Shown piece by piece: positions 1 through 48,366 of a stretch of 48,366 bases of DNA (within the stretch, counting starts at the first letter, position 1; every line of letters begins with the position of its first letter). The notes beneath the pieces were generated by a model. That model worked only from the letters and a program-made list of their open reading frames with translations. It ran no database searches and had not been told where the DNA came from. Source of the stretch: Phycisphaerae bacterium (GTDB lineage: Bacteria; Planctomycetota; Phycisphaerae; Sedimentisphaerales; Anaerobacaceae); the NCBI GenBank assembly GCA_003553245.1, contig PWDX01000034.1, positions 1-48,366 on the forward strand, read 5' to 3'. Made by a program: the position numbers and the translations under genes.

Positions 1-685
1 CCGGCTCTGCCATTATAATATCGCCGAGCATCGCGAAACTGGCCGTAACGCCGCCGGTGGTCGGGTCGGTAAGCAGCGATATATACAGGCCGCCTGCCTC
101 GTCATATTTTGACAACGCGGCGGAGGTTTTGGCCATCTGGCCCAGCGAGACCACCCCTTCGTGCATCCTTGCCCCGCCGCTGCAGCAGACCGCCACCAGC
201 GGAAGCGACTGCTCGATTGCCATATCGACGGCGGCACAGAACTTTTCACCGACGACAATTCCCATCGAACCCATCAAAAACGCCGGATCCATAACGGCTA
301 ATATAACGCCTCGACCTTTGATAAACGCTTTGCCGACGCGCATCGCCTCGATCGCTTTGCTTTTGGCCTCGTCTTTGGCAAGGCGGTCTTTGTATGTCGT
401 CCCGCGGAACTCGAAATCCAGCGGATCGGCGGTTCGCATCTCAGCCAGAACTTCCTCGAAAGCGGCCTCATCGACCAGATATTTGATTCGCGTCAGTCCG
501 TCGAGGCGAAAATGATGGTCGCAGTCCGGGCAGACATTCATCAGCTCTTCAACGGTCTTTTTGTAAACCATATGCTCGCATTTCGGACAACGCATCCACA
601 GCCCTTCGGGCATTTCCTTGCGAGGCCGAAGCGAAAAGCCGTTCCATTTCGATTTACCTTTTTTAGCCATAGTTTTGACAGCCAT
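1..685 (-). CDS. accD: Acetyl-CoA carboxylase carboxyltransferase subunit beta (partial, 3' end outside window)
   Basis: This is the beta subunit of the carboxyltransferase that moves the carboxyl group from biotin to acetyl-CoA to make malonyl-CoA, the first step of fatty acid synthesis in the cytoplasm. About 228 N-terminal residues are visible. A four-cysteine zinc ribbon (C33, C36, C52, C55; motifs CPKC and CPDC) is followed by the crotonase-like core, with the typical stretches MGSMGIVVGEKF, CSGGARMHEG and TGGVTASFAMLGD. I start at the ATG at 685, which has a weak GTGAG upstream; an in-frame ATG at 670 has no ribosome-binding site. The gene runs off the left edge and nothing looks broken. 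Confidence 0.96.
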   Translation of the reverse strand, partial: MAVKTMAKKGKSKWNGFSLRPRKEMPEGLWMRCPKCEHMVYKKTVEELMNVCPDCDHHFRLDGLTRIKYLVDEAAFEEVLAEMRTADPLDFEFRGTTYKDRLAKDEAKSKAIEAMRVGKAFIKGRGVILAVMDPAFLMGSMGIVVGEKFCAAVDMAIEQSLPLVAVCCSGGARMHEGVVSLGQMAKTSAALSKYDEAGGLYISLLTDPTTGGVTASFAMLGDIIMAEP

Positions 686-984
686 AATTAACTCACAGAA
701 AATAACGGTGCGTATTCTAACAAAAAATTATCGTGGTTGCTAAAAAAATTCTCAAATGCTCACAGACTTTGAGCATTAATTATAGAGCACTGAGGCCTGA
801 TTGCTGTTCACTTTGGGAAAAATAAACAACATAGGCAAGGAAAAATCTGGTAATTTTTGGTAACTTTTGGGCTGGTTTTGGTAGTTTTTGGTAGTTTTGC
901 GCAAAAAAATGCAAAATCCGGACACGGAATTGACGCGAATTTCGCATAGATTTTGGAAATCAGAATTCAGATATCAGATTGTTG
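686..984. other. Gene-free stretch between accD and the repeat element
   Basis: I find no protein-like reading frame here. The sequence is AT-rich with runs of A and T. It should contain the accD promoter, but I cannot pick one with confidence. It also contains the T/G tract described separately. Confidence 0.5.
847..898. repeat. Degenerate T/G tandem repeat (TTTTGGTA-like units)
   Basis: A run of about five imperfect units of roughly ten bases is built on TTTTGGTA (for example TTTTTGGTAA and TTTTTGGTAG). It lies upstream of accD on the accD-template side and is strikingly strand-asymmetric: almost only T and G on the plus strand. No function is assigned. Confidence 0.55.
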
Positions 985-1080
985 AAGCGGCTTTGCCGCT
1001 GCTGAAAAGATACCCCTCCGGCCTTGCGGCCACCTCCCCTTGACAGGGGAGGAGTTAAAGAGGAAGCGGCTACGCCGCGG
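985..1080. repeat. REP-like composite palindromic element
   Basis: Four hairpins lie in a row. GCGGC-TTT-GCCGC is at 987-999, GGCC-TTGC-GGCC at 1020-1031, a perfect 8-bp stem CCTCCCCT/AGGGGAGG at 1033-1052, and GCGGC-TAC-GCCGC near 1066-1078. The outer two are near copies of each other and bracket the inner two. The CCCCTCCGGCC...GGAGG core resembles dispersed palindromic elements seen in many bacterial genomes (from memory, not searched). It lies just downstream of the vsr relic. Confidence 0.7.
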
Positions 1081-1128
1081 GTGGTTATTTTTGTTGACGC
1101 TGATTGCGCCGGTTGCGCAGATTTCGTG

Positions 1129-1401
1129 TTAGTCGGAGAGGAACTTTTCCAGCCTGCCGGCAAGCGATTCGAGGCCGCGGGTCTGACATTCCCAGATAAT
1201 GAGAACTTTCCAGCCCTGTTTTTTTAGTTTTGTAATGTTTTGTTTGTCTCTGCGGACATTGCTTTGGCGTTTATCCTGCCAGAACCGGGCTCGAGTTTTT
1301 GGTTTTACACGGCCATAACGACAGTTATGCATATGCCAGAAACAGCCGTGAACGAATATGATTTTGTTTTGATGGTCGAAAACAATTTGACCTTTATTAT
1401 G
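1129..1401 (-). pseudogene. Truncated very-short-patch-repair endonuclease (vsr) relic
   Basis: The minus strand reads as the C-terminal two-thirds of a Vsr endonuclease, which nicks next to T:G mismatches made by cytosine methylation. The family signature IIFVHGCFWHMHNC is followed by RARFWQDK, NVRRDKQN, GWKVLIIWEC and a normal C-terminus. The reading frame is closed by a stop at 1402-1404. The N-terminal part of about 50 residues that normally precedes the VHGCFWH strand is absent in every frame upstream. No partner cytosine methyltransferase is present. An ATG at 1332 would give a 67-aa product lacking the catalytic core, so I call it a relic. Confidence 0.8.
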
Positions 1402-1540
1402 CTAACTTATAGTATCGGAATTCTCAGGTACTTGTTGATTTCGGTAGGCGTGAATTTACAGAGATAGCGGGAGCGATTCAGACCCGCCATAGAGGCATTG
1501 GCTTATCATATAAGAAAATATATTTATGAAGAACTAAGTT
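1402..1540 (+). other. Short stop-bounded protein-like stretch of unknown origin
   Basis: Between the vsr relic and the next gene, one plus-strand frame without an ATG gives about 40 residues that look protein-like (it includes REFTEIAGAIQTRHRG) and ends at a stop near 1530. I do not recognise it. It could be the 3' end of a gene whose front was lost in the same event that truncated vsr, or it could be chance. Confidence 0.25.
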
Positions 1541-1813
1541 ATGGCAGAGCGTGAACTTGTTACCTTAATGCTTGATAAACAAGATATAGGCCAAATACTG
1601 GACGGACTACGGGAGCGGTTGGAAACTTGGGAATATACTGTAGAATATATGCAAACGGGATATGTTCCTGAACCGTATTGTATCGCCGAGTGTTCAAGCC
1701 CAGAAGAGGCCGAGGTAATTGCGGGATATTATAAAGCTATAATTGATCGCATTGAAAGCCAATTGAATATGCATCAGTTCCATCAGAAATCCAGAGAGGG
1801 TGAGGGGCTGTGA
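1541..1813 (+). CDS. Hypothetical protein, 90 aa, upstream of the nuclease-helicase
   Basis: I do not recognise the family. It is a small acidic protein that looks mostly helical, with no signal peptide, membrane segment or metal motif. Its central part has a Tyr/Glu-rich helix-like stretch (LETWEYTVEYMQTGY), then a Cys pair and a helix ending in DRIESQLN. The ribosome-binding site is weak (AAGAAC). It ends 47 bases before the nuclease-helicase gene on the same strand, so the two are probably co-transcribed. Base composition is AT-richer than the housekeeping genes, as for its neighbour. A role as partner, antitoxin or adaptor of the downstream protein is only inference from position. Confidence 0.6.
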   Translation: MAERELVTLMLDKQDIGQILDGLRERLETWEYTVEYMQTGYVPEPYCIAECSSPEEAEVIAGYYKAIIDRIESQLNMHQFHQKSREGEGL

Positions 1814-1860
1814 CGCTTTCTATGAAAATATTCCATGCCTATAATTTAAGTGAGCCTTAG

Positions 1861-3837
1861 ATGAAACGCGCTTATTACTCAAATACAATTTCGCTCTTTT
1901 TGGCTTCAAGACCAATGGAGGTGCTCGGAGAGCTGGCAGATAAGAATGAATTTGCGCTTGAACAGGAGCAGCGAAGGGCATGGCTGGCTGAGATAACTAT
2001 CTTGCAAGAGGTTTTACAGAATTTTCAAGGAGCAATTTATTTCGAGTATTCAATTCCCCGTATGGGCGGGAGAGTTGACATCATTTTAGTTATACGGCAC
2101 GTAATTTTCGCCCTCGAATTTAAGATAGGGGCAAAAGATTTTGCGTCAGACGCAATTGACCAAGTGTGGGATTATGCCTTAGATTTGAAATATTTTCATG
2201 AAACCAGCCATGAACAATATATCGCCCCTATCTTAGTCGCAAGTGAAGCAATAGAAGCTGACATATGTATTGCCACTACACTTCATAACGACAAATTATT
2301 ATTTCCGGTAAAGACAAATCCAAGACTATTAAAAGAAGTCATGACAGATATTTTGTCATTTACTGATGGTGATGATATAGATAGGCTTGAGTGGGAAGAA
2401 GGTCGCTATCGGCCTACTCCTACTATTATCGAGGCAGCAAGAGCACTCTATAGTGGACATTCCGTTGATGATATTACACGAAGGGATGCCGATGCTATCA
2501 ACTTGACTGAGACTTCCGAACAAATTACAACGATTATTCGAGATTCAAAAGAGAGGTCTAATAAGTCGATCTGTTTTGTGACAGGAGTTCCGGGAGCCGG
2601 CAAAACATTGGTGGGACTCGATATTGCAACAAAGCACATTGACAAAGAAAGTGAGCTTTACAGCGTGTTTCTTTCGGGCAATGGGCCACTTGTAACAATA
2701 TTACGTGAAGCTCTGGCTCGTGATAAAGTCCAATCAATGAGAGAACAAGGCACTAAAATAGCCAAAAATGAAGCGATGAGGGAGGTTAAGGCGTTTATTC
2801 AAAATGTCCATAATTTTCGAGATGAGTGTCTTTTAGATACAAAGTCGCCACCTATTGAGCATGTTGTTTTATTTGATGAAGCTCAGAGAGCATGGAATTT
2901 GGTACAAACGGCTAGTTTTATGCAGAGGCGGAAGAAAAAACTCAACTTCAGTCAATCGGAGCCGGAATTTCTTATATCTTGTCTTGATCGCCACAGAGAC
3001 TGGGCAGTTATTGTATGCCTTGTAGGTGGCGGCCAAGAGATACATACTGGTGAAGCTGGTATTGACGAATGGATTGAGGCAATTCTGAGATCATTCCCAG
3101 AGTGGCACATTTATTTATCCTCTCGCCTCACTGATAGTGAGTATGGGGCGGGAAAAGTGTTGTCAACGTTAGCCTCTCGTGAGAATGTATTTTATAGAGA
3201 AGCCTTACACCTATCTGTATCAATGCGATCTTTCCGCTCTGAAAATGTGTCTCTGTTAGTTAAGCAGATGCTCGATTGCGACGTTAAGCAAGCTGGTGTG
3301 ACGTTAAAAAGGTTAGATGAGAAATATCCGATTGTTATCACGAGAGATATCAATAAAGCAAAAAGATGGTTGAAACAAAATGCAAGAGGGTCAGAACGCT
3401 ATGGTATTGTAGTATCGTCACAAGCAGAGAGATTAAGACCACATGCTATTAATGTCAAGTCACCGATCAACCCAATTCACTGGTTTTTAAACAATAAAGA
3501 AGATATTAGATCATCTTATTATCTTGAAGATGTGGCTACTGAATTTCAAATACAGGGTCTGGAACTTGATTGGGCCTGTGTAACTTGGGATGCTGATTTT
3601 CGCCATTCTCCAGAAGGCTGGGAGCATTGGTCTTTTAAGGGAAAGCGTTGGTACCGAATTAAGAAAATGGAGCGCAAGAAGTATCAAAAAAATGCATATC
3701 GAGTCCTTTTAACCCGAGCAAGGCAGGGAATGGTTATTGTTGTTCCGCCAGGTGATATTAAAGACCCCACTCGTCCACCTTGTTTCTATGACTCTACCTT
3801 TAAGTACCTACAAAAAATAGGTTTCAGGGAAATTTGA
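1861..3837 (+). CDS. PD-(D/E)XK nuclease-like domain fused to DUF2075 (Schlafen-type) helicase-like ATPase, putative defence protein
   Basis: This 658-aa protein has two recognisable parts. Residues about 55-110 carry a PD-(D/E)XK nuclease signature: D73, then E86-F87-K88, then QxxxY at 101-105, the order seen in RecB-like nucleases. Residues about 235-640 form a DUF2075 (PF09848-like) superfamily 1 ATPase. It has Walker A GVPGAGKT at 242-249, Walker B VVLFDEAQ at 335-342, a sensor-like CLVGGGQE near 386, a motif V-like stretch [12 protein letters not shown] near 560 and the arginine-finger-like motif [10 protein letters not shown] near 615. All key residues appear intact. DUF2075 ATPases are found in phage-defence contexts. 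The gene is AT-rich compared with flanking accD and alaS and sits next to a vsr relic, suggesting horizontal gain. Exact substrate is unknown. Confidence 0.88.
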
Positions 3838-3937
3838 TCAAAGGCATGTCATGTTTTATCACTTGATAATTGAGTAAATGCTTGGAACAGTATTGTGATT
3901 GTAATTTCTCGTTGTTGTGTGTTTGCTTTTATCATGT

Positions 3938-4174
3938 TTATACTTTGTTTTGAGCGATTCTTTCTTCCACATTCCTGACGAATTGGCTTGGCGTCATATT
4001 CAGTGCGCGGCAGATTCTGAACATTGTGGCTAAGGTCGGGGTGTTGATGCCGCGTTCGATGAGGCTTATGTATGTTCTGTGCACCGATGCCTCGAATGCC
4101 AGTTTTTCCTGGCTCAAGGCGGATTTTTCTCGCTGATGTCTAAGTTCCATTCCGACTGCTTGTGCCACTTCCAT
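3938..4174 (-). CDS. Xre/Cro-type helix-turn-helix regulator, 78 aa
   Basis: This is a small single-domain DNA-binding protein. Residues about 10-65 form an HTH_3 (Xre family) fold, with SALSQEKLAFEASVHRTYIS as helices 2-3 followed by LIERGINTPTLATMFRICRAL. The compact size resembles controller proteins of restriction-modification systems and stand-alone regulators of accessory islands. The start is supported by AAGGAG seven bases upstream of the ATG. It is convergent with the nuclease-helicase gene, 100 bp away, and could regulate the island, which is inference. No dimerisation or sensor domain follows the HTH. Confidence 0.85.
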   Translation of the reverse strand: MEVAQAVGMELRHQREKSALSQEKLAFEASVHRTYISLIERGINTPTLATMFRICRALNMTPSQFVRNVEERIAQNKV

Positions 4175-4499
4175 GCGCGCGCTCCTTAATGAGTGTTAGG
4201 GTAATGTAAATTGCCGGGCTGTCTTCAGAGTATACTATTCAAAGGGTTATTAATTGCGGATATTGGGATTTATTGATAGGGGTATTTCCGGGAAATGTTT
4301 GCCTGTGGCGGATGGATGGTGTGGCTTGTGTAGGGGTTTAGGGGTTTTTAGATGCCGGATCAGGTCCGACATGACAGTTTGGGAGCGGTTAGACCAGTGA
4401 TCAAGTGCGGGGTGATACTATGCTGGGTATATTGCCCGTGGACAATGAGTGTTTCGCTCTATAAAGACAGGCGTGACAGATAAAAAGCTAATTCGATTT
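4175..4499. other. Gene-free stretch between the Xre regulator and alaS
   Basis: There is no convincing reading frame. The part next to the regulator must hold its promoter: on the minus strand TATACT occurs about 50 bases before the start, without a clear -35 box. The part next to alaS is downstream of its stop codon. I see no strong hairpin with a T-run that would be a clear terminator. Confidence 0.4.
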
Positions 4500-7217
4500 T
4501 TATTTTGTCAATATCGCTTTTATTATTTCTGTGGCTTTGGTCAGCGCCTGGTCGATTTTTTTTGGGGTTTTTCCGCCGGCTTGTGCCATTTGCGGTTTTC
4601 CTCCGCCGCCGCCGTCAACGATGGGGGCTATGTCACGGACTATGTCGCCGGCTTTTAGTCCTTTTTTGACGAGGTCGTCCGTTACGCCGGCAAGCAGCAT
4701 CGCTTTGTCGTCCTGGCCGAAGCCCAGGACAATTGCGGATGAGGGTGCTTTCTTTTTGAGCATGTCTATTGCCGCCCGCGCCTGTGGGACGGCGGTTGGT
4801 GAGAGTTTGCCGACAATGACGGCTGAGCCATTGATTTTTTCGGCTTTTTCGAGCATTGTTCGCGCCTCTGCCATAGTGTCTGAGCCTGCCTTGACGGCTC
4901 CGGATTTGATTTGCTTTGCGAGTTTTTTATTTTCTGCAAGAAGCTGCTCGACTCTGGCCGGCAGTTCTTCGGCGGGAGCTTTGACCAGTTTGGTCAGGTT
5001 ATCGACGGTGTCGCTTCGCTGTCGCAGATATTGGCTAAGAGCTTTGCCGGTCAGGGCGGTTATTCTGCGGATGCCGGTCGAGACGGACTCTTCTTTTATG
5101 ATTTTTAAGCCTCCGATGACAGCCAGATTGTCCACATGGGTTCCGCCGCACAGCTCGGCGCTGATTGCTTTGTCGAGTTGGTCGTCGGATTCTGCACCAA
5201 CGGCGATTACGCGGACCTGGTCGCCGTATTTTTCACCGAACAGGGCCATAGCTCCGAGTTTCTCGGCCTGTTCTTTGGACATCGCGGCTGATGTTACCGG
5301 CAGGGCCTGGTCGATTTTTTCGCACACGAGTGACTCGATCTGTTGTATCTGCTCGTCGGTGAGGGCTCTTGGATAGTTAAAGTCGAACCGCAGGTATTCT
5401 GGCGTTACGAGTGAGCCCTGCTGGACGGCGGATTGGCCGCAGACGCGCTGGATTGCCCATTGAAGCAGATGGGTGGCGGTGTGGTTTTTTCTGGTTTCGT
5501 TGCGCAGGTCGCTGACGGCGGCGGTAACTTTTGCGCCGACCGAGAGGCGGCCTTTTTCGACGGTTCCCTGATGGATTACGGTGTCGCCGATTTTGCGGGA
5601 GGATGTCACGATGAAGGAGTTTTTCCCGTCGGTGATTTTTCCTATGTCGCCGACTTGCCCGCCGGACTCGGCGTAGAAACAGGTGCAGTCAAGGACGAGA
5701 CCTGCCTGCTCGTCTGCCTGTATATCGCCGGAGTCGTTGTATTTGTTATCTTTTATAAAGCCGAGAATTTCGGCGTCTAATTGTTTGGTCAGGTACTTAT
5801 GTTCGTCGTTAGTCGGCGGCAGTTGGTCGGCGGAGATATCGGTACTCTGGCCGGCGGATTTCTGTGCCGCTCTTGCACGCTGTCGCTGCTGCTGCATTAG
5901 TTTGTCAAATGTTTCGGTATCGACGCAGAGGTTTCGTTCCTCCGCCATTAGTTGGGTCAGGTCGAATGGAAAGCCGTAGGTGTCATAAAGCTGGAAGGCT
6001 TCTTCGCCGGAGATTGTTTTCCGGTCGGCGGTTTGTGCTTTTTCGGCGGCGGCGTTAAAGATTTCTATTCCTCTGTCGAGTGTTCTGCCGAAGCTTTTTT
6101 CCTCCGCCTGGATTACCTGGGCGACATAATCGGCACGGGGCGGCAATTCTGGGAAAGCGTCGCCCATAAAATCGACGACGACAGGGACAAGGCGGTACAA
6201 AAATGGTTCGTGAACATCCAGTTCTCTGCCAAAGCGCGAGGCTCGACGGAGTATTCTTCGTATGACATAGCCTCGGCCTTCATTGGAGGGTATCGCGCCG
6301 TCGGTGATAGCGAGAGTCAGCGCGCGGATGTGGTCGGCGATTACGCGGAAGGCATTGTCGGTTTTGTTTTTCAGCGCGCCGGTGTACTTATGGCCTGTCA
6401 TCTCGACAAGAGCGTCAATGATGGGCATAAATAAGTCGGTGTCGTAATTGCTTTTTTTGTCCTGTAGAACAGCGGTAACTCTTTCCAGCCCGGCTCCGGT
6501 GTCGATGTAGTGGGCGTCGAGGGTTGTGAGTTTGCCGTCGGAGCCGCGGTTGTACTGGATGAAAACGAGATTCCATATCTCTATAAACCTGCTGCATCCG
6601 GCGTTTACCTCGCAGCTATGGTTCGGATCGTCCTGTTTGTCGCATCTGTCAGAGCCAAGGTCGATGTGTATCTCGCTGCACGGTCCGCAGGGGCCTGTTT
6701 CGCCCATTTCCCAGAAGTTATCTTTTTTCCCGAAAGCCACGATGCGTTCTTTCGGCAGCGGGGTCAGTTTTTGCCAGAGTTTTTCGGCTTCACTGTCACG
6801 TGGCAGACCGTCGTCTTCGTCGCCGATAAAGATGCTTGCCCATATCCGATCGGGGTCGATTTTCCAGACATCGGTGATTAGCTGCCAGGCCCATTCGATG
6901 GCTTCGGCTTTGAAGTAGTCGTCGAACGACCAGTTGCCCAGCATCTCGAAAAATGTATGATGGTAGGTGTCTTTGCCGACTTCTTCGAGATCGTTGTGTT
7001 TGCCGCTGACGCGCAGGCATTTCTGTGAATTTACGGCGCGGTTTATCTTCGGCTTTCTCTGGCCGATGAAAATGTCCTTGAACTGGTTCATACCGGCGTT
7101 GGCGAACAGCAGCGTCGGGTCATTTTGCGGCACTATCGGCGAGCTTGGCACAAAATCGTGCTGTTTGCTCCTGAAAAACTCTATAAAACTGCTTCTGATT
7201 TCTTTTGCGGTTAGCAC
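4500..7217 (-). CDS. alaS: Alanine--tRNA ligase
   Basis: This enzyme charges tRNA-Ala with alanine and edits mischarged Ser/Gly. The 905-aa protein is full length for the family. The class II catalytic core is at the N-terminus (FVPSSPIVP, LFANAGMNQFKD, RVSGKHNDLE). It is followed by the editing domain with the zinc/catalytic motifs HTATHLL (about residue 577) and CGGTH (about 688), and a C-terminal oligomerisation domain with the Gly-rich stretch DGGGGGKPQMAQAGG. The start is GTG at 7217, in register with the usual LTAKEIRSSF beginning. It lies 29 bp downstream of recA on the same strand, so gltX-thpR-recA-alaS may form one transcription unit. No anomalies were seen. Confidence 0.98.
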   Translation of the reverse strand: MLTAKEIRSSFIEFFRSKQHDFVPSSPIVPQNDPTLLFANAGMNQFKDIFIGQRKPKINRAVNSQKCLRVSGKHNDLEEVGKDTYHHTFFEMLGNWSFDDYFKAEAIEWAWQLITDVWKIDPDRIWASIFIGDEDDGLPRDSEAEKLWQKLTPLPKERIVAFGKKDNFWEMGETGPCGPCSEIHIDLGSDRCDKQDDPNHSCEVNAGCSRFIEIWNLVFIQYNRGSDGKLTTLDAHYIDTGAGLERVTAVLQDKKSNYDTDLFMPIIDALVEMTGHKYTGALKNKTDNAFRVIADHIRALTLAITDGAIPSNEGRGYVIRRILRRASRFGRELDVHEPFLYRLVPVVVDFMGDAFPELPPRADYVAQVIQAEEKSFGRTLDRGIEIFNAAAEKAQTADRKTISGEEAFQLYDTYGFPFDLTQLMAEERNLCVDTETFDKLMQQQRQRARAAQKSAGQSTDISADQLPPTNDEHKYLTKQLDAEILGFIKDNKYNDSGDIQADEQAGLVLDCTCFYAESGGQVGDIGKITDGKNSFIVTSSRKIGDTVIHQGTVEKGRLSVGAKVTAAVSDLRNETRKNHTATHLLQWAIQRVCGQSAVQQGSLVTPEYLRFDFNYPRALTDEQIQQIESLVCEKIDQALPVTSAAMSKEQAEKLGAMALFGEKYGDQVRVIAVGAESDDQLDKAISAELCGGTHVDNLAVIGGLKIIKEESVSTGIRRITALTGKALSQYLRQRSDTVDNLTKLVKAPAEELPARVEQLLAENKKLAKQIKSGAVKAGSDTMAEARTMLEKAEKINGSAVIVGKLSPTAVPQARAAIDMLKKKAPSSAIVLGFGQDDKAMLLAGVTDDLVKKGLKAGDIVRDIAPIVDGGGGGKPQMAQAGGKTPKKIDQALTKATEIIKAILTK

Positions 7218-7246
7218 AGGTTAGAGACCTTTAATAACACAACATT

Positions 7247-8317
7247 TTATTTTGCCGCCTGGGCTTTGGGTTTTTCCTTTGTTAATCCCCTGGCTTCGAG
7301 GACTTTGGTTTTCAGTTCCTCGAGCAGTTCGGGGTTTTCTGTGAGGTATTGTTTTGCGTTTTCTCTGCCTTGGCCAAGTCGCATATCACCGTAGTTTAGC
7401 CAGGCTCCGCTTTTGGAAACAATGTCGCATTCAACGGCCAGATCGAGCAGGTCGCCTTCGTAGCTGATGCCCTGGTTGAACATCAGGTCGAATTCTGTTT
7501 CTTTGAACGGCGGTGCGATTTTGTTTTTGACAACGCGGGCGCGGGTGCGGTTGCCGATTGCTCCTGTGGAGTCTTTGATTGTGCCGATTCTTCTGACATC
7601 GATGCGCACCGAGCTGTAAAACTTCAACGCTCTGCCGCCTGTGGTCGTTTCGGGGTTGCCGAACATAACGCCGATTTTCATTCTTATCTGATTGATGAAG
7701 ATAAGTGCAGTTTTACTGCGGTTTATCAGCCCGGTGAGCTTTCGCATCGCCTGGCTCATCAGCCTTGCCTGGAGGCCAACATGCGAGTCGCCCATTTCGC
7801 CTTCAAGCTCTGCTTTTGGCGTTAGCGCGGCGACCGAGTCCACTACGACAACATCGACGGCATTTGACTTTACGAGCATTTCAGCGATTTCGAGAGCTTC
7901 TTCCCCGCTGTTTGGCTGGCTGACCAGCAGGTTGGAGACATCAACACCTATGCGTTTTGCCCAGGTGGTGTCGAGGGCATGCTCTGCGTCGATGAAGGCC
8001 GCCACGCCGCCTTTTTTCTGTGCGTGGGCGATTATGTGCAAAGCCAGCGTCGTCTTGCCGGAAGATTCGGGGCCGAAAAGCTCGGTAATTCTGCCATGCG
8101 GTATTCCAGAGCCGCCCAAGGCAAGGTCGAGCGAAAGGGCGCCGGTAGGTATTCCCTCGATGACGGGGTATTTATCGCCGTCCATTTTCATAATCGCGCC
8201 CTGGCCGTATTGTTTTTCTATCTGGGCGATTACGCCGTCAACGGCATCTTGGCGCGAACCGGATTTTGGTGCAACTGTAGATTTAGATGTCGCTGTTTTG
8301 GTCTTTCTTTTCGCCAT
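7247..8317 (-). CDS. recA: Recombinase RecA
   Basis: This is the DNA strand-exchange ATPase that also triggers LexA cleavage. I use the ATG at 8317, giving 356 aa, with GGAG nine bases upstream. A longer in-frame start at 8365 would overlap thpR and add a non-conserved leader. Walker A GPESSGKT lies at residues 82-89. Family blocks [52 protein letters not shown] and [10 protein letters not shown] are intact. The N-terminus has a Lys/Thr/Ser-rich extension before the conserved [17 protein letters not shown]. The C-terminus is Lys-rich instead of acidic as in E. coli. It follows thpR by 25 bp. Confidence 0.98.
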
Positions 8318-8342
8318 TTTCTGTTTCTCCGTGATTTTAAGG

Positions 8343-8909
8343 TTATCGCAAATTATAACAGCCAAGAGCGGTGTATAAAGGCCCTTCAGGGGTTAATTCA
8401 CTCTGATAAAGGCAAATCCGCTCTACCTCGAACGAACCGACGGTAAAATCTCTGTGCTCGTCTATTTTTTGTTTGATTTGGAAGCCGGCTTTGGCGTTTT
8501 TTATCCTGCAGATTGTCAGGTGGCCTGTAAATTTCCTTTTTTCTTTGCCCCAGCCGAGCTTTTCCATTTCGCTTTCAATATCACCCTGTATATCGCAAAG
8601 AGCCTCTTTACCCTGCGTTGTTCCGACCCAGGCAACCCTTGGGCTGCGTCCGCCGAAAGTGCCGAGAGACTCCAGCGTAAGCTCGAATTCATCGTGCCTT
8701 GCGGCGACTTTTTCCAGTGCCGTGCAGATTTCAGGCAGTTGGCGGTCTTTAACCTGGCCGAGAAACTTCAGCGTCAGGTGGGCGGCTTCGGGCTTTACCC
8801 ATTTTACACCGCCCTTTTTAATATCCAGGCCTTGCTGAAGCTCTTCCTGAAGCCGAGCCAGAGCAGTCTGTGCCTGTTCGTCAATATCTATCGCTATAAA
8901 ACAACGCAT
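8343..8909 (-). CDS. thpR: RNA 2',3'-cyclic phosphodiesterase (2H superfamily)
   Basis: This 188-aa member of the ThpR/LigT family opens 2',3'-cyclic phosphate ends on RNA. The two hallmark HxT motifs are present, HLTLKFLG at residues 44-51 and HLTICRIK starting at residue 130, and the N-terminus MRCFIAIDI is typical. The gene sits between gltX (73 bp upstream) and recA (25 bp downstream) on the same strand. This placement next to recA recurs in some bacteria (from memory). Its physiological substrate is usually unknown. Confidence 0.93.
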
Positions 8910-8981
8910 AAGGCCGCTATTATAGGAAGTTATGGGATTTATTAAACCGTTTTTTTGCCGCGTTGCCGATTGCGGCGGCGT

Positions 8982-10625
8982 TTAATTTTCATCGGAGGCT
9001 GCTTTGGTGAATTTTTCAATGGTAATATCAATTCTGGCCAGGGTGTTTTCTCTGCCGAGCAGCTTTATGGATTCGAAAATCGGCGGGCTGACGGTCGTTC
9101 CTGTCATAGCCACACGCAACGGCTGGGCAACTTTGCCAAGTCCGACCTGGTAGTCTTCTGCCAGTCCTCGGAGCATGTGTTCGAGGGTGCTTTCCTCGAG
9201 CTTAGCCAGATCAGCAAGCTTTTGGCGAACGATATGCAGCATCTTTAAGCCCTGAGCGTCTTTTTTGAGCAGGACTTTCTTTACGGCCTTGGGGTCGTAC
9301 TGGATTTTCTCATTTTCGCAGAAAAGGAAGCGACACTTCAGTTCGATATCGGCAAGAGTTCGCGCACCGGCGTTAATTTCCAGCAGGTGGGCGAGTAATT
9401 CATCATCGGCCTGGGCGACGGGAGAGTCTATAGCTTCGAGGTATTTTTTCATATGCTCGAGCAGTTTTTCCGGCAGAACCAACCGCATGTGTTCGGTATT
9501 GAACGCCAGCAACTTCTTGCGGTCGAACAGTGAATTGCTCTTTGTTAGACGAGCCAGATCGAACGACTCTACAAGCTGCTCGGCCTGCATGATTTCTTTG
9601 CCGTGAGCGGGTGTCCAGCCCAGAATCGCGGTAAAGTTCAGCAGCGCTTCGGGCAGGTAGCCGCTGCGGAAAAAATCAACGACATTGATTTCCGGCAGGT
9701 GCACTCCGATTTTCTCGGCCATAGCGTCGATTACCGGCATATCGGGCATTGATTTGCCGGCGATGAAGTCATCGAGTTGCTGTTTTGTCAGACCGGCGGA
9801 TTCCGCCAGAGCTTCAGGGTCAATATCCTGCTTGCTTTTGATTGCTTTGCGCAGTGTTTCGGGCCGTTCGCGTTTGGAAAGCTTTCCGCCGGAATCACTT
9901 ACCGTCACGGACATATGCGCATAGGTCGGGCGGGGCAGTTCGAGTGCATCCTGTATTGCCTGCTGATAAGGTGTATTCATAAGATGTTCCTGGCCGCGGA
10001 TGATATGTGTAACCTTCATCAGGGCATCATCAATGACCACAGCGAAGTTGTAGGTCGGCATGCCGTCGGATTTTTTTATAATGAAATCGCTTAGCTGATC
10101 CGGAGCGAAAGTTACCGTGCCGCGGACGAGGTCTTCGACTACCGCCGGCTTATCCGGCATTATCATTCGCACGGTTACGGGCTTGCCCTGATCTGCGGCG
10201 TTTTCGGCGTCCTGCTTTGACGGGAATTTTTCGGGACGGGGGTACAGGAAGTTTTGTTTTTTCGCGGCGGCGGCTTCGCGCATTTTCTGAATATCTTCGG
10301 GAGTATCGAAACAGTAGTAAGCCCTCCCGAGTTCGATCAGTTGGTCGATATATTTATCGTAAATGTCTTTTCGCTGCGATTGCAGGTATGGACCATTAGG
10401 ACCGCCGATTTGCGGGCCTTCGTCCCATTGCAAGCCAAGCCATTGCAGGTCGCTGAGGACTTGCGTCATCGCCGCCTCAGTCGAGCGTTTGGCGTCGGTG
10501 TCCTCGATGCGCAGGATAAACTTTCCGCCTTTGTGCCTTGCCCAGAGCCAGTTGAAGATAGCGGTTCTTGCTCCGCCAATGTGCAGGTATCCCGTCGGCG
10601 AGGGTGCGAATCGTGTTACTACCAT
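8982..10625 (-). CDS. gltX: Glutamate--tRNA ligase with an HTH-like insert after KLSKR
   Basis: This class I enzyme charges tRNA with glutamate. The catalytic motif FAPSPTGYLHIGGAR is at residues 6-20, and the KMSKS equivalent KLSKR is at 248-252. The family normally continues a few residues later with the GYLPEALLN block, but here about 60 residues are inserted (253-313). The insert contains a stretch from about 273 that reads like a small helix-turn-helix (AESAGLTKQQLDDFIAGK). The fold then resumes at FRSGYLPEALLNF. Total length is 547 aa, longer than the usual 460-500. A separate glnS in the window suggests direct Gln-tRNA charging, so this is likely a discriminating GluRS. Confidence 0.96.
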   Translation of the reverse strand: MVVTRFAPSPTGYLHIGGARTAIFNWLWARHKGGKFILRIEDTDAKRSTEAAMTQVLSDLQWLGLQWDEGPQIGGPNGPYLQSQRKDIYDKYIDQLIELGRAYYCFDTPEDIQKMREAAAAKKQNFLYPRPEKFPSKQDAENAADQGKPVTVRMIMPDKPAVVEDLVRGTVTFAPDQLSDFIIKKSDGMPTYNFAVVIDDALMKVTHIIRGQEHLMNTPYQQAIQDALELPRPTYAHMSVTVSDSGGKLSKRERPETLRKAIKSKQDIDPEALAESAGLTKQQLDDFIAGKSMPDMPVIDAMAEKIGVHLPEINVVDFFRSGYLPEALLNFTAILGWTPAHGKEIMQAEQLVESFDLARLTKSNSLFDRKKLLAFNTEHMRLVLPEKLLEHMKKYLEAIDSPVAQADDELLAHLLEINAGARTLADIELKCRFLFCENEKIQYDPKAVKKVLLKKDAQGLKMLHIVRQKLADLAKLEESTLEHMLRGLAEDYQVGLGKVAQPLRVAMTGTTVSPPIFESIKLLGRENTLARIDITIEKFTKAASDEN

Positions 10626-10741
10626 TTGAACTCCCTGAAAATCAGTAAATAAGTAAAGTGATGAGTTTATGCGGAATATCGGCGCTTGTCAAGCCGTGCG
10701 GTTTTGGTAGAATGACAGCGGTTTTTGCTATTTTGAGAACA

Positions 10742-11038
10742 ATGACTATGGCTCGCGAGAATATACTATCGCAGTTGCATCAGCATTTTGATTATGTTCG
10801 CCGGCAGTATGAGGTTCGCAGCCTGCGAATTTTCGGTTCTGTGGCGCGCGGTGATATCAAGCCGGGTGATTTGGATATCGTGGTCGAGTTTGAGAGCAAG
10901 GCCGATTTTGACAGATTTATGGGTTTGAAATTTTACCTGGAAGATTTGCTTGGTATGAAAGTCGACCTGGTAACTGAAAAAGCGGTTCGCCCGCAGCTTC
11001 GTGACGCAATCAACAAGGAGGCAATTACAGTTGCATAG
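10742..11038 (+). CDS. mntA: MntA-type minimal nucleotidyltransferase antitoxin
   Basis: This small nucleotidyltransferase resembles the MntA antitoxins of HepT-MntA (type VII) toxin-antitoxin systems, which neutralise the HEPN toxin by adding AMP. I start at the ATG at 10742 (98 aa), preceded by GAG at a usable distance; an upstream in-frame ATG at 10658 would add a non-conserved leader. Catalytic residues G32-S33, D43 and D45 form GSVARGDIKPGDLD, one residue shorter between GS and DxD than the common pattern, and the third Asp is probably D75. The stop overlaps the start of the HEPN gene by 8 bases. The gene is divergent from gltX. Confidence 0.9.
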   Translation: MTMARENILSQLHQHFDYVRRQYEVRSLRIFGSVARGDIKPGDLDIVVEFESKADFDRFMGLKFYLEDLLGMKVDLVTEKAVRPQLRDAINKEAITVA

Positions 11039-11363
11039 TCGTGATAGAGAGCTTTATCTGAAGGACATCGCAGACAGTTGCAGTAAAATCCTGCGGTATG
11101 CCGAGAGCTTAAACAGGGCAGATTTTTTCCAGGATGAAAAGACTTATGATGCGGTTCTTCGTAACCTGGAAATAATCGGACAAGCGGCGAAAAATGTGGA
11201 TGATGAGTTTAGACAGGACAATCCCGATGTCGATTGGCGAAAGATTGCAGGGTTGCGAGATGTAATAAGCCATGCTTATTTCGGCATAGACGAGGATGTT
11301 ATCTGGGATGTGGTAAGCCGGAAGATACCGAAATTGAAACAGCAAATAGATGAGTTAATTTGA
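11031..11363 (+). CDS. hepT: HepT-type HEPN toxin (putative RNase)
   Basis: This 110-aa all-helical HEPN protein is the toxin half of the pair. It carries the diagnostic RX4HXY motif R76-DVIS-H81-A-Y83. In characterised systems R and H form the RNase site and the Tyr is the residue AMPylated by MntA. I choose TTG at 11031 because AAGGAGG lies nine bases upstream, inside the 3' end of mntA; the GTG at 11001 has no such site and would overlap mntA more. The overlap implies translational coupling, with antitoxin made first. The middle block [13 protein letters not shown] is typical of the family. Confidence 0.9.
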
Positions 11364-11391
11364 CATAATTTATACTAAAACGAGCAAATTT

Positions 11392-13083
11392 ATGACTGAC
11401 GAGAAGACTAACGAGAAACGGGATTTTATTCGGCAAATAGTTGCCGAGGATATTCGGACAAGTAAATGGGACGGCGAGGTTTGCACTCGTTTCCCGCCGG
11501 AGCCTAACGGCTATCTGCACATCGGCCATGCCAAGAGTGTATGCCTTAATTTCGGTATCGCAGCGGAGTTCGGCGGCAAATGCAACCTGCGTTTTGACGA
11601 TACAAATCCTGTCAAAGAAGAGCCAGAGTATGTCGAGTCGATTAAAGAAGATGTTCGCTGGCTTGGCTGGGACTGGGAGGACAGGCTGTATTTCGCGTCG
11701 GATTATTTTCAGCAGATGTACGATTACGCCGTTGAGCTGATAAAGCAGGGCAAGGCTTATGTCGAGGAGCTTTCCGCAGAGCAGATCCGCGAATATCGCG
11801 GCACACTGACTGATCCGGGTAAAAACAGTCCCTGGCGTGACAGGCCGATTGAGGAAAATCTCGACCTTTTCGAGCGGATGAAAAACGGCGAATTTCCAGA
11901 CGGAAGCAAGACGCTACGAGCGAAAATAGATATGGCCTCGCCGAATATAAACCTGCGCGATCCTGTGATTTATCGCATATTGCATGCCGAGCACCACCGC
12001 ACAGGCCGAAAGTGGTGTGTATATCCGATGTACGACTGGGCGCATGGGCTGGAGGATTCCATCGAGGGGGTTACGCATTCGATATGCACGATGGAGTTTG
12101 AAAATCATCGGCCGTTGTATGACTGGTATCTTGACCAGTTGCCGGTCCATCATCCACAGCAGATAGAGTTTGCTCGCCTGAACCTTTCTTATACGCTTAT
12201 GAGTAAGCGAAAATTGCAGCGACTCGTGCAGGAAGGTTATGTCAACGGCTGGGACGACCCACGGATGCCGACGCTCAGCGGGCTTCGTCGTCGCGGCTAT
12301 TCGCCGGCGTCTATACGCAATTTCTGCGATGTTATCGGTGTGAACAAATTTTACAGCACTGTGGATATGCAGCTTCTGGAGCATTGCGTTCGGCAGGATT
12401 TGAATAAAACTTCGCCGAGGGTGATGGGCGTGCTGAAGCCGCTGAAAGTTGTTATTGAAAATTATCCGCAGGACAAAGTCGAATATCTCGAAGCGGTCAA
12501 TAATCCCGAAGACCCCGGCGCCGGTACCCGGCAGGTGCCTTTCTCACGGGTGATTTATATCGAACAGAATGACTTTATGGAAGAGCCGCCAAAGAAGTTT
12601 TTCCGGCTGGCTCCGGGCAGAGAAGTTCGTCTGCGATATGCATACTTTGTAACCTGCACCGATGTGGTTAAAGCTGACAACGGTGAAATAATCGGTATCC
12701 GCTGCACCTACGACCCCGCCACACGCGGCGGTGACGCACCCGACGGCAGAAAAGTAAAAGGCACGCTGCACTGGGTCTCGGCAGAACAGGCGGTAGATGC
12801 CGAGGTACGCCTTTACGAAACGCTGTTTACAAAAGAAAACCCCGAAGATGTGGCCGAGGGCGACGACTTTACGGATAACATAAACCCTAATTCATTGGAA
12901 GTTCTGGCCGACTGCAAAATAGAACCGTGCGTAAAAGACCTGAAACCGCTGAGCAGAGTGCAGTTCGAGCGAAACGGTTATTTCTGCGTTGATCCCGATT
13001 CTGATGAGAACCGACTGGTCTTTAACCGAACAGTCTCACTGAAAGACACCTGGGCAAAAATCCAGAAAAAACAGAAAAAATGA
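11392..13083 (+). CDS. glnS: Glutamine--tRNA ligase
   Basis: This class I synthetase of 563 aa charges tRNA-Gln directly. The HIGH motif is within [17 protein letters not shown] at residues 34-50, and the second motif LMSKRK is around residue 270. The eukaryote-type family blocks [27 protein letters not shown] and [15 protein letters not shown]-like (here [13 protein letters not shown]) are all present, followed by the C-terminal beta-barrel anticodon-binding region. The gene starts 28 bp after hepT. Bacterial GlnRS is thought to derive from eukaryotes by transfer. Its presence makes an indirect GatCAB route for Gln less necessary. Confidence 0.98.
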
Positions 13084-13456
13084 ACGCTTGATTAAGGTGG
13101 ATTTGTCGCCTGAGAAGATGATTTTTCAGGAGATGAATTTAACGCAACTACTGTGCTGCCTTCAAGCGAAAATAGCTCTTACGGCGATAAAAACAATCGC
13201 TGAAGTGGCTAGTGAGTATGAGGTTCATCCGAGATAAGGTTACTTAGTGAAAAAGAAGCTGCCTGAATCGATGCCGGAGCTGTTTTTCTCGATCTCGACA
13301 GTGAGAATCAGATAGGCTCTTACTTGTGAATATCGTGATCGAGTGTTGACACCGAAATTAAACATTGAAAGAGAATAATTGAATTGAATATACTCGCAAG
13401 ATTCCATATATTGAATAATTTATGCTAACAACATGGTAAGGGGCAACATAGTTTAA
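13084..13456. other. Gene-free stretch after glnS, holding an IS3 relic and the ptsN-like promoter region
   Basis: The first two-thirds contain the degraded transposase relic listed separately. The remainder (about 13300-13456) is AT-rich upstream sequence for the next gene. TTGACA occurs near 13346, but no well-spaced -10 box is obvious. There is no intact gene. Confidence 0.5.
13143..13295 (+). pseudogene. Decayed IS3-family transposase OrfA relic
   Basis: Conceptual translation gives a broken match to the IS3 OrfA helix-turn-helix region. RNYCAAFK is in one frame, then after a one-base loss near 13167 AKIALTAIK-TIAEVASEYEVHP is in the next. The usual GEK between ALxAIK and TIAE is missing. 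A stop codon follows at 13234-13236, then KKKLPESMPELF. Two indels and at least two stops show it is long dead. No inverted repeats or OrfB remain recognisable. Confidence 0.72.
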
Positions 13457-13918
13457 ATGACTTTAACAGAGATATTACAGCCTGCTTGCGTAAAAGCACC
13501 GCTTGAAAATACGGATAAAATGGCCGTTATAGAAGAGCTTGTCGATTTACTCGATGAAAACGGCCTGCTTCAGGATAGGAAAGCCGCCCTGGAGGCGGTA
13601 ATAGCCAGAGAACGGACAAGAAGCACGGGAATCGGTTCAGGAATCGCGATTCCGCATGGTAAAAGCCGATCCGTAAATGAACTGGTGATGTCTATCGGAA
13701 TCACGAAAGACCCCATTGATTTCGAGAGCGTTGACGGCAAGGGCGTACAAATAGTGATCCTTCTTGTATCCCCGACTAACCAGACCGGCCCGCATATCCA
13801 GGCGCTTGCGCGAATAAGCCGTCTGATGCTCGACGAAACTTTCAAAGAAAATCTTCAAAACGCTGATTCGCCCCAGCAAGCCTATCAACTCATTACCGAA
13901 AAGGAAGCCCAGCAGTAA
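13457..13918 (+). CDS. PTS IIA-like nitrogen-regulatory protein (PtsN family)
   Basis: This single-domain EIIA of the fructose/PtsN type has 153 aa. The phosphorylatable histidine is H67 in GIAIPHGKS, and the flanking blocks RERTRSTGIG, GKGVQIVILLVSP and HIQALARISRLM are typical. Stand-alone proteins like this usually relay phosphate from HPr/NPr to regulate targets and do not transport sugar. No EIIB/EIIC or HPr genes are nearby, so the partners are unknown. It converges on a lipoprotein gene 15 bp away. Confidence 0.9.
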   Translation: MTLTEILQPACVKAPLENTDKMAVIEELVDLLDENGLLQDRKAALEAVIARERTRSTGIGSGIAIPHGKSRSVNELVMSIGITKDPIDFESVDGKGVQIVILLVSPTNQTGPHIQALARISRLMLDETFKENLQNADSPQQAYQLITEKEAQQ

Positions 13919-13933
13919 ACTTTTTATTATTCG

Positions 13934-14143
13934 CTACTCAAGCTCGGACATTATTTCCCGCTCAAGCCGCTCAAACTCCTCATCGAGGTTCTCTTCTGTA
14001 ATCTCCCGCTGGGCCTGGGAACGGGCTTCATCAGGGCTTACAGTTTCAACGGTCTCAGCAGCATCTTCACGCTCACCGCAGCCTAAAAACATCACCGAAC
14101 CAACAAAAAACAACAAAACCAGAAAAACTATTTTGAGTCTCAT
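13934..14143 (-). CDS. Small acidic lipoprotein, 69 aa
   Basis: The ATG at 14143 is chosen because AGGGA lies eight bases upstream and because it gives a clean lipoprotein signal: MRLK, a long hydrophobic run and lipobox MFLGC with C22 as the lipidated residue. A longer frame upstream would bury this signal. The mature part is about 47 residues, highly acidic and Glu/Arg-rich, and ends in a likely amphipathic helix (LDEEFERLEREIMSELE). It follows the Arg/Glu-rich exported protein by 19 bp and is probably co-transcribed with it. No family is recognised. Confidence 0.75.
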   Translation of the reverse strand: MRLKIVFLVLLFFVGSVMFLGCGEREDAAETVETVSPDEARSQAQREITEENLDEEFERLEREIMSELE

Positions 14144-14162
14144 TTTATGTTCCCTCTTAGGG

Positions 14163-14768
14163 CTAATTGTCATTTTCATCATCAGCTTCATCGCCCTGCT
14201 GCTCTGTATCTTCGGCATCATCCTCCCGTCGATCAATTCTTTCAAGCATCCTCTGATGGCGTGATTTTTCACGCTCCATAAGCTCATCGATTCTCTCGAT
14301 CATCTCTTGTCTGTCTCGTTCCTCGGCGAGTTCGCTCATCCTTTCAAGACGAGCTATCCGAATCGTGTGTCTGTTTTGTTCGCGGGTTCGGCGCTGTTGA
14401 ACAGCTCGCTCTCTCTGCTCAGCTCCCCTGCCTGGGCCGGGTGCGGCAGTTTCTTCGTCCATTGGTCTGGCTCCGCGGCGTTGGACGGCATCCTCGGGTC
14501 TGTTCGGATCACGATCCCTGGCTGGCCGCATTCCTTCTTCTCTGCGCTGCCGGAGTTCCTGACGACGCTGGTCTCTGTCCTGGGCGGCTTGTTCTGCTCT
14601 TTCACTGACTGCCTCGTCCGGCTGGGGAGCATCCTGCCTTGGAGATTCGCGCGGCTCTTCTTCTGCTTGGCCGCGACCGCGTCCCCGCTGAGTTGGCTGG
14701 GCCTGAATAATATCTGCCAAAACAAACAAAGCAAGGCCACTTACAGCAAACAATAATAATTTCCTCAT
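14163..14768 (-). CDS. Exported Arg/Glu-rich low-complexity protein, 201 aa
   Basis: I start at the ATG at 14768, with AAGGAG nine bases upstream. This yields a classical signal peptide (MRKLLLFAVSGLALFVLADIIQA, probable cleavage after QA-Q). The mature protein is dominated by Arg, Glu, Gln, Asp and Pro. Its first half looks disordered (RGRGRGQAEEEPRESP) and its second half is helical with repeated LxERxxR patterns, ending in an acidic tail. It vaguely resembles periplasmic Spy/CpxP-like helical proteins, but no LTxxQ motif is visible, so I leave it unassigned. It lies downstream of the sigma/anti-sigma pair on the same strand, after a gap of about 210 bp. Confidence 0.75.
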   Translation of the reverse strand: MRKLLLFAVSGLALFVLADIIQAQPTQRGRGRGQAEEEPRESPRQDAPQPDEAVSERAEQAAQDRDQRRQELRQRREEGMRPARDRDPNRPEDAVQRRGARPMDEETAAPGPGRGAEQRERAVQQRRTREQNRHTIRIARLERMSELAEERDRQEMIERIDELMEREKSRHQRMLERIDRREDDAEDTEQQGDEADDENDN

Positions 14769-14980
14769 TTTCAAAAACTCCTTAAAAACCTGTGATTTGG
14801 TTAGTAAAACCCTCATTGGCAATTCAATGATTGAAGTGTATTCTTAAGAAATGGAATTGTCCAATATATTAATTCCTACCACCAAAAAACATCCGTCCTG
14901 AACAGTCAATGCAAATCTTTTGCCACTGCCCATAATATAATTTTCTGAATTTTTAAGAGGTTAAGCGGGAATCGCAATAT

Positions 14981-16015
14981 CTAAGGGGCTAAAAATGCGT
15001 CATTTGTGCATGACGGATACTCCCTGCCGCGGTATATCTCGGTATCGCGCAGGGTGTATATGTCACTGCCGTCGTCTCCAACCATTCGATCCTTTTCAAA
15101 AACGACCGAACCGTTGGCTCTAAGGACATTCTGTCCTCTGCCGCCATGGTTCTGGCTATTAACATTGCGGAGTGCATCGGTAAGCCTTATTTCGAGCTCC
15201 TTTGAATAATCCTCCGGTAGTCTTTCAAACAGCGGATTCAAATCGGCAATAAGAACTTCTAACTGGTTGATATTAAAGCCTTCCTCGGGGCAGGGAATGC
15301 GAAAACTATAGCTGATATAACGCCTTGCGGGAAAATCATTATATTGTTTTGCTTTTTCCGGATCGAATTGAAGCTCCTGTCCATCGCTTCTTGCAGGGCA
15401 GACGAAATTGCCGGCATCCACATAACCTTCTTTGACCAGAAGCCATGCATTTCGGGTGTTTGAAACATTCTCCTGACCGTTATTTCCGATTTGCCACCAA
15501 GGCTGCCCTGCTGACATCGCGACGGAAGGCAGGCTACCGTCGTGTTCATGAGTGTATTGGTTCAATCCCTGGAAAATTCTGCTAAGCTGCATCTGAGATT
15601 GAGCTTTCCAGGCGCGTTGTCTTGCAAATTGTAATGAGGGAATTAAAACACCGGCAACAAACATTATAACAGCCGCTGTGGCTGCCATTTCAACGAAATT
15701 ACCCCAGAAGCTCCGCGGACGCTTTGTTCTGGTTGATTTGGACTGCTCGTCCGAGATTAGTTGTCTCAATTGACTCTGGCTATCGCCTGCGGCTTCGTTT
15801 AAACGGGTAATTGTGCTTTCAAAGAGCTGATCCGGGCAAGCCTCGCCCATACAACACTCAAGCGGGGAGAGGCAATTTTGGATATTTTTGTGAATTTGAG
15901 CTGCTTCGGGGTGTGATTCTACGAGTTTTTGCGCTTCTTCTGACTCGGTTGGAGATGTGATACCAACACAATAATCCAATAAAAGCCTTTTCTGATCTGT
16001 CGTAAGTGGTATCAT
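14981..16015 (-). CDS. Putative anti-sigma factor fused to a pilin-like H-X-G domain
   Basis: The start at 16015 overlaps the sigma-factor stop (ATGA), so the two are translationally coupled, a usual sign of an anti-sigma partner. The 344-aa protein has three parts. Residues 1-100 are cytoplasmic with several Cys (CLSPLECCMGEAC). A membrane segment lies at about 110-130. The extracytoplasmic C-terminal part begins like a planctomycete type II/IV pseudopilin (LIPSLQFARQRAWKAQSQMQ, then LNQYTHEHDGSLPSV). It ends with NHGGRGQNVLRANGSVVF, close to the HGGRGQNVLFADGHV motif of DUF1559-like proteins. I see no classical HxxxCxxC anti-sigma zinc motif. The function is inferred from coupling and layout. 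Confidence 0.78.
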   Translation of the reverse strand: MIPLTTDQKRLLLDYCVGITSPTESEEAQKLVESHPEAAQIHKNIQNCLSPLECCMGEACPDQLFESTITRLNEAAGDSQSQLRQLISDEQSKSTRTKRPRSFWGNFVEMAATAAVIMFVAGVLIPSLQFARQRAWKAQSQMQLSRIFQGLNQYTHEHDGSLPSVAMSAGQPWWQIGNNGQENVSNTRNAWLLVKEGYVDAGNFVCPARSDGQELQFDPEKAKQYNDFPARRYISYSFRIPCPEEGFNINQLEVLIADLNPLFERLPEDYSKELEIRLTDALRNVNSQNHGGRGQNVLRANGSVVFEKDRMVGDDGSDIYTLRDTEIYRGREYPSCTNDAFLAP

Positions 16016-16620
16016 TTTTCTTTGCTCGCTACAGAAGCTTTCCAATCTTTTGCAAATTTTCCAACAGCAGTGTGTAACCTGCTCTTAACCGTACCAATGG
16101 GTATACCTAATATCTCACTGATTTGTTTGTATGAAAATTTATTAAAATACGCCAAAATCAGAATTTCTTTCAGATGTTCCGGTAAATTCGATATAACCTG
16201 TCTAACCTGTTCTGCGGTTTCGCTTTGCTGTAATTCCTCATAAGGCCTTTCTTTATCGGATGTTAGCAACCCCAGGGCATCTTCAAAAGACATTTCATCG
16301 CCATCAGAGAAGGCGCCGATAGGAACCGCTGATTTTCGCTGCTGTTTTCGCAGAGCATCCTTAGCTTTGTTGGCGGCGATCGTAAAAAGCCAGGGCCGCA
16401 AAGGCCGGGATGTATCGAAGCTATCCTTGCTCGAGTAAAGCTGCAGGAAAGTCTCCTGAAAGACATCCTCTACCAGATCCTGCTGGTTTATGAACTGCCT
16501 TAAAAAACCATAAAGGCTATTCTTATAACGATTTACAAGCAGACGGAAAGCCTGCTCATCCCCCTGTCCGTACAAATTGAGCAACTCCGCATCGCTTGGT
16601 TTTTGTCTTTCTTTGCCCAT
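16012..16620 (-). CDS. ECF-type sigma-70 family RNA polymerase sigma factor
   Basis: This 202-aa protein has the region 2 and region 4 layout of extracytoplasmic function sigma factors. The region 2 block is DLVEDVFQETFLQLY with PWLFTIAANKAKDALRK, a linker of about 50 residues follows, and region 4 is ILILAYFNKFSYKQISEILG with IPIGTVKSRLH. It directs RNA polymerase to a dedicated promoter set. The downstream overlapping gene is the likely membrane-bound anti-sigma factor. A TATAAT-like box is visible on the minus strand about 40 bases before the start, without a clear -35 box. Confidence 0.94.
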   Translation of the reverse strand: MGKERQKPSDAELLNLYGQGDEQAFRLLVNRYKNSLYGFLRQFINQQDLVEDVFQETFLQLYSSKDSFDTSRPLRPWLFTIAANKAKDALRKQQRKSAVPIGAFSDGDEMSFEDALGLLTSDKERPYEELQQSETAEQVRQVISNLPEHLKEILILAYFNKFSYKQISEILGIPIGTVKSRLHTAVGKFAKDWKASVASKEK

Positions 16621-17218
16621 AAAAGCATTTTGCCTGATAAATCTTAGTCGCGCCTATTATAAATGCTGCCGGAAAAAAAGAAAACCATAATTGGTAGTCT
16701 TCTGTTATGAAAACTGCCGCGATGCATTTTCGCAGCAAATCTTATTCTTTCAAAGCCGATTTTTCTTGACCCCAATCCAAACATTCCGTACATTTGCCCC
16801 GTATTCGCATTAAAAGAAAGATTGCGGTGTGCCCGAGAAAATGACACACACTGATATACGAAGGGCTTAAACGGCAAAGCAAGTTATTAAGTTGACAGGG
16901 CTGTATGTACTATCATTCAATCCTAACGATGTTTCTCATATTATATGTTGTTTGGGATTGTGAAATGTGCGAATTTTCGTATTCCGGTAAAAATTGGAAA
17001 AAAGCAGGTTTTTAGTGTTTAAGAAAAAATATTTACATCAAGGTTATATTTTCCGCAATTATCCGTCCATACTAGGACGGATTGAGGCGTGCTAAAGCAC
17101 GAAAAAACGCTTTAATTCCAAAAAAACGGACTTATTGAAATCCTGCCCCAGTCAACAGCCGTCACATCCGTGGTCTTTCCGTTAAAGTAAAATTTTTATG
17201 ACGGAAAGGTAAAGTATT
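16621..17218. other. Long gene-free stretch between the ECF sigma gene and rny
   Basis: The two genes are divergent here, separated by about 600 bp, the longest gap in the window. Minus-strand frames near 16640-16880 encode nothing recognisable and lack good start sites. The right half holds two adjacent perfect hairpins (listed separately) and AT-rich sequence before rny. A small RNA or an rny leader could be present, but the sequence alone does not settle it. Confidence 0.5.
17061..17101. other. Two adjacent perfect hairpins upstream of rny
   Basis: The first is ATCCGTCC / GGACGGAT (8-bp stem, 6-base loop, 17061-17082). The second is CGTGC-TAAA-GCACG (17088-17101). The second is followed on the plus strand by six A residues, not T residues, so neither looks like an intrinsic terminator in the plus direction. 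They may be operator sites or part of a structured leader RNA of rny or a small RNA. Confidence 0.5.
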
Positions 17219-18799
17219 ATGCAAGCAATACTTATGCAACAAGGCATGGCAACGGCAGTTGCCAGTATCTTTGCCTTTATCCTGGGTATCTGTCTGGCGG
17301 TTATCGTCCAGCAAATAATCTCACGAACCAGGGCAAAGACATTCGAACAGGACCTTGAACGACAAATCCAGGGGGCACAAAAGGAAGCGGAAAATATTAT
17401 CAAATCCGCCCAGATCGAAGCAGCCGAAGCAAAAATCAAAAGTAAGGAAGAGTTCAACGCCGAAGCAAATGAGACCCGTGCCGAACTTCGAGAAATCGAA
17501 AACCGACTGCTTAAAAGAGAGGATGTATTAGACCGCCACTCCGATCAGCTCCAGCAAAAAGAAAATGAGCTCAAAAACAGACAAGCTGAAATCGAACGAA
17601 GGCTGGATATACTTTCCCAAAAAGACAAGCAGCTTTCGTCTGTCCTGGCACAGGAAAAAAATCAGCTGCTTAAAATCACCTCACTGAGCCAGGCCGATGC
17701 ACAGAAATTACTGCTTCAAAGGCTCGAGGACGAGTGCGAACACGAAATGTCGTCGCTAATCCAGCGCAAGGTTGAAGAGGCCAATGAAGCCGCCGAGGAA
17801 AAGAGCAGAGAAATCATTAGTTGTGCCATTCAAAGATACGCCACCGAGCAGACCTGCGAAGCGACGGTCTCAACGGTGGAAATACCAAACGACGATATGA
17901 AAGGCAGGATCATTGGACGAGAAGGCAGAAATATCCGGGCGTTTGAAAAGGCAACCGGAATAGATGTTATCGTTGATGATACTCCCGGAATGATCGTAGT
18001 GAGCGCTTTTAACCCTATCAGGCGTGAAGTTGCCCGCTTGACGATGGAAAAACTGATTCAGGACGGCAGGATACACCCATCGAGGATAGAAGATCTTGTT
18101 GGAAAAACCAAAAAAGAGGTCAACGCAAAGGCTCTTCAGATAGGAAAAGACGCCGCCGTTGAAACAAATGTCAGGGGTTTGCCGAACAAAATCCTGTCGC
18201 TGCTGGGGACTTTGCACTATCGAACCAGTTACGGGCAAAATGTTTTGCGGCACAGCATTGAAGTAGCGTCGCTGGCACAGATAATGTCCGATGAACTCGG
18301 ACTCGACGGAACAATCGCCAAAAGAGCCGGCCTGCTCCACGACATAGGCAAGGCTCTTGACCATGAAATCGAAGGCGGCCACCCTGAAATTGGCGCAAAT
18401 TACCTTAAGAGATTCAAAGAATCTTCGGAAGTATTAAACGCCGCGGCAGGCCATCACGGGGATATACCTCCGGACAATCCATACACAGTATTGATTTCGG
18501 CAGCCGATGCTATCAGTGCCTCCCGACCCGGTGCCAGACGCGAAACACTCGAACGCTATATCAAGCGTCTGGAAAAACTCGAGGAAATCGCCAATACTTT
18601 CGAGGGTGTTGACGATTCATATGCCATCCAGGCAGGCCGGGAAATCAGGGTAATAGTCAACGCCGAAAAGGTAGCTGACGAAGCCGCGATGAAAATGTCC
18701 AGGGATATCGCGAAAAAGGTCGAGGAAGAAATGACCTATCCCGGCGAGATACAGGTAACACTGCTGAGAGAGACGCGCTGCATTGAATACGCCAGGTAA
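17219..18799 (+). CDS. rny: Ribonuclease Y
   Basis: This membrane-anchored endoribonuclease initiates mRNA decay. The 526-aa protein has the full family layout. An N-terminal transmembrane segment lies at about residues 10-32. A long Glu/Lys/Gln-rich coiled coil runs to about 200. A KH domain follows with [20 protein letters not shown], then an HD phosphodiesterase domain with [11 protein letters not shown] and the metal-binding pair in [12 protein letters not shown] near residue 373. A GGAAAGG-type ribosome-binding site precedes the ATG. The YmdB-like gene follows, a pairing conserved in many bacteria. Confidence 0.97.
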
Positions 18800-18804
18800 A
18801 GGGC

Positions 18805-18859
18805 GTCGTAGCCGTAAATAAAAGATGCCGCGGCCGCTCTCAGCAGGAGCGGCTGCGAC
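18805..18859 (+). promoter_or_regulatory. Alternative hairpins between rny and the ymdB-like gene
   Basis: Two mutually exclusive stems can form. One is an 11-bp stem with one G-U pair, 18829-18839 with 18847-18857, enclosing a 7-base loop. The other is a 10-bp stem with one G-U pair, 18805-18814 with 18850-18859. Both use 18850-18857. The structure ends about 20 bases before the ymdB-like start and overlaps no coding region. Processing, attenuation or control of translation is possible, and only the pairing itself is seen. Confidence 0.45.
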
Positions 18860-18878
18860 ATTTTACTGGGAGCAAAGT

Positions 18879-19676
18879 ATGAAGATTAACCTTTTGTGCC
18901 TCGGCGATATTGTCGGCAGGCCTGGCAGAAGAATCCTCGCTGATAAGCTCAAGTCCATCGTTGAACACTATGAAATCGATTGTGTTATCGCTAACGCCGA
19001 AAACGCAGCAGGTGGGTCAGGGCTTACAGAACAGATTTACGAAAAACTACTGCGATACGGCGTGAATATTGTTACTCTCGGCGACCACACTTACCGAAAA
19101 CGCGAAATTATCCAGACGCTGGAAACTCAGAACAATATCACCCGACCTGCTAATCTTTCAGCGTATGCTTCCGGCAAAGATATTGCGGTATATCAAACAT
19201 CCAAAGGCCCGACTGTAGCTGTCGCTTCGCTTATTGGGCGAATCTTTATGAAGCCGGCCGATTCCCCGTTTGATGCTATTGACCGGCTGGTGCTTAAACT
19301 GGCAGATAAGTACGATATTTTCGTAGTCGATGTGCACGCCGAAGCCACCAGCGAAAAAATCGCGATGGGCTACTATCTCGACGGCAAAGTAAGCGTGTGT
19401 TTTGGAACGCATACGCATGTAGTAACCGCCGATGAGCGGATACTTCCCGGCGGAACCGCTTATATAACTGATATCGGGATGACCGGTCCTCATTGCGGGG
19501 TGCTTGGCAGAGACAGTCGGAATGTTATAAAATCTTTCCGCACACAGATGCCATTTCCTTTCGGCATAGCCGAGAAAGATGTTCGTATAAACGGCATTGT
19601 CGTAACGGTCGATTCAAACACGAAAAAATCCGAAAGCATCCGTCGAGTCGCCGTTTTTGAAGAAGATCAGCTATAA
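18879..19676 (+). CDS. YmdB-like metallophosphoesterase (TIGR00282 family)
   Basis: This cytoplasmic calcineurin-like phosphodiesterase is a relative of B. subtilis YmdB, which hydrolyses cAMP and works with RNase Y. The ATG at 18879 (265 aa) has GGGAG eight bases upstream; an earlier in-frame ATG at 18825 reads through the hairpin region and is unlikely. Metal-site blocks LGDIVGRPGRR (D10), NAENAAGG, VDVHAEATSEK and FGTHTHVVTAD are present. The block that is normally GNH reads GDH here (G68-D69-H70), replacing a usual metal-ligand Asn with Asp. The gene follows rny by about 80 bp. Confidence 0.92.
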   Translation: MKINLLCLGDIVGRPGRRILADKLKSIVEHYEIDCVIANAENAAGGSGLTEQIYEKLLRYGVNIVTLGDHTYRKREIIQTLETQNNITRPANLSAYASGKDIAVYQTSKGPTVAVASLIGRIFMKPADSPFDAIDRLVLKLADKYDIFVVDVHAEATSEKIAMGYYLDGKVSVCFGTHTHVVTADERILPGGTAYITDIGMTGPHCGVLGRDSRNVIKSFRTQMPFPFGIAEKDVRINGIVVTVDSNTKKSESIRRVAVFEEDQL

Positions 19677-19789
19677 AATGAACCGAGCCCGTTATTTGAC
19701 GGTAAAATTTTGTAGTCTGATTTTGCGTTATTAGTTATAATCGGCATGTCATATTATTAACGGAAATAATCGAATTAACAGGAGTGTTT

Positions 19790-20536
19790 ATGGCAGGTCA
19801 TTCGCACTGGGCGGGAATAAAACATAAAAAAGCCGCCAATGATGCCAAAAGAGGCAAAATCTGGAGCAAGCTGGCGCGTGCGATAATCGTGGCAGCACGC
19901 AGCGGAGGCGGAGATCCAGGAATGAATCTTCCGCTTCGCTACGCCATTGATAAAGCCAAGGCCGAGAACATGCCTAAAGATACAATCGAAAAGGCTGTTA
20001 AAAAAGGCACCGGCGAACTAAGCGGCGAAAGTTACGAAGAGGTGGTTTATGAAGGCTATGCTAAAGGCGGCGTGGCTGTGCTGGTAGAGGCCTTGACCGA
20101 CAATCGCACCAGAACCGCACCGCAGGTAAGGAAGCTTTTTGAACGCCACGGCGGCTCAATGGGAACAAGCGGCTGCGTAAACTGGATGTTCAAAAAGAAA
20201 GGACTGATCACCGTTAATCAATCCGACGCCAACGAAGAAGAGCTGATGGATACCGCTCTGTCGGCCGGTGCTGAGGATATGAAAAGCGAAGGTGACTTTT
20301 ATGAAATTACCTGTGAGCCGGGTGATTTCGACAGCCTCAAAGCGGCAGTCGAGGAAAAGGGAATTAAAATGGAAATGGCAGAGATTTCTATGATTCCCGA
20401 CACCACCGTAAAAGTTGATGACAAGGACACAGCACGCAAAGTGCTTTCGCTGGTCGAGGCATTCGAGGATCACGATGATGTGCAGAATGTCTATGCGAAT
20501 TTTGACATCGAAGACGCGGTAATGGCCGAGAGTTGA
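19790..20536 (+). CDS. yebC: YebC/PmpR family transcriptional or translational regulator
   Basis: This is a TACO1/YebC family protein of 248 aa. Members bind DNA or act on ribosomes at difficult sequences, and the exact role varies. The N-terminus MAGHSHWAGIKHKKAANDAKRGK is highly characteristic, followed by AKAENMPKDTIEKAVKKGTG, GYAKGGVAVLVEALTDNRTRT and GCVNWMFKKKG. The ATG at 19790 is preceded by AGGAG; the GTG six bases earlier overlaps that ribosome-binding site and is unlikely. The MTA phosphorylase-like gene follows 13 bp later, so the two are probably co-transcribed. Confidence 0.97.
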   Translation: MAGHSHWAGIKHKKAANDAKRGKIWSKLARAIIVAARSGGGDPGMNLPLRYAIDKAKAENMPKDTIEKAVKKGTGELSGESYEEVVYEGYAKGGVAVLVEALTDNRTRTAPQVRKLFERHGGSMGTSGCVNWMFKKKGLITVNQSDANEEELMDTALSAGAEDMKSEGDFYEITCEPGDFDSLKAAVEEKGIKMEMAEISMIPDTTVKVDDKDTARKVLSLVEAFEDHDDVQNVYANFDIEDAVMAES

Positions 20537-20549
20537 GCGGGAGAGTTAA

Positions 20550-21419
20550 ATGGCTGAACCGGTAATTGGGATAATTGGCGGCACAGGTCTTGGAAGCGCA
20601 GTCAGGGAGTATATGACCGATGTTTCATCCGAGCAGGTTGATACGCCTTTCGGATCAGCATCCGATGAGATAATACTGGGCAAATTTGGCAATTACCGTG
20701 CCGCATTCATAAATCGTCATGGCTCGGGACATAAATATTCACCCAGCAGAGTTCCTTATGCAGCTAACATTTACGCCCTGAAAAAACTGGGAGTGCGAAC
20801 GCTGATAAGCATCGGGGCGGTAGGGTCGCTGCGCGAACAAATTCAACCCGGCCAGCTCGTTCTGGCGGATCAGTTCATCGACAAAACTTACAGCCGAGCA
20901 AATACATTTTTCGACGGCGCAGCGGCAGTTCACTGTGAATTTTCTCATCCGACCTGCGATAGATTGCGGGCGGAGTTCGCAAAGATAACAACACAGCAGA
21001 AATTTAACACCCATAACGGCGGCTGTTATGTGTGTATGGAAGGGCCGCAGTTTTCCACGAGAGCCGAGTCGCTTATGCATCGAAGCTGGGGCGGTGACCT
21101 GATAGGTATGACCGCCCTGCCGGAAGCAAAGCTCGCACGGGAAGCGCAGATTTGTTATGTTCTGCTTTGTTTGGTAAGCGATTATGATTGCTGGAAAGAA
21201 CACTCCGGCGACGGGGAAGGCCTGCTCGCCGAAATACTTGCGAACATCAAACAAGCAACTGATAACTGTCTTGGTCTGGTTAATGCGGTAATGAACAGCC
21301 AGGCCGAGTTTCTCAGTAATGATTGCACCTGTCGCAAGAGTCTTGAAAAGGCGTTATGGACAAACCCAAAGCAACAGGATGAGGAAAAAATACGGAAATT
21401 GAGCGTTCTGTTCAAATAG
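20550..21419 (+). CDS. mtnP: S-methyl-5'-thioadenosine phosphorylase (MTAP/PNP family)
   Basis: This 289-aa phosphorylase cleaves 5'-methylthioadenosine (or purine nucleosides) to base and sugar-1-phosphate, recycling the by-product of polyamine synthesis. Family blocks are intact: IGIIGGTGLG at the N-terminus, INRHGSGHKYSPSRVPYAANI, IGAVGSL, CMEGPQFSTRAES, IGMTALPEAKLAREA and the C-terminal SDYDCW. MTAP and related purine nucleoside phosphorylases are hard to separate by eye; the HKYSPSRVPY and DYDCW signatures favour MTAP. A good ribosome-binding site GGGAG precedes the ATG. It may link to the spermidine-synthase-like genes elsewhere in the window. Confidence 0.9.
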   Translation: MAEPVIGIIGGTGLGSAVREYMTDVSSEQVDTPFGSASDEIILGKFGNYRAAFINRHGSGHKYSPSRVPYAANIYALKKLGVRTLISIGAVGSLREQIQPGQLVLADQFIDKTYSRANTFFDGAAAVHCEFSHPTCDRLRAEFAKITTQQKFNTHNGGCYVCMEGPQFSTRAESLMHRSWGGDLIGMTALPEAKLAREAQICYVLLCLVSDYDCWKEHSGDGEGLLAEILANIKQATDNCLGLVNAVMNSQAEFLSNDCTCRKSLEKALWTNPKQQDEEKIRKLSVLFK

Positions 21420-21494
21420 AGTTAAGATATGCTATGGATAGGTCGATTTAATAACAAAAGTAGCTGCTTCAGTACAATAGAAAGGCAAAGGACT

Positions 21495-21896
21495 ATGAAA
21501 ACTATGTTAGTTTTGTTTCTGGCGTTGGCAATTGGTTTTGCGGCTTCGGGCTGTAATAATCAGGCAGAAGAACCTATCACGGACAGAGAAGCAAGAATGG
21601 TGCTTGTTGAAAACCGCGAATTACAACAGCAAATTGTAAATCTGGAGTCTGAGCTTGCCGCTGCGAATGAGCAACTGGAAGAGTCGAGGCAGGAAAAAGA
21701 GCGGTTGCAGCATATGGTAGAGGAGCAGATTCAGAAGAATGTGCAGGATATTCTTTCGCATGTGATGGACTCGAACAGAGAGCTTCGAGAGGAGAACCAA
21801 CAGCTTCAACAAGAAATAGAACGGCTTAAAGGTGAGCAATCCCCCCAGGAAAACAACCCAACCTGTTCAGAGGCTTGTAATCACGGCGATTGTTAA
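21495..21896 (+). CDS. Coiled-coil lipoprotein, 133 aa
   Basis: The ATG at 21495, with AAAGG just upstream, gives a lipoprotein signal MKTMLVLFLALAIGFAASGC with C20 as the lipidated Cys. The frame is open further upstream but without conserved sequence. The mature part is a heptad-rich helix from about residue 35 to 120, rich in Glu, Gln and Leu (LQQQIVNLESELAAANEQLE), so it likely forms a parallel coiled coil in the periplasm. It ends with a Cys-containing tail (CSEACNHGDC). No family is recognised. It converges on pyrG, four bases away. Confidence 0.78.
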   Translation: MKTMLVLFLALAIGFAASGCNNQAEEPITDREARMVLVENRELQQQIVNLESELAAANEQLEESRQEKERLQHMVEEQIQKNVQDILSHVMDSNRELREENQQLQQEIERLKGEQSPQENNPTCSEACNHGDC

Positions 21897-21900
21897 TCAT

Positions 21901-23688
21901 TTACCATAGCTTTTTCGTTGATTGGCCGCAGACTTCCCTTACGATTTCTATTACCCCGGGCATTTTGTGTTCGGGGTATTTTTTTCGCATCCCGGCAGCA
22001 ACCAACCCCACAAACATCGCCTCCGGACGCAAAGGTCTGGATATCAGACACGGATGGGCCTGTGTTCCCATAAAGAAAGGGTGATCGGGCAGCTCGAATA
22101 TCTGCATAATCGGATGATCGGGTGCCCTGCCGGAAAATACCAGTCCGGCCTTTTCGAGCTTTTCGATATAATGCGGATCCACCTCATAACGATGTCGGAA
22201 TCTAAGCCTAATGCTTTCGGCATTGCCGTAAAGCTTCGCGGCCATTGTGTCCGGTTTTAGCGAAACATCATAGCCGCCGAGTCGCATATTGCCGCCGAGT
22301 CCTTCGATTTTTTTCTGTTCCGGCAATATGCCTATTACTGGTTCATCTGAATTAGTATCTATTTCAGTGGAATTTGCTTTGATAAGTCCGCATACATTGC
22401 GCGCGAATTCAATTACCGCCATCTGAAAGCCGAAACAAATGCCAAGATACGGCAGCTCATTCTCACGAGCATACTTAATACAGGCGATTTTCCCCTCTGC
22501 CCCGCGCGTACCGAACCCTCCTGGAACGATAATGCCGTCCACCTCGGCCAGATACTTCTGTACATTTTTGCTGTCTATGTCCGTGGTGTCTATCCAGCTT
22601 ATCCTGACATTGCAGCCCAGAGCGATGCCGGCATGTTCAAGGGCGTTAATAATAGAGGCATAGCTGTCACGCACGGAAGTATATTTGCCGGTTATTCCGA
22701 TATTGATCTCTTTTGAAGCAGTTCCAATTTTGTCGGTAAAATCGCACCATCTTGCCCAGGCATTTCGCTCATACCTCAGATTGATGCGATCTTCGAGCTT
22801 TAGCAGCTTGAGAACTTCAAAATCGAGGCCGCCATTTCTCAGCATCGCGGGAATCATATATATACTGGCCGAATCAGGCAGAGAAACCACTCTGTCCACG
22901 GGAACATTGGAATAGATGCTTATCTTTTGTCGGGCAGCTTCATTTACCGGTCGCGTCGCTCTACAGGCGATAATGTCCGGCTGAATGCCAAGCTGCATCA
23001 GTTGCTTGATACCAAGCTGGGCGGCTTTGGATTTCTGTTCGCCGAGAGTTTTGGGTTCGAGAATATATGTCAGCGCCATAAAGCAGGACGAGCCGGGACC
23101 CTCCTCATATGCAAGCTCGCGCATCGCTTCTATATAATATGCGTTTTCAAGGTCGCCTACGGTTCCTCCTATTTCCACAAATACAATATCCGCTTGGGAC
23201 TGCATCGCAAGAGTCCTCAGGCGCAGCTTCACTTCACCGGTTACATGGGGAATCATCTGAACATCTCTGCCCAGATAATCACCGTGACGCTCCTTGTGCA
23301 ATACGGAACTGAAAATCTGTCCCGATGTAGCGAAATTTGCCCGCGACAAATCCTGATTAAGCATTCTCTCATAAGTCCCCAGATCCATATCGCACTCCAT
23401 ACCGTCATCGAGTACAAATACCTCACCGTGACGGAAAGGATTAAGAGTGCCGGAATCAATATTAAGGTAGCCCTCAAGCTTTATCGGGGCGACTTTCAGG
23501 CCTTTATCCTTCATCAGCTTGGCCAGGCAGGATGAAAATATGCCCTTGCCAAGACCGCTCATTACCGTCCCCATAACAAAACAGTATCTCGTTTTGCCCG
23601 GCTGATAGCCCGGCGGCTTGGGTGAAAAAAATTCACTGTCCGTTGATATGTCACTTACTGACGCAAGGAGGTCTTTTTCTTCTGCCAT
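21901..23688 (-). CDS. pyrG: CTP synthase, divergent, with altered glutaminase triad
   Basis: CTP synthase aminates UTP to CTP using ammonia from glutamine. The 595-aa protein has an N-terminal extension of about 35 residues, the synthase domain (GLGKGIFSS P-loop, HGEVFVLDDGMECDMDLGTYERM, EIGGTVGDLEN) and a class I glutaminase domain (VPGGFGTRGAEGKI, GICFGFQ). The nucleophile C418 and the His H545 are present, but the usual HPE is HPC, so the triad Glu is replaced by Cys547. Other unusual changes are KLEGYLNIDSG for the common KxDPYLNxDPG and PHVTGEVK for PHVTDEIK. kdsB, a CTP user, lies 20 bp upstream in the same direction. Confidence 0.95.
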   Translation of the reverse strand: MAEEKDLLASVSDISTDSEFFSPKPPGYQPGKTRYCFVMGTVMSGLGKGIFSSCLAKLMKDKGLKVAPIKLEGYLNIDSGTLNPFRHGEVFVLDDGMECDMDLGTYERMLNQDLSRANFATSGQIFSSVLHKERHGDYLGRDVQMIPHVTGEVKLRLRTLAMQSQADIVFVEIGGTVGDLENAYYIEAMRELAYEEGPGSSCFMALTYILEPKTLGEQKSKAAQLGIKQLMQLGIQPDIIACRATRPVNEAARQKISIYSNVPVDRVVSLPDSASIYMIPAMLRNGGLDFEVLKLLKLEDRINLRYERNAWARWCDFTDKIGTASKEINIGITGKYTSVRDSYASIINALEHAGIALGCNVRISWIDTTDIDSKNVQKYLAEVDGIIVPGGFGTRGAEGKIACIKYARENELPYLGICFGFQMAVIEFARNVCGLIKANSTEIDTNSDEPVIGILPEQKKIEGLGGNMRLGGYDVSLKPDTMAAKLYGNAESIRLRFRHRYEVDPHYIEKLEKAGLVFSGRAPDHPIMQIFELPDHPFFMGTQAHPCLISRPLRPEAMFVGLVAAGMRKKYPEHKMPGVIEIVREVCGQSTKKLW

Positions 23689-23708
23689 ATTATCATCCTG
23701 TCTGTAAT

Positions 23709-24458
23709 TCAGGTTTTTGTATTCTCTTTATATCGCTGAACAAACTCGGCGTATTGTTCTGGAGTATCTATGCCCGGGGCGATATGGTTTACTTTGGCCG
23801 TTAATATGGCTCGGCCTGCTTCAAGTGCACGCAACTGCTCGAGCTTTTCAATCTGTTCGAGTCTGCCCGGCGGCATTTTCGTAAATTCTAACAGAAACGG
23901 TTTTCGATACGCGTAAACCCCGAGATGCCGCAAGTAATTCTTCACGTCTGCGACGACAGGACTCTGCCTGTCATAGGGAATTACCGAACGGGAAAAATAT
24001 ATCGCCCTTTCCTCCGAGTCGGTTATTGCTTTTACCATATTTGGATCCCTAACCTGAGTGGGGGATTCAAATTCGGCAACCAATGTGGCCATATCATAAT
24101 TCGGATTTTCAAGCAGCAGCCCTGCCAAGAGGTCGATGCTGGACGGTTCTATTTCCGGCTCATCAGCCTGGAGATTGATTACAATATCAACATCAAGCTC
24201 AGCCACTGCCTCGGCGATACGGTCGGTGCCGCTTTGGTGAGCCGAATCAGTCAGAACGCACTTTGCTCCGAATTCAACAGCAGCCGATACAACTTTAGCG
24301 TCATCGGCGGCGATAATAACATCGTCGAGCAGTTTTGCTTTGCGAGCCTGTTGATAGGTGTGTTCAATGAGATACTTGCCGGTTTCTTTGGCGAGAACTT
24401 TAGCCGGAAACCTTGTCGCTTCCAGCCTTGCGGGTATTACAGCTAAAATCGTTGCCAT
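23709..24458 (-). CDS. kdsB: 3-deoxy-manno-octulosonate cytidylyltransferase
   Basis: This enzyme activates Kdo with CTP to CMP-Kdo for the inner core of lipopolysaccharide, in the cytoplasm. The 249-aa length is usual for the family. Motifs include IPARLEATRFPAKVLA at the N-terminus, QADEPEI (metal and nucleotide site), SRSVIPYDR, HLGVYAYRKPFL and the end block GIDTPEQYAEF. It implies a Gram-negative outer membrane with Kdo. It is followed by pyrG, which supplies CTP, and preceded by the NusG-like/DegT genes, consistent with an envelope polysaccharide operon. Confidence 0.96.
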   Translation of the reverse strand: MATILAVIPARLEATRFPAKVLAKETGKYLIEHTYQQARKAKLLDDVIIAADDAKVVSAAVEFGAKCVLTDSAHQSGTDRIAEAVAELDVDIVINLQADEPEIEPSSIDLLAGLLLENPNYDMATLVAEFESPTQVRDPNMVKAITDSEERAIYFSRSVIPYDRQSPVVADVKNYLRHLGVYAYRKPFLLEFTKMPPGRLEQIEKLEQLRALEAGRAILTAKVNHIAPGIDTPEQYAEFVQRYKENTKT

Positions 24459-24592
24459 CCTTTTGCCTTTTTACCGGTAAATTGGCGCATGTGATTAATG
24501 AAAAATTTCTGCCGTCGCGTCCGTTGCGAGCAACTTCGCCAATATATTAGCCCGCAGGCCGAGGGTTGTCAATGCCGCTTGCGGAGTTGTTT

Positions 24593-24976
24593 TCAAACCT
24601 GCGAGCCGAAAACAATTCCTATGCCAAGTGCCAGCACGACTGCGCTTGACGCTCTTACTATTGCCGGAGATTCTTCAGACGATTCAAGCATTATTTTACG
24701 CTGAGCATCGATATCTATGATAAGTCCCGGCACTCCGGCGATAATAAGCATTATGCCGCCTAATATCATAAGCCATGGTATTCTGCCCTGTCCTGCCGAG
24801 ATGAAAAGTATAATCCCTCCGACGGTGCGTGCGGCGGCTGTAATTTTGAGTATTCTGCCTTTTACCAGAAACTTAACAACCGGTCTGATCCATGTTGGCT
24901 CAACCAGAAACACTGCGCCGTCCAGCACCATAAGCCAGCCAATCGCCTGTGCGAGATATATCAGATATTCCGCCAT
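24593..24976 (-). CDS. Small integral membrane protein, 127 aa
   Basis: The protein has roughly four hydrophobic segments: IYLAQAIGWLMVLDGAVFLV, TVGGIILFISAG, PWLMILGGIMLIIAGVPGLII and a C-terminal SSAVVLALGIGIVFG. The linker has charged residues (VKFLVKGRILK and DIDAQRKIMLESSEES). Its ATG overlaps the stop of the NusG-like gene (TGATG), implying translational coupling. I do not recognise a family. Placement between a specialised NusG and kdsB suggests an envelope-related role. Confidence 0.75.
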   Translation of the reverse strand: MAEYLIYLAQAIGWLMVLDGAVFLVEPTWIRPVVKFLVKGRILKITAAARTVGGIILFISAGQGRIPWLMILGGIMLIIAGVPGLIIDIDAQRKIMLESSEESPAIVRASSAVVLALGIGIVFGSQV

Positions 24977-25524
24977 CACTCAATCACTTCAACATTGTCC
25001 AGATCAATTTCGGTGCTGGCAGCCTGTCCCAGCATCTCGATTTTCAAAATCAGCCTTGCCCCGCTTTGTGTCTTTAAAACCGTACCCTCTATATCCGAGA
25101 GCGGCCCGGCGACTATTCGACACCGCTGGCCCTGCTCAAGCTGTTTGTGCGGCTCAAGAGACGCACCTGATTTTAGAGCCTGCTCTATCTGTACCAGCTC
25201 CTGTATGAGCTTCTGCTGGTTGGTTGTTTCGATTATACTAGCAACCCGATTAGTACGCAGCACCTCAACGCGGTCTTCCTCATCGCCGCAAAAAAACAAA
25301 TATCCAGGAAATATCGGCAACAAAGCTTTTACCTTTTGCCCTCGCACTCTGTGAGCTTTCCAGCTCATAGGCAGGAAATAAGCGATATTTTTATCAATCA
25401 GCTTATGAGCGACGGCCTTTTCATTTCTGCTTTTAGTATGCGCTACGCGCCACCTGCCCTCAAAAAGACATATAGAATCCTCTTCCGGCCATATAATAGG
25501 CGGATTTTCGCTTTCTTTAAGCAC
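24976..25524 (-). CDS. NusG-family specialised transcription elongation factor (RfaH/UpxY/LoaP-like)
   Basis: The 182-aa protein has an NGN domain (RWRVAHTKSRNEKAVAHKLI, FLPMSWKAHRVRGQKVKALLPIFPGYLFF) and a C-terminal KOW domain (GQRCRIVAGPLSDIEGTVLK). It starts at GTG 25524 with GGAGG five bases upstream. Divergent NusG paralogues next to polysaccharide genes act as operon-specific antiterminators, and placement between a DegT aminotransferase and kdsB fits this. It is unlikely to be the housekeeping NusG, which usually sits with secE and ribosomal protein genes. Confidence 0.9.
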   Translation of the reverse strand: MLKESENPPIIWPEEDSICLFEGRWRVAHTKSRNEKAVAHKLIDKNIAYFLPMSWKAHRVRGQKVKALLPIFPGYLFFCGDEEDRVEVLRTNRVASIIETTNQQKLIQELVQIEQALKSGASLEPHKQLEQGQRCRIVAGPLSDIEGTVLKTQSGARLILKIEMLGQAASTEIDLDNVEVIE

Positions 25525-25536
25525 CTGTTCCTCCCG

Positions 25537-26643
25537 TTATTTTTTGCTATAAAACTCCAGGACTTTATCAGCAGCGTACTCTATCTGCTCGCTGCTTAGC
25601 TCCGGCGCTATAGGCAGCGAAAGCACCTCTTTGCTCAACTGTTCTGCAACAGGAAAGTCTCCCTCTCTATGTTCGAGATAATCATAGCATTTGTGCAGAT
25701 GCAGCGGCTTTGGATAGAACACTGCTGAGCTTACGCCCTTTTTATTCAGATAATCTTTCAGTTCATCCCGCTTTGGCGCGAGTATGGTATATTGATGATA
25801 TGTATGCACATTGCCGGGTTCGACCATTGGCGGCTTAACAGGTGAGCCACTGAATTTTTCGGTATATATTTCAGCGTTGGCTCGGCGTTTTTCATTCCAG
25901 CTTTCCAGATGCTTGAGCTTGGCATCCAGCACAGCACCCTGAATGCCGTCCATACGGAAATTACCTCCGATAAATTCGTAATCGTATTGACTGCTCTGGC
26001 CGTGATTGCGCAACATTTTAGCTTTTTTTGCCAAATCTTCGTCGTCAGTCACTATCAGCCCGGCGTCACCGAACGCGCCGAGGTTTTTCGTAGGATAAAA
26101 TGAAAAACATCCGAATTGGCCGAAAGTGCCCGCTTTTTTATCTTTCTGTGCGGCACCGATACTCTGACAGGCATCCTCTACGATGGCAAGTTCGTATTCG
26201 GCAGCGACTTCCATAATCTGCTCCATACGGCAAATCTGGCCGTAAAGATGAACCGGCATTATAGCGGCCGTTCTCGGCGTTACCGCCGAGGCAATATCCC
26301 GCGTGGCCATATTAAACGAACCCGGGTCGATATCCACAAAAACAGGCTTTGCGCCAACGCGAGCAATTGCTCCTGCCGTGGCGAAAAATGTAAACGGAGT
26401 AGTAATGACCTCATCGCCTGCCCCGACCTCCAAAGCCATAAGGCTTACCAGCAAAGCATCCGAGCCGCTCGAAACGCCGATTGCGTGTTTGCTGCCGCAG
26501 TATTTTGCCACACTTTGCTCGAAATTCTCTACCGCAGGACCAAGGCAGACCATTTGACTGGCGCACACCTGCTCTACGGCGGGCATAACTTCGCTTTTAA
26601 CACTTTCAAACTGAGCTTTCAAATCCAAAAACGGTACTTGCAT
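25537..26643 (-). CDS. DegT/DnrJ/EryC1/StrS family sugar aminotransferase
   Basis: This PLP-dependent enzyme of 368 aa typically transfers an amino group to a keto-sugar nucleotide for surface polysaccharides. Motifs are VPFLDLKAQ at the start, GVSSGSDALLVSLMAL, EDACQSIGA and CFSFYPTKNLGAFGDAG, whose Lys is the expected Schiff-base residue. Later blocks NFRMDGIQGAVL and VFYPKPLHLHKCY are normal. I use the ATG at 26643; a GTG two codons upstream is possible. It begins a minus-strand run with the NusG-like gene 12 bp downstream, and faces a divergent 200-bp promoter region shared with the ATP-grasp gene. Confidence 0.94.
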   Translation of the reverse strand: MQVPFLDLKAQFESVKSEVMPAVEQVCASQMVCLGPAVENFEQSVAKYCGSKHAIGVSSGSDALLVSLMALEVGAGDEVITTPFTFFATAGAIARVGAKPVFVDIDPGSFNMATRDIASAVTPRTAAIMPVHLYGQICRMEQIMEVAAEYELAIVEDACQSIGAAQKDKKAGTFGQFGCFSFYPTKNLGAFGDAGLIVTDDEDLAKKAKMLRNHGQSSQYDYEFIGGNFRMDGIQGAVLDAKLKHLESWNEKRRANAEIYTEKFSGSPVKPPMVEPGNVHTYHQYTILAPKRDELKDYLNKKGVSSAVFYPKPLHLHKCYDYLEHREGDFPVAEQLSKEVLSLPIAPELSSEQIEYAADKVLEFYSKK

Positions 26644-26851
26644 ATTCACTTTCTTGTCATTTACATTAAAATTTGGTAAAAACTAACCGTACGGGCTAAT
26701 TTGTCCGATTATCGCTATAAATAAATAGTTTAGATGCGGATTGCCCGAATGTCAAAATAAATGAATACTTTTGTGTTCGGCGAACCCGCAGAGCAAAATG
26801 CCGGTAATTGATTCATAAAACCTGCCGACAAATAAGGAACCGCAAACTAAA

Positions 26852-27868
26852 ATGACAAAATCCAAAGCCAGTGTCGAATTTCCGGCAATAATTTTCACCT
26901 GCATAGGCAGAAGGGTTTCGCTTCTTAACAGCTTCCGAAAAGCAGCGGGATCGCTAAAACTGAAATACAGCTTTCTCGGAACCGATATGACACCGCTAAG
27001 CCCGGCTCTTCAGCTATGCGATGCTAAATTCGTAGTCCCGCGTGTTACTGAAACAGACTACATCAAACATCTTATATCGATTGTCAAAAAAAACAGCGTC
27101 AGACTGCTTATTCCAACTGTTGACCTTGATTTGCGGGTATTGGCCCTAAACAAACACAAATTCGAATCCCTCGGTTGCCGAGTGCTGGTATCCGATCCCG
27201 AAGTAATTGATATATGTCAGGACAAAATCAAAACTTACCGTTTCCTGACAAAAAATAGCCTCCCCTCTCCGGAAACAATGACCGTTCGAACAGCATTGTC
27301 GCGAAAAAAGCTTCCCTGGCCCTGTTTTATCAAGCCGCGTGACGGCTACGCCAGCAGAGGCAGCGCTGTGGTCGGCAATCGCAACGACCTGAAATTTTTG
27401 GCAAGGACAGTCCCAAACGCGATAGTTCAGCATCTAATAGAAGGGATCGAGCATACCTGCGATGTCTATGTCGATCTCCATATGAATCCGCGCTGCGTTG
27501 TGCCGCGAAGGCGAATAGAAGTACGCTCCGGCGAGGTAAGCAAGAGCATGACGGTCAAGAATCATACAATGATGGAACAGGCCGGAGAGGTTGTGCGAAG
27601 ACTTAGAGCAGGCCCGGGCGTCATAACATTACAGTTGTTTGAAACACCCACCGGCAAGATAAGTTTTATCGAGGTAAATCCGCGGTTCGGTGGCGGCGTG
27701 CCCCTCTCGATAAAAGCCGGAGCAGATTTCCCTAAATGGATATTGCAGGAACTAAACGGCAGGAAGCCGCGAATTACTTCCGACGGCTTCAAAGATAATC
27801 TGGCTATGCTCAGGTACGATGCCGAAGTCTGGCTGGAAAATCCTCAAATTGACAGGAAAGGATGTTAA
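26852..27868 (+). CDS. ATP-grasp domain protein (CarB-like)
   Basis: This 338-aa protein has an ATP-grasp fold. A Rossmann-like N-terminal part (IIFTCIGRRVSLLNSFRKA, VSDPEVIDICQDKIKTYRFL) is followed by the ATP-binding part (PCFIKPRDGYASRGSAVVGN) and a metal-binding end motif FIEVNPRFGGGVPLS. Such enzymes join a carboxylate to an amine or other nucleophile. Similar stand-alone proteins occur in polysaccharide clusters, where they decorate sugars or make peptide-like bonds. The substrate cannot be read from the sequence. Its stop directly abuts the start of the WecA/MraY-like gene. Confidence 0.88.
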   Translation: MTKSKASVEFPAIIFTCIGRRVSLLNSFRKAAGSLKLKYSFLGTDMTPLSPALQLCDAKFVVPRVTETDYIKHLISIVKKNSVRLLIPTVDLDLRVLALNKHKFESLGCRVLVSDPEVIDICQDKIKTYRFLTKNSLPSPETMTVRTALSRKKLPWPCFIKPRDGYASRGSAVVGNRNDLKFLARTVPNAIVQHLIEGIEHTCDVYVDLHMNPRCVVPRRRIEVRSGEVSKSMTVKNHTMMEQAGEVVRRLRAGPGVITLQLFETPTGKISFIEVNPRFGGGVPLSIKAGADFPKWILQELNGRKPRITSDGFKDNLAMLRYDAEVWLENPQIDRKGC

Positions 27869-29026
27869 ATGTTTGAAGCTTTCCTCGGCCCTGAAAAACC
27901 GTTACTTTGGGTAACAAGATTTTACCCGGCACTAATAGCGGCGTTTGTCTCATCCCTGGCAGCAACCTGGCTGTGCAAAAAGATTGCCATAAAATGCGGG
28001 ATCGTTGACAAACCGGATGACCTGGTAAAAACACATAAAGAGCCAATCGCCTATCTCGGCGGTGTCGGAATACTCGTGGGATTGACTGTCGGAGTGCTTT
28101 ACGGCCTTGTGCTTATCCGGAGGGAAGAATTCTTTCCGCAAAGCACCGTTTGGCTTTTGGGCATACTCGCCGGGGCAGCCGTAGCGTGCTTCATAGGCCT
28201 GATGGACGACATTTTCGATATTAAACCTATCCAGAAAATCGGCGGGCAACTACTTGCAGCCGTAATCCTGCTGCTGGCAGGTGTAATGCCCAACCTCGAT
28301 TTTGTTCAGGCTCAACTTGGCATCCCTATTAACAACGCATTCCAGACATTTCTTGAAGGCGCGTTAGTGGTTGCTTTTGTTCTCGGCGCGACAAACTCGC
28401 TGAACCTGCTCGACGGGCTCGACGGACTATGCGCCGGTGTTACCGCTATAATCACCATTGCCATGCTTCTGGTGGCCATACATCTGGCAACCTGGGGTTT
28501 TAGTGACATCGGTGATCCTGTGCGGATAGTTATTTGCCTTGCCCTTATAGGCGGTGTATTTGGCTTTTTGCCGTTTAACCGCTACCCTGCCAAGATATTT
28601 ATGGGCGACGCCGGCAGTATGTTGCTGGGGTTTGTTATTGCGGCTCTTATGATCCTATTTGCAGAGGGTATCCCCCGCTGGTGGCTGGCCTCAATCGTAG
28701 TCTTCGGCTTGCCGATTCTCGATACAGCGGTGGCACTGATTAGAAGACTAATAAACAAACGCCCACTGTTTATCTCGGATCGCGGCCATATTTACGACCA
28801 GATGATAGACCGCGGGATGCCGCTGAAAAAAACCGTTGCCATCTGCTACCTTCTCGCAGGCCTTTATGCAATCCTCGGACTGTTAATGAGCCAGGTGCGA
28901 ACACGCTATACCGGAGTAATGGCGCTTATAATAGCCGTAGTTTCTCTTTTAACGGTGTGGAAAAAAGGCTATTTTAAGATGAGAGGCATTCGCGGAGCCA
29001 TACAGGCCGAGCAAAAAGATTCCTGA
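27869..29026 (+). CDS. Undecaprenyl-phosphate sugar-1-phosphate transferase (WecA/MraY family)
   Basis: This polytopic membrane enzyme of 385 aa loads a HexNAc-1-phosphate from a UDP-sugar onto undecaprenyl phosphate, starting O-antigen or related glycan synthesis. About ten hydrophobic segments are visible. The family's Asp-rich motifs are present: LMDDIFDIKP, NLLDGLDGLCAG and KIFMGDAGSMLLGF. The C-terminal cytoplasmic loop contains DRGHIYDQMIDRGM, favouring the WecA-like (GlcNAc) branch over MraY. It begins immediately after the ATP-grasp stop codon, so they are co-expressed. Confidence 0.93.
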   Translation: MFEAFLGPEKPLLWVTRFYPALIAAFVSSLAATWLCKKIAIKCGIVDKPDDLVKTHKEPIAYLGGVGILVGLTVGVLYGLVLIRREEFFPQSTVWLLGILAGAAVACFIGLMDDIFDIKPIQKIGGQLLAAVILLLAGVMPNLDFVQAQLGIPINNAFQTFLEGALVVAFVLGATNSLNLLDGLDGLCAGVTAIITIAMLLVAIHLATWGFSDIGDPVRIVICLALIGGVFGFLPFNRYPAKIFMGDAGSMLLGFVIAALMILFAEGIPRWWLASIVVFGLPILDTAVALIRRLINKRPLFISDRGHIYDQMIDRGMPLKKTVAICYLLAGLYAILGLLMSQVRTRYTGVMALIIAVVSLLTVWKKGYFKMRGIRGAIQAEQKDS

Positions 29027-29036
29027 TATCCGGGCT

Positions 29037-29984
29037 TTATAGCAACACTTTAAGATATTCAGACTCGGTGTCGAACTCCACTGCTCCCTGATAGCAGGCT
29101 GGGACAAGTATCGTATCACCTGCCTTGAATTCGACTTCAGCCTCTGTATCGCGCCGGAATTTACCGTTGCCTGAAAGAATCATAAGAACCTTTAATTTGC
29201 CCGGCTTCATAAACTCACTACCGCCATCGCGCCTATGACCTTTATCAACCTTAAAATAGTCCGAGTCCACCAATCGGCCTGACTGCGTTACCGGGATGTC
29301 CGAACTATCCTGTTCGAAATGAATACTCTCGATAGCCTCTGCAATATGCAATGGCCGAGATTTGCCGTTTTTATCAACGCGGTTGAAATCAAAAACTCGG
29401 TATGTAGTGTCTGACGGTGTTTGAATTTCGGCAATAAGCAGTCCCGCCCCAATTGCGTGCGGCGTGCCGGCAGGTAAAAAATGACATTCACCCGGCTTTA
29501 CCACCACCTTATTCAGCAAATCCGCAACTGTGCCGCCGGCAATGGCTCGCTCGAAATCTTCTTTCGTTACACCTTTCTTTAAGCCTTTATATATCGCCGC
29601 ACCAGGCTGGGCCGCTATTATGTACCAGCATTCGGTCTTAGGGTCACCTTTTGCCATTCTTTGACAAGCTTCAGCATCTGGGTGAACCTGGACGCTGAGA
29701 ACCTCTTCGGCATCGAGAAGTTTAATCAACAGCGGGAACGGTTCTTTGAAATCGGCGTTACCTGCAATCTCGCCGGGATACTGCTCTATTGCCTCGGCAA
29801 GTGTCTGACCTGCCAACTCGCCGTTGGTGATAACAGACTTATCATCCGGCAAATCCGCAAGTTCCCAGCTTTCGCCTGTCTTCTCAAAAGGTGGAATATC
29901 CTTATTAAAATACTCCCTGAGCTTCTGGCCGCCCCAGATACGCTGCTTAAAAATAGGCTCAAATTTTAACGGGTAAAGTTCCAT
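29037..29984 (-). CDS. manA: Mannose-6-phosphate isomerase, class I
   Basis: This cupin-fold enzyme interconverts mannose-6-P and fructose-6-P, feeding GDP-mannose or using mannose. I start at ATG 29984 (315 aa), matching the usual beginning LYPLKFEPIFKQRIWGG; an in-frame upstream start would add a non-conserved leader. Zinc-site blocks LSVQVHPDAEAC and CHFLPAGTPHAIGAG, the Arg-containing TPSDTTYRVFDFNR and the C-terminal cupin motif are intact. The short form resembles B. subtilis-type ManA. It converges on the WecA-like gene with 10 bp between stops. The phosphohexomutase at the right edge could be in the same pathway. Confidence 0.95.
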   Translation of the reverse strand: MELYPLKFEPIFKQRIWGGQKLREYFNKDIPPFEKTGESWELADLPDDKSVITNGELAGQTLAEAIEQYPGEIAGNADFKEPFPLLIKLLDAEEVLSVQVHPDAEACQRMAKGDPKTECWYIIAAQPGAAIYKGLKKGVTKEDFERAIAGGTVADLLNKVVVKPGECHFLPAGTPHAIGAGLLIAEIQTPSDTTYRVFDFNRVDKNGKSRPLHIAEAIESIHFEQDSSDIPVTQSGRLVDSDYFKVDKGHRRDGGSEFMKPGKLKVLMILSGNGKFRRDTEAEVEFKAGDTILVPACYQGAVEFDTESEYLKVLL

Positions 29985-30210
29985 AGCCGCTATATTAACC
30001 GCTGCTGCCCAGCCTGTCCAGAAATTCCCACTAAACAAAACAGCAGAATTTTTGAAGAGATTCAAAAAATTGACAAATCTATAAACTATGAGATAGCTTT
30101 GTTAGACGCCCTAAAAAAATCCAGCAGTATCATTACATTGATTCCGATTACTTGCTATAATTGATGCAAAAATCGGTAGCAAAGGATGTTGAGTCAGTGA
30201 TATACAAAAT

Positions 30211-30594
30211 ATGCGCATTAAAGAGCAAAATCTGGAAAATGTCTTTTGTGCTTTGGCAGAATCGAAGTTTCGGGCAAGATTTACCCTGCACGATAAGGAA
30301 CTGAGATATCTGCACGAAACAGGGCCGGCATTGATAGAACGCCATGCTCGAGAGTTCGTCACATCCAGGCTGGCTCCTTCATCACCGAAAAACGACGGCA
30401 AACAGACACCGATGAAAAACCATCCGGTGTTTATCGCTCAGCACGCCACCGCGACATGCTGTCGGAAATGTCTTGAAAAATGGCATCGTATAAAAACCGG
30501 AGAAGAACTTACTGACGACCAGATAGACTATGTTGTTACGGTAATAATGTACTGGATTAAGCGCCAATACCATAAAAACGCAAAATCTGTGTGA
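30211..30594 (+). CDS. DUF4186 family protein
   Basis: This 127-aa protein matches DUF4186, a widespread small family of unknown function. The conserved centre RLAPSSPKNDGKQTPM is followed by HPVFIAQHATATCCRKCLEKWH, with two adjacent Cys, a third Cys and nearby His that could bind a metal. It closes with TDDQIDYVVTVIMYWI. The protein looks cytoplasmic, with no membrane segment. It ends 8 bp before the radical SAM gene, so the two are likely co-transcribed. Confidence 0.88.
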   Translation: MRIKEQNLENVFCALAESKFRARFTLHDKELRYLHETGPALIERHAREFVTSRLAPSSPKNDGKQTPMKNHPVFIAQHATATCCRKCLEKWHRIKTGEELTDDQIDYVVTVIMYWIKRQYHKNAKSV

Positions 30595-30602
30595 GGTAAA
30601 TT

Positions 30603-32021
30603 ATGTCCTGCCCGAAAGTATTGCTGGTTAACACTAATCGCGCTCAGCCTCCTGTTGCTCCTGTAGGACTGGACTATCTGGCGGCGGCACTGGAGCATAA
30701 GGCAATTGAGCCTGTTCTTGTGGATCTGGCCTGGGAAAATTCTACAGAGCAGGCACTAAAGCATGCGATTGAAAAGCACTGCCCCGATCTTATCGGCCTG
30801 TCCGTTCGAAATATAGATGACAGTTCTTCTTCCACACGCGAGTTTTTCCTTGATCCGGTTCGTGACATCGTATCGTTTCTAAAAACAAATTACGCAGTGC
30901 CGGTCGTCCTCGGCGGATGCGGTTTTTCTATAATGCCTGATAGGGCTTTACGATACTGCGGCGGCAATTTCGGTATAAAAGGCGACGGCGAAAATGCCTT
31001 GGCCGAGCTTGCGATGCGTTTGCATAAAGGACAGGATTATAAAGATATTGCCGGACTGGTGTTTTTCGAGCAAGGCACAGCCGTAGCCAATAAAACCGAA
31101 TATGCGCATATCGAGGATATGGAGTTTTTGAGTAAGCGGAATTTCATTGATAACCGCCGTTACTTTGAACAAGGCGGACAGGGAAATATAGAAACCAGAC
31201 GCGGCTGCGATCAGAATTGCACCTATTGCGCCGACCCAATAGCCAAAGGCAGGTCAATGCGGTTTCGCAGACCGGAGCATGTTGTAGAAGAGTTGAGCAA
31301 TCTGGTAGAGAAGGGTGTTGACTGTTTTCATTTTTGTGATTCAGAGTTTAATTTGCCTCCGAACTATGCCGAAAAAGTATGCCAGGCTACTATCAAAAGC
31401 GGTCTTAATGATGTAATAAAATGGTACGCTTATTGCGGTTGTGCGCCGTTTCCTTCATCGCTTGGCCAGCTGATGAAAAAATCCGGATGCCTGGGCATAA
31501 ATTTCGGAGCCGACTCGGCAAACCCGCAAATGCTCTCGATATTGGGCAGGGGTCATAACCCGGATGATGTAAAAAAAACAGCTCGGATATGCCGTGACAA
31601 TGAAATTGATGTTATGTTCGATCTGCTCATTGGTGCCCCCTACGAAACAAGGCAAAGCATCCACAGCAGTATCGATTTTTTCAAAGCGATAGATGCTGAC
31701 GCGGTGGGTATATCCGTCGGAATAAGACTTTACGAAGGTACGCCGCTGTATGAGCAGTTGGCAAATGACTCTGCCCGGGCAGTCCACATCAAAGACCCGC
31801 TGTTTCCGCTGTACTATGTCTCTGAAAATCTCGGCAGTGACATCGAAGATTACATACGCGATTTAACCGCCGATGATGAGCGTTTCCTCTCATTCGAAGC
31901 GGGCGACGCTGACCGCGACTACGGCTACACCGATAACCAACTACTTGTAAACGCGATTAAAAAAGGTTATCGTGGAGCATACTGGCACATATTAAAGCAG
32001 GTACAACAGGAAAAACTTTGA
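30603..32021 (+). CDS. B12-binding domain radical SAM protein
   Basis: This 472-aa protein has an N-terminal Rossmann-like B12-binding domain (PKVLLVNTNRAQPPVAPVGLDYLAAAL, DLIGLSVRN, VVLGGCGFSI) and a radical SAM domain with the cluster motif CDQNCTYC (C about 202, 206 and 209). HFCDSEFNLPP and the later GADSANPQML fit the SPASM-less B12-radical SAM group. No DxHxxG cobalamin motif is obvious, as in several subfamilies. Members catalyse methylations or rearrangements, and the substrate is unknown. It sits between DUF4186 and a macrodomain gene. Confidence 0.9.
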   Translation: MSCPKVLLVNTNRAQPPVAPVGLDYLAAALEHKAIEPVLVDLAWENSTEQALKHAIEKHCPDLIGLSVRNIDDSSSSTREFFLDPVRDIVSFLKTNYAVPVVLGGCGFSIMPDRALRYCGGNFGIKGDGENALAELAMRLHKGQDYKDIAGLVFFEQGTAVANKTEYAHIEDMEFLSKRNFIDNRRYFEQGGQGNIETRRGCDQNCTYCADPIAKGRSMRFRRPEHVVEELSNLVEKGVDCFHFCDSEFNLPPNYAEKVCQATIKSGLNDVIKWYAYCGCAPFPSSLGQLMKKSGCLGINFGADSANPQMLSILGRGHNPDDVKKTARICRDNEIDVMFDLLIGAPYETRQSIHSSIDFFKAIDADAVGISVGIRLYEGTPLYEQLANDSARAVHIKDPLFPLYYVSENLGSDIEDYIRDLTADDERFLSFEAGDADRDYGYTDNQLLVNAIKKGYRGAYWHILKQVQQEKL

Positions 32022-32063
32022 ACCTCTTGCGCATCAAATTTTGTGAAAAAGACAGGTGCGATA

Positions 32064-32609
32064 ATGCAGAAAATAGTAAACGGCGTTAAAATTGAGTGTG
32101 TTCAGGGAGATATTGCTTCGCAGGGCGATATTGCTGCTGTGGTTAATGCCGCGAATGCCCAGCTTAGAATGGGCGGCGGCGTAGCCGGTGCTATTAATCG
32201 CGCTGCCGGAGCGGAGTTGGAGCAGGAATGCCGGCCGCTGGCTCCGATTAAACTCGGCCAGGCCGTTTTAACAGGCGGGCATAAACTGCCGAATAGATAT
32301 ATTATCCACTGCCTCGGCCCTGTTTACGGCAGAGACAAGCCCGAGGACAAGCTGCTGGCAGATTGCTATCGCAACGCCCTGCTGCTTGCAGAAAAGCACA
32401 AAATAGAATCAATCGCATTTCCTGCCATATCTGCCGGCGCGTTCGGCTACCCTGTTGAGGACGCCGCCAGTGTGGCCTTCGGCGCCATTTTGGAAATGAC
32501 CGACAAGCTGAAATATATAAAAATTGTCCGCTTTGTTTTATACAGCCGAGGCGACCTTGAGGCGCACCAAAATGTTTTATCCGCTCTTGCCACAAATACC
32601 GACAAATGA
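32064..32609 (+). CDS. Macrodomain protein (ADP-ribose / O-acetyl-ADP-ribose hydrolase-like)
   Basis: This compact macrodomain of 181 aa resembles the YmdB/MacroD group that removes ADP-ribose from targets or deacetylates O-acetyl-ADP-ribose. Motifs are VQGDIASQGDIAAVVNAAN, LRMGGGVAGAINRAAG and the phosphate loop IAFPAISAGAFGYP. The ATG at 32064 starts the conserved sequence; an upstream GTG at 32043 in the same frame is possible. It follows the radical SAM gene and precedes the first spermidine-synthase-like gene on the same strand. Confidence 0.93.
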   Translation: MQKIVNGVKIECVQGDIASQGDIAAVVNAANAQLRMGGGVAGAINRAAGAELEQECRPLAPIKLGQAVLTGGHKLPNRYIIHCLGPVYGRDKPEDKLLADCYRNALLLAEKHKIESIAFPAISAGAFGYPVEDAASVAFGAILEMTDKLKYIKIVRFVLYSRGDLEAHQNVLSALATNTDK

Positions 32610-32652
32610 GAATTGAACAAGTGTTTTATATATTGAGCTTCGAGTGGCGATA

Positions 32653-35091
32653 ATGAAAAAAGTGCCTGCTCATTTTTTTTCTGTTCTGATGCTTGGCATA
32701 ATCTCCCAGATAGCCCAGGTGGTTCTTCTGCGCGAGTTGCTGATGGTTTTTCACGGCAATGAGCTTTCTATCGGCATCATTCTGGCAGCCTGGATGGCTT
32801 GGGTTGGTGTTGGAAGCGCCATCGGAGCGACAATAGCTCAGCGGACAAATCGTTCTCTGACTATTTTAACCTTAAATATCGCAGCCATATTACCATTACT
32901 GGTAATTACAGTTTCTGTCATACGCGGATTGAGGGGATTCTTTGATGTTACACCCGGAGCGTATTTGTCTTTGCCGGATATTATTATCTCCAGCTTTGTC
33001 GTTATGGCGCCGCTGTGTCTGCTTATCGGGATGCAGTTTGTACTGCTGGCAAAGATCTGGCGGCAGAGTGACGGTGCGGTAGGAATGTCCGGCGCAGGCA
33101 AAACATACATAGGCGAAGCCGCGGGAAATATCATCGGCGGAATAGTCTTTACATTCGCGATGGTGCGTTACCTAAACTCATTTCAATCTGTAGTTCTGGC
33201 CGGTATGCTAATGGCCGCCGGTGTCCTTTGGAGTGCTCGAAAAGTCGCCGGTTCAACGACGAAAGTGCATTGGCAAATACGCACTGTCGTCATTGTTTTG
33301 CTGATTGTCGCAGGTGCATCCCTTGCATTTCTCGGCTATGTGAACGATTGGGCATATACAATTCAATGGCGGTATTTCGCACCTGAACACCAGCTTGTCG
33401 AGACTCATCAATCCAAATATGGAAATATCACAATAGCTCGTCGTGATGATCAATACAGCTTTTTCAGGAGCGGACACCTGATGTTTGCCACTGCCGGACC
33501 AGAAACACTGGTGCCGCATTTTGAACAGCAGCAGGCATCAGTATTTGCACATTTCGCTATGGTTCAACACTCCCAACCCAAGAGCGTTCTGCTGATCGGC
33601 GGCGGCTTGCGCGGCACACTCAGCGAAATAGCCAAACATCCCGTCGAGCAGATTGATTATGTCGAATTGGATGAAGTGCTGACCAAAGCGGCCAAGCCTT
33701 ATATTGCCCAGGCCACGCTGACAGCATTGGCTGATCCGCGAGTTCGGCTAATTCACGCTGACGGCAGAGTCTTCGTGAAAGAAGCCGACAAAAAATATGA
33801 TATGATAATCGTTGATATTCCTGATCCTGCCACGGCAGTACTGAACCGCTATTATACTAACGAGTTTTTCGCACAGGCCGGCAGCCTGCTTAATACGGAT
33901 GGAGTGTTTGTTATAGGGGCTGTCTCAACTTCAGGGCTGCGAAGCAGATCTGTGGCTAATAGAAACACCACGATATACCACACTTTGAGAAGCGTTTTTT
34001 CAAATGTCCTGCCGGTAGGGGAACGATTTTTGTTTTACTTTGCCTCGGATTCGCCAGAGCAGATATCATCCGATGCGGCTGTACTTCAACAACGATATAT
34101 GCAACGGAATATCCAGTCCGAGGGTTTTTCCGGCCAACATTTTCATCTGTTGCTGGAGCAGTCGCAGCTTCGACGAATTAACTGTATAATCCGCAATCAT
34201 GGCCGCACCGACGAAGCTCACCTTGCCGGGCCGCAGACCGGACCCATTTTACCTCAGTCTATATCGCAGCAACAAAAAATAGAAGATGAATTGCCGCCGG
34301 TGCGCACACAGTTCTTCATAAATTCCGATTTCAAGCCTATTGGGTACTACTACACACTGATGTTCTGGGGCGACCTGACACGAGCCGGCCATACGGAGAT
34401 AGTTGGCCGATTGTTACAAATTCAACGGTGGTGGATTGTGCCTGCGATCGTCTTTTTTATTGGCCTTTCTATAATTCTGCGACTCTTAGGCAGTTTAACC
34501 GCTAAAAAAACCGATATGCAGTTCGCAGTGATTTTCGCGGTATTCACAACGGGGCTTTCAACGATGATACTGCAAATCGCACTTATATTTTCCTTTCAAA
34601 GCATATACGGCTTTATCTATGAGATGGTGGGGCTGATAGTTGCTATATTTATGGCGGGTTTGGCGATAGGGACGGCGATTACTCATAGATATGTTGCTAA
34701 TAAGGCGAACACAAATACGCTTGCAGCGGTACAGTTCGCAATAGCGGCTCTGGCTTGCTTAATAGCAGTTTTACTGCCACGCGCCGCCGCGATTGAATCG
34801 GCTGCGATTGTTTTTATGCTGTTTTCGGTTCTGACTTTTGTGTCGGGGTTGCTGAACGGACTGGATTTTCCGCTGGCAGCAGAATGTTTTATGGCTTTGA
34901 ATCGTCAGGCTGAAAGATCCGCTGGAACCGTTTATGGTATAGAACTGTTTGGCGCGTGTTTGGGAGCAATTGTTGCAAGTGCGGTTGTGGCTCCGATTAT
35001 GGGAATAATAGCGTGTTGCCTTCTGGCGGCAATAGTTAACGGCACCGCTTTTGTGGTATTAATGATATCGAGGAGACCGTATGGGTGGTAA
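32653..35091 (+). CDS. Membrane protein with embedded spermidine-synthase-like domain (first copy)
   Basis: This protein of about 812 aa has roughly six hydrophobic helices at the N-terminus (up to about residue 230), a soluble Rossmann methyltransferase/aminopropyltransferase-like domain and a C-terminal hydrophobic block of about six helices. The soluble domain has VLLIGGGLRGTLSEIAKHP near 312 and IIVDIPDPATAVLNRYYTNEFF near 386; the Asp-containing VDxxDP block typical of polyamine aminopropyltransferases is kept. Fused membrane/spermidine synthase proteins are known but poorly characterised. Start: ATG 32653, with a GTG possible at 32644. It overlaps the following radical SAM gene by 11 bp. 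Confidence 0.87.
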   Translation: MKKVPAHFFSVLMLGIISQIAQVVLLRELLMVFHGNELSIGIILAAWMAWVGVGSAIGATIAQRTNRSLTILTLNIAAILPLLVITVSVIRGLRGFFDVTPGAYLSLPDIIISSFVVMAPLCLLIGMQFVLLAKIWRQSDGAVGMSGAGKTYIGEAAGNIIGGIVFTFAMVRYLNSFQSVVLAGMLMAAGVLWSARKVAGSTTKVHWQIRTVVIVLLIVAGASLAFLGYVNDWAYTIQWRYFAPEHQLVETHQSKYGNITIARRDDQYSFFRSGHLMFATAGPETLVPHFEQQQASVFAHFAMVQHSQPKSVLLIGGGLRGTLSEIAKHPVEQIDYVELDEVLTKAAKPYIAQATLTALADPRVRLIHADGRVFVKEADKKYDMIIVDIPDPATAVLNRYYTNEFFAQAGSLLNTDGVFVIGAVSTSGLRSRSVANRNTTIYHTLRSVFSNVLPVGERFLFYFASDSPEQISSDAAVLQQRYMQRNIQSEGFSGQHFHLLLEQSQLRRINCIIRNHGRTDEAHLAGPQTGPILPQSISQQQKIEDELPPVRTQFFINSDFKPIGYYYTLMFWGDLTRAGHTEIVGRLLQIQRWWIVPAIVFFIGLSIILRLLGSLTAKKTDMQFAVIFAVFTTGLSTMILQIALIFSFQSIYGFIYEMVGLIVAIFMAGLAIGTAITHRYVANKANTNTLAAVQFAIAALACLIAVLLPRAAAIESAAIVFMLFSVLTFVSGLLNGLDFPLAAECFMALNRQAERSAGTVYGIELFGACLGAIVASAVVAPIMGIIACCLLAAIVNGTAFVVLMISRRPYGW

Positions 35092-36238
35092 AAATATCGA
35101 TGGACAGGGATTAACCAAAAGGGAATTTCTCCAGGCGGGCTTAGGTGGATTTTGCGCACTATGTGTTGCGGGAATTGGGACCGGTGCAAATAAGGGCTAT
35201 GCCCAGACTGCTCGCAAAGGATTTTTCAGGCCAAGACCCGGCAAGTGGTTCGAAAAAGCAGACAACAATAACATCCGATGCAGATTATGCCCCTGGGAGT
35301 GTAAATTACAGCCCGGGCAAAGAGCCAGATGCCGCGTAAGAAGCAATCATGACGGCACCGGCCATACCCTGGCTTACGGAAATCCCGTCCTGGTGCAGGA
35401 AGACCCGGTCGAACGCAAACCTTTCTTTCATATTCTGCCCGGCAGCAGGGCGCTGTCGGTTTCCACGGCCGGCTGTAACCTGTCCTGCAAATTCTGCGAG
35501 GTCTGGGATATGGCGCTGGTCGATCCCGAAGAGGTCCACGCCTATGACATGCCGCCCGGAACCGTGATCGAACACGCCAAAGCGGCAAATCTGAAATCAA
35601 TAAGCTATGCTTTCGGAGAGCCGGTGGTCTTCTATGAATATATGCTTGAAACCGCGAAACTGGCCAAAAAAGCAGGGCTTTTAAACCTGCTCCACACCGC
35701 CGGTTACATACAGCCGGAGCCGCTCAAAGAGCTGATCGACAAAATCGACGCAGTTAACATCGATCTGAAAAGCTTTGATTCTGATTTTTACAGAGATGTC
35801 TGCGGCGGCAAGCTGGAGCCTGTCCTTGAATCACTTAAACTTTTAAGGCAAGCCGGGGTGCATATCGAGATCACTACCATCCTGATACCTACCCTTAATG
35901 ATGACATAAAAAAAATCGAGCAGATGTGTAAGTGGATAAAAAACGAGCTTGGTGGTGATGTGCCTATCCACTTTGCCCGCTTCTATCCGCTTTATAAACT
36001 TGCGAATCTCCCGCAGACACCCGTTTCTACGCTCGACAAAGCCCGAGAGACGGCGATGGATGCAGGCCTTGAATATGTTTATGTAGCCAGGGTTACGGGG
36101 CATGCAGGCGAGAATACATTCTGTCCGTCCTGCGGAGACACTGTGATTAAGCGGCTTGGCTTTGTCGTTGACGAAATACACCTGGCTGGGGGTAATTGTG
36201 CTCATTGCGGCGCTGCCATTCCGGGCAAATGGACATAA
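35081..36238 (+). CDS. amrS: AmmeMemoRadiSam-type radical SAM enzyme with Tat-like N-terminus
   Basis: The 385-aa protein matches the radical SAM member of the AmmeMemoRadiSam system, related to pyruvate-formate-lyase activators. A Cys-rich N-terminal part (CRLCPWECKLQPGQRARC) precedes the radical SAM motif CNLSCKFC (near residues 131-138). Later blocks ISYAFGEPVVFYEY and AVNIDLKSFD are typical, and a C-terminal zinc-finger-like pair (CPSCGD, CAHCGA) follows. The N-terminus reads LTKREFLQAGLGGFCALCVAG, like a Tat signal with KR in place of RR. The genes for the other two system members (AMMECR1- and Memo-like) are not in this window. The start is supported by GAGGAG just upstream and is translationally coupled to the preceding gene. 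Confidence 0.92.
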   Translation: MGGKNIDGQGLTKREFLQAGLGGFCALCVAGIGTGANKGYAQTARKGFFRPRPGKWFEKADNNNIRCRLCPWECKLQPGQRARCRVRSNHDGTGHTLAYGNPVLVQEDPVERKPFFHILPGSRALSVSTAGCNLSCKFCEVWDMALVDPEEVHAYDMPPGTVIEHAKAANLKSISYAFGEPVVFYEYMLETAKLAKKAGLLNLLHTAGYIQPEPLKELIDKIDAVNIDLKSFDSDFYRDVCGGKLEPVLESLKLLRQAGVHIEITTILIPTLNDDIKKIEQMCKWIKNELGGDVPIHFARFYPLYKLANLPQTPVSTLDKARETAMDAGLEYVYVARVTGHAGENTFCPSCGDTVIKRLGFVVDEIHLAGGNCAHCGAAIPGKWT

Positions 36239-36239
36239 A

Positions 36240-37298
36240 TCAGCCTAAACGGCGGCGGTGCATCTGCGCCATTGAAAGCGACCTTTCGTCCAGATTCCTA
36301 AGTCCTGTCTCCTGAGCCCATTCTATAGCCTCGAGAAACTCCTTTGAGGTTATGGAACGGGCGATGCGTTCATGTTCAAAGGCCTGATGTTCAACCCTGT
36401 ATTGAGCCATTATATTCACATAGGTATCTTTAGTGAGATTCTCAGCCACCCACTTTACAAACTCTCTCGTACCGGCTACATGGTTGGGCATTACAAGATG
36501 ACGGACCATCAGGCCACGCAGTGCAATATCGCGATCATTTTTAACAAGCTCACCGACCTGTCTGTGCATTTCAATTATTGCCTGCTGAGCCATTTCAGGG
36601 TAGTCTTTTGCTCCACCTGTAACATAGCGGGCCGATTCCTCGCCATCCATAAACTTCAGATCGGGCAGATAGATATCTACAATTCCGTCAAGCAGTTCGA
36701 TGTTTTCTTTCATCTCGTAGCCGCCGGTGTTGTAGCAAATAGGCAATCTGAGGCCTTTTTCAAATGCGATGCGGACTGCGCTGATAATATTAGGCATTAC
36801 ATGAGTAGGAGTTACTACATTGATGTTGTGGCATCCCCGCCTCTGGAGGTTGAGCATCATATCGGCCAGAGCCTCATCTGTGATCTCCTGGCCTCGACCT
36901 ACATGAGCGATAGGCCAGTTCTGACAGAATACGCATCGAAGATTACAATTGGAAAAAAATATAGTGCCGGAACCGCTTCGGCCAACCAGAGGCAGCTCTT
37001 CACCAAAGTGTGGCTGATGACTGAAAACTTTTACTTTATCGGTTGCATTGCAAAATCCCTTTTCACCGGCCTTTCGGTTTACTTCGCACCTGCGCGGACA
37101 AAGTCGGCATTTCTCAAATTTACTGTAAGCCTGCTCAACCCGTTCAGAGAGTTTCCCCTCGCTTTCAAGCTTCGCGTAAGCCGGCTGCCAGGAGTCGGAG
37201 TTTTCCTCGGCATTGGTTTTCGGTGAACAGGCTTCAAGAAAAACGGCTCCACCTGCCAAGGCCATATTTTTTATGAAAGCTCTGCGAGTAACATCCAT
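36240..37298 (-). CDS. PflX-like radical SAM protein with Tat lipoprotein-like signal
   Basis: The 352-aa protein belongs to the COG1313-type radical SAM group (PflX-like, homologous to pyruvate formate-lyase activators). The pre-cluster motif CRLCPRRCEVNRKAGEKGFC is followed by CNLRCVFC near residues 119-126, then HNINVVTPTHVMPNI, YNTGGYE and DIYLPDLKFMDG. Its N-terminus MDVTRRAFIKNMALAGGA followed by VFLEAC combines a twin-arginine signal with a lipobox. I start at ATG 37298, with GGAG eight bases upstream. It converges on amrS with a single base between the stops, and is divergent from the lipoprotein gene. Confidence 0.91.
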   Translation of the reverse strand: MDVTRRAFIKNMALAGGAVFLEACSPKTNAEENSDSWQPAYAKLESEGKLSERVEQAYSKFEKCRLCPRRCEVNRKAGEKGFCNATDKVKVFSHQPHFGEELPLVGRSGSGTIFFSNCNLRCVFCQNWPIAHVGRGQEITDEALADMMLNLQRRGCHNINVVTPTHVMPNIISAVRIAFEKGLRLPICYNTGGYEMKENIELLDGIVDIYLPDLKFMDGEESARYVTGGAKDYPEMAQQAIIEMHRQVGELVKNDRDIALRGLMVRHLVMPNHVAGTREFVKWVAENLTKDTYVNIMAQYRVEHQAFEHERIARSITSKEFLEAIEWAQETGLRNLDERSLSMAQMHRRRLG

Positions 37299-37571
37299 TT
37301 TCACAGCTCCATAATGATTAACTTCGCTGCTGCTGACCAAAGATGATTCATTATAAAAACCCCAGTAAAAGCACAGTTATCTACACCACTATGCAGTATA
37401 ACTGAACAGGGCCTTCAGGTCAAATAGAAACCGTTTGCCTTGCAAACAAACATAACAGCCGGTTATTTATCCATCATAATATACTCTTGCAATTCATCCT
37501 CAGGATTGTAAGATAAACGGGTTGTAGAAACATAAATCAAGACGATTTTATCACATTTGAAGGAGTCGATT

Positions 37572-38537
37572 ATGAAATCAGCTATTTATGTATTATCCGT
37601 TGGCGCAATTTTCATGACGCTTATGGTGGCTGGTTGTGGCCCCGAGCCCTCCGCACAGCGCCAGTCCGCGTTTATCGGCCTTGGCTTTGAGGTCGGCCAG
37701 ACGGAGTCTTACCGAGTGGTAACTGAAAATTCGCGAAGCCTCGAGTTTGGAGGCGCCCTTGAAGGACACGAAAGTATTTCAGGAGGCACTCGGGCAAGCA
37801 GTCTGGAAATGGAATTTGACCAGGAAATCCAAGGCGTTGATAATGAAGGCAATGCAGTCGCTGAAATCACCATAACAACCCTTAAGGTACGGTCCGAATC
37901 AGACGGTGATGTAGTTCTGGATTTTGACAGCGCCGCCGATGAACAGAGCCCGATGGCTGGACTGATTGGCAAAGGATATACTATAAAGATCGCCCACACC
38001 GGCGAAGTTGTCGAGGTAATGGATTTGGACCAGGCCAGAAGAGCGATAAGGGGCGGCCCCGCTAAAACCAGGCAGGGTCGAGCGCTTCTGGAGACCGACG
38101 CCGTGAAAGACAGACACGGCATTTCAAAACTTCCCGCCAAAAACATCGCAATTGGGCAGGACTGGAGCAGCGTCAAGAACTTTTCCTTTGATATGATGGG
38201 CACGCGAAACCTCGAAAGAATATACACGCTCAGGGAAATCAGAACAGCCAACGGCGAAGAAATAGCCGTTGCTGATGTCACTGCCATACCAACGGCCAGA
38301 GATGCGTCTATGGCAGATGAGGATGATCCTGTAATGTCATTTTTCGGTGAAATGTTCGATATAAGCCACGAATACGAAGGTAGTGTAAAGCTCAACCTCA
38401 CCCAAGGTAAATTAGACGCTGCCTCTGAAAAACTCATTGCGAACTGGGTTGCCGCCGGTCCCGTACATGACCAGGAAGAAGACGGTTTGCTTTATATGAC
38501 ATCTGAGGTTTTCAAAAGTATCGAAAGGCTGAAGTAG
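37572..38537 (+). CDS. Lipoprotein, resembling DUF6263-type proteins
   Basis: The ATG at 37572 has AAGGAG seven bases upstream and yields a 321-aa lipoprotein with signal MKSAIYVLSVGAIFMTLMVAGC (C22 lipidated). The mature part is rich in beta-strand-like sequence (YRVVTENSRSLEF, EMEFDQEIQGVDNEGNAVAEITITTLKV) and includes GKGYTIKIAHTGEVVEVMDL and IGQDWSS. This suggests a family of planctomycete and Bacteroidetes surface proteins similar to DUF6263, which I assign with moderate confidence. It lies 4 bp before the isoaspartyl methyltransferase gene and starts a three-gene run with it and the second spermidine-synthase-like gene. Confidence 0.72.
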   Translation: MKSAIYVLSVGAIFMTLMVAGCGPEPSAQRQSAFIGLGFEVGQTESYRVVTENSRSLEFGGALEGHESISGGTRASSLEMEFDQEIQGVDNEGNAVAEITITTLKVRSESDGDVVLDFDSAADEQSPMAGLIGKGYTIKIAHTGEVVEVMDLDQARRAIRGGPAKTRQGRALLETDAVKDRHGISKLPAKNIAIGQDWSSVKNFSFDMMGTRNLERIYTLREIRTANGEEIAVADVTAIPTARDASMADEDDPVMSFFGEMFDISHEYEGSVKLNLTQGKLDAASEKLIANWVAAGPVHDQEEDGLLYMTSEVFKSIERLK

Positions 38538-38541
38538 TTTT

Positions 38542-39423
38542 ATGGCAATGAAAAAGACACAAAGCCGGCGACAACACAAAGATAACTCTTGCGGGTTTTG
38601 CGGAAGTCTGCGATACCCTTTGATGCTATGCTTATTCGCGGGATGCCTTTTTATTTTAATTTTGCCGATTTCGGCGGGAGCGTCGAATAATGATTCTCCA
38701 GACCAGAGCCAGCCAAACGATGTGAACGAACCCGCCAAAGAGATTCCGCGTCCGAGCCACGATCATCCGTCATTTGAAGAACGAACCGAAGAACGGCTCA
38801 GGATGGTCGAGACTCAGATAACCGACAGAGGGGTTGAAGACCCTAATACTATTGCCGCGATGCAAACTGTCCCCCGGCATATGTTCGTGCGGCAGCAGGA
38901 TCGTTTCCGCGCATACAGCGATCAGCCTATGCCCATCGGTTACGGCCAGACAATTAGCCAGCCCTATATCGTTGCATATATGACTGAGAAACTGGAGCTT
39001 GACCCCAACGATGTTGTCCTCGAAATCGGAGCGGGAAGCGGCTACCACGCCGCTGTAGCCGCCGAGACGGCCCGTGCGGTTTACACCATCGAGATAGTAT
39101 CCGAGCTTGCCGAGTCCGCAGAGGAAACTCTCAGAGAGCTTGGCTATAAAAATGTCTTCGTAAAAGACGGTGACGGTTATTACGGCTGGCCTGAATTCGG
39201 CCCATATGATGCAATCGTCGTAACCGCCGCCGCGGGCTTTGTTCCGCCGCCGCTGTTGGAACAGTTAAAACCCGATGGAAAACTGGTTATGCCACTGGGA
39301 AGCCCCTATGGCATGCAGACGCTGGTCGTGGTTACGCGCGATGAGGAAAATCGCGTCCGTAGCAGGCGACTGATGCCGGTGCGTTTTGTTCCAATGACCG
39401 GACGAGCGTTAGAGAGACAATAA
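38542..39423 (+). CDS. pcm: Protein-L-isoaspartate O-methyltransferase with N-terminal signal/anchor
   Basis: PCMT repairs damaged aspartyl residues by SAM-dependent methylation. The catalytic part (about residues 85-290) is intact: MQTVPRHMFV, GYGQTISQPYIVAYM, the SAM site VLEIGAGSGYHAAVAAET near residue 158, and PYDAIVVTAAAGFVPPPLLEQL. Unusually the protein begins with a basic stretch and a hydrophobic segment at about 26-45 (PLMLCLFAGCLFILILPISAG), then a charged linker, so it is exported or membrane-anchored. It sits directly between the lipoprotein and the second spermidine-synthase-like gene (gaps of 4 and 5 bp). Confidence 0.93.
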   Translation: MAMKKTQSRRQHKDNSCGFCGSLRYPLMLCLFAGCLFILILPISAGASNNDSPDQSQPNDVNEPAKEIPRPSHDHPSFEERTEERLRMVETQITDRGVEDPNTIAAMQTVPRHMFVRQQDRFRAYSDQPMPIGYGQTISQPYIVAYMTEKLELDPNDVVLEIGAGSGYHAAVAAETARAVYTIEIVSELAESAEETLRELGYKNVFVKDGDGYYGWPEFGPYDAIVVTAAAGFVPPPLLEQLKPDGKLVMPLGSPYGMQTLVVVTRDEENRVRSRRLMPVRFVPMTGRALERQ

Positions 39424-39428
39424 CCCGC

Positions 39429-41903
39429 TTGAATAGAGTTTCTTTCGTTGCAGGGATGCCTATGCTGTGGCTTTCGATATTTCTGGTTTCCGCGGCTGTG
39501 CTGGGACTTGAGCTTACACTGGTGCGGGCGCTTTCGATAAGTCACTGGCATCACTTCTCCTACCTTGTCATAAGTACATCTCTGCTGGGCTTCGGCGCAG
39601 GGGCCGTAGCGGTCAGTTTTATACTGCGATATTTCGAAGGGCGAATTCGGCGTTGTTTATGGATTTTCGCTATCGGAATGGGCGTGGCCGCCCCTCTTAG
39701 TTTCGCCCTAGCGCAGATGGTCAATCTCGATGAGCTTCAGCTAATATGGGATTATCGACAGACCTTTTATCTTGGCCTCTATTATCTGTTGTTTTTTGTC
39801 CCGTTTTTCTTTGGTGGAGGCTTTGTCGCAGCTTCTTTTGGCGGTTTCGGCAACCAGGCCGGCAAAGTATATTTCTTTAATATGGCAGGCTCAGCCGCCG
39901 GTGCAGGTATCGCGGTTTTGCTCATGTACGGACGCTCGCCTGTTGAGCTGATCCCCTTTATCAGCGGGGCGGTCTTTCTTGCGGCATTGCTGATTTCGCT
40001 GGACTCACCAATTCGCGCAATAATCTCGGCTTTGGCGGCAGTGGCTTTTGTAGCTGTATTCAGTTCCGGCGGACTTTGGCCTCTGGAACAAACAATAAGC
40101 GAAAATAAGCCTCTGGTATATTATAAGGCACTGCCCGATGTGCGAATAGAGCATCGGCAGTACTCACCGATAGCCAGGCTCGACACAATCCGGGCGCCAA
40201 GCGTTCGTCACTTTCCGGGCTTGAGTATGTCGTATTTGGGACAGGTCCCGCAACAGGTGTTGATAATCAGCGACGCTGCCGGTATCTCAGCAGTTAATCA
40301 TTTCGAGCAAACCGCCGAGCTTGGAACTTATGACTATACCTGCTCGGCTCTGCCTTATCATCTTATCAGTGAACCGCAGGTCTGCGTCCTTCAGGCAGGG
40401 GCGGGCTCATCTGTAGGCCAGGCGCTTCTGCTGGGAGCGTCAAAAGTTACCGCCGTGGAAGTCAACGACCAGATTGTAAATCTCGTTAGCGAGCAATTAG
40501 GTGACTTTTCCGGCAATATCTACAACCGCCCCGATGTAAATATCGTTGTTGCAGAGGGCAGAACATTTCTCCATCGCTACAGAGAAAAATTCGATATTAT
40601 CACAATGACGCTCGGCGGAGGTGATGCCGGCGGAGCCGGACTCAGCTCACTCAATGAGACGCATCTTTACACAGTCGAAGCGATTAGCAGAGCTATGCAA
40701 AGACTCAATGACAACGGCCTGCTAAGTATAAATCTCGGCTTGAAATCGCCCCCAAGGGACAGTCTGAAGATGATCGCCACGGTGACGCAGGTTCTTGAGT
40801 CGCGTGACGACATAGCCGACCCAGCCAAACACATAGCTATAATACGAAGCTGGGCTGACGCGACTATAATAGTTTCACCTAAGCCGCTTAGTGCCGAAAA
40901 TCTCGCCAAAATTCGGGCCTTTACCGATATGCGGTCTTTTGACCTGGTTTACCTGCCAGACATTGAGCCGGATGAAATAAACATTTTCCACGCTCTCGAT
41001 GAGCCGGTTTACCACGAAGGCGCTATGGAGATAATCACCGGCGACGCTGAGAGGTTCTTTAACGATTACGCCTATAATATCCGCCCTGCCGTTGACGACA
41101 GACCTTACTTTTTCGATTTCTTCCGTTGGCAGGGAGTGCCTGTAATGATACGCGAAGTTCCGGAACAATGGCTCACCCTTTCGGAGTGGGGATATCTCGT
41201 GCTGGTCGCTACATTGGCACAGGCCCTGGCCGCCAGTGCGATATTCATAATACTGCCGGTCTGGGTGGCAAAACCCATACGCAAAGCTGGAAAAGGTAAG
41301 GCCTCGGTAATGGCATACTTTCTGCTGCTCGGCCTTGCGTATATGCTCCTTGAAATGGGTTTCATTCAAAAGCTTACATTGTTGATTGGCCATCCGGTTT
41401 TCGGCGTAGCCGTTACGCTAGTTGGTTTTCTTGGTTTTTCCGGTTTGGGCGCTCTGGCAGGCAGGTGGATACTATCACGATGGACCGCCGGCGAAACTTC
41501 TCCGGCCAGACGCAGCCGGGCCGGCACGCTGCTGATCAGATGCGCAATAGCCGTAACGATTGTCGTAGCGTTGCTGGAATTGCTGCTGCTGGCAATCGGC
41601 TTTGAGTGGCTGGCGGGATTCGACCGCACAGCAAGGATAGCCGTTGGGCTGGTTATTACCGCCGTGCCTGCGTTCTTTATGGGTATGCCGCTGCCCACCG
41701 CCATAAACTTTTTATATGAAAACAGACGCCGACTTATCCCCTGGGCCTGGAGCGTCAACGGCTTTGCATCCGTAAACGGCGCGGTTCTGGGAACTATGCT
41801 GGCAATATCAGCAGGTTTTAACAATCTGGTAATCGTGGCATTATGCGCCTACCTCTTAGCCGCCGTCATAGCCCCGCGCGTCTGCGGACAGGATAATAAC
41901 TGA
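39429..41903 (+). CDS. Membrane protein with spermidine-synthase-like domain (second copy, degenerate active site)
   Basis: It has the same overall layout as the first copy: hydrophobic N-terminal block, Rossmann-like domain (VLQAGAGSSVGQALLLGASKVTAVEVND near 319) and C-terminal hydrophobic block (MAYFLLLGLAYMLLEMGFIQ, then several helices). The block that should carry the catalytic Asp-x-x-Asp-Pro reads FDIITMTLGGGDAGGAG here, so aminopropyl transfer seems unlikely. The start is uncertain: TTG 39429 reaches back 6 bp from the PCMT stop, but ATG 39462 has AGGG six bases upstream. It is co-transcribed with the lipoprotein and PCMT genes. Confidence 0.86.
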   Translation: MNRVSFVAGMPMLWLSIFLVSAAVLGLELTLVRALSISHWHHFSYLVISTSLLGFGAGAVAVSFILRYFEGRIRRCLWIFAIGMGVAAPLSFALAQMVNLDELQLIWDYRQTFYLGLYYLLFFVPFFFGGGFVAASFGGFGNQAGKVYFFNMAGSAAGAGIAVLLMYGRSPVELIPFISGAVFLAALLISLDSPIRAIISALAAVAFVAVFSSGGLWPLEQTISENKPLVYYKALPDVRIEHRQYSPIARLDTIRAPSVRHFPGLSMSYLGQVPQQVLIISDAAGISAVNHFEQTAELGTYDYTCSALPYHLISEPQVCVLQAGAGSSVGQALLLGASKVTAVEVNDQIVNLVSEQLGDFSGNIYNRPDVNIVVAEGRTFLHRYREKFDIITMTLGGGDAGGAGLSSLNETHLYTVEAISRAMQRLNDNGLLSINLGLKSPPRDSLKMIATVTQVLESRDDIADPAKHIAIIRSWADATIIVSPKPLSAENLAKIRAFTDMRSFDLVYLPDIEPDEINIFHALDEPVYHEGAMEIITGDAERFFNDYAYNIRPAVDDRPYFFDFFRWQGVPVMIREVPEQWLTLSEWGYLVLVATLAQALAASAIFIILPVWVAKPIRKAGKGKASVMAYFLLLGLAYMLLEMGFIQKLTLLIGHPVFGVAVTLVGFLGFSGLGALAGRWILSRWTAGETSPARRSRAGTLLIRCAIAVTIVVALLELLLLAIGFEWLAGFDRTARIAVGLVITAVPAFFMGMPLPTAINFLYENRRRLIPWAWSVNGFASVNGAVLGTMLAISAGFNNLVIVALCAYLLAAVIAPRVCGQDNN

Positions 41904-42093
41904 CCATAAAGGCAGAACAAAAGCTTCTTATTGCTGCAATGCCCGGCATAGTTTACAACCACATATCGAAAGTAAAAATTATCATCCCTTTTTTGAGGAG
42001 AGGTATTTCATCCTGTCAGAGTAACTTTTTTCTTTGTTTTTGGGCTGAAAAAGCATTTTGTGGAAAAAGTTTCAATAAAAATTATTTTCCTGC

Positions 42094-42122
42094 TTGACAA
42101 TTCTATATATGTCGAATATGTT
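42094..42122 (+). promoter_or_regulatory. Promoter upstream of the BlaI-type repressor
   Basis: TTGACA (42094-42099) and TATGTT (42117-42122) are separated by 17 bases, a near-consensus sigma-70 promoter 31 bases before the repressor start. Around the -10 box short inverted elements TCGAA and TTCGA occur, spaced by about 14 bases (42112-42135). They could be operator half-sites for autoregulation as in BlaI systems, but they do not match the classical TACA-N-TGTA operator exactly. Confidence 0.6.
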
Positions 42123-42153
42123 CTAATTAGTTCGATAAAAGGAGACTGTCAAC

Positions 42154-42552
42154 ATGGCAAGAACAAAACAAAAAATCGACTCTAACCCTGAACTTACCGA
42201 AGCTGAGTGGGCAATTATGGAAATTGTCTGGCAAAATGAACCCTGTGCGGCAGGAACAGTTCAGGAAGCTCTGAAGAAAAGCAAAGACTGGGCTTACAGC
42301 ACTGTAAAAACAACAATGGACCGCATGACCGATAAAGGTCTGCTAAAAATTACAAAAATCCGCAACCTACAGCTTTTCAGCTCAAGAATCAGTAAAGACG
42401 ACGCGAGAAAATGCGAATTTCGAAAAATGCTCAAACGCGCTTTCGACGGTGCCCTTACTCCTATGATGCAGTTTTTGGTTGAGCAAGAAGAATTGAGTAA
42501 AAACGATTTGAATCAACTTCGCCAATGTGTGGAAAATGCCCGAAAGAAATAA
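42154..42552 (+). CDS. BlaI/MecI/CopY family transcriptional repressor
   Basis: This 132-aa winged-helix repressor has the N-terminal domain LTEAEWAIMEIVWQ, AYSTVKTTMDRMTDKGLL with the recognition helix, and a C-terminal dimerisation helix. In known pairs the membrane peptidase partner (BlaR1-like) triggers cleavage of the repressor after sensing a signal. Here the M56 peptidase gene follows 24 bp downstream, a match for such a pair. The promoter above and GGAGACTG (ribosome-binding site) fit. No beta-lactamase is nearby, so the signal is unlikely to be simply penicillin. Confidence 0.93.
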   Translation: MARTKQKIDSNPELTEAEWAIMEIVWQNEPCAAGTVQEALKKSKDWAYSTVKTTMDRMTDKGLLKITKIRNLQLFSSRISKDDARKCEFRKMLKRAFDGALTPMMQFLVEQEELSKNDLNQLRQCVENARKK

Positions 42553-42576
42553 ATCTAATCATAGGAGGCCTTAAAA

Positions 42577-45500
42577 ATGACATCGCTAATAAATTTTTTA
42601 AACTCGACGGGGGATAGTTTTTGCAGATTCGCTTTGGCGATGCTTATACAGTCCGGCATTCTGATAGCCGTGCTGTACCTGATCGACCGGCTCATAAGAA
42701 AACATGTCAGGGCGGTTTTCAGATATGGCATCTGGATGCTGGTATTCGTTAAACTTGTTTTGCCGCCGGCCTTATCCCTGCCTACAGGGGTTGGGTACTG
42801 GTTTGAATTTGATATTTTACCTGCCGGTAATCAGGCCTCTACAGAGATACCTGAACAGGCTGCTGACCGCCAAACCGAGTCCTTGCCGGCTCAATACGAA
42901 TTTGAACATTCATCACCTGCTACAATAGTCCCCGATACGCATGTGCCAGCGCAGACACCCCCTGTTGTTGACAATCGCACACCCACACAGCCTGTACAAC
43001 CCTCTGAACCGGATACTTTTTCAGTTGATACAGCGGAACAGACAGAGCAAGCAGCGGATCAGGATGTTGCGATTACCGCCCAGGCTGTTATTTTTCTCGT
43101 ATGGGTTATGGGAGTGGTAGTTCTTTCGGTATTACTCATACAAAAGTTTATATTTGTAAAAGCGCTTCTTGCTCAAAGCGATGTCGCCGCCGGGCGGTTA
43201 GATGAAACACTCAGACAATGCTGTAAGCAGATGAACATGCGCCGAAACATTCAAATGCGCCTTTCCAAAAATATGCTCAGCCCCGCGGCGTGCGGTTTGT
43301 TCAGGCCGATGATTCTAATGCCGGCAGGCCTGCTGGCAAACCTGACCAGAGAAAAATTAAGAGCAGTTTTAATCCACGAACTTGCGCACATAAAAAGAGG
43401 TGATTTGTGGGTGAATTTTATACAAACTATCCTCCAGATAATTTACTTTTATAACCCGCTGTTATGGCTTGCCAATGCCCTGATAAGAAATATCCGCGAA
43501 AAAGCCGTTGACGAGATGGTGCTTGCCAGGCTTGGCGACAAAGCTGATAGTTACAGCAGTACACTGATAGACATCGCAGAGATCGCTTTCTCAAAACCGC
43601 ACTTCAGTTTACGGCTTGTCGGCGTGGTAGAATCCAAAAAAGCACTGTCAGGCCGAATAAAGCATATCTTAACCAAGCCGTTTCCGAAATCCGCGAAACT
43701 CGGGTTGTCAGGGCTGGCACTTGTTGCTGTGCTCGGGGCAATTCTGCTACCGATGGCTCGAGCTGATAAAACACAGAATGTTTTAAGAGAAATAAACGAG
43801 GAGTTGAACATTTCTGATAAAGCGGGAAAGCTCACTATACATTCGTTATATATGGCTCCCCCAGAAGGTAAAAGACTGCTATGGCCAAATAATACATCAC
43901 TTAATGTGACTATAACGAACAGTTCTAAAGAAATAGCATATCTTGGTCTTCAATACTACGCAGATTCCGGTACTGCCGGCTACTTTTTTTCTCCGGGAGT
44001 AACGAGCCCGCTGCCACAAATAAAGTCAATCCCTCCGGGCTGGAGCGGCACCATTGAATATTCCATAAAATACCCTCGTTTTACGAAAAACGGCTTGATC
44101 GACATCAAATTAGCCAAATGCGCTGATGCAACAACGGCCCGACACCTGCCGTCAGATGCGGAAGTCCTGCACGAAAAGAAATACTACCTTTATTCGGAAA
44201 ACGATATTTCCCACTCTCTGTTGCCCTCATCGAATTCGGATGAAAAGAGTTTTAGGGCAAAAGCAGATATGCAAAATCAGGAGTCGTCTATCGCCACGCT
44301 GGCCAATGGTGTTACTGTTGAACTGGTAGGTATTTGTGAGCATCCCAGTGAGGGCAAACAATGGTGGCGACCGGATGGTGCGGTGCTTGATGATGCGCCG
44401 TTTGATTCTAGCTCAAATCGTGTAACCCCTTCGAGTAACTATCGGGCGTATGATTTTGCGATTCGCTATACCAATATTCCGGATGGGATGGACAGCCTTT
44501 TTTATGCCGAACCATCACGTGCGAGTAGTGGCGGGTCGCTTTACGCGACAGTCAAAAAGAACGGCGAAGAATTGCACCACTATCAAGACGGCCGGCTGGT
44601 TTCTGCCGTCTCGTCTCTGGCAACACTCATTCATAAGGATGAAAAGACTTGCACAGTCAGGGTAGGCGTTTCCGATGGTCCGTGGACAACGCGTTATGAA
44701 TCCGGCAAGTCAGAGACCGGTAGATTTTCAGTATCCGGGCGAGCAGATGCCGAAAGTGGCGTGGTCTTTGGCAGGCCCATGGAGGAAGATCAGCAAACAT
44801 GGTTTCCGGTTACCTTTACAATCGACACAAACCTTTATGAGGTGCGGATTATCGCTGTGGGGCAAGACGGCAAAGTACATAAACCAGTCCGCACCCAAGG
44901 CGCCAGGGCAGACGAGGCAACACAGCGAACAGTTTGTTTTGATTCTCCTGTTGACGAGCTTTCAGCCGTCCAGTTGCAGGTCCGGCCCTACGAATGGGTG
45001 GAATTTAAAGATGTTGCCCTTGGGCCAAATGTTGATCAGGATTCAGAGACAATTTCAACCGAACCCGATATTGATCTTATGTTCCTGTCCTGGTATCCAA
45101 TGTCGTCACAAGAGCCGGAGGTCTTCTGGACACAGGATGGAAGCGTTCAACAGATAGACAATCGGGGCAATGTGATAAGTCCGGAGGGTGTAACGCCGGA
45201 AATGATGCCCGTTGATATAAGGACAATGGGTTCATTAGGGCCTGAGGAGCATTATAGTCGTCCCATTCGGCTGTGGTTTTACAATCAAAGCCATAATAGA
45301 TATCCGGTTGGGTTGGTTCCCCGCCTGAAAGGCCAAGACATGTATACCGGTGCGGTTCGGGGCATAGATTCAGAGTGGATTCCGGCGGGTATCGCATTGA
45401 TGCATGACCAGAACGAAGAAGCTAAATGGCCTGAATTCGGCGACATTAAAATATCGTATGCCGTAAATGACTGGCAGACCATTGCCGACTTTGACACCCG

Positions 45501-46392
45501 AGGCGGACGGGAACGGGAATTTGCTGCTGATGAGGGAATCCAATGGTTTTTTGCAGAAACCGACGACGGGTTGGATATTTCATTACGGTTTGATGAGGCT
45601 CCCGACCATGACCGGATTGAATACCGCTATGAATTGGTTGGCCGCGATGAGGAGCATCAGCATGCGTCTATCAGAGGGCTTGAGCAGAACGGACAATTGG
45701 AGACCTATAGTTACAAAACGCTCAGACCGTCGGACCTTGGCCGCGTGAAAATCCAATCCCGCCCGCGCACGACAAAGGTATTTGAACACATCGCCCTTCG
45801 GCCCGACATCAAAACGGATGTGGAAGTTATTACGGTTACGGATAAGCCAGAAGTCGCAAGTCAGGAGACAGCAGAGACAATCGGCAAACTTGAGTTTCGG
45901 GTTGTGCCTTCACTATCGCCTCAGCAGGCGAATGAAATTGATTATCCGGAAAGCGATGCGGATGGATATAAGTGGCTGCCGGCAAGGAAAGAAGACGATC
46001 CCGATAGAGAGCGGCCGTGGTACACGGGAATGCCCTACCGAACGGTTGAAAACACCGTCTATGGGCTGGTCAGCGATAAAACGGATGAGATACTTCTGGC
46101 CGACGGCACATGGGGATTGCAGGATGTTTATGAAACATCTGACCCAATGGGCAGGCCGGTTGTGGGGTTTGATTTTGACGAAAAAGGCGCGGACTTGTTC
46201 TATCGTCTTACGAGTCAACATACAGGAAAGCGACTGGCAATCATAATTGATGGGGTGATTTACTCGGCTCCGGCCATCCAATCCGCTGTCAGAGGAAAAG
46301 GAGTCATCACCGGTCATTTCGATGAGGCTGAAATTGACCGACTGGTTCACCTCTTGCAATCCGGCATGCCGCCGGAAGTTGACGATCTCTAG
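42577..46392 (+). CDS. M56 (BlaR1-like) metallopeptidase with planctomycete repeats and a C-terminal SecD P1-head-like domain
   Basis: This 1271-aa membrane protein has N-terminal transmembrane segments (about residues 15-75), an extracytoplasmic Gln/Pro/Thr-rich spacer, another helix near 170, and the zinc-peptidase motif HELAHIKRGDLW at about residues 267-278. A further hydrophobic segment near 380 precedes a large extracytoplasmic part. That part contains planctomycete-style domains (VTVELVGICEHPSEGKQWW; IDLMFLSWYPMS). From about residue 1105 to the end it looks like the SecD P1 head (FDEKGADLFYRLTSQHTGKR, AIIIDGVIYSAPAIQSAV, ITGHFDEAEIDRLVHLLQSG). It is a sensor/protease partner for the BlaI repressor. 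Sensing domain identity is inferred. Confidence 0.85.
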   Translation: MTSLINFLNSTGDSFCRFALAMLIQSGILIAVLYLIDRLIRKHVRAVFRYGIWMLVFVKLVLPPALSLPTGVGYWFEFDILPAGNQASTEIPEQAADRQTESLPAQYEFEHSSPATIVPDTHVPAQTPPVVDNRTPTQPVQPSEPDTFSVDTAEQTEQAADQDVAITAQAVIFLVWVMGVVVLSVLLIQKFIFVKALLAQSDVAAGRLDETLRQCCKQMNMRRNIQMRLSKNMLSPAACGLFRPMILMPAGLLANLTREKLRAVLIHELAHIKRGDLWVNFIQTILQIIYFYNPLLWLANALIRNIREKAVDEMVLARLGDKADSYSSTLIDIAEIAFSKPHFSLRLVGVVESKKALSGRIKHILTKPFPKSAKLGLSGLALVAVLGAILLPMARADKTQNVLREINEELNISDKAGKLTIHSLYMAPPEGKRLLWPNNTSLNVTITNSSKEIAYLGLQYYADSGTAGYFFSPGVTSPLPQIKSIPPGWSGTIEYSIKYPRFTKNGLIDIKLAKCADATTARHLPSDAEVLHEKKYYLYSENDISHSLLPSSNSDEKSFRAKADMQNQESSIATLANGVTVELVGICEHPSEGKQWWRPDGAVLDDAPFDSSSNRVTPSSNYRAYDFAIRYTNIPDGMDSLFYAEPSRASSGGSLYATVKKNGEELHHYQDGRLVSAVSSLATLIHKDEKTCTVRVGVSDGPWTTRYESGKSETGRFSVSGRADAESGVVFGRPMEEDQQTWFPVTFTIDTNLYEVRIIAVGQDGKVHKPVRTQGARADEATQRTVCFDSPVDELSAVQLQVRPYEWVEFKDVALGPNVDQDSETISTEPDIDLMFLSWYPMSSQEPEVFWTQDGSVQQIDNRGNVISPEGVTPEMMPVDIRTMGSLGPEEHYSRPIRLWFYNQSHNRYPVGLVPRLKGQDMYTGAVRGIDSEWIPAGIALMHDQNEEAKWPEFGDIKISYAVNDWQTIADFDTRGGREREFAADEGIQWFFAETDDGLDISLRFDEAPDHDRIEYRYELVGRDEEHQHASIRGLEQNGQLETYSYKTLRPSDLGRVKIQSRPRTTKVFEHIALRPDIKTDVEVITVTDKPEVASQETAETIGKLEFRVVPSLSPQQANEIDYPESDADGYKWLPARKEDDPDRERPWYTGMPYRTVENTVYGLVSDKTDEILLADGTWGLQDVYETSDPMGRPVVGFDFDEKGADLFYRLTSQHTGKRLAIIIDGVIYSAPAIQSAVRGKGVITGHFDEAEIDRLVHLLQSGMPPEVDDL

Positions 46393-46575
46393 CAGAGCCT
46401 TAATCCTCGATATAAACTTTTTGAGCAAAACGCATAGCTTATAACCACCGCGGATACGGATATGGACCTGGAACGCGAAATAGCGACGATTGATCTTGTG
46501 CTGGCCCCAGTGGTTGAACCATTGCCGACAGGACGAGCCCTCTCAAGCATCACTGCTTTGGCATTCGGAAATCAA

Positions 46576-46647
46576 AGCCGATGGAGGGAATCGAACCCTC
46601 AACCCCAGCTTTACGAAAGCTGTGCTCTACCGTTGAGCCACATCGGC
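46576..46647 (-). tRNA. tRNA-Thr (CGU)
   Basis: The minus strand folds into a standard cloverleaf of 72 bases without encoded CCA. The acceptor stem is GCCGATG/CATCGGC, D-stem GCTC/GAGC (loop AACGGTA), anticodon stem CAGCT/AGCTG with loop TTCGTAA (anticodon CGT), variable region GGGTT, and T-arm GAGGG-TTCGATT-CCCTC. The discriminator base is U. G1-C72 and C2-G71 agree with bacterial tRNA-Thr identity. Confidence 0.95.
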
Positions 46648-46711
46648 TGATAATTCGTCCGGATTTGCGTACCGAAACCCAGTGTGCATATTATAATACT
46701 CTTTTGAGATT

Positions 46712-47104
46712 ATGCAAAATGATATTTACAATTTGCCGGAACTAATGAAAACCGATACCGAATATGTCATACAGAGGCACAGCCTGCCTGACCAGGTGCA
46801 TTGGGATTTAATGATAGCCTCCGGCCAGGCCCTGCGAACATATCGCGTATTTATTCCGCCTGAGGAGATGGCCGACAACCCCGCAACTCTGGAGCCGATT
46901 TTTGACCATCCCCGCCGATTCCTCACTTATGAAGGCCCGGTCAATAAAGGCCGCGGTTCTGTGCAAATCGCCGATAAAGGAATTGTTACAATTTCAGATA
47001 AGCAGGGACGAACTATTCTTGAATTCAAAGGCCGCGTCCTGCAAGGTCGATTCATTTTGCGAGAGGAAAACCAAAAGTGGCTGCTGTCACCCGAACCGGT
47101 TTAG
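46712..47104 (+). CDS. Stand-alone LigD 3'-phosphoesterase-like domain protein
   Basis: This 130-aa protein resembles the 3'-phosphoesterase (PE) domain of bacterial ligase D, which trims 3'-phosphate or ribonucleotide ends of DNA before non-homologous end joining. The core motif is YVIQRHSLPDQVHWDLMIASG, with the His/Asp spacing of the family's metal site (H at the RH and VHWD positions). The C-terminal strand-rich part (GRGSVQIADKGIV, ILEFKGRVLQGRFIL) agrees. No ligase, polymerase or Ku gene is in this window. It ends one base before the convergent CDF gene. The ATG at 46712 is used; M12 is an alternative start. Confidence 0.82.
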   Translation: MQNDIYNLPELMKTDTEYVIQRHSLPDQVHWDLMIASGQALRTYRVFIPPEEMADNPATLEPIFDHPRRFLTYEGPVNKGRGSVQIADKGIVTISDKQGRTILEFKGRVLQGRFILREENQKWLLSPEPV

Positions 47105-48016
47105 TCAAGACGAGTCATCTTCGTAGCGCATTTGCGGACTATCAGGCTCGATGTGAATTATGACATTGGCCGGGCGGCTTAGCCGGTTGTGCAGGGTATC
47201 TTCGAGGTTTTCCGATATCTGGTGTGCCTGCGTGATGTTCAGCTTCGGGTCAACGAGAATATGCAGGTCGATGAAAACCTGCCGTCCGATTGTCCGTGTT
47301 CGCAGCCTATGCCAGCGCCTTACCGCATCATTGCCATTTATGATTTCCCTGATATGACAAAGCGTCTGCTCATCCACGGCGGTTTCAGAAAGCTCGCTCA
47401 ACGCCTCCGATATCACATGCGCCCCGACCGCTATAATCATAACCCCGACCACTATCGCCGCCACCTGATCGCCATAGATAAATCCAAACCGCAATGCTAT
47501 AAAACCGATGACGACCGCGACGGAACTAAAAGCGTCGCTGCGATGGTGCCAAGCGTTTGCATAGAGTGCGGAACTATGGGTCAGGCGTGCGTATTTTTGG
47601 GTAATTCGGTATAGAAATTCCTTTACCGCGATTGAGACAAAAGCCGCGACAAGCACCGCGTAGGTAGGTTCGGCGACAACGCCCTCTGCTATTTCAGACG
47701 CCGCGTGATATATCATTGCCGCACCGACAACACCCAGAAAAAACGCCACAAACACCGTAGCGAAAGTTTCGGCTCTGCCGTGGCCGTAAGGGTGCTTTTC
47801 ATCGGGCCGGCGAGTCCCTATCTTTACCCCTATCAGCACTGCAAAGTCAGTGACCGTGTCTGAAATTGAGTGCACCGCGTCAGCAACCATCGCCAGCGAT
47901 CCGCCGACTATACCGATGACCAGCTTCAAGGCAAAAAGCAAAGCATTCGCCCAAACCCCCAGCCAGGTGACAGACCTGATTTTTGGAGCATATATATCAG
48001 CCTTGTCAGAATCCAT
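47105..48016 (-). CDS. Cation diffusion facilitator family transporter
   Basis: This CDF-type metal exporter of 303 aa exchanges Zn2+, Fe2+ or similar cations for protons across the inner membrane. Six hydrophobic segments are visible. The metal-binding HxxxD-type motifs are present: VADAVHSISDTVTD in TM2 and YANAWHHRSDAFSSV in TM5. The C-terminal cytoplasmic ferredoxin-like domain ends with a His-containing IIHIEP stretch. The metal specificity cannot be read from sequence. It is 1 bp from the phosphohexomutase gene upstream. Confidence 0.95.
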   Translation of the reverse strand: MDSDKADIYAPKIRSVTWLGVWANALLFALKLVIGIVGGSLAMVADAVHSISDTVTDFAVLIGVKIGTRRPDEKHPYGHGRAETFATVFVAFFLGVVGAAMIYHAASEIAEGVVAEPTYAVLVAAFVSIAVKEFLYRITQKYARLTHSSALYANAWHHRSDAFSSVAVVIGFIALRFGFIYGDQVAAIVVGVMIIAVGAHVISEALSELSETAVDEQTLCHIREIINGNDAVRRWHRLRTRTIGRQVFIDLHILVDPKLNITQAHQISENLEDTLHNRLSRPANVIIHIEPDSPQMRYEDDSS

Positions 48017-48017
48017 C

Positions 48018-48366
48018 TCAACAGCCTGCCAGTTGGCGAATATCTTTTACTTTCTCAGCATACTCAGCGGCCGTTTTATCGTCTTTTGCCTCGACTATCA
48101 TTCGCATCACCGGCTCGGTATTGCTTGTTCGCAGGTGTATCCAGCCGTCATCAAAATCGAACCTGTAGCCGTCGCTGGCATTGAGCGCGGCATCGGCAAA
48201 ACGCTCTTTAGCTGTTTCCAGCAGTTTCCTTGCCTGATCCGGCTCGGCTGTAAATTTATCCTTTATCATCGAATAAGCCGGAATCTCATCGGCAAGCTCG
48301 CTTATTTTCCTGTCCGTCTCGGCCATAAGCTCAAGCACAAGAGCTATCGCCGCCAGACTGTCACGA
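48018..48366 (-). CDS. Phosphomannomutase / phosphoglucosamine mutase family (partial, 5' end outside window)
   Basis: Only the C-terminal 115 or so residues are in the window. The frame stays open past the apparent ATG at 48338 to the right edge, where RDSLAAIALVLELM continues the family fold, so the ATG is internal. The phosphate-binding C-terminal domain is recognisable from DGWIHLRTSNTEPVMRMIVEA. Alpha-D-phosphohexomutases interconvert sugar 1- and 6-phosphates for cell-envelope glycans. Whether it is PMM/PGM or GlmM cannot be decided from this end. The CDF gene follows. Confidence 0.92.
   Translation of the reverse strand, partial: RDSLAAIALVLELMAETDRKISELADEIPAYSMIKDKFTAEPDQARKLLETAKERFADAALNASDGYRFDFDDGWIHLRTSNTEPVMRMIVEAKDDKTAAEYAEKVKDIRQLAGC

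Follow-up and report, generated by a model that had tools for sequence, protein, structure and literature searches.

A Planctomycetota gene cluster linking predicted exported SAM enzymes to membrane proteins with a spermidine-synthase fold

Introduction

Teaching assigns SAM and the radical SAM enzymes to the cytoplasm, and in the systems that have been characterised both radical SAM chemistry and the protein-L-isoaspartate O-methyltransferase (PCMT) reaction take place in the cytoplasm. Among the described systems closest to the genes reported here is AmmeMemoRadiSam (TIGR04335/04336/04337), whose canonical copies carry no export signal. The reaction of AmmeMemoRadiSam/MEMO1 is unsolved, and MEMO1 matters in human cells (PMC11081632). 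Other points of comparison are the 'fused MFS/spermidine synthase' proteins of NF037959, which are annotated in genomes as polyamine enzymes; SpeE; the MFS proteins SV2A and SLC45A4, the latter a polyamine transporter (PMC12507699); cytosolic Pcm; and the flavinylated extracytosolic electron transfer systems, in which FMN_bind/Fer4_5-type proteins move electrons across the membrane (PMC8238504). The main text of PMC8238504 does not mention radical, AMMECR1, Memo or spermi-, and a search of the open-access literature (subscription papers lay outside it) returned nothing on exported AmmeMemoRadiSam, periplasmic radical SAM enzymes or the function of MFS-spermidine-synthase proteins.

We report six neighbouring genes (A to F, positions 32644-41903) in a 48,366-nucleotide stretch of DNA, hereafter the window, from a 2.39-Mb MAG of the phylum Planctomycetota (G000, 91.6% complete). 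B scores over TIGR04337, and its relatives pair with Memo and AMMECR1 domains, but B itself is predicted to be exported, is tied to an MFS-spermidine-synthase protein and stands in a genome with no AMMECR1. A exceeds the NF037959 cut-off (52.7 vs 40; F is not listed) and contains the SpeE fold (Z 29.3); it differs from SpeE in having 14 transmembrane segments (TM), a SpeE-like domain predicted to lie outside, an altered acidic site and a genome without SpeD. A and F have the MFS fold in common with SV2A, and A also with SLC45A4, over about 350-370 residues, at a sequence identity of 9-12% that shows no kinship by sequence; they differ in that their inserted domain is a SAM-binding spermidine-synthase fold. 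E passes the Pcm equivalog cut-offs but has a signal/anchor segment and adjoins the spermidine-synthase-like F. Finally, relatives of the locus encode FMN_bind [S/T]GA[S/T] and Fer4_5 proteins like those of the flavinylated systems, but place them beside a radical SAM enzyme.

Gene cluster and transcription units

The genes were identified through profile searches against Pfam and NCBIfam (Table 1). These agree with the initial annotation, made from the sequence alone, in its inventory of two large membrane proteins with spermidine-synthase-like domains, an AmmeMemoRadiSam and a PflX-like radical SAM enzyme, a PCMT with a signal/anchor segment, and a lipoprotein.

Table 1. The six genes of the cluster, with window coordinates and supporting profile matches.
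Gene	Product	Coordinates	Strand	Evidence
A	Membrane spermidine-synthase-like protein	32644..35091	+	PF01564 98.4 bits; NF037959 over cut-off
B	AmmeMemoRadiSam radical SAM enzyme	35081..36238	+	TIGR04337 348 bits (cut-off 220)
C	PflX-like radical SAM enzyme	36240..37340	-	PF04055
D	DUF6263 lipoprotein	37557..38537	+	PF19777; VAGC lipobox
E	PCMT with signal/anchor segment	38542..39423	+	PF01135, NF001453, TIGR00080
F	Second membrane spermidine-synthase-like protein	39429..41903	+	PF01564 23.9 bits (cut-off 22.9)

The tight spacing had been taken as a sign that all the genes form one co-operating set. The 11-bp overlap of A and B and the gaps of 4 bp (D/E) and 5 bp (E/F) are as described; the remaining '1 bp' lies between the convergent ends of B and C, C being on the minus strand, and C and D diverge across 216 bp. 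Since C is convergent with B and divergent from D, the transcription units are A-B, C and D-E-F, and a single operon is rejected because of the opposite strand of C. D, the first gene of its unit, was also set aside as a module member, as no D-like neighbour occurs in the E/F loci examined. The single set thus gives way to two conserved modules, A-B-C and E-F, in three transcription units. A lack of conservation outside the source genome had been set beforehand as the refuting result, and this was not what was found: each module is kept in other families and phyla, and canonical radical SAM loci lack such neighbours, so the clustering goes beyond chance.

Export signals of the radical SAM enzymes

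In alignments, the invariant cysteines of B, namely the radical SAM motif CxxxCxxC at 132/136/139 and the N- and C-terminal Cys motifs, are intact. Both B and C had been credited with Tat-type N-termini and one of them with a lipobox. C does have a Tat motif (TRRAFIKN), with a Cys after the hydrophobic stretch; its lipobox, LEAC, is not textbook, having Glu at -2, and the Cys is kept there in all six A-B-C or B-C loci. B begins with TKREFLQ, which has KR, not RR; its nearest relatives have RR. TatC is encoded in the source genome (G000:C225).

The source genome carries two paralogues, B and a canonical copy (G000:C38). Among the relatives found by searching with B, the canonical group is about 37% identical to it and has signal-less starts, and B orthologues in the wider phylum have Tat signals, mostly RR. 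We applied one simple rule set (Tat or Sec-type N-terminus) to the 80 best relatives of B from a scan of named genomes, which span more than 25 lineages, and to relatives from the phylum, with canonical paralogues as controls. Such N-termini were called in 69/80 of the named relatives, a rate biased upwards because these are the ones most like B, in 33/41 phylum relatives and in 0/20 canonical paralogues; some of the signal-less exceptions begin at contig ends. In the Sec-type N-termini the mean net charge falls from +2.0 ahead of the hydrophobic stretch to -0.1 behind it, as expected for an N-in/C-out orientation. Four Tat-bearing relatives, from Chloroflexota (L129:3108-4475), an unplaced bacterium (L168:4657-5901), Acidobacteriota (L181:512-1759) and Latescibacterota (L189:8689-9966), have a CXXCH between the Tat signal and the radical SAM domain, a candidate c-heme motif. 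Attachment of c-heme happens outside the cytoplasm.

On sequence grounds, the predicted location outside the cytoplasm is well supported, as are the export signals, the external placement of the domain of A and F, and the conserved linkage. The export-type N-termini that had first drawn attention to the cluster are real and conserved, and in many phyla the enzymes are associated with membrane proteins that resemble spermidine synthase. Tethering to the inner face of the membrane, offered originally as an equal alternative, is disfavoured by the Tat signals, the N-in/C-out charges, the c-heme motifs and the positive-inside topology of A and F.

One set of relatives, group X (18 loci, including L033-L049), has a radical SAM enzyme with a signal in 0/18 cases, so that export in this group either depends on hitch-hiking or is absent. 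In 17/18 of these loci, a small Tat-signal protein with a core of about 60 aa and the conserved C-terminus YPGxLKPLxDIxxQSKWSG lies between the radical SAM and Memo-AMMECR1 genes (e.g. L048:10435-10695, L036:9080-9268). It may be a hitch-hiking carrier or anchor for the signal-less enzyme, or a peptide substrate.

Membrane proteins A and F

A (815 aa) and F (824 aa) each have 14 TM, arranged as seven TM, a domain of 360-370 residues and another seven TM; in A, the inserted spermidine-synthase-fold domain spans about residues 234-597. With the domain placed outside, the short loops of the window A count 19 K+R inside vs 5 outside. Means across homologues, again with the domain outside, are 21.2 vs 4.2 for A and 17.3 vs 5.9 for F, with agreement in 39/39 and 25/25 homologues, respectively, and the domain is therefore predicted to be extracytoplasmic in 64/64 homologues.

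AF2 models of the two proteins (pTM 0.90; pLDDT 87.9 for A and 89.1 for F) match both spermidine synthase and MFS structures. For A, the MFS matches are SV2A (Z 26.3), PepTSt (19.7) and SLC45A4 (17.8); for F, SV2A (Z 30.2) exceeds spermidine synthase (Z 21.9). Neither protein reaches the NCBIfam equivalog cut-offs for SpeE (A 186 vs 472 and 120 vs 260; F 26 vs 260). The SAM-pocket acids of A are kept, E341 in 37/39 and D373 in 38/39 homologues, together with a family-specific invariant N401-R402. An Asp opens the DxxDP motif in 11/39 homologues, and GGG(D/E)G has lost its acid to another residue; the window A retains both Asp of DxxDP, and the window F has no DxxDP. The AdoMet decarboxylase SpeD (PF02675) was not found in the source genome, which makes aminopropyl transfer by the cluster unlikely. 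Modification of an envelope component with aminopropyl groups, as once proposed, was therefore rejected, given also the weak conservation of the acidic residues typical of aminopropyltransferases.

Genes beside B in relatives

A homologue of A lies within 6.5 kb of B in 40/80 named loci, covering 17 named phyla of which two are archaeal. The figure is 16/41 for phylum loci, 13/18 for group X and 0/20 for canonical loci. In most relatives the Memo and AMMECR1 partners take the form of an exported Memo-AMMECR1 fusion. Such fusions occur near B in 37/80 named loci, the majority of them bearing a signal peptide or a lipobox, and in none of the canonical loci. Clustering of the neighbours in 138 loci yielded, beyond the radical SAM enzyme, Memo-AMMECR1 and A, no family present in more than 10.

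The AMMECR1 and Memo partners had been reported as missing from the window, and they are. AMMECR1 (PF01871) was not found anywhere in the source genome (a MAG 91.6% complete), and Memo is encoded elsewhere, by an unlinked ORF without an obvious signal (G000:C115:6994-7842). The source genome does not hold a full AmmeMemoRadiSam system.

Two further arrangements of the Memo and AMMECR1 genes occur. In several genomes (G416, G293, G271, G180, G373, G261 and others; L276-L294), an exported Memo-AMMECR1 fusion is followed or overlapped by a stand-alone AMMECR1, both unlinked to the Tat radical SAM gene of the same genome. At L106:4568-6871, exported Memo, a partial AMMECR1 and the radical SAM enzyme are joined in frame into one protein of 767 aa. 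We did not accept this fusion as proof of export: its AMMECR1 covers just 1-103 of 168 positions, and the fusion could result from a deletion or from faulty assembly.

The order A>B>C< is found in the window and in four other MAGs (L085, L086, L124, L125; 51-69% identity), and the pair B>C< in L084, on a contig that starts within B. The radical SAM enzymes of these six loci form one clade (SH-aLRT 100). The C homologues of the five loci other than the window are 61-69% identical to the window C, which scores below the equivalog cut-offs for PFL-activase and NrdG2 (best 32.6 vs 131). Homologues of C without a signal exist, and they lack its N-terminal extension. The exported Memo-AMMECR1 fusion was not seen in the source genome or in the other A-B-C and B-C genomes, and is present in nearly all other exported-B genomes checked, even when unlinked; C may thus be its substitute in these genomes.

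Electron-transfer proteins occur in the same neighbourhoods. FMN_bind + Fer4_5 proteins are fused to A or lie beside B in relatives, and all but one of those checked have the [S/T]GA[S/T] flavinylation motif; no such partner was seen in the cluster of this window. Proteins of this kind would suit the electron needs of an extracytoplasmic radical SAM enzyme. The fused forms include A homologues of 1303-1345 aa in L034, L036, L040 and L048, which carry a C-terminal FMN-binding (DAVTGAT) and NosR-like Fer4_5 unit. In L033 and L048 the end is also formed by a similar tail, PRDVDxQRxxTMIxxKxLSDxEAxxYKK.

The E-F module

E exceeds two Pcm equivalog cut-offs (NF001453, 230 vs 188; TIGR00080, 193.5 vs 159), and its N-terminal hydrophobic segment is found in its orthologues too. 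The source genome has a second PCMT without the N-terminal extension (G000:C245), and relatives likewise have two copies, one with the hydrophobic extension and one without. F directly follows E in the window, in six same-family loci and in seven from other families. Over half of the E loci examined within the family have no F beside E. In other genomes the two modules are found at separate places. In another Planctomycetota family, a signal-less C homologue sits directly downstream of F (L227:3840-4733), which is a second link between the modules.

Proposed mechanism and alternatives

The reading that we favour, with moderate confidence, is that the cluster encodes an extracytoplasmic SAM-enzyme system in two modules, with A and F as MFS-type membrane partners that handle SAM. 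B would fold in the cytoplasm, Fe-S clusters included, be exported through Tat and carry out radical SAM chemistry on the outer side of the cytoplasmic membrane. C would be a second exported radical SAM enzyme, in the position that an exported Memo-AMMECR1 fusion holds in most relatives, and E an exported isoaspartyl methyltransferase for the repair or modification of proteins of the envelope. A would partner B and F would partner E, each as an MFS-type transport unit with an external SAM-binding domain; they would most likely export SAM, import spent adenosyl products or do both, and may add an alkyl-transfer step of their own. We infer SAM transport by A and F, and likewise the electron supply, the reaction, its substrate and the source of SAM. 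Pairing each exported SAM enzyme with an MFS-type external-domain protein is the most economical account. Points against the favoured reading are that we know of no SAM source outside the cytoplasm, the KR of B, a genome without AMMECR1 or the exported fusion, the signal-less radical SAM enzyme of group X, the lack of an FMN/Fer4_5 partner in this cluster, signal calls made by simple rules on relatives chosen for likeness to B, and localisation that is predicted throughout.

The two modules could instead be coincidental neighbours, with only A-B and E-F of consequence and the 9-kb cluster an accident of insertion. Three transcription units, the lack of conservation of D and the separation of E-F from A-B-C elsewhere make this a real possibility, though one we lean against, given that C follows F in L227 and faces B in six loci, and that in each module an exported SAM enzyme comes with one and the same unusual membrane architecture. 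Somewhat unlikely, in our judgement, is that the enzymes are extracytoplasmic but A and F are transferases, whose external domain alkylates an envelope lipid or protein while the MFS part anchors or flips the substrate. It would fit the spermidine-synthase fold (Z 29), the conserved E341 and D373, the invariant N401-R402 and the DxxDP Asp pair of the window A, but the first of these Asp residues is present in only 11/39 homologues, the GGG(D/E)G acid is replaced and SpeD is missing; nor does it explain why two such proteins each accompany a different exported SAM enzyme, or how SAM gets out.

We give less credence to an exported maturation complex, in which B (and C) would place a radical or some other modification on an exported partner in the manner of an activase and Memo-AMMECR1 would be the target or co-enzyme in most lineages. 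B and C do resemble PFL-activase/NrdG2-type enzymes, the exported fusion adjoins B in 37/80 loci and group X has its small exported Tat protein, but the neighbour clustering, in which no other family exceeded 10 of 138 loci, offers no obvious target gene, and AMMECR1 is absent from the source genome. Least probable of all is that these are ordinary cytoplasmic or inner-face enzymes whose N-terminal segments are tethers or annotation artefacts. General knowledge of the characterised systems speaks for cytosolic chemistry, as do the signal-less group X enzymes and C homologues; against it are Tat motifs that recur across many phyla and are absent from the canonical paralogue, CXXCH, the N-in/C-out charges and a spermidine-synthase domain predicted to lie outside in all 64 homologues.

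If the extracytoplasmic reading is true, SAM would be available outside the membrane and envelope molecules could be altered by radical chemistry. A and B belong to known families (NF037959 and TIGR04337); there is a substantial chance that the compartment of the chemistry is itself new, and a whole type of chemistry outside the cytoplasm may have been overlooked. The locus would also provide a handle on AmmeMemoRadiSam/MEMO1 and on the 'fused MFS/spermidine synthase' proteins. Only tentatively would we extend the proposal to many bacterial phyla and some archaea, where extracytoplasmic radical SAM chemistry might draw SAM through MFS-spermidine-synthase-fold transporters and electrons through membrane flavin/Fe-S or c-heme proteins, with an exported PCMT on the same SAM supply.

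Flanking genes

A B12-binding radical SAM gene and a macro-domain gene (30603-32609) lie directly upstream of A on the same strand. They were considered as members of the cluster and rejected, as B loci contain no close copies (a macro domain only in L149, and weak). Downstream, at 42154-46392, translations read by eye indicate a BlaI/MecI-like regulator and, after it, a BlaR1-like M56 protease whose C-terminal extension is very long.
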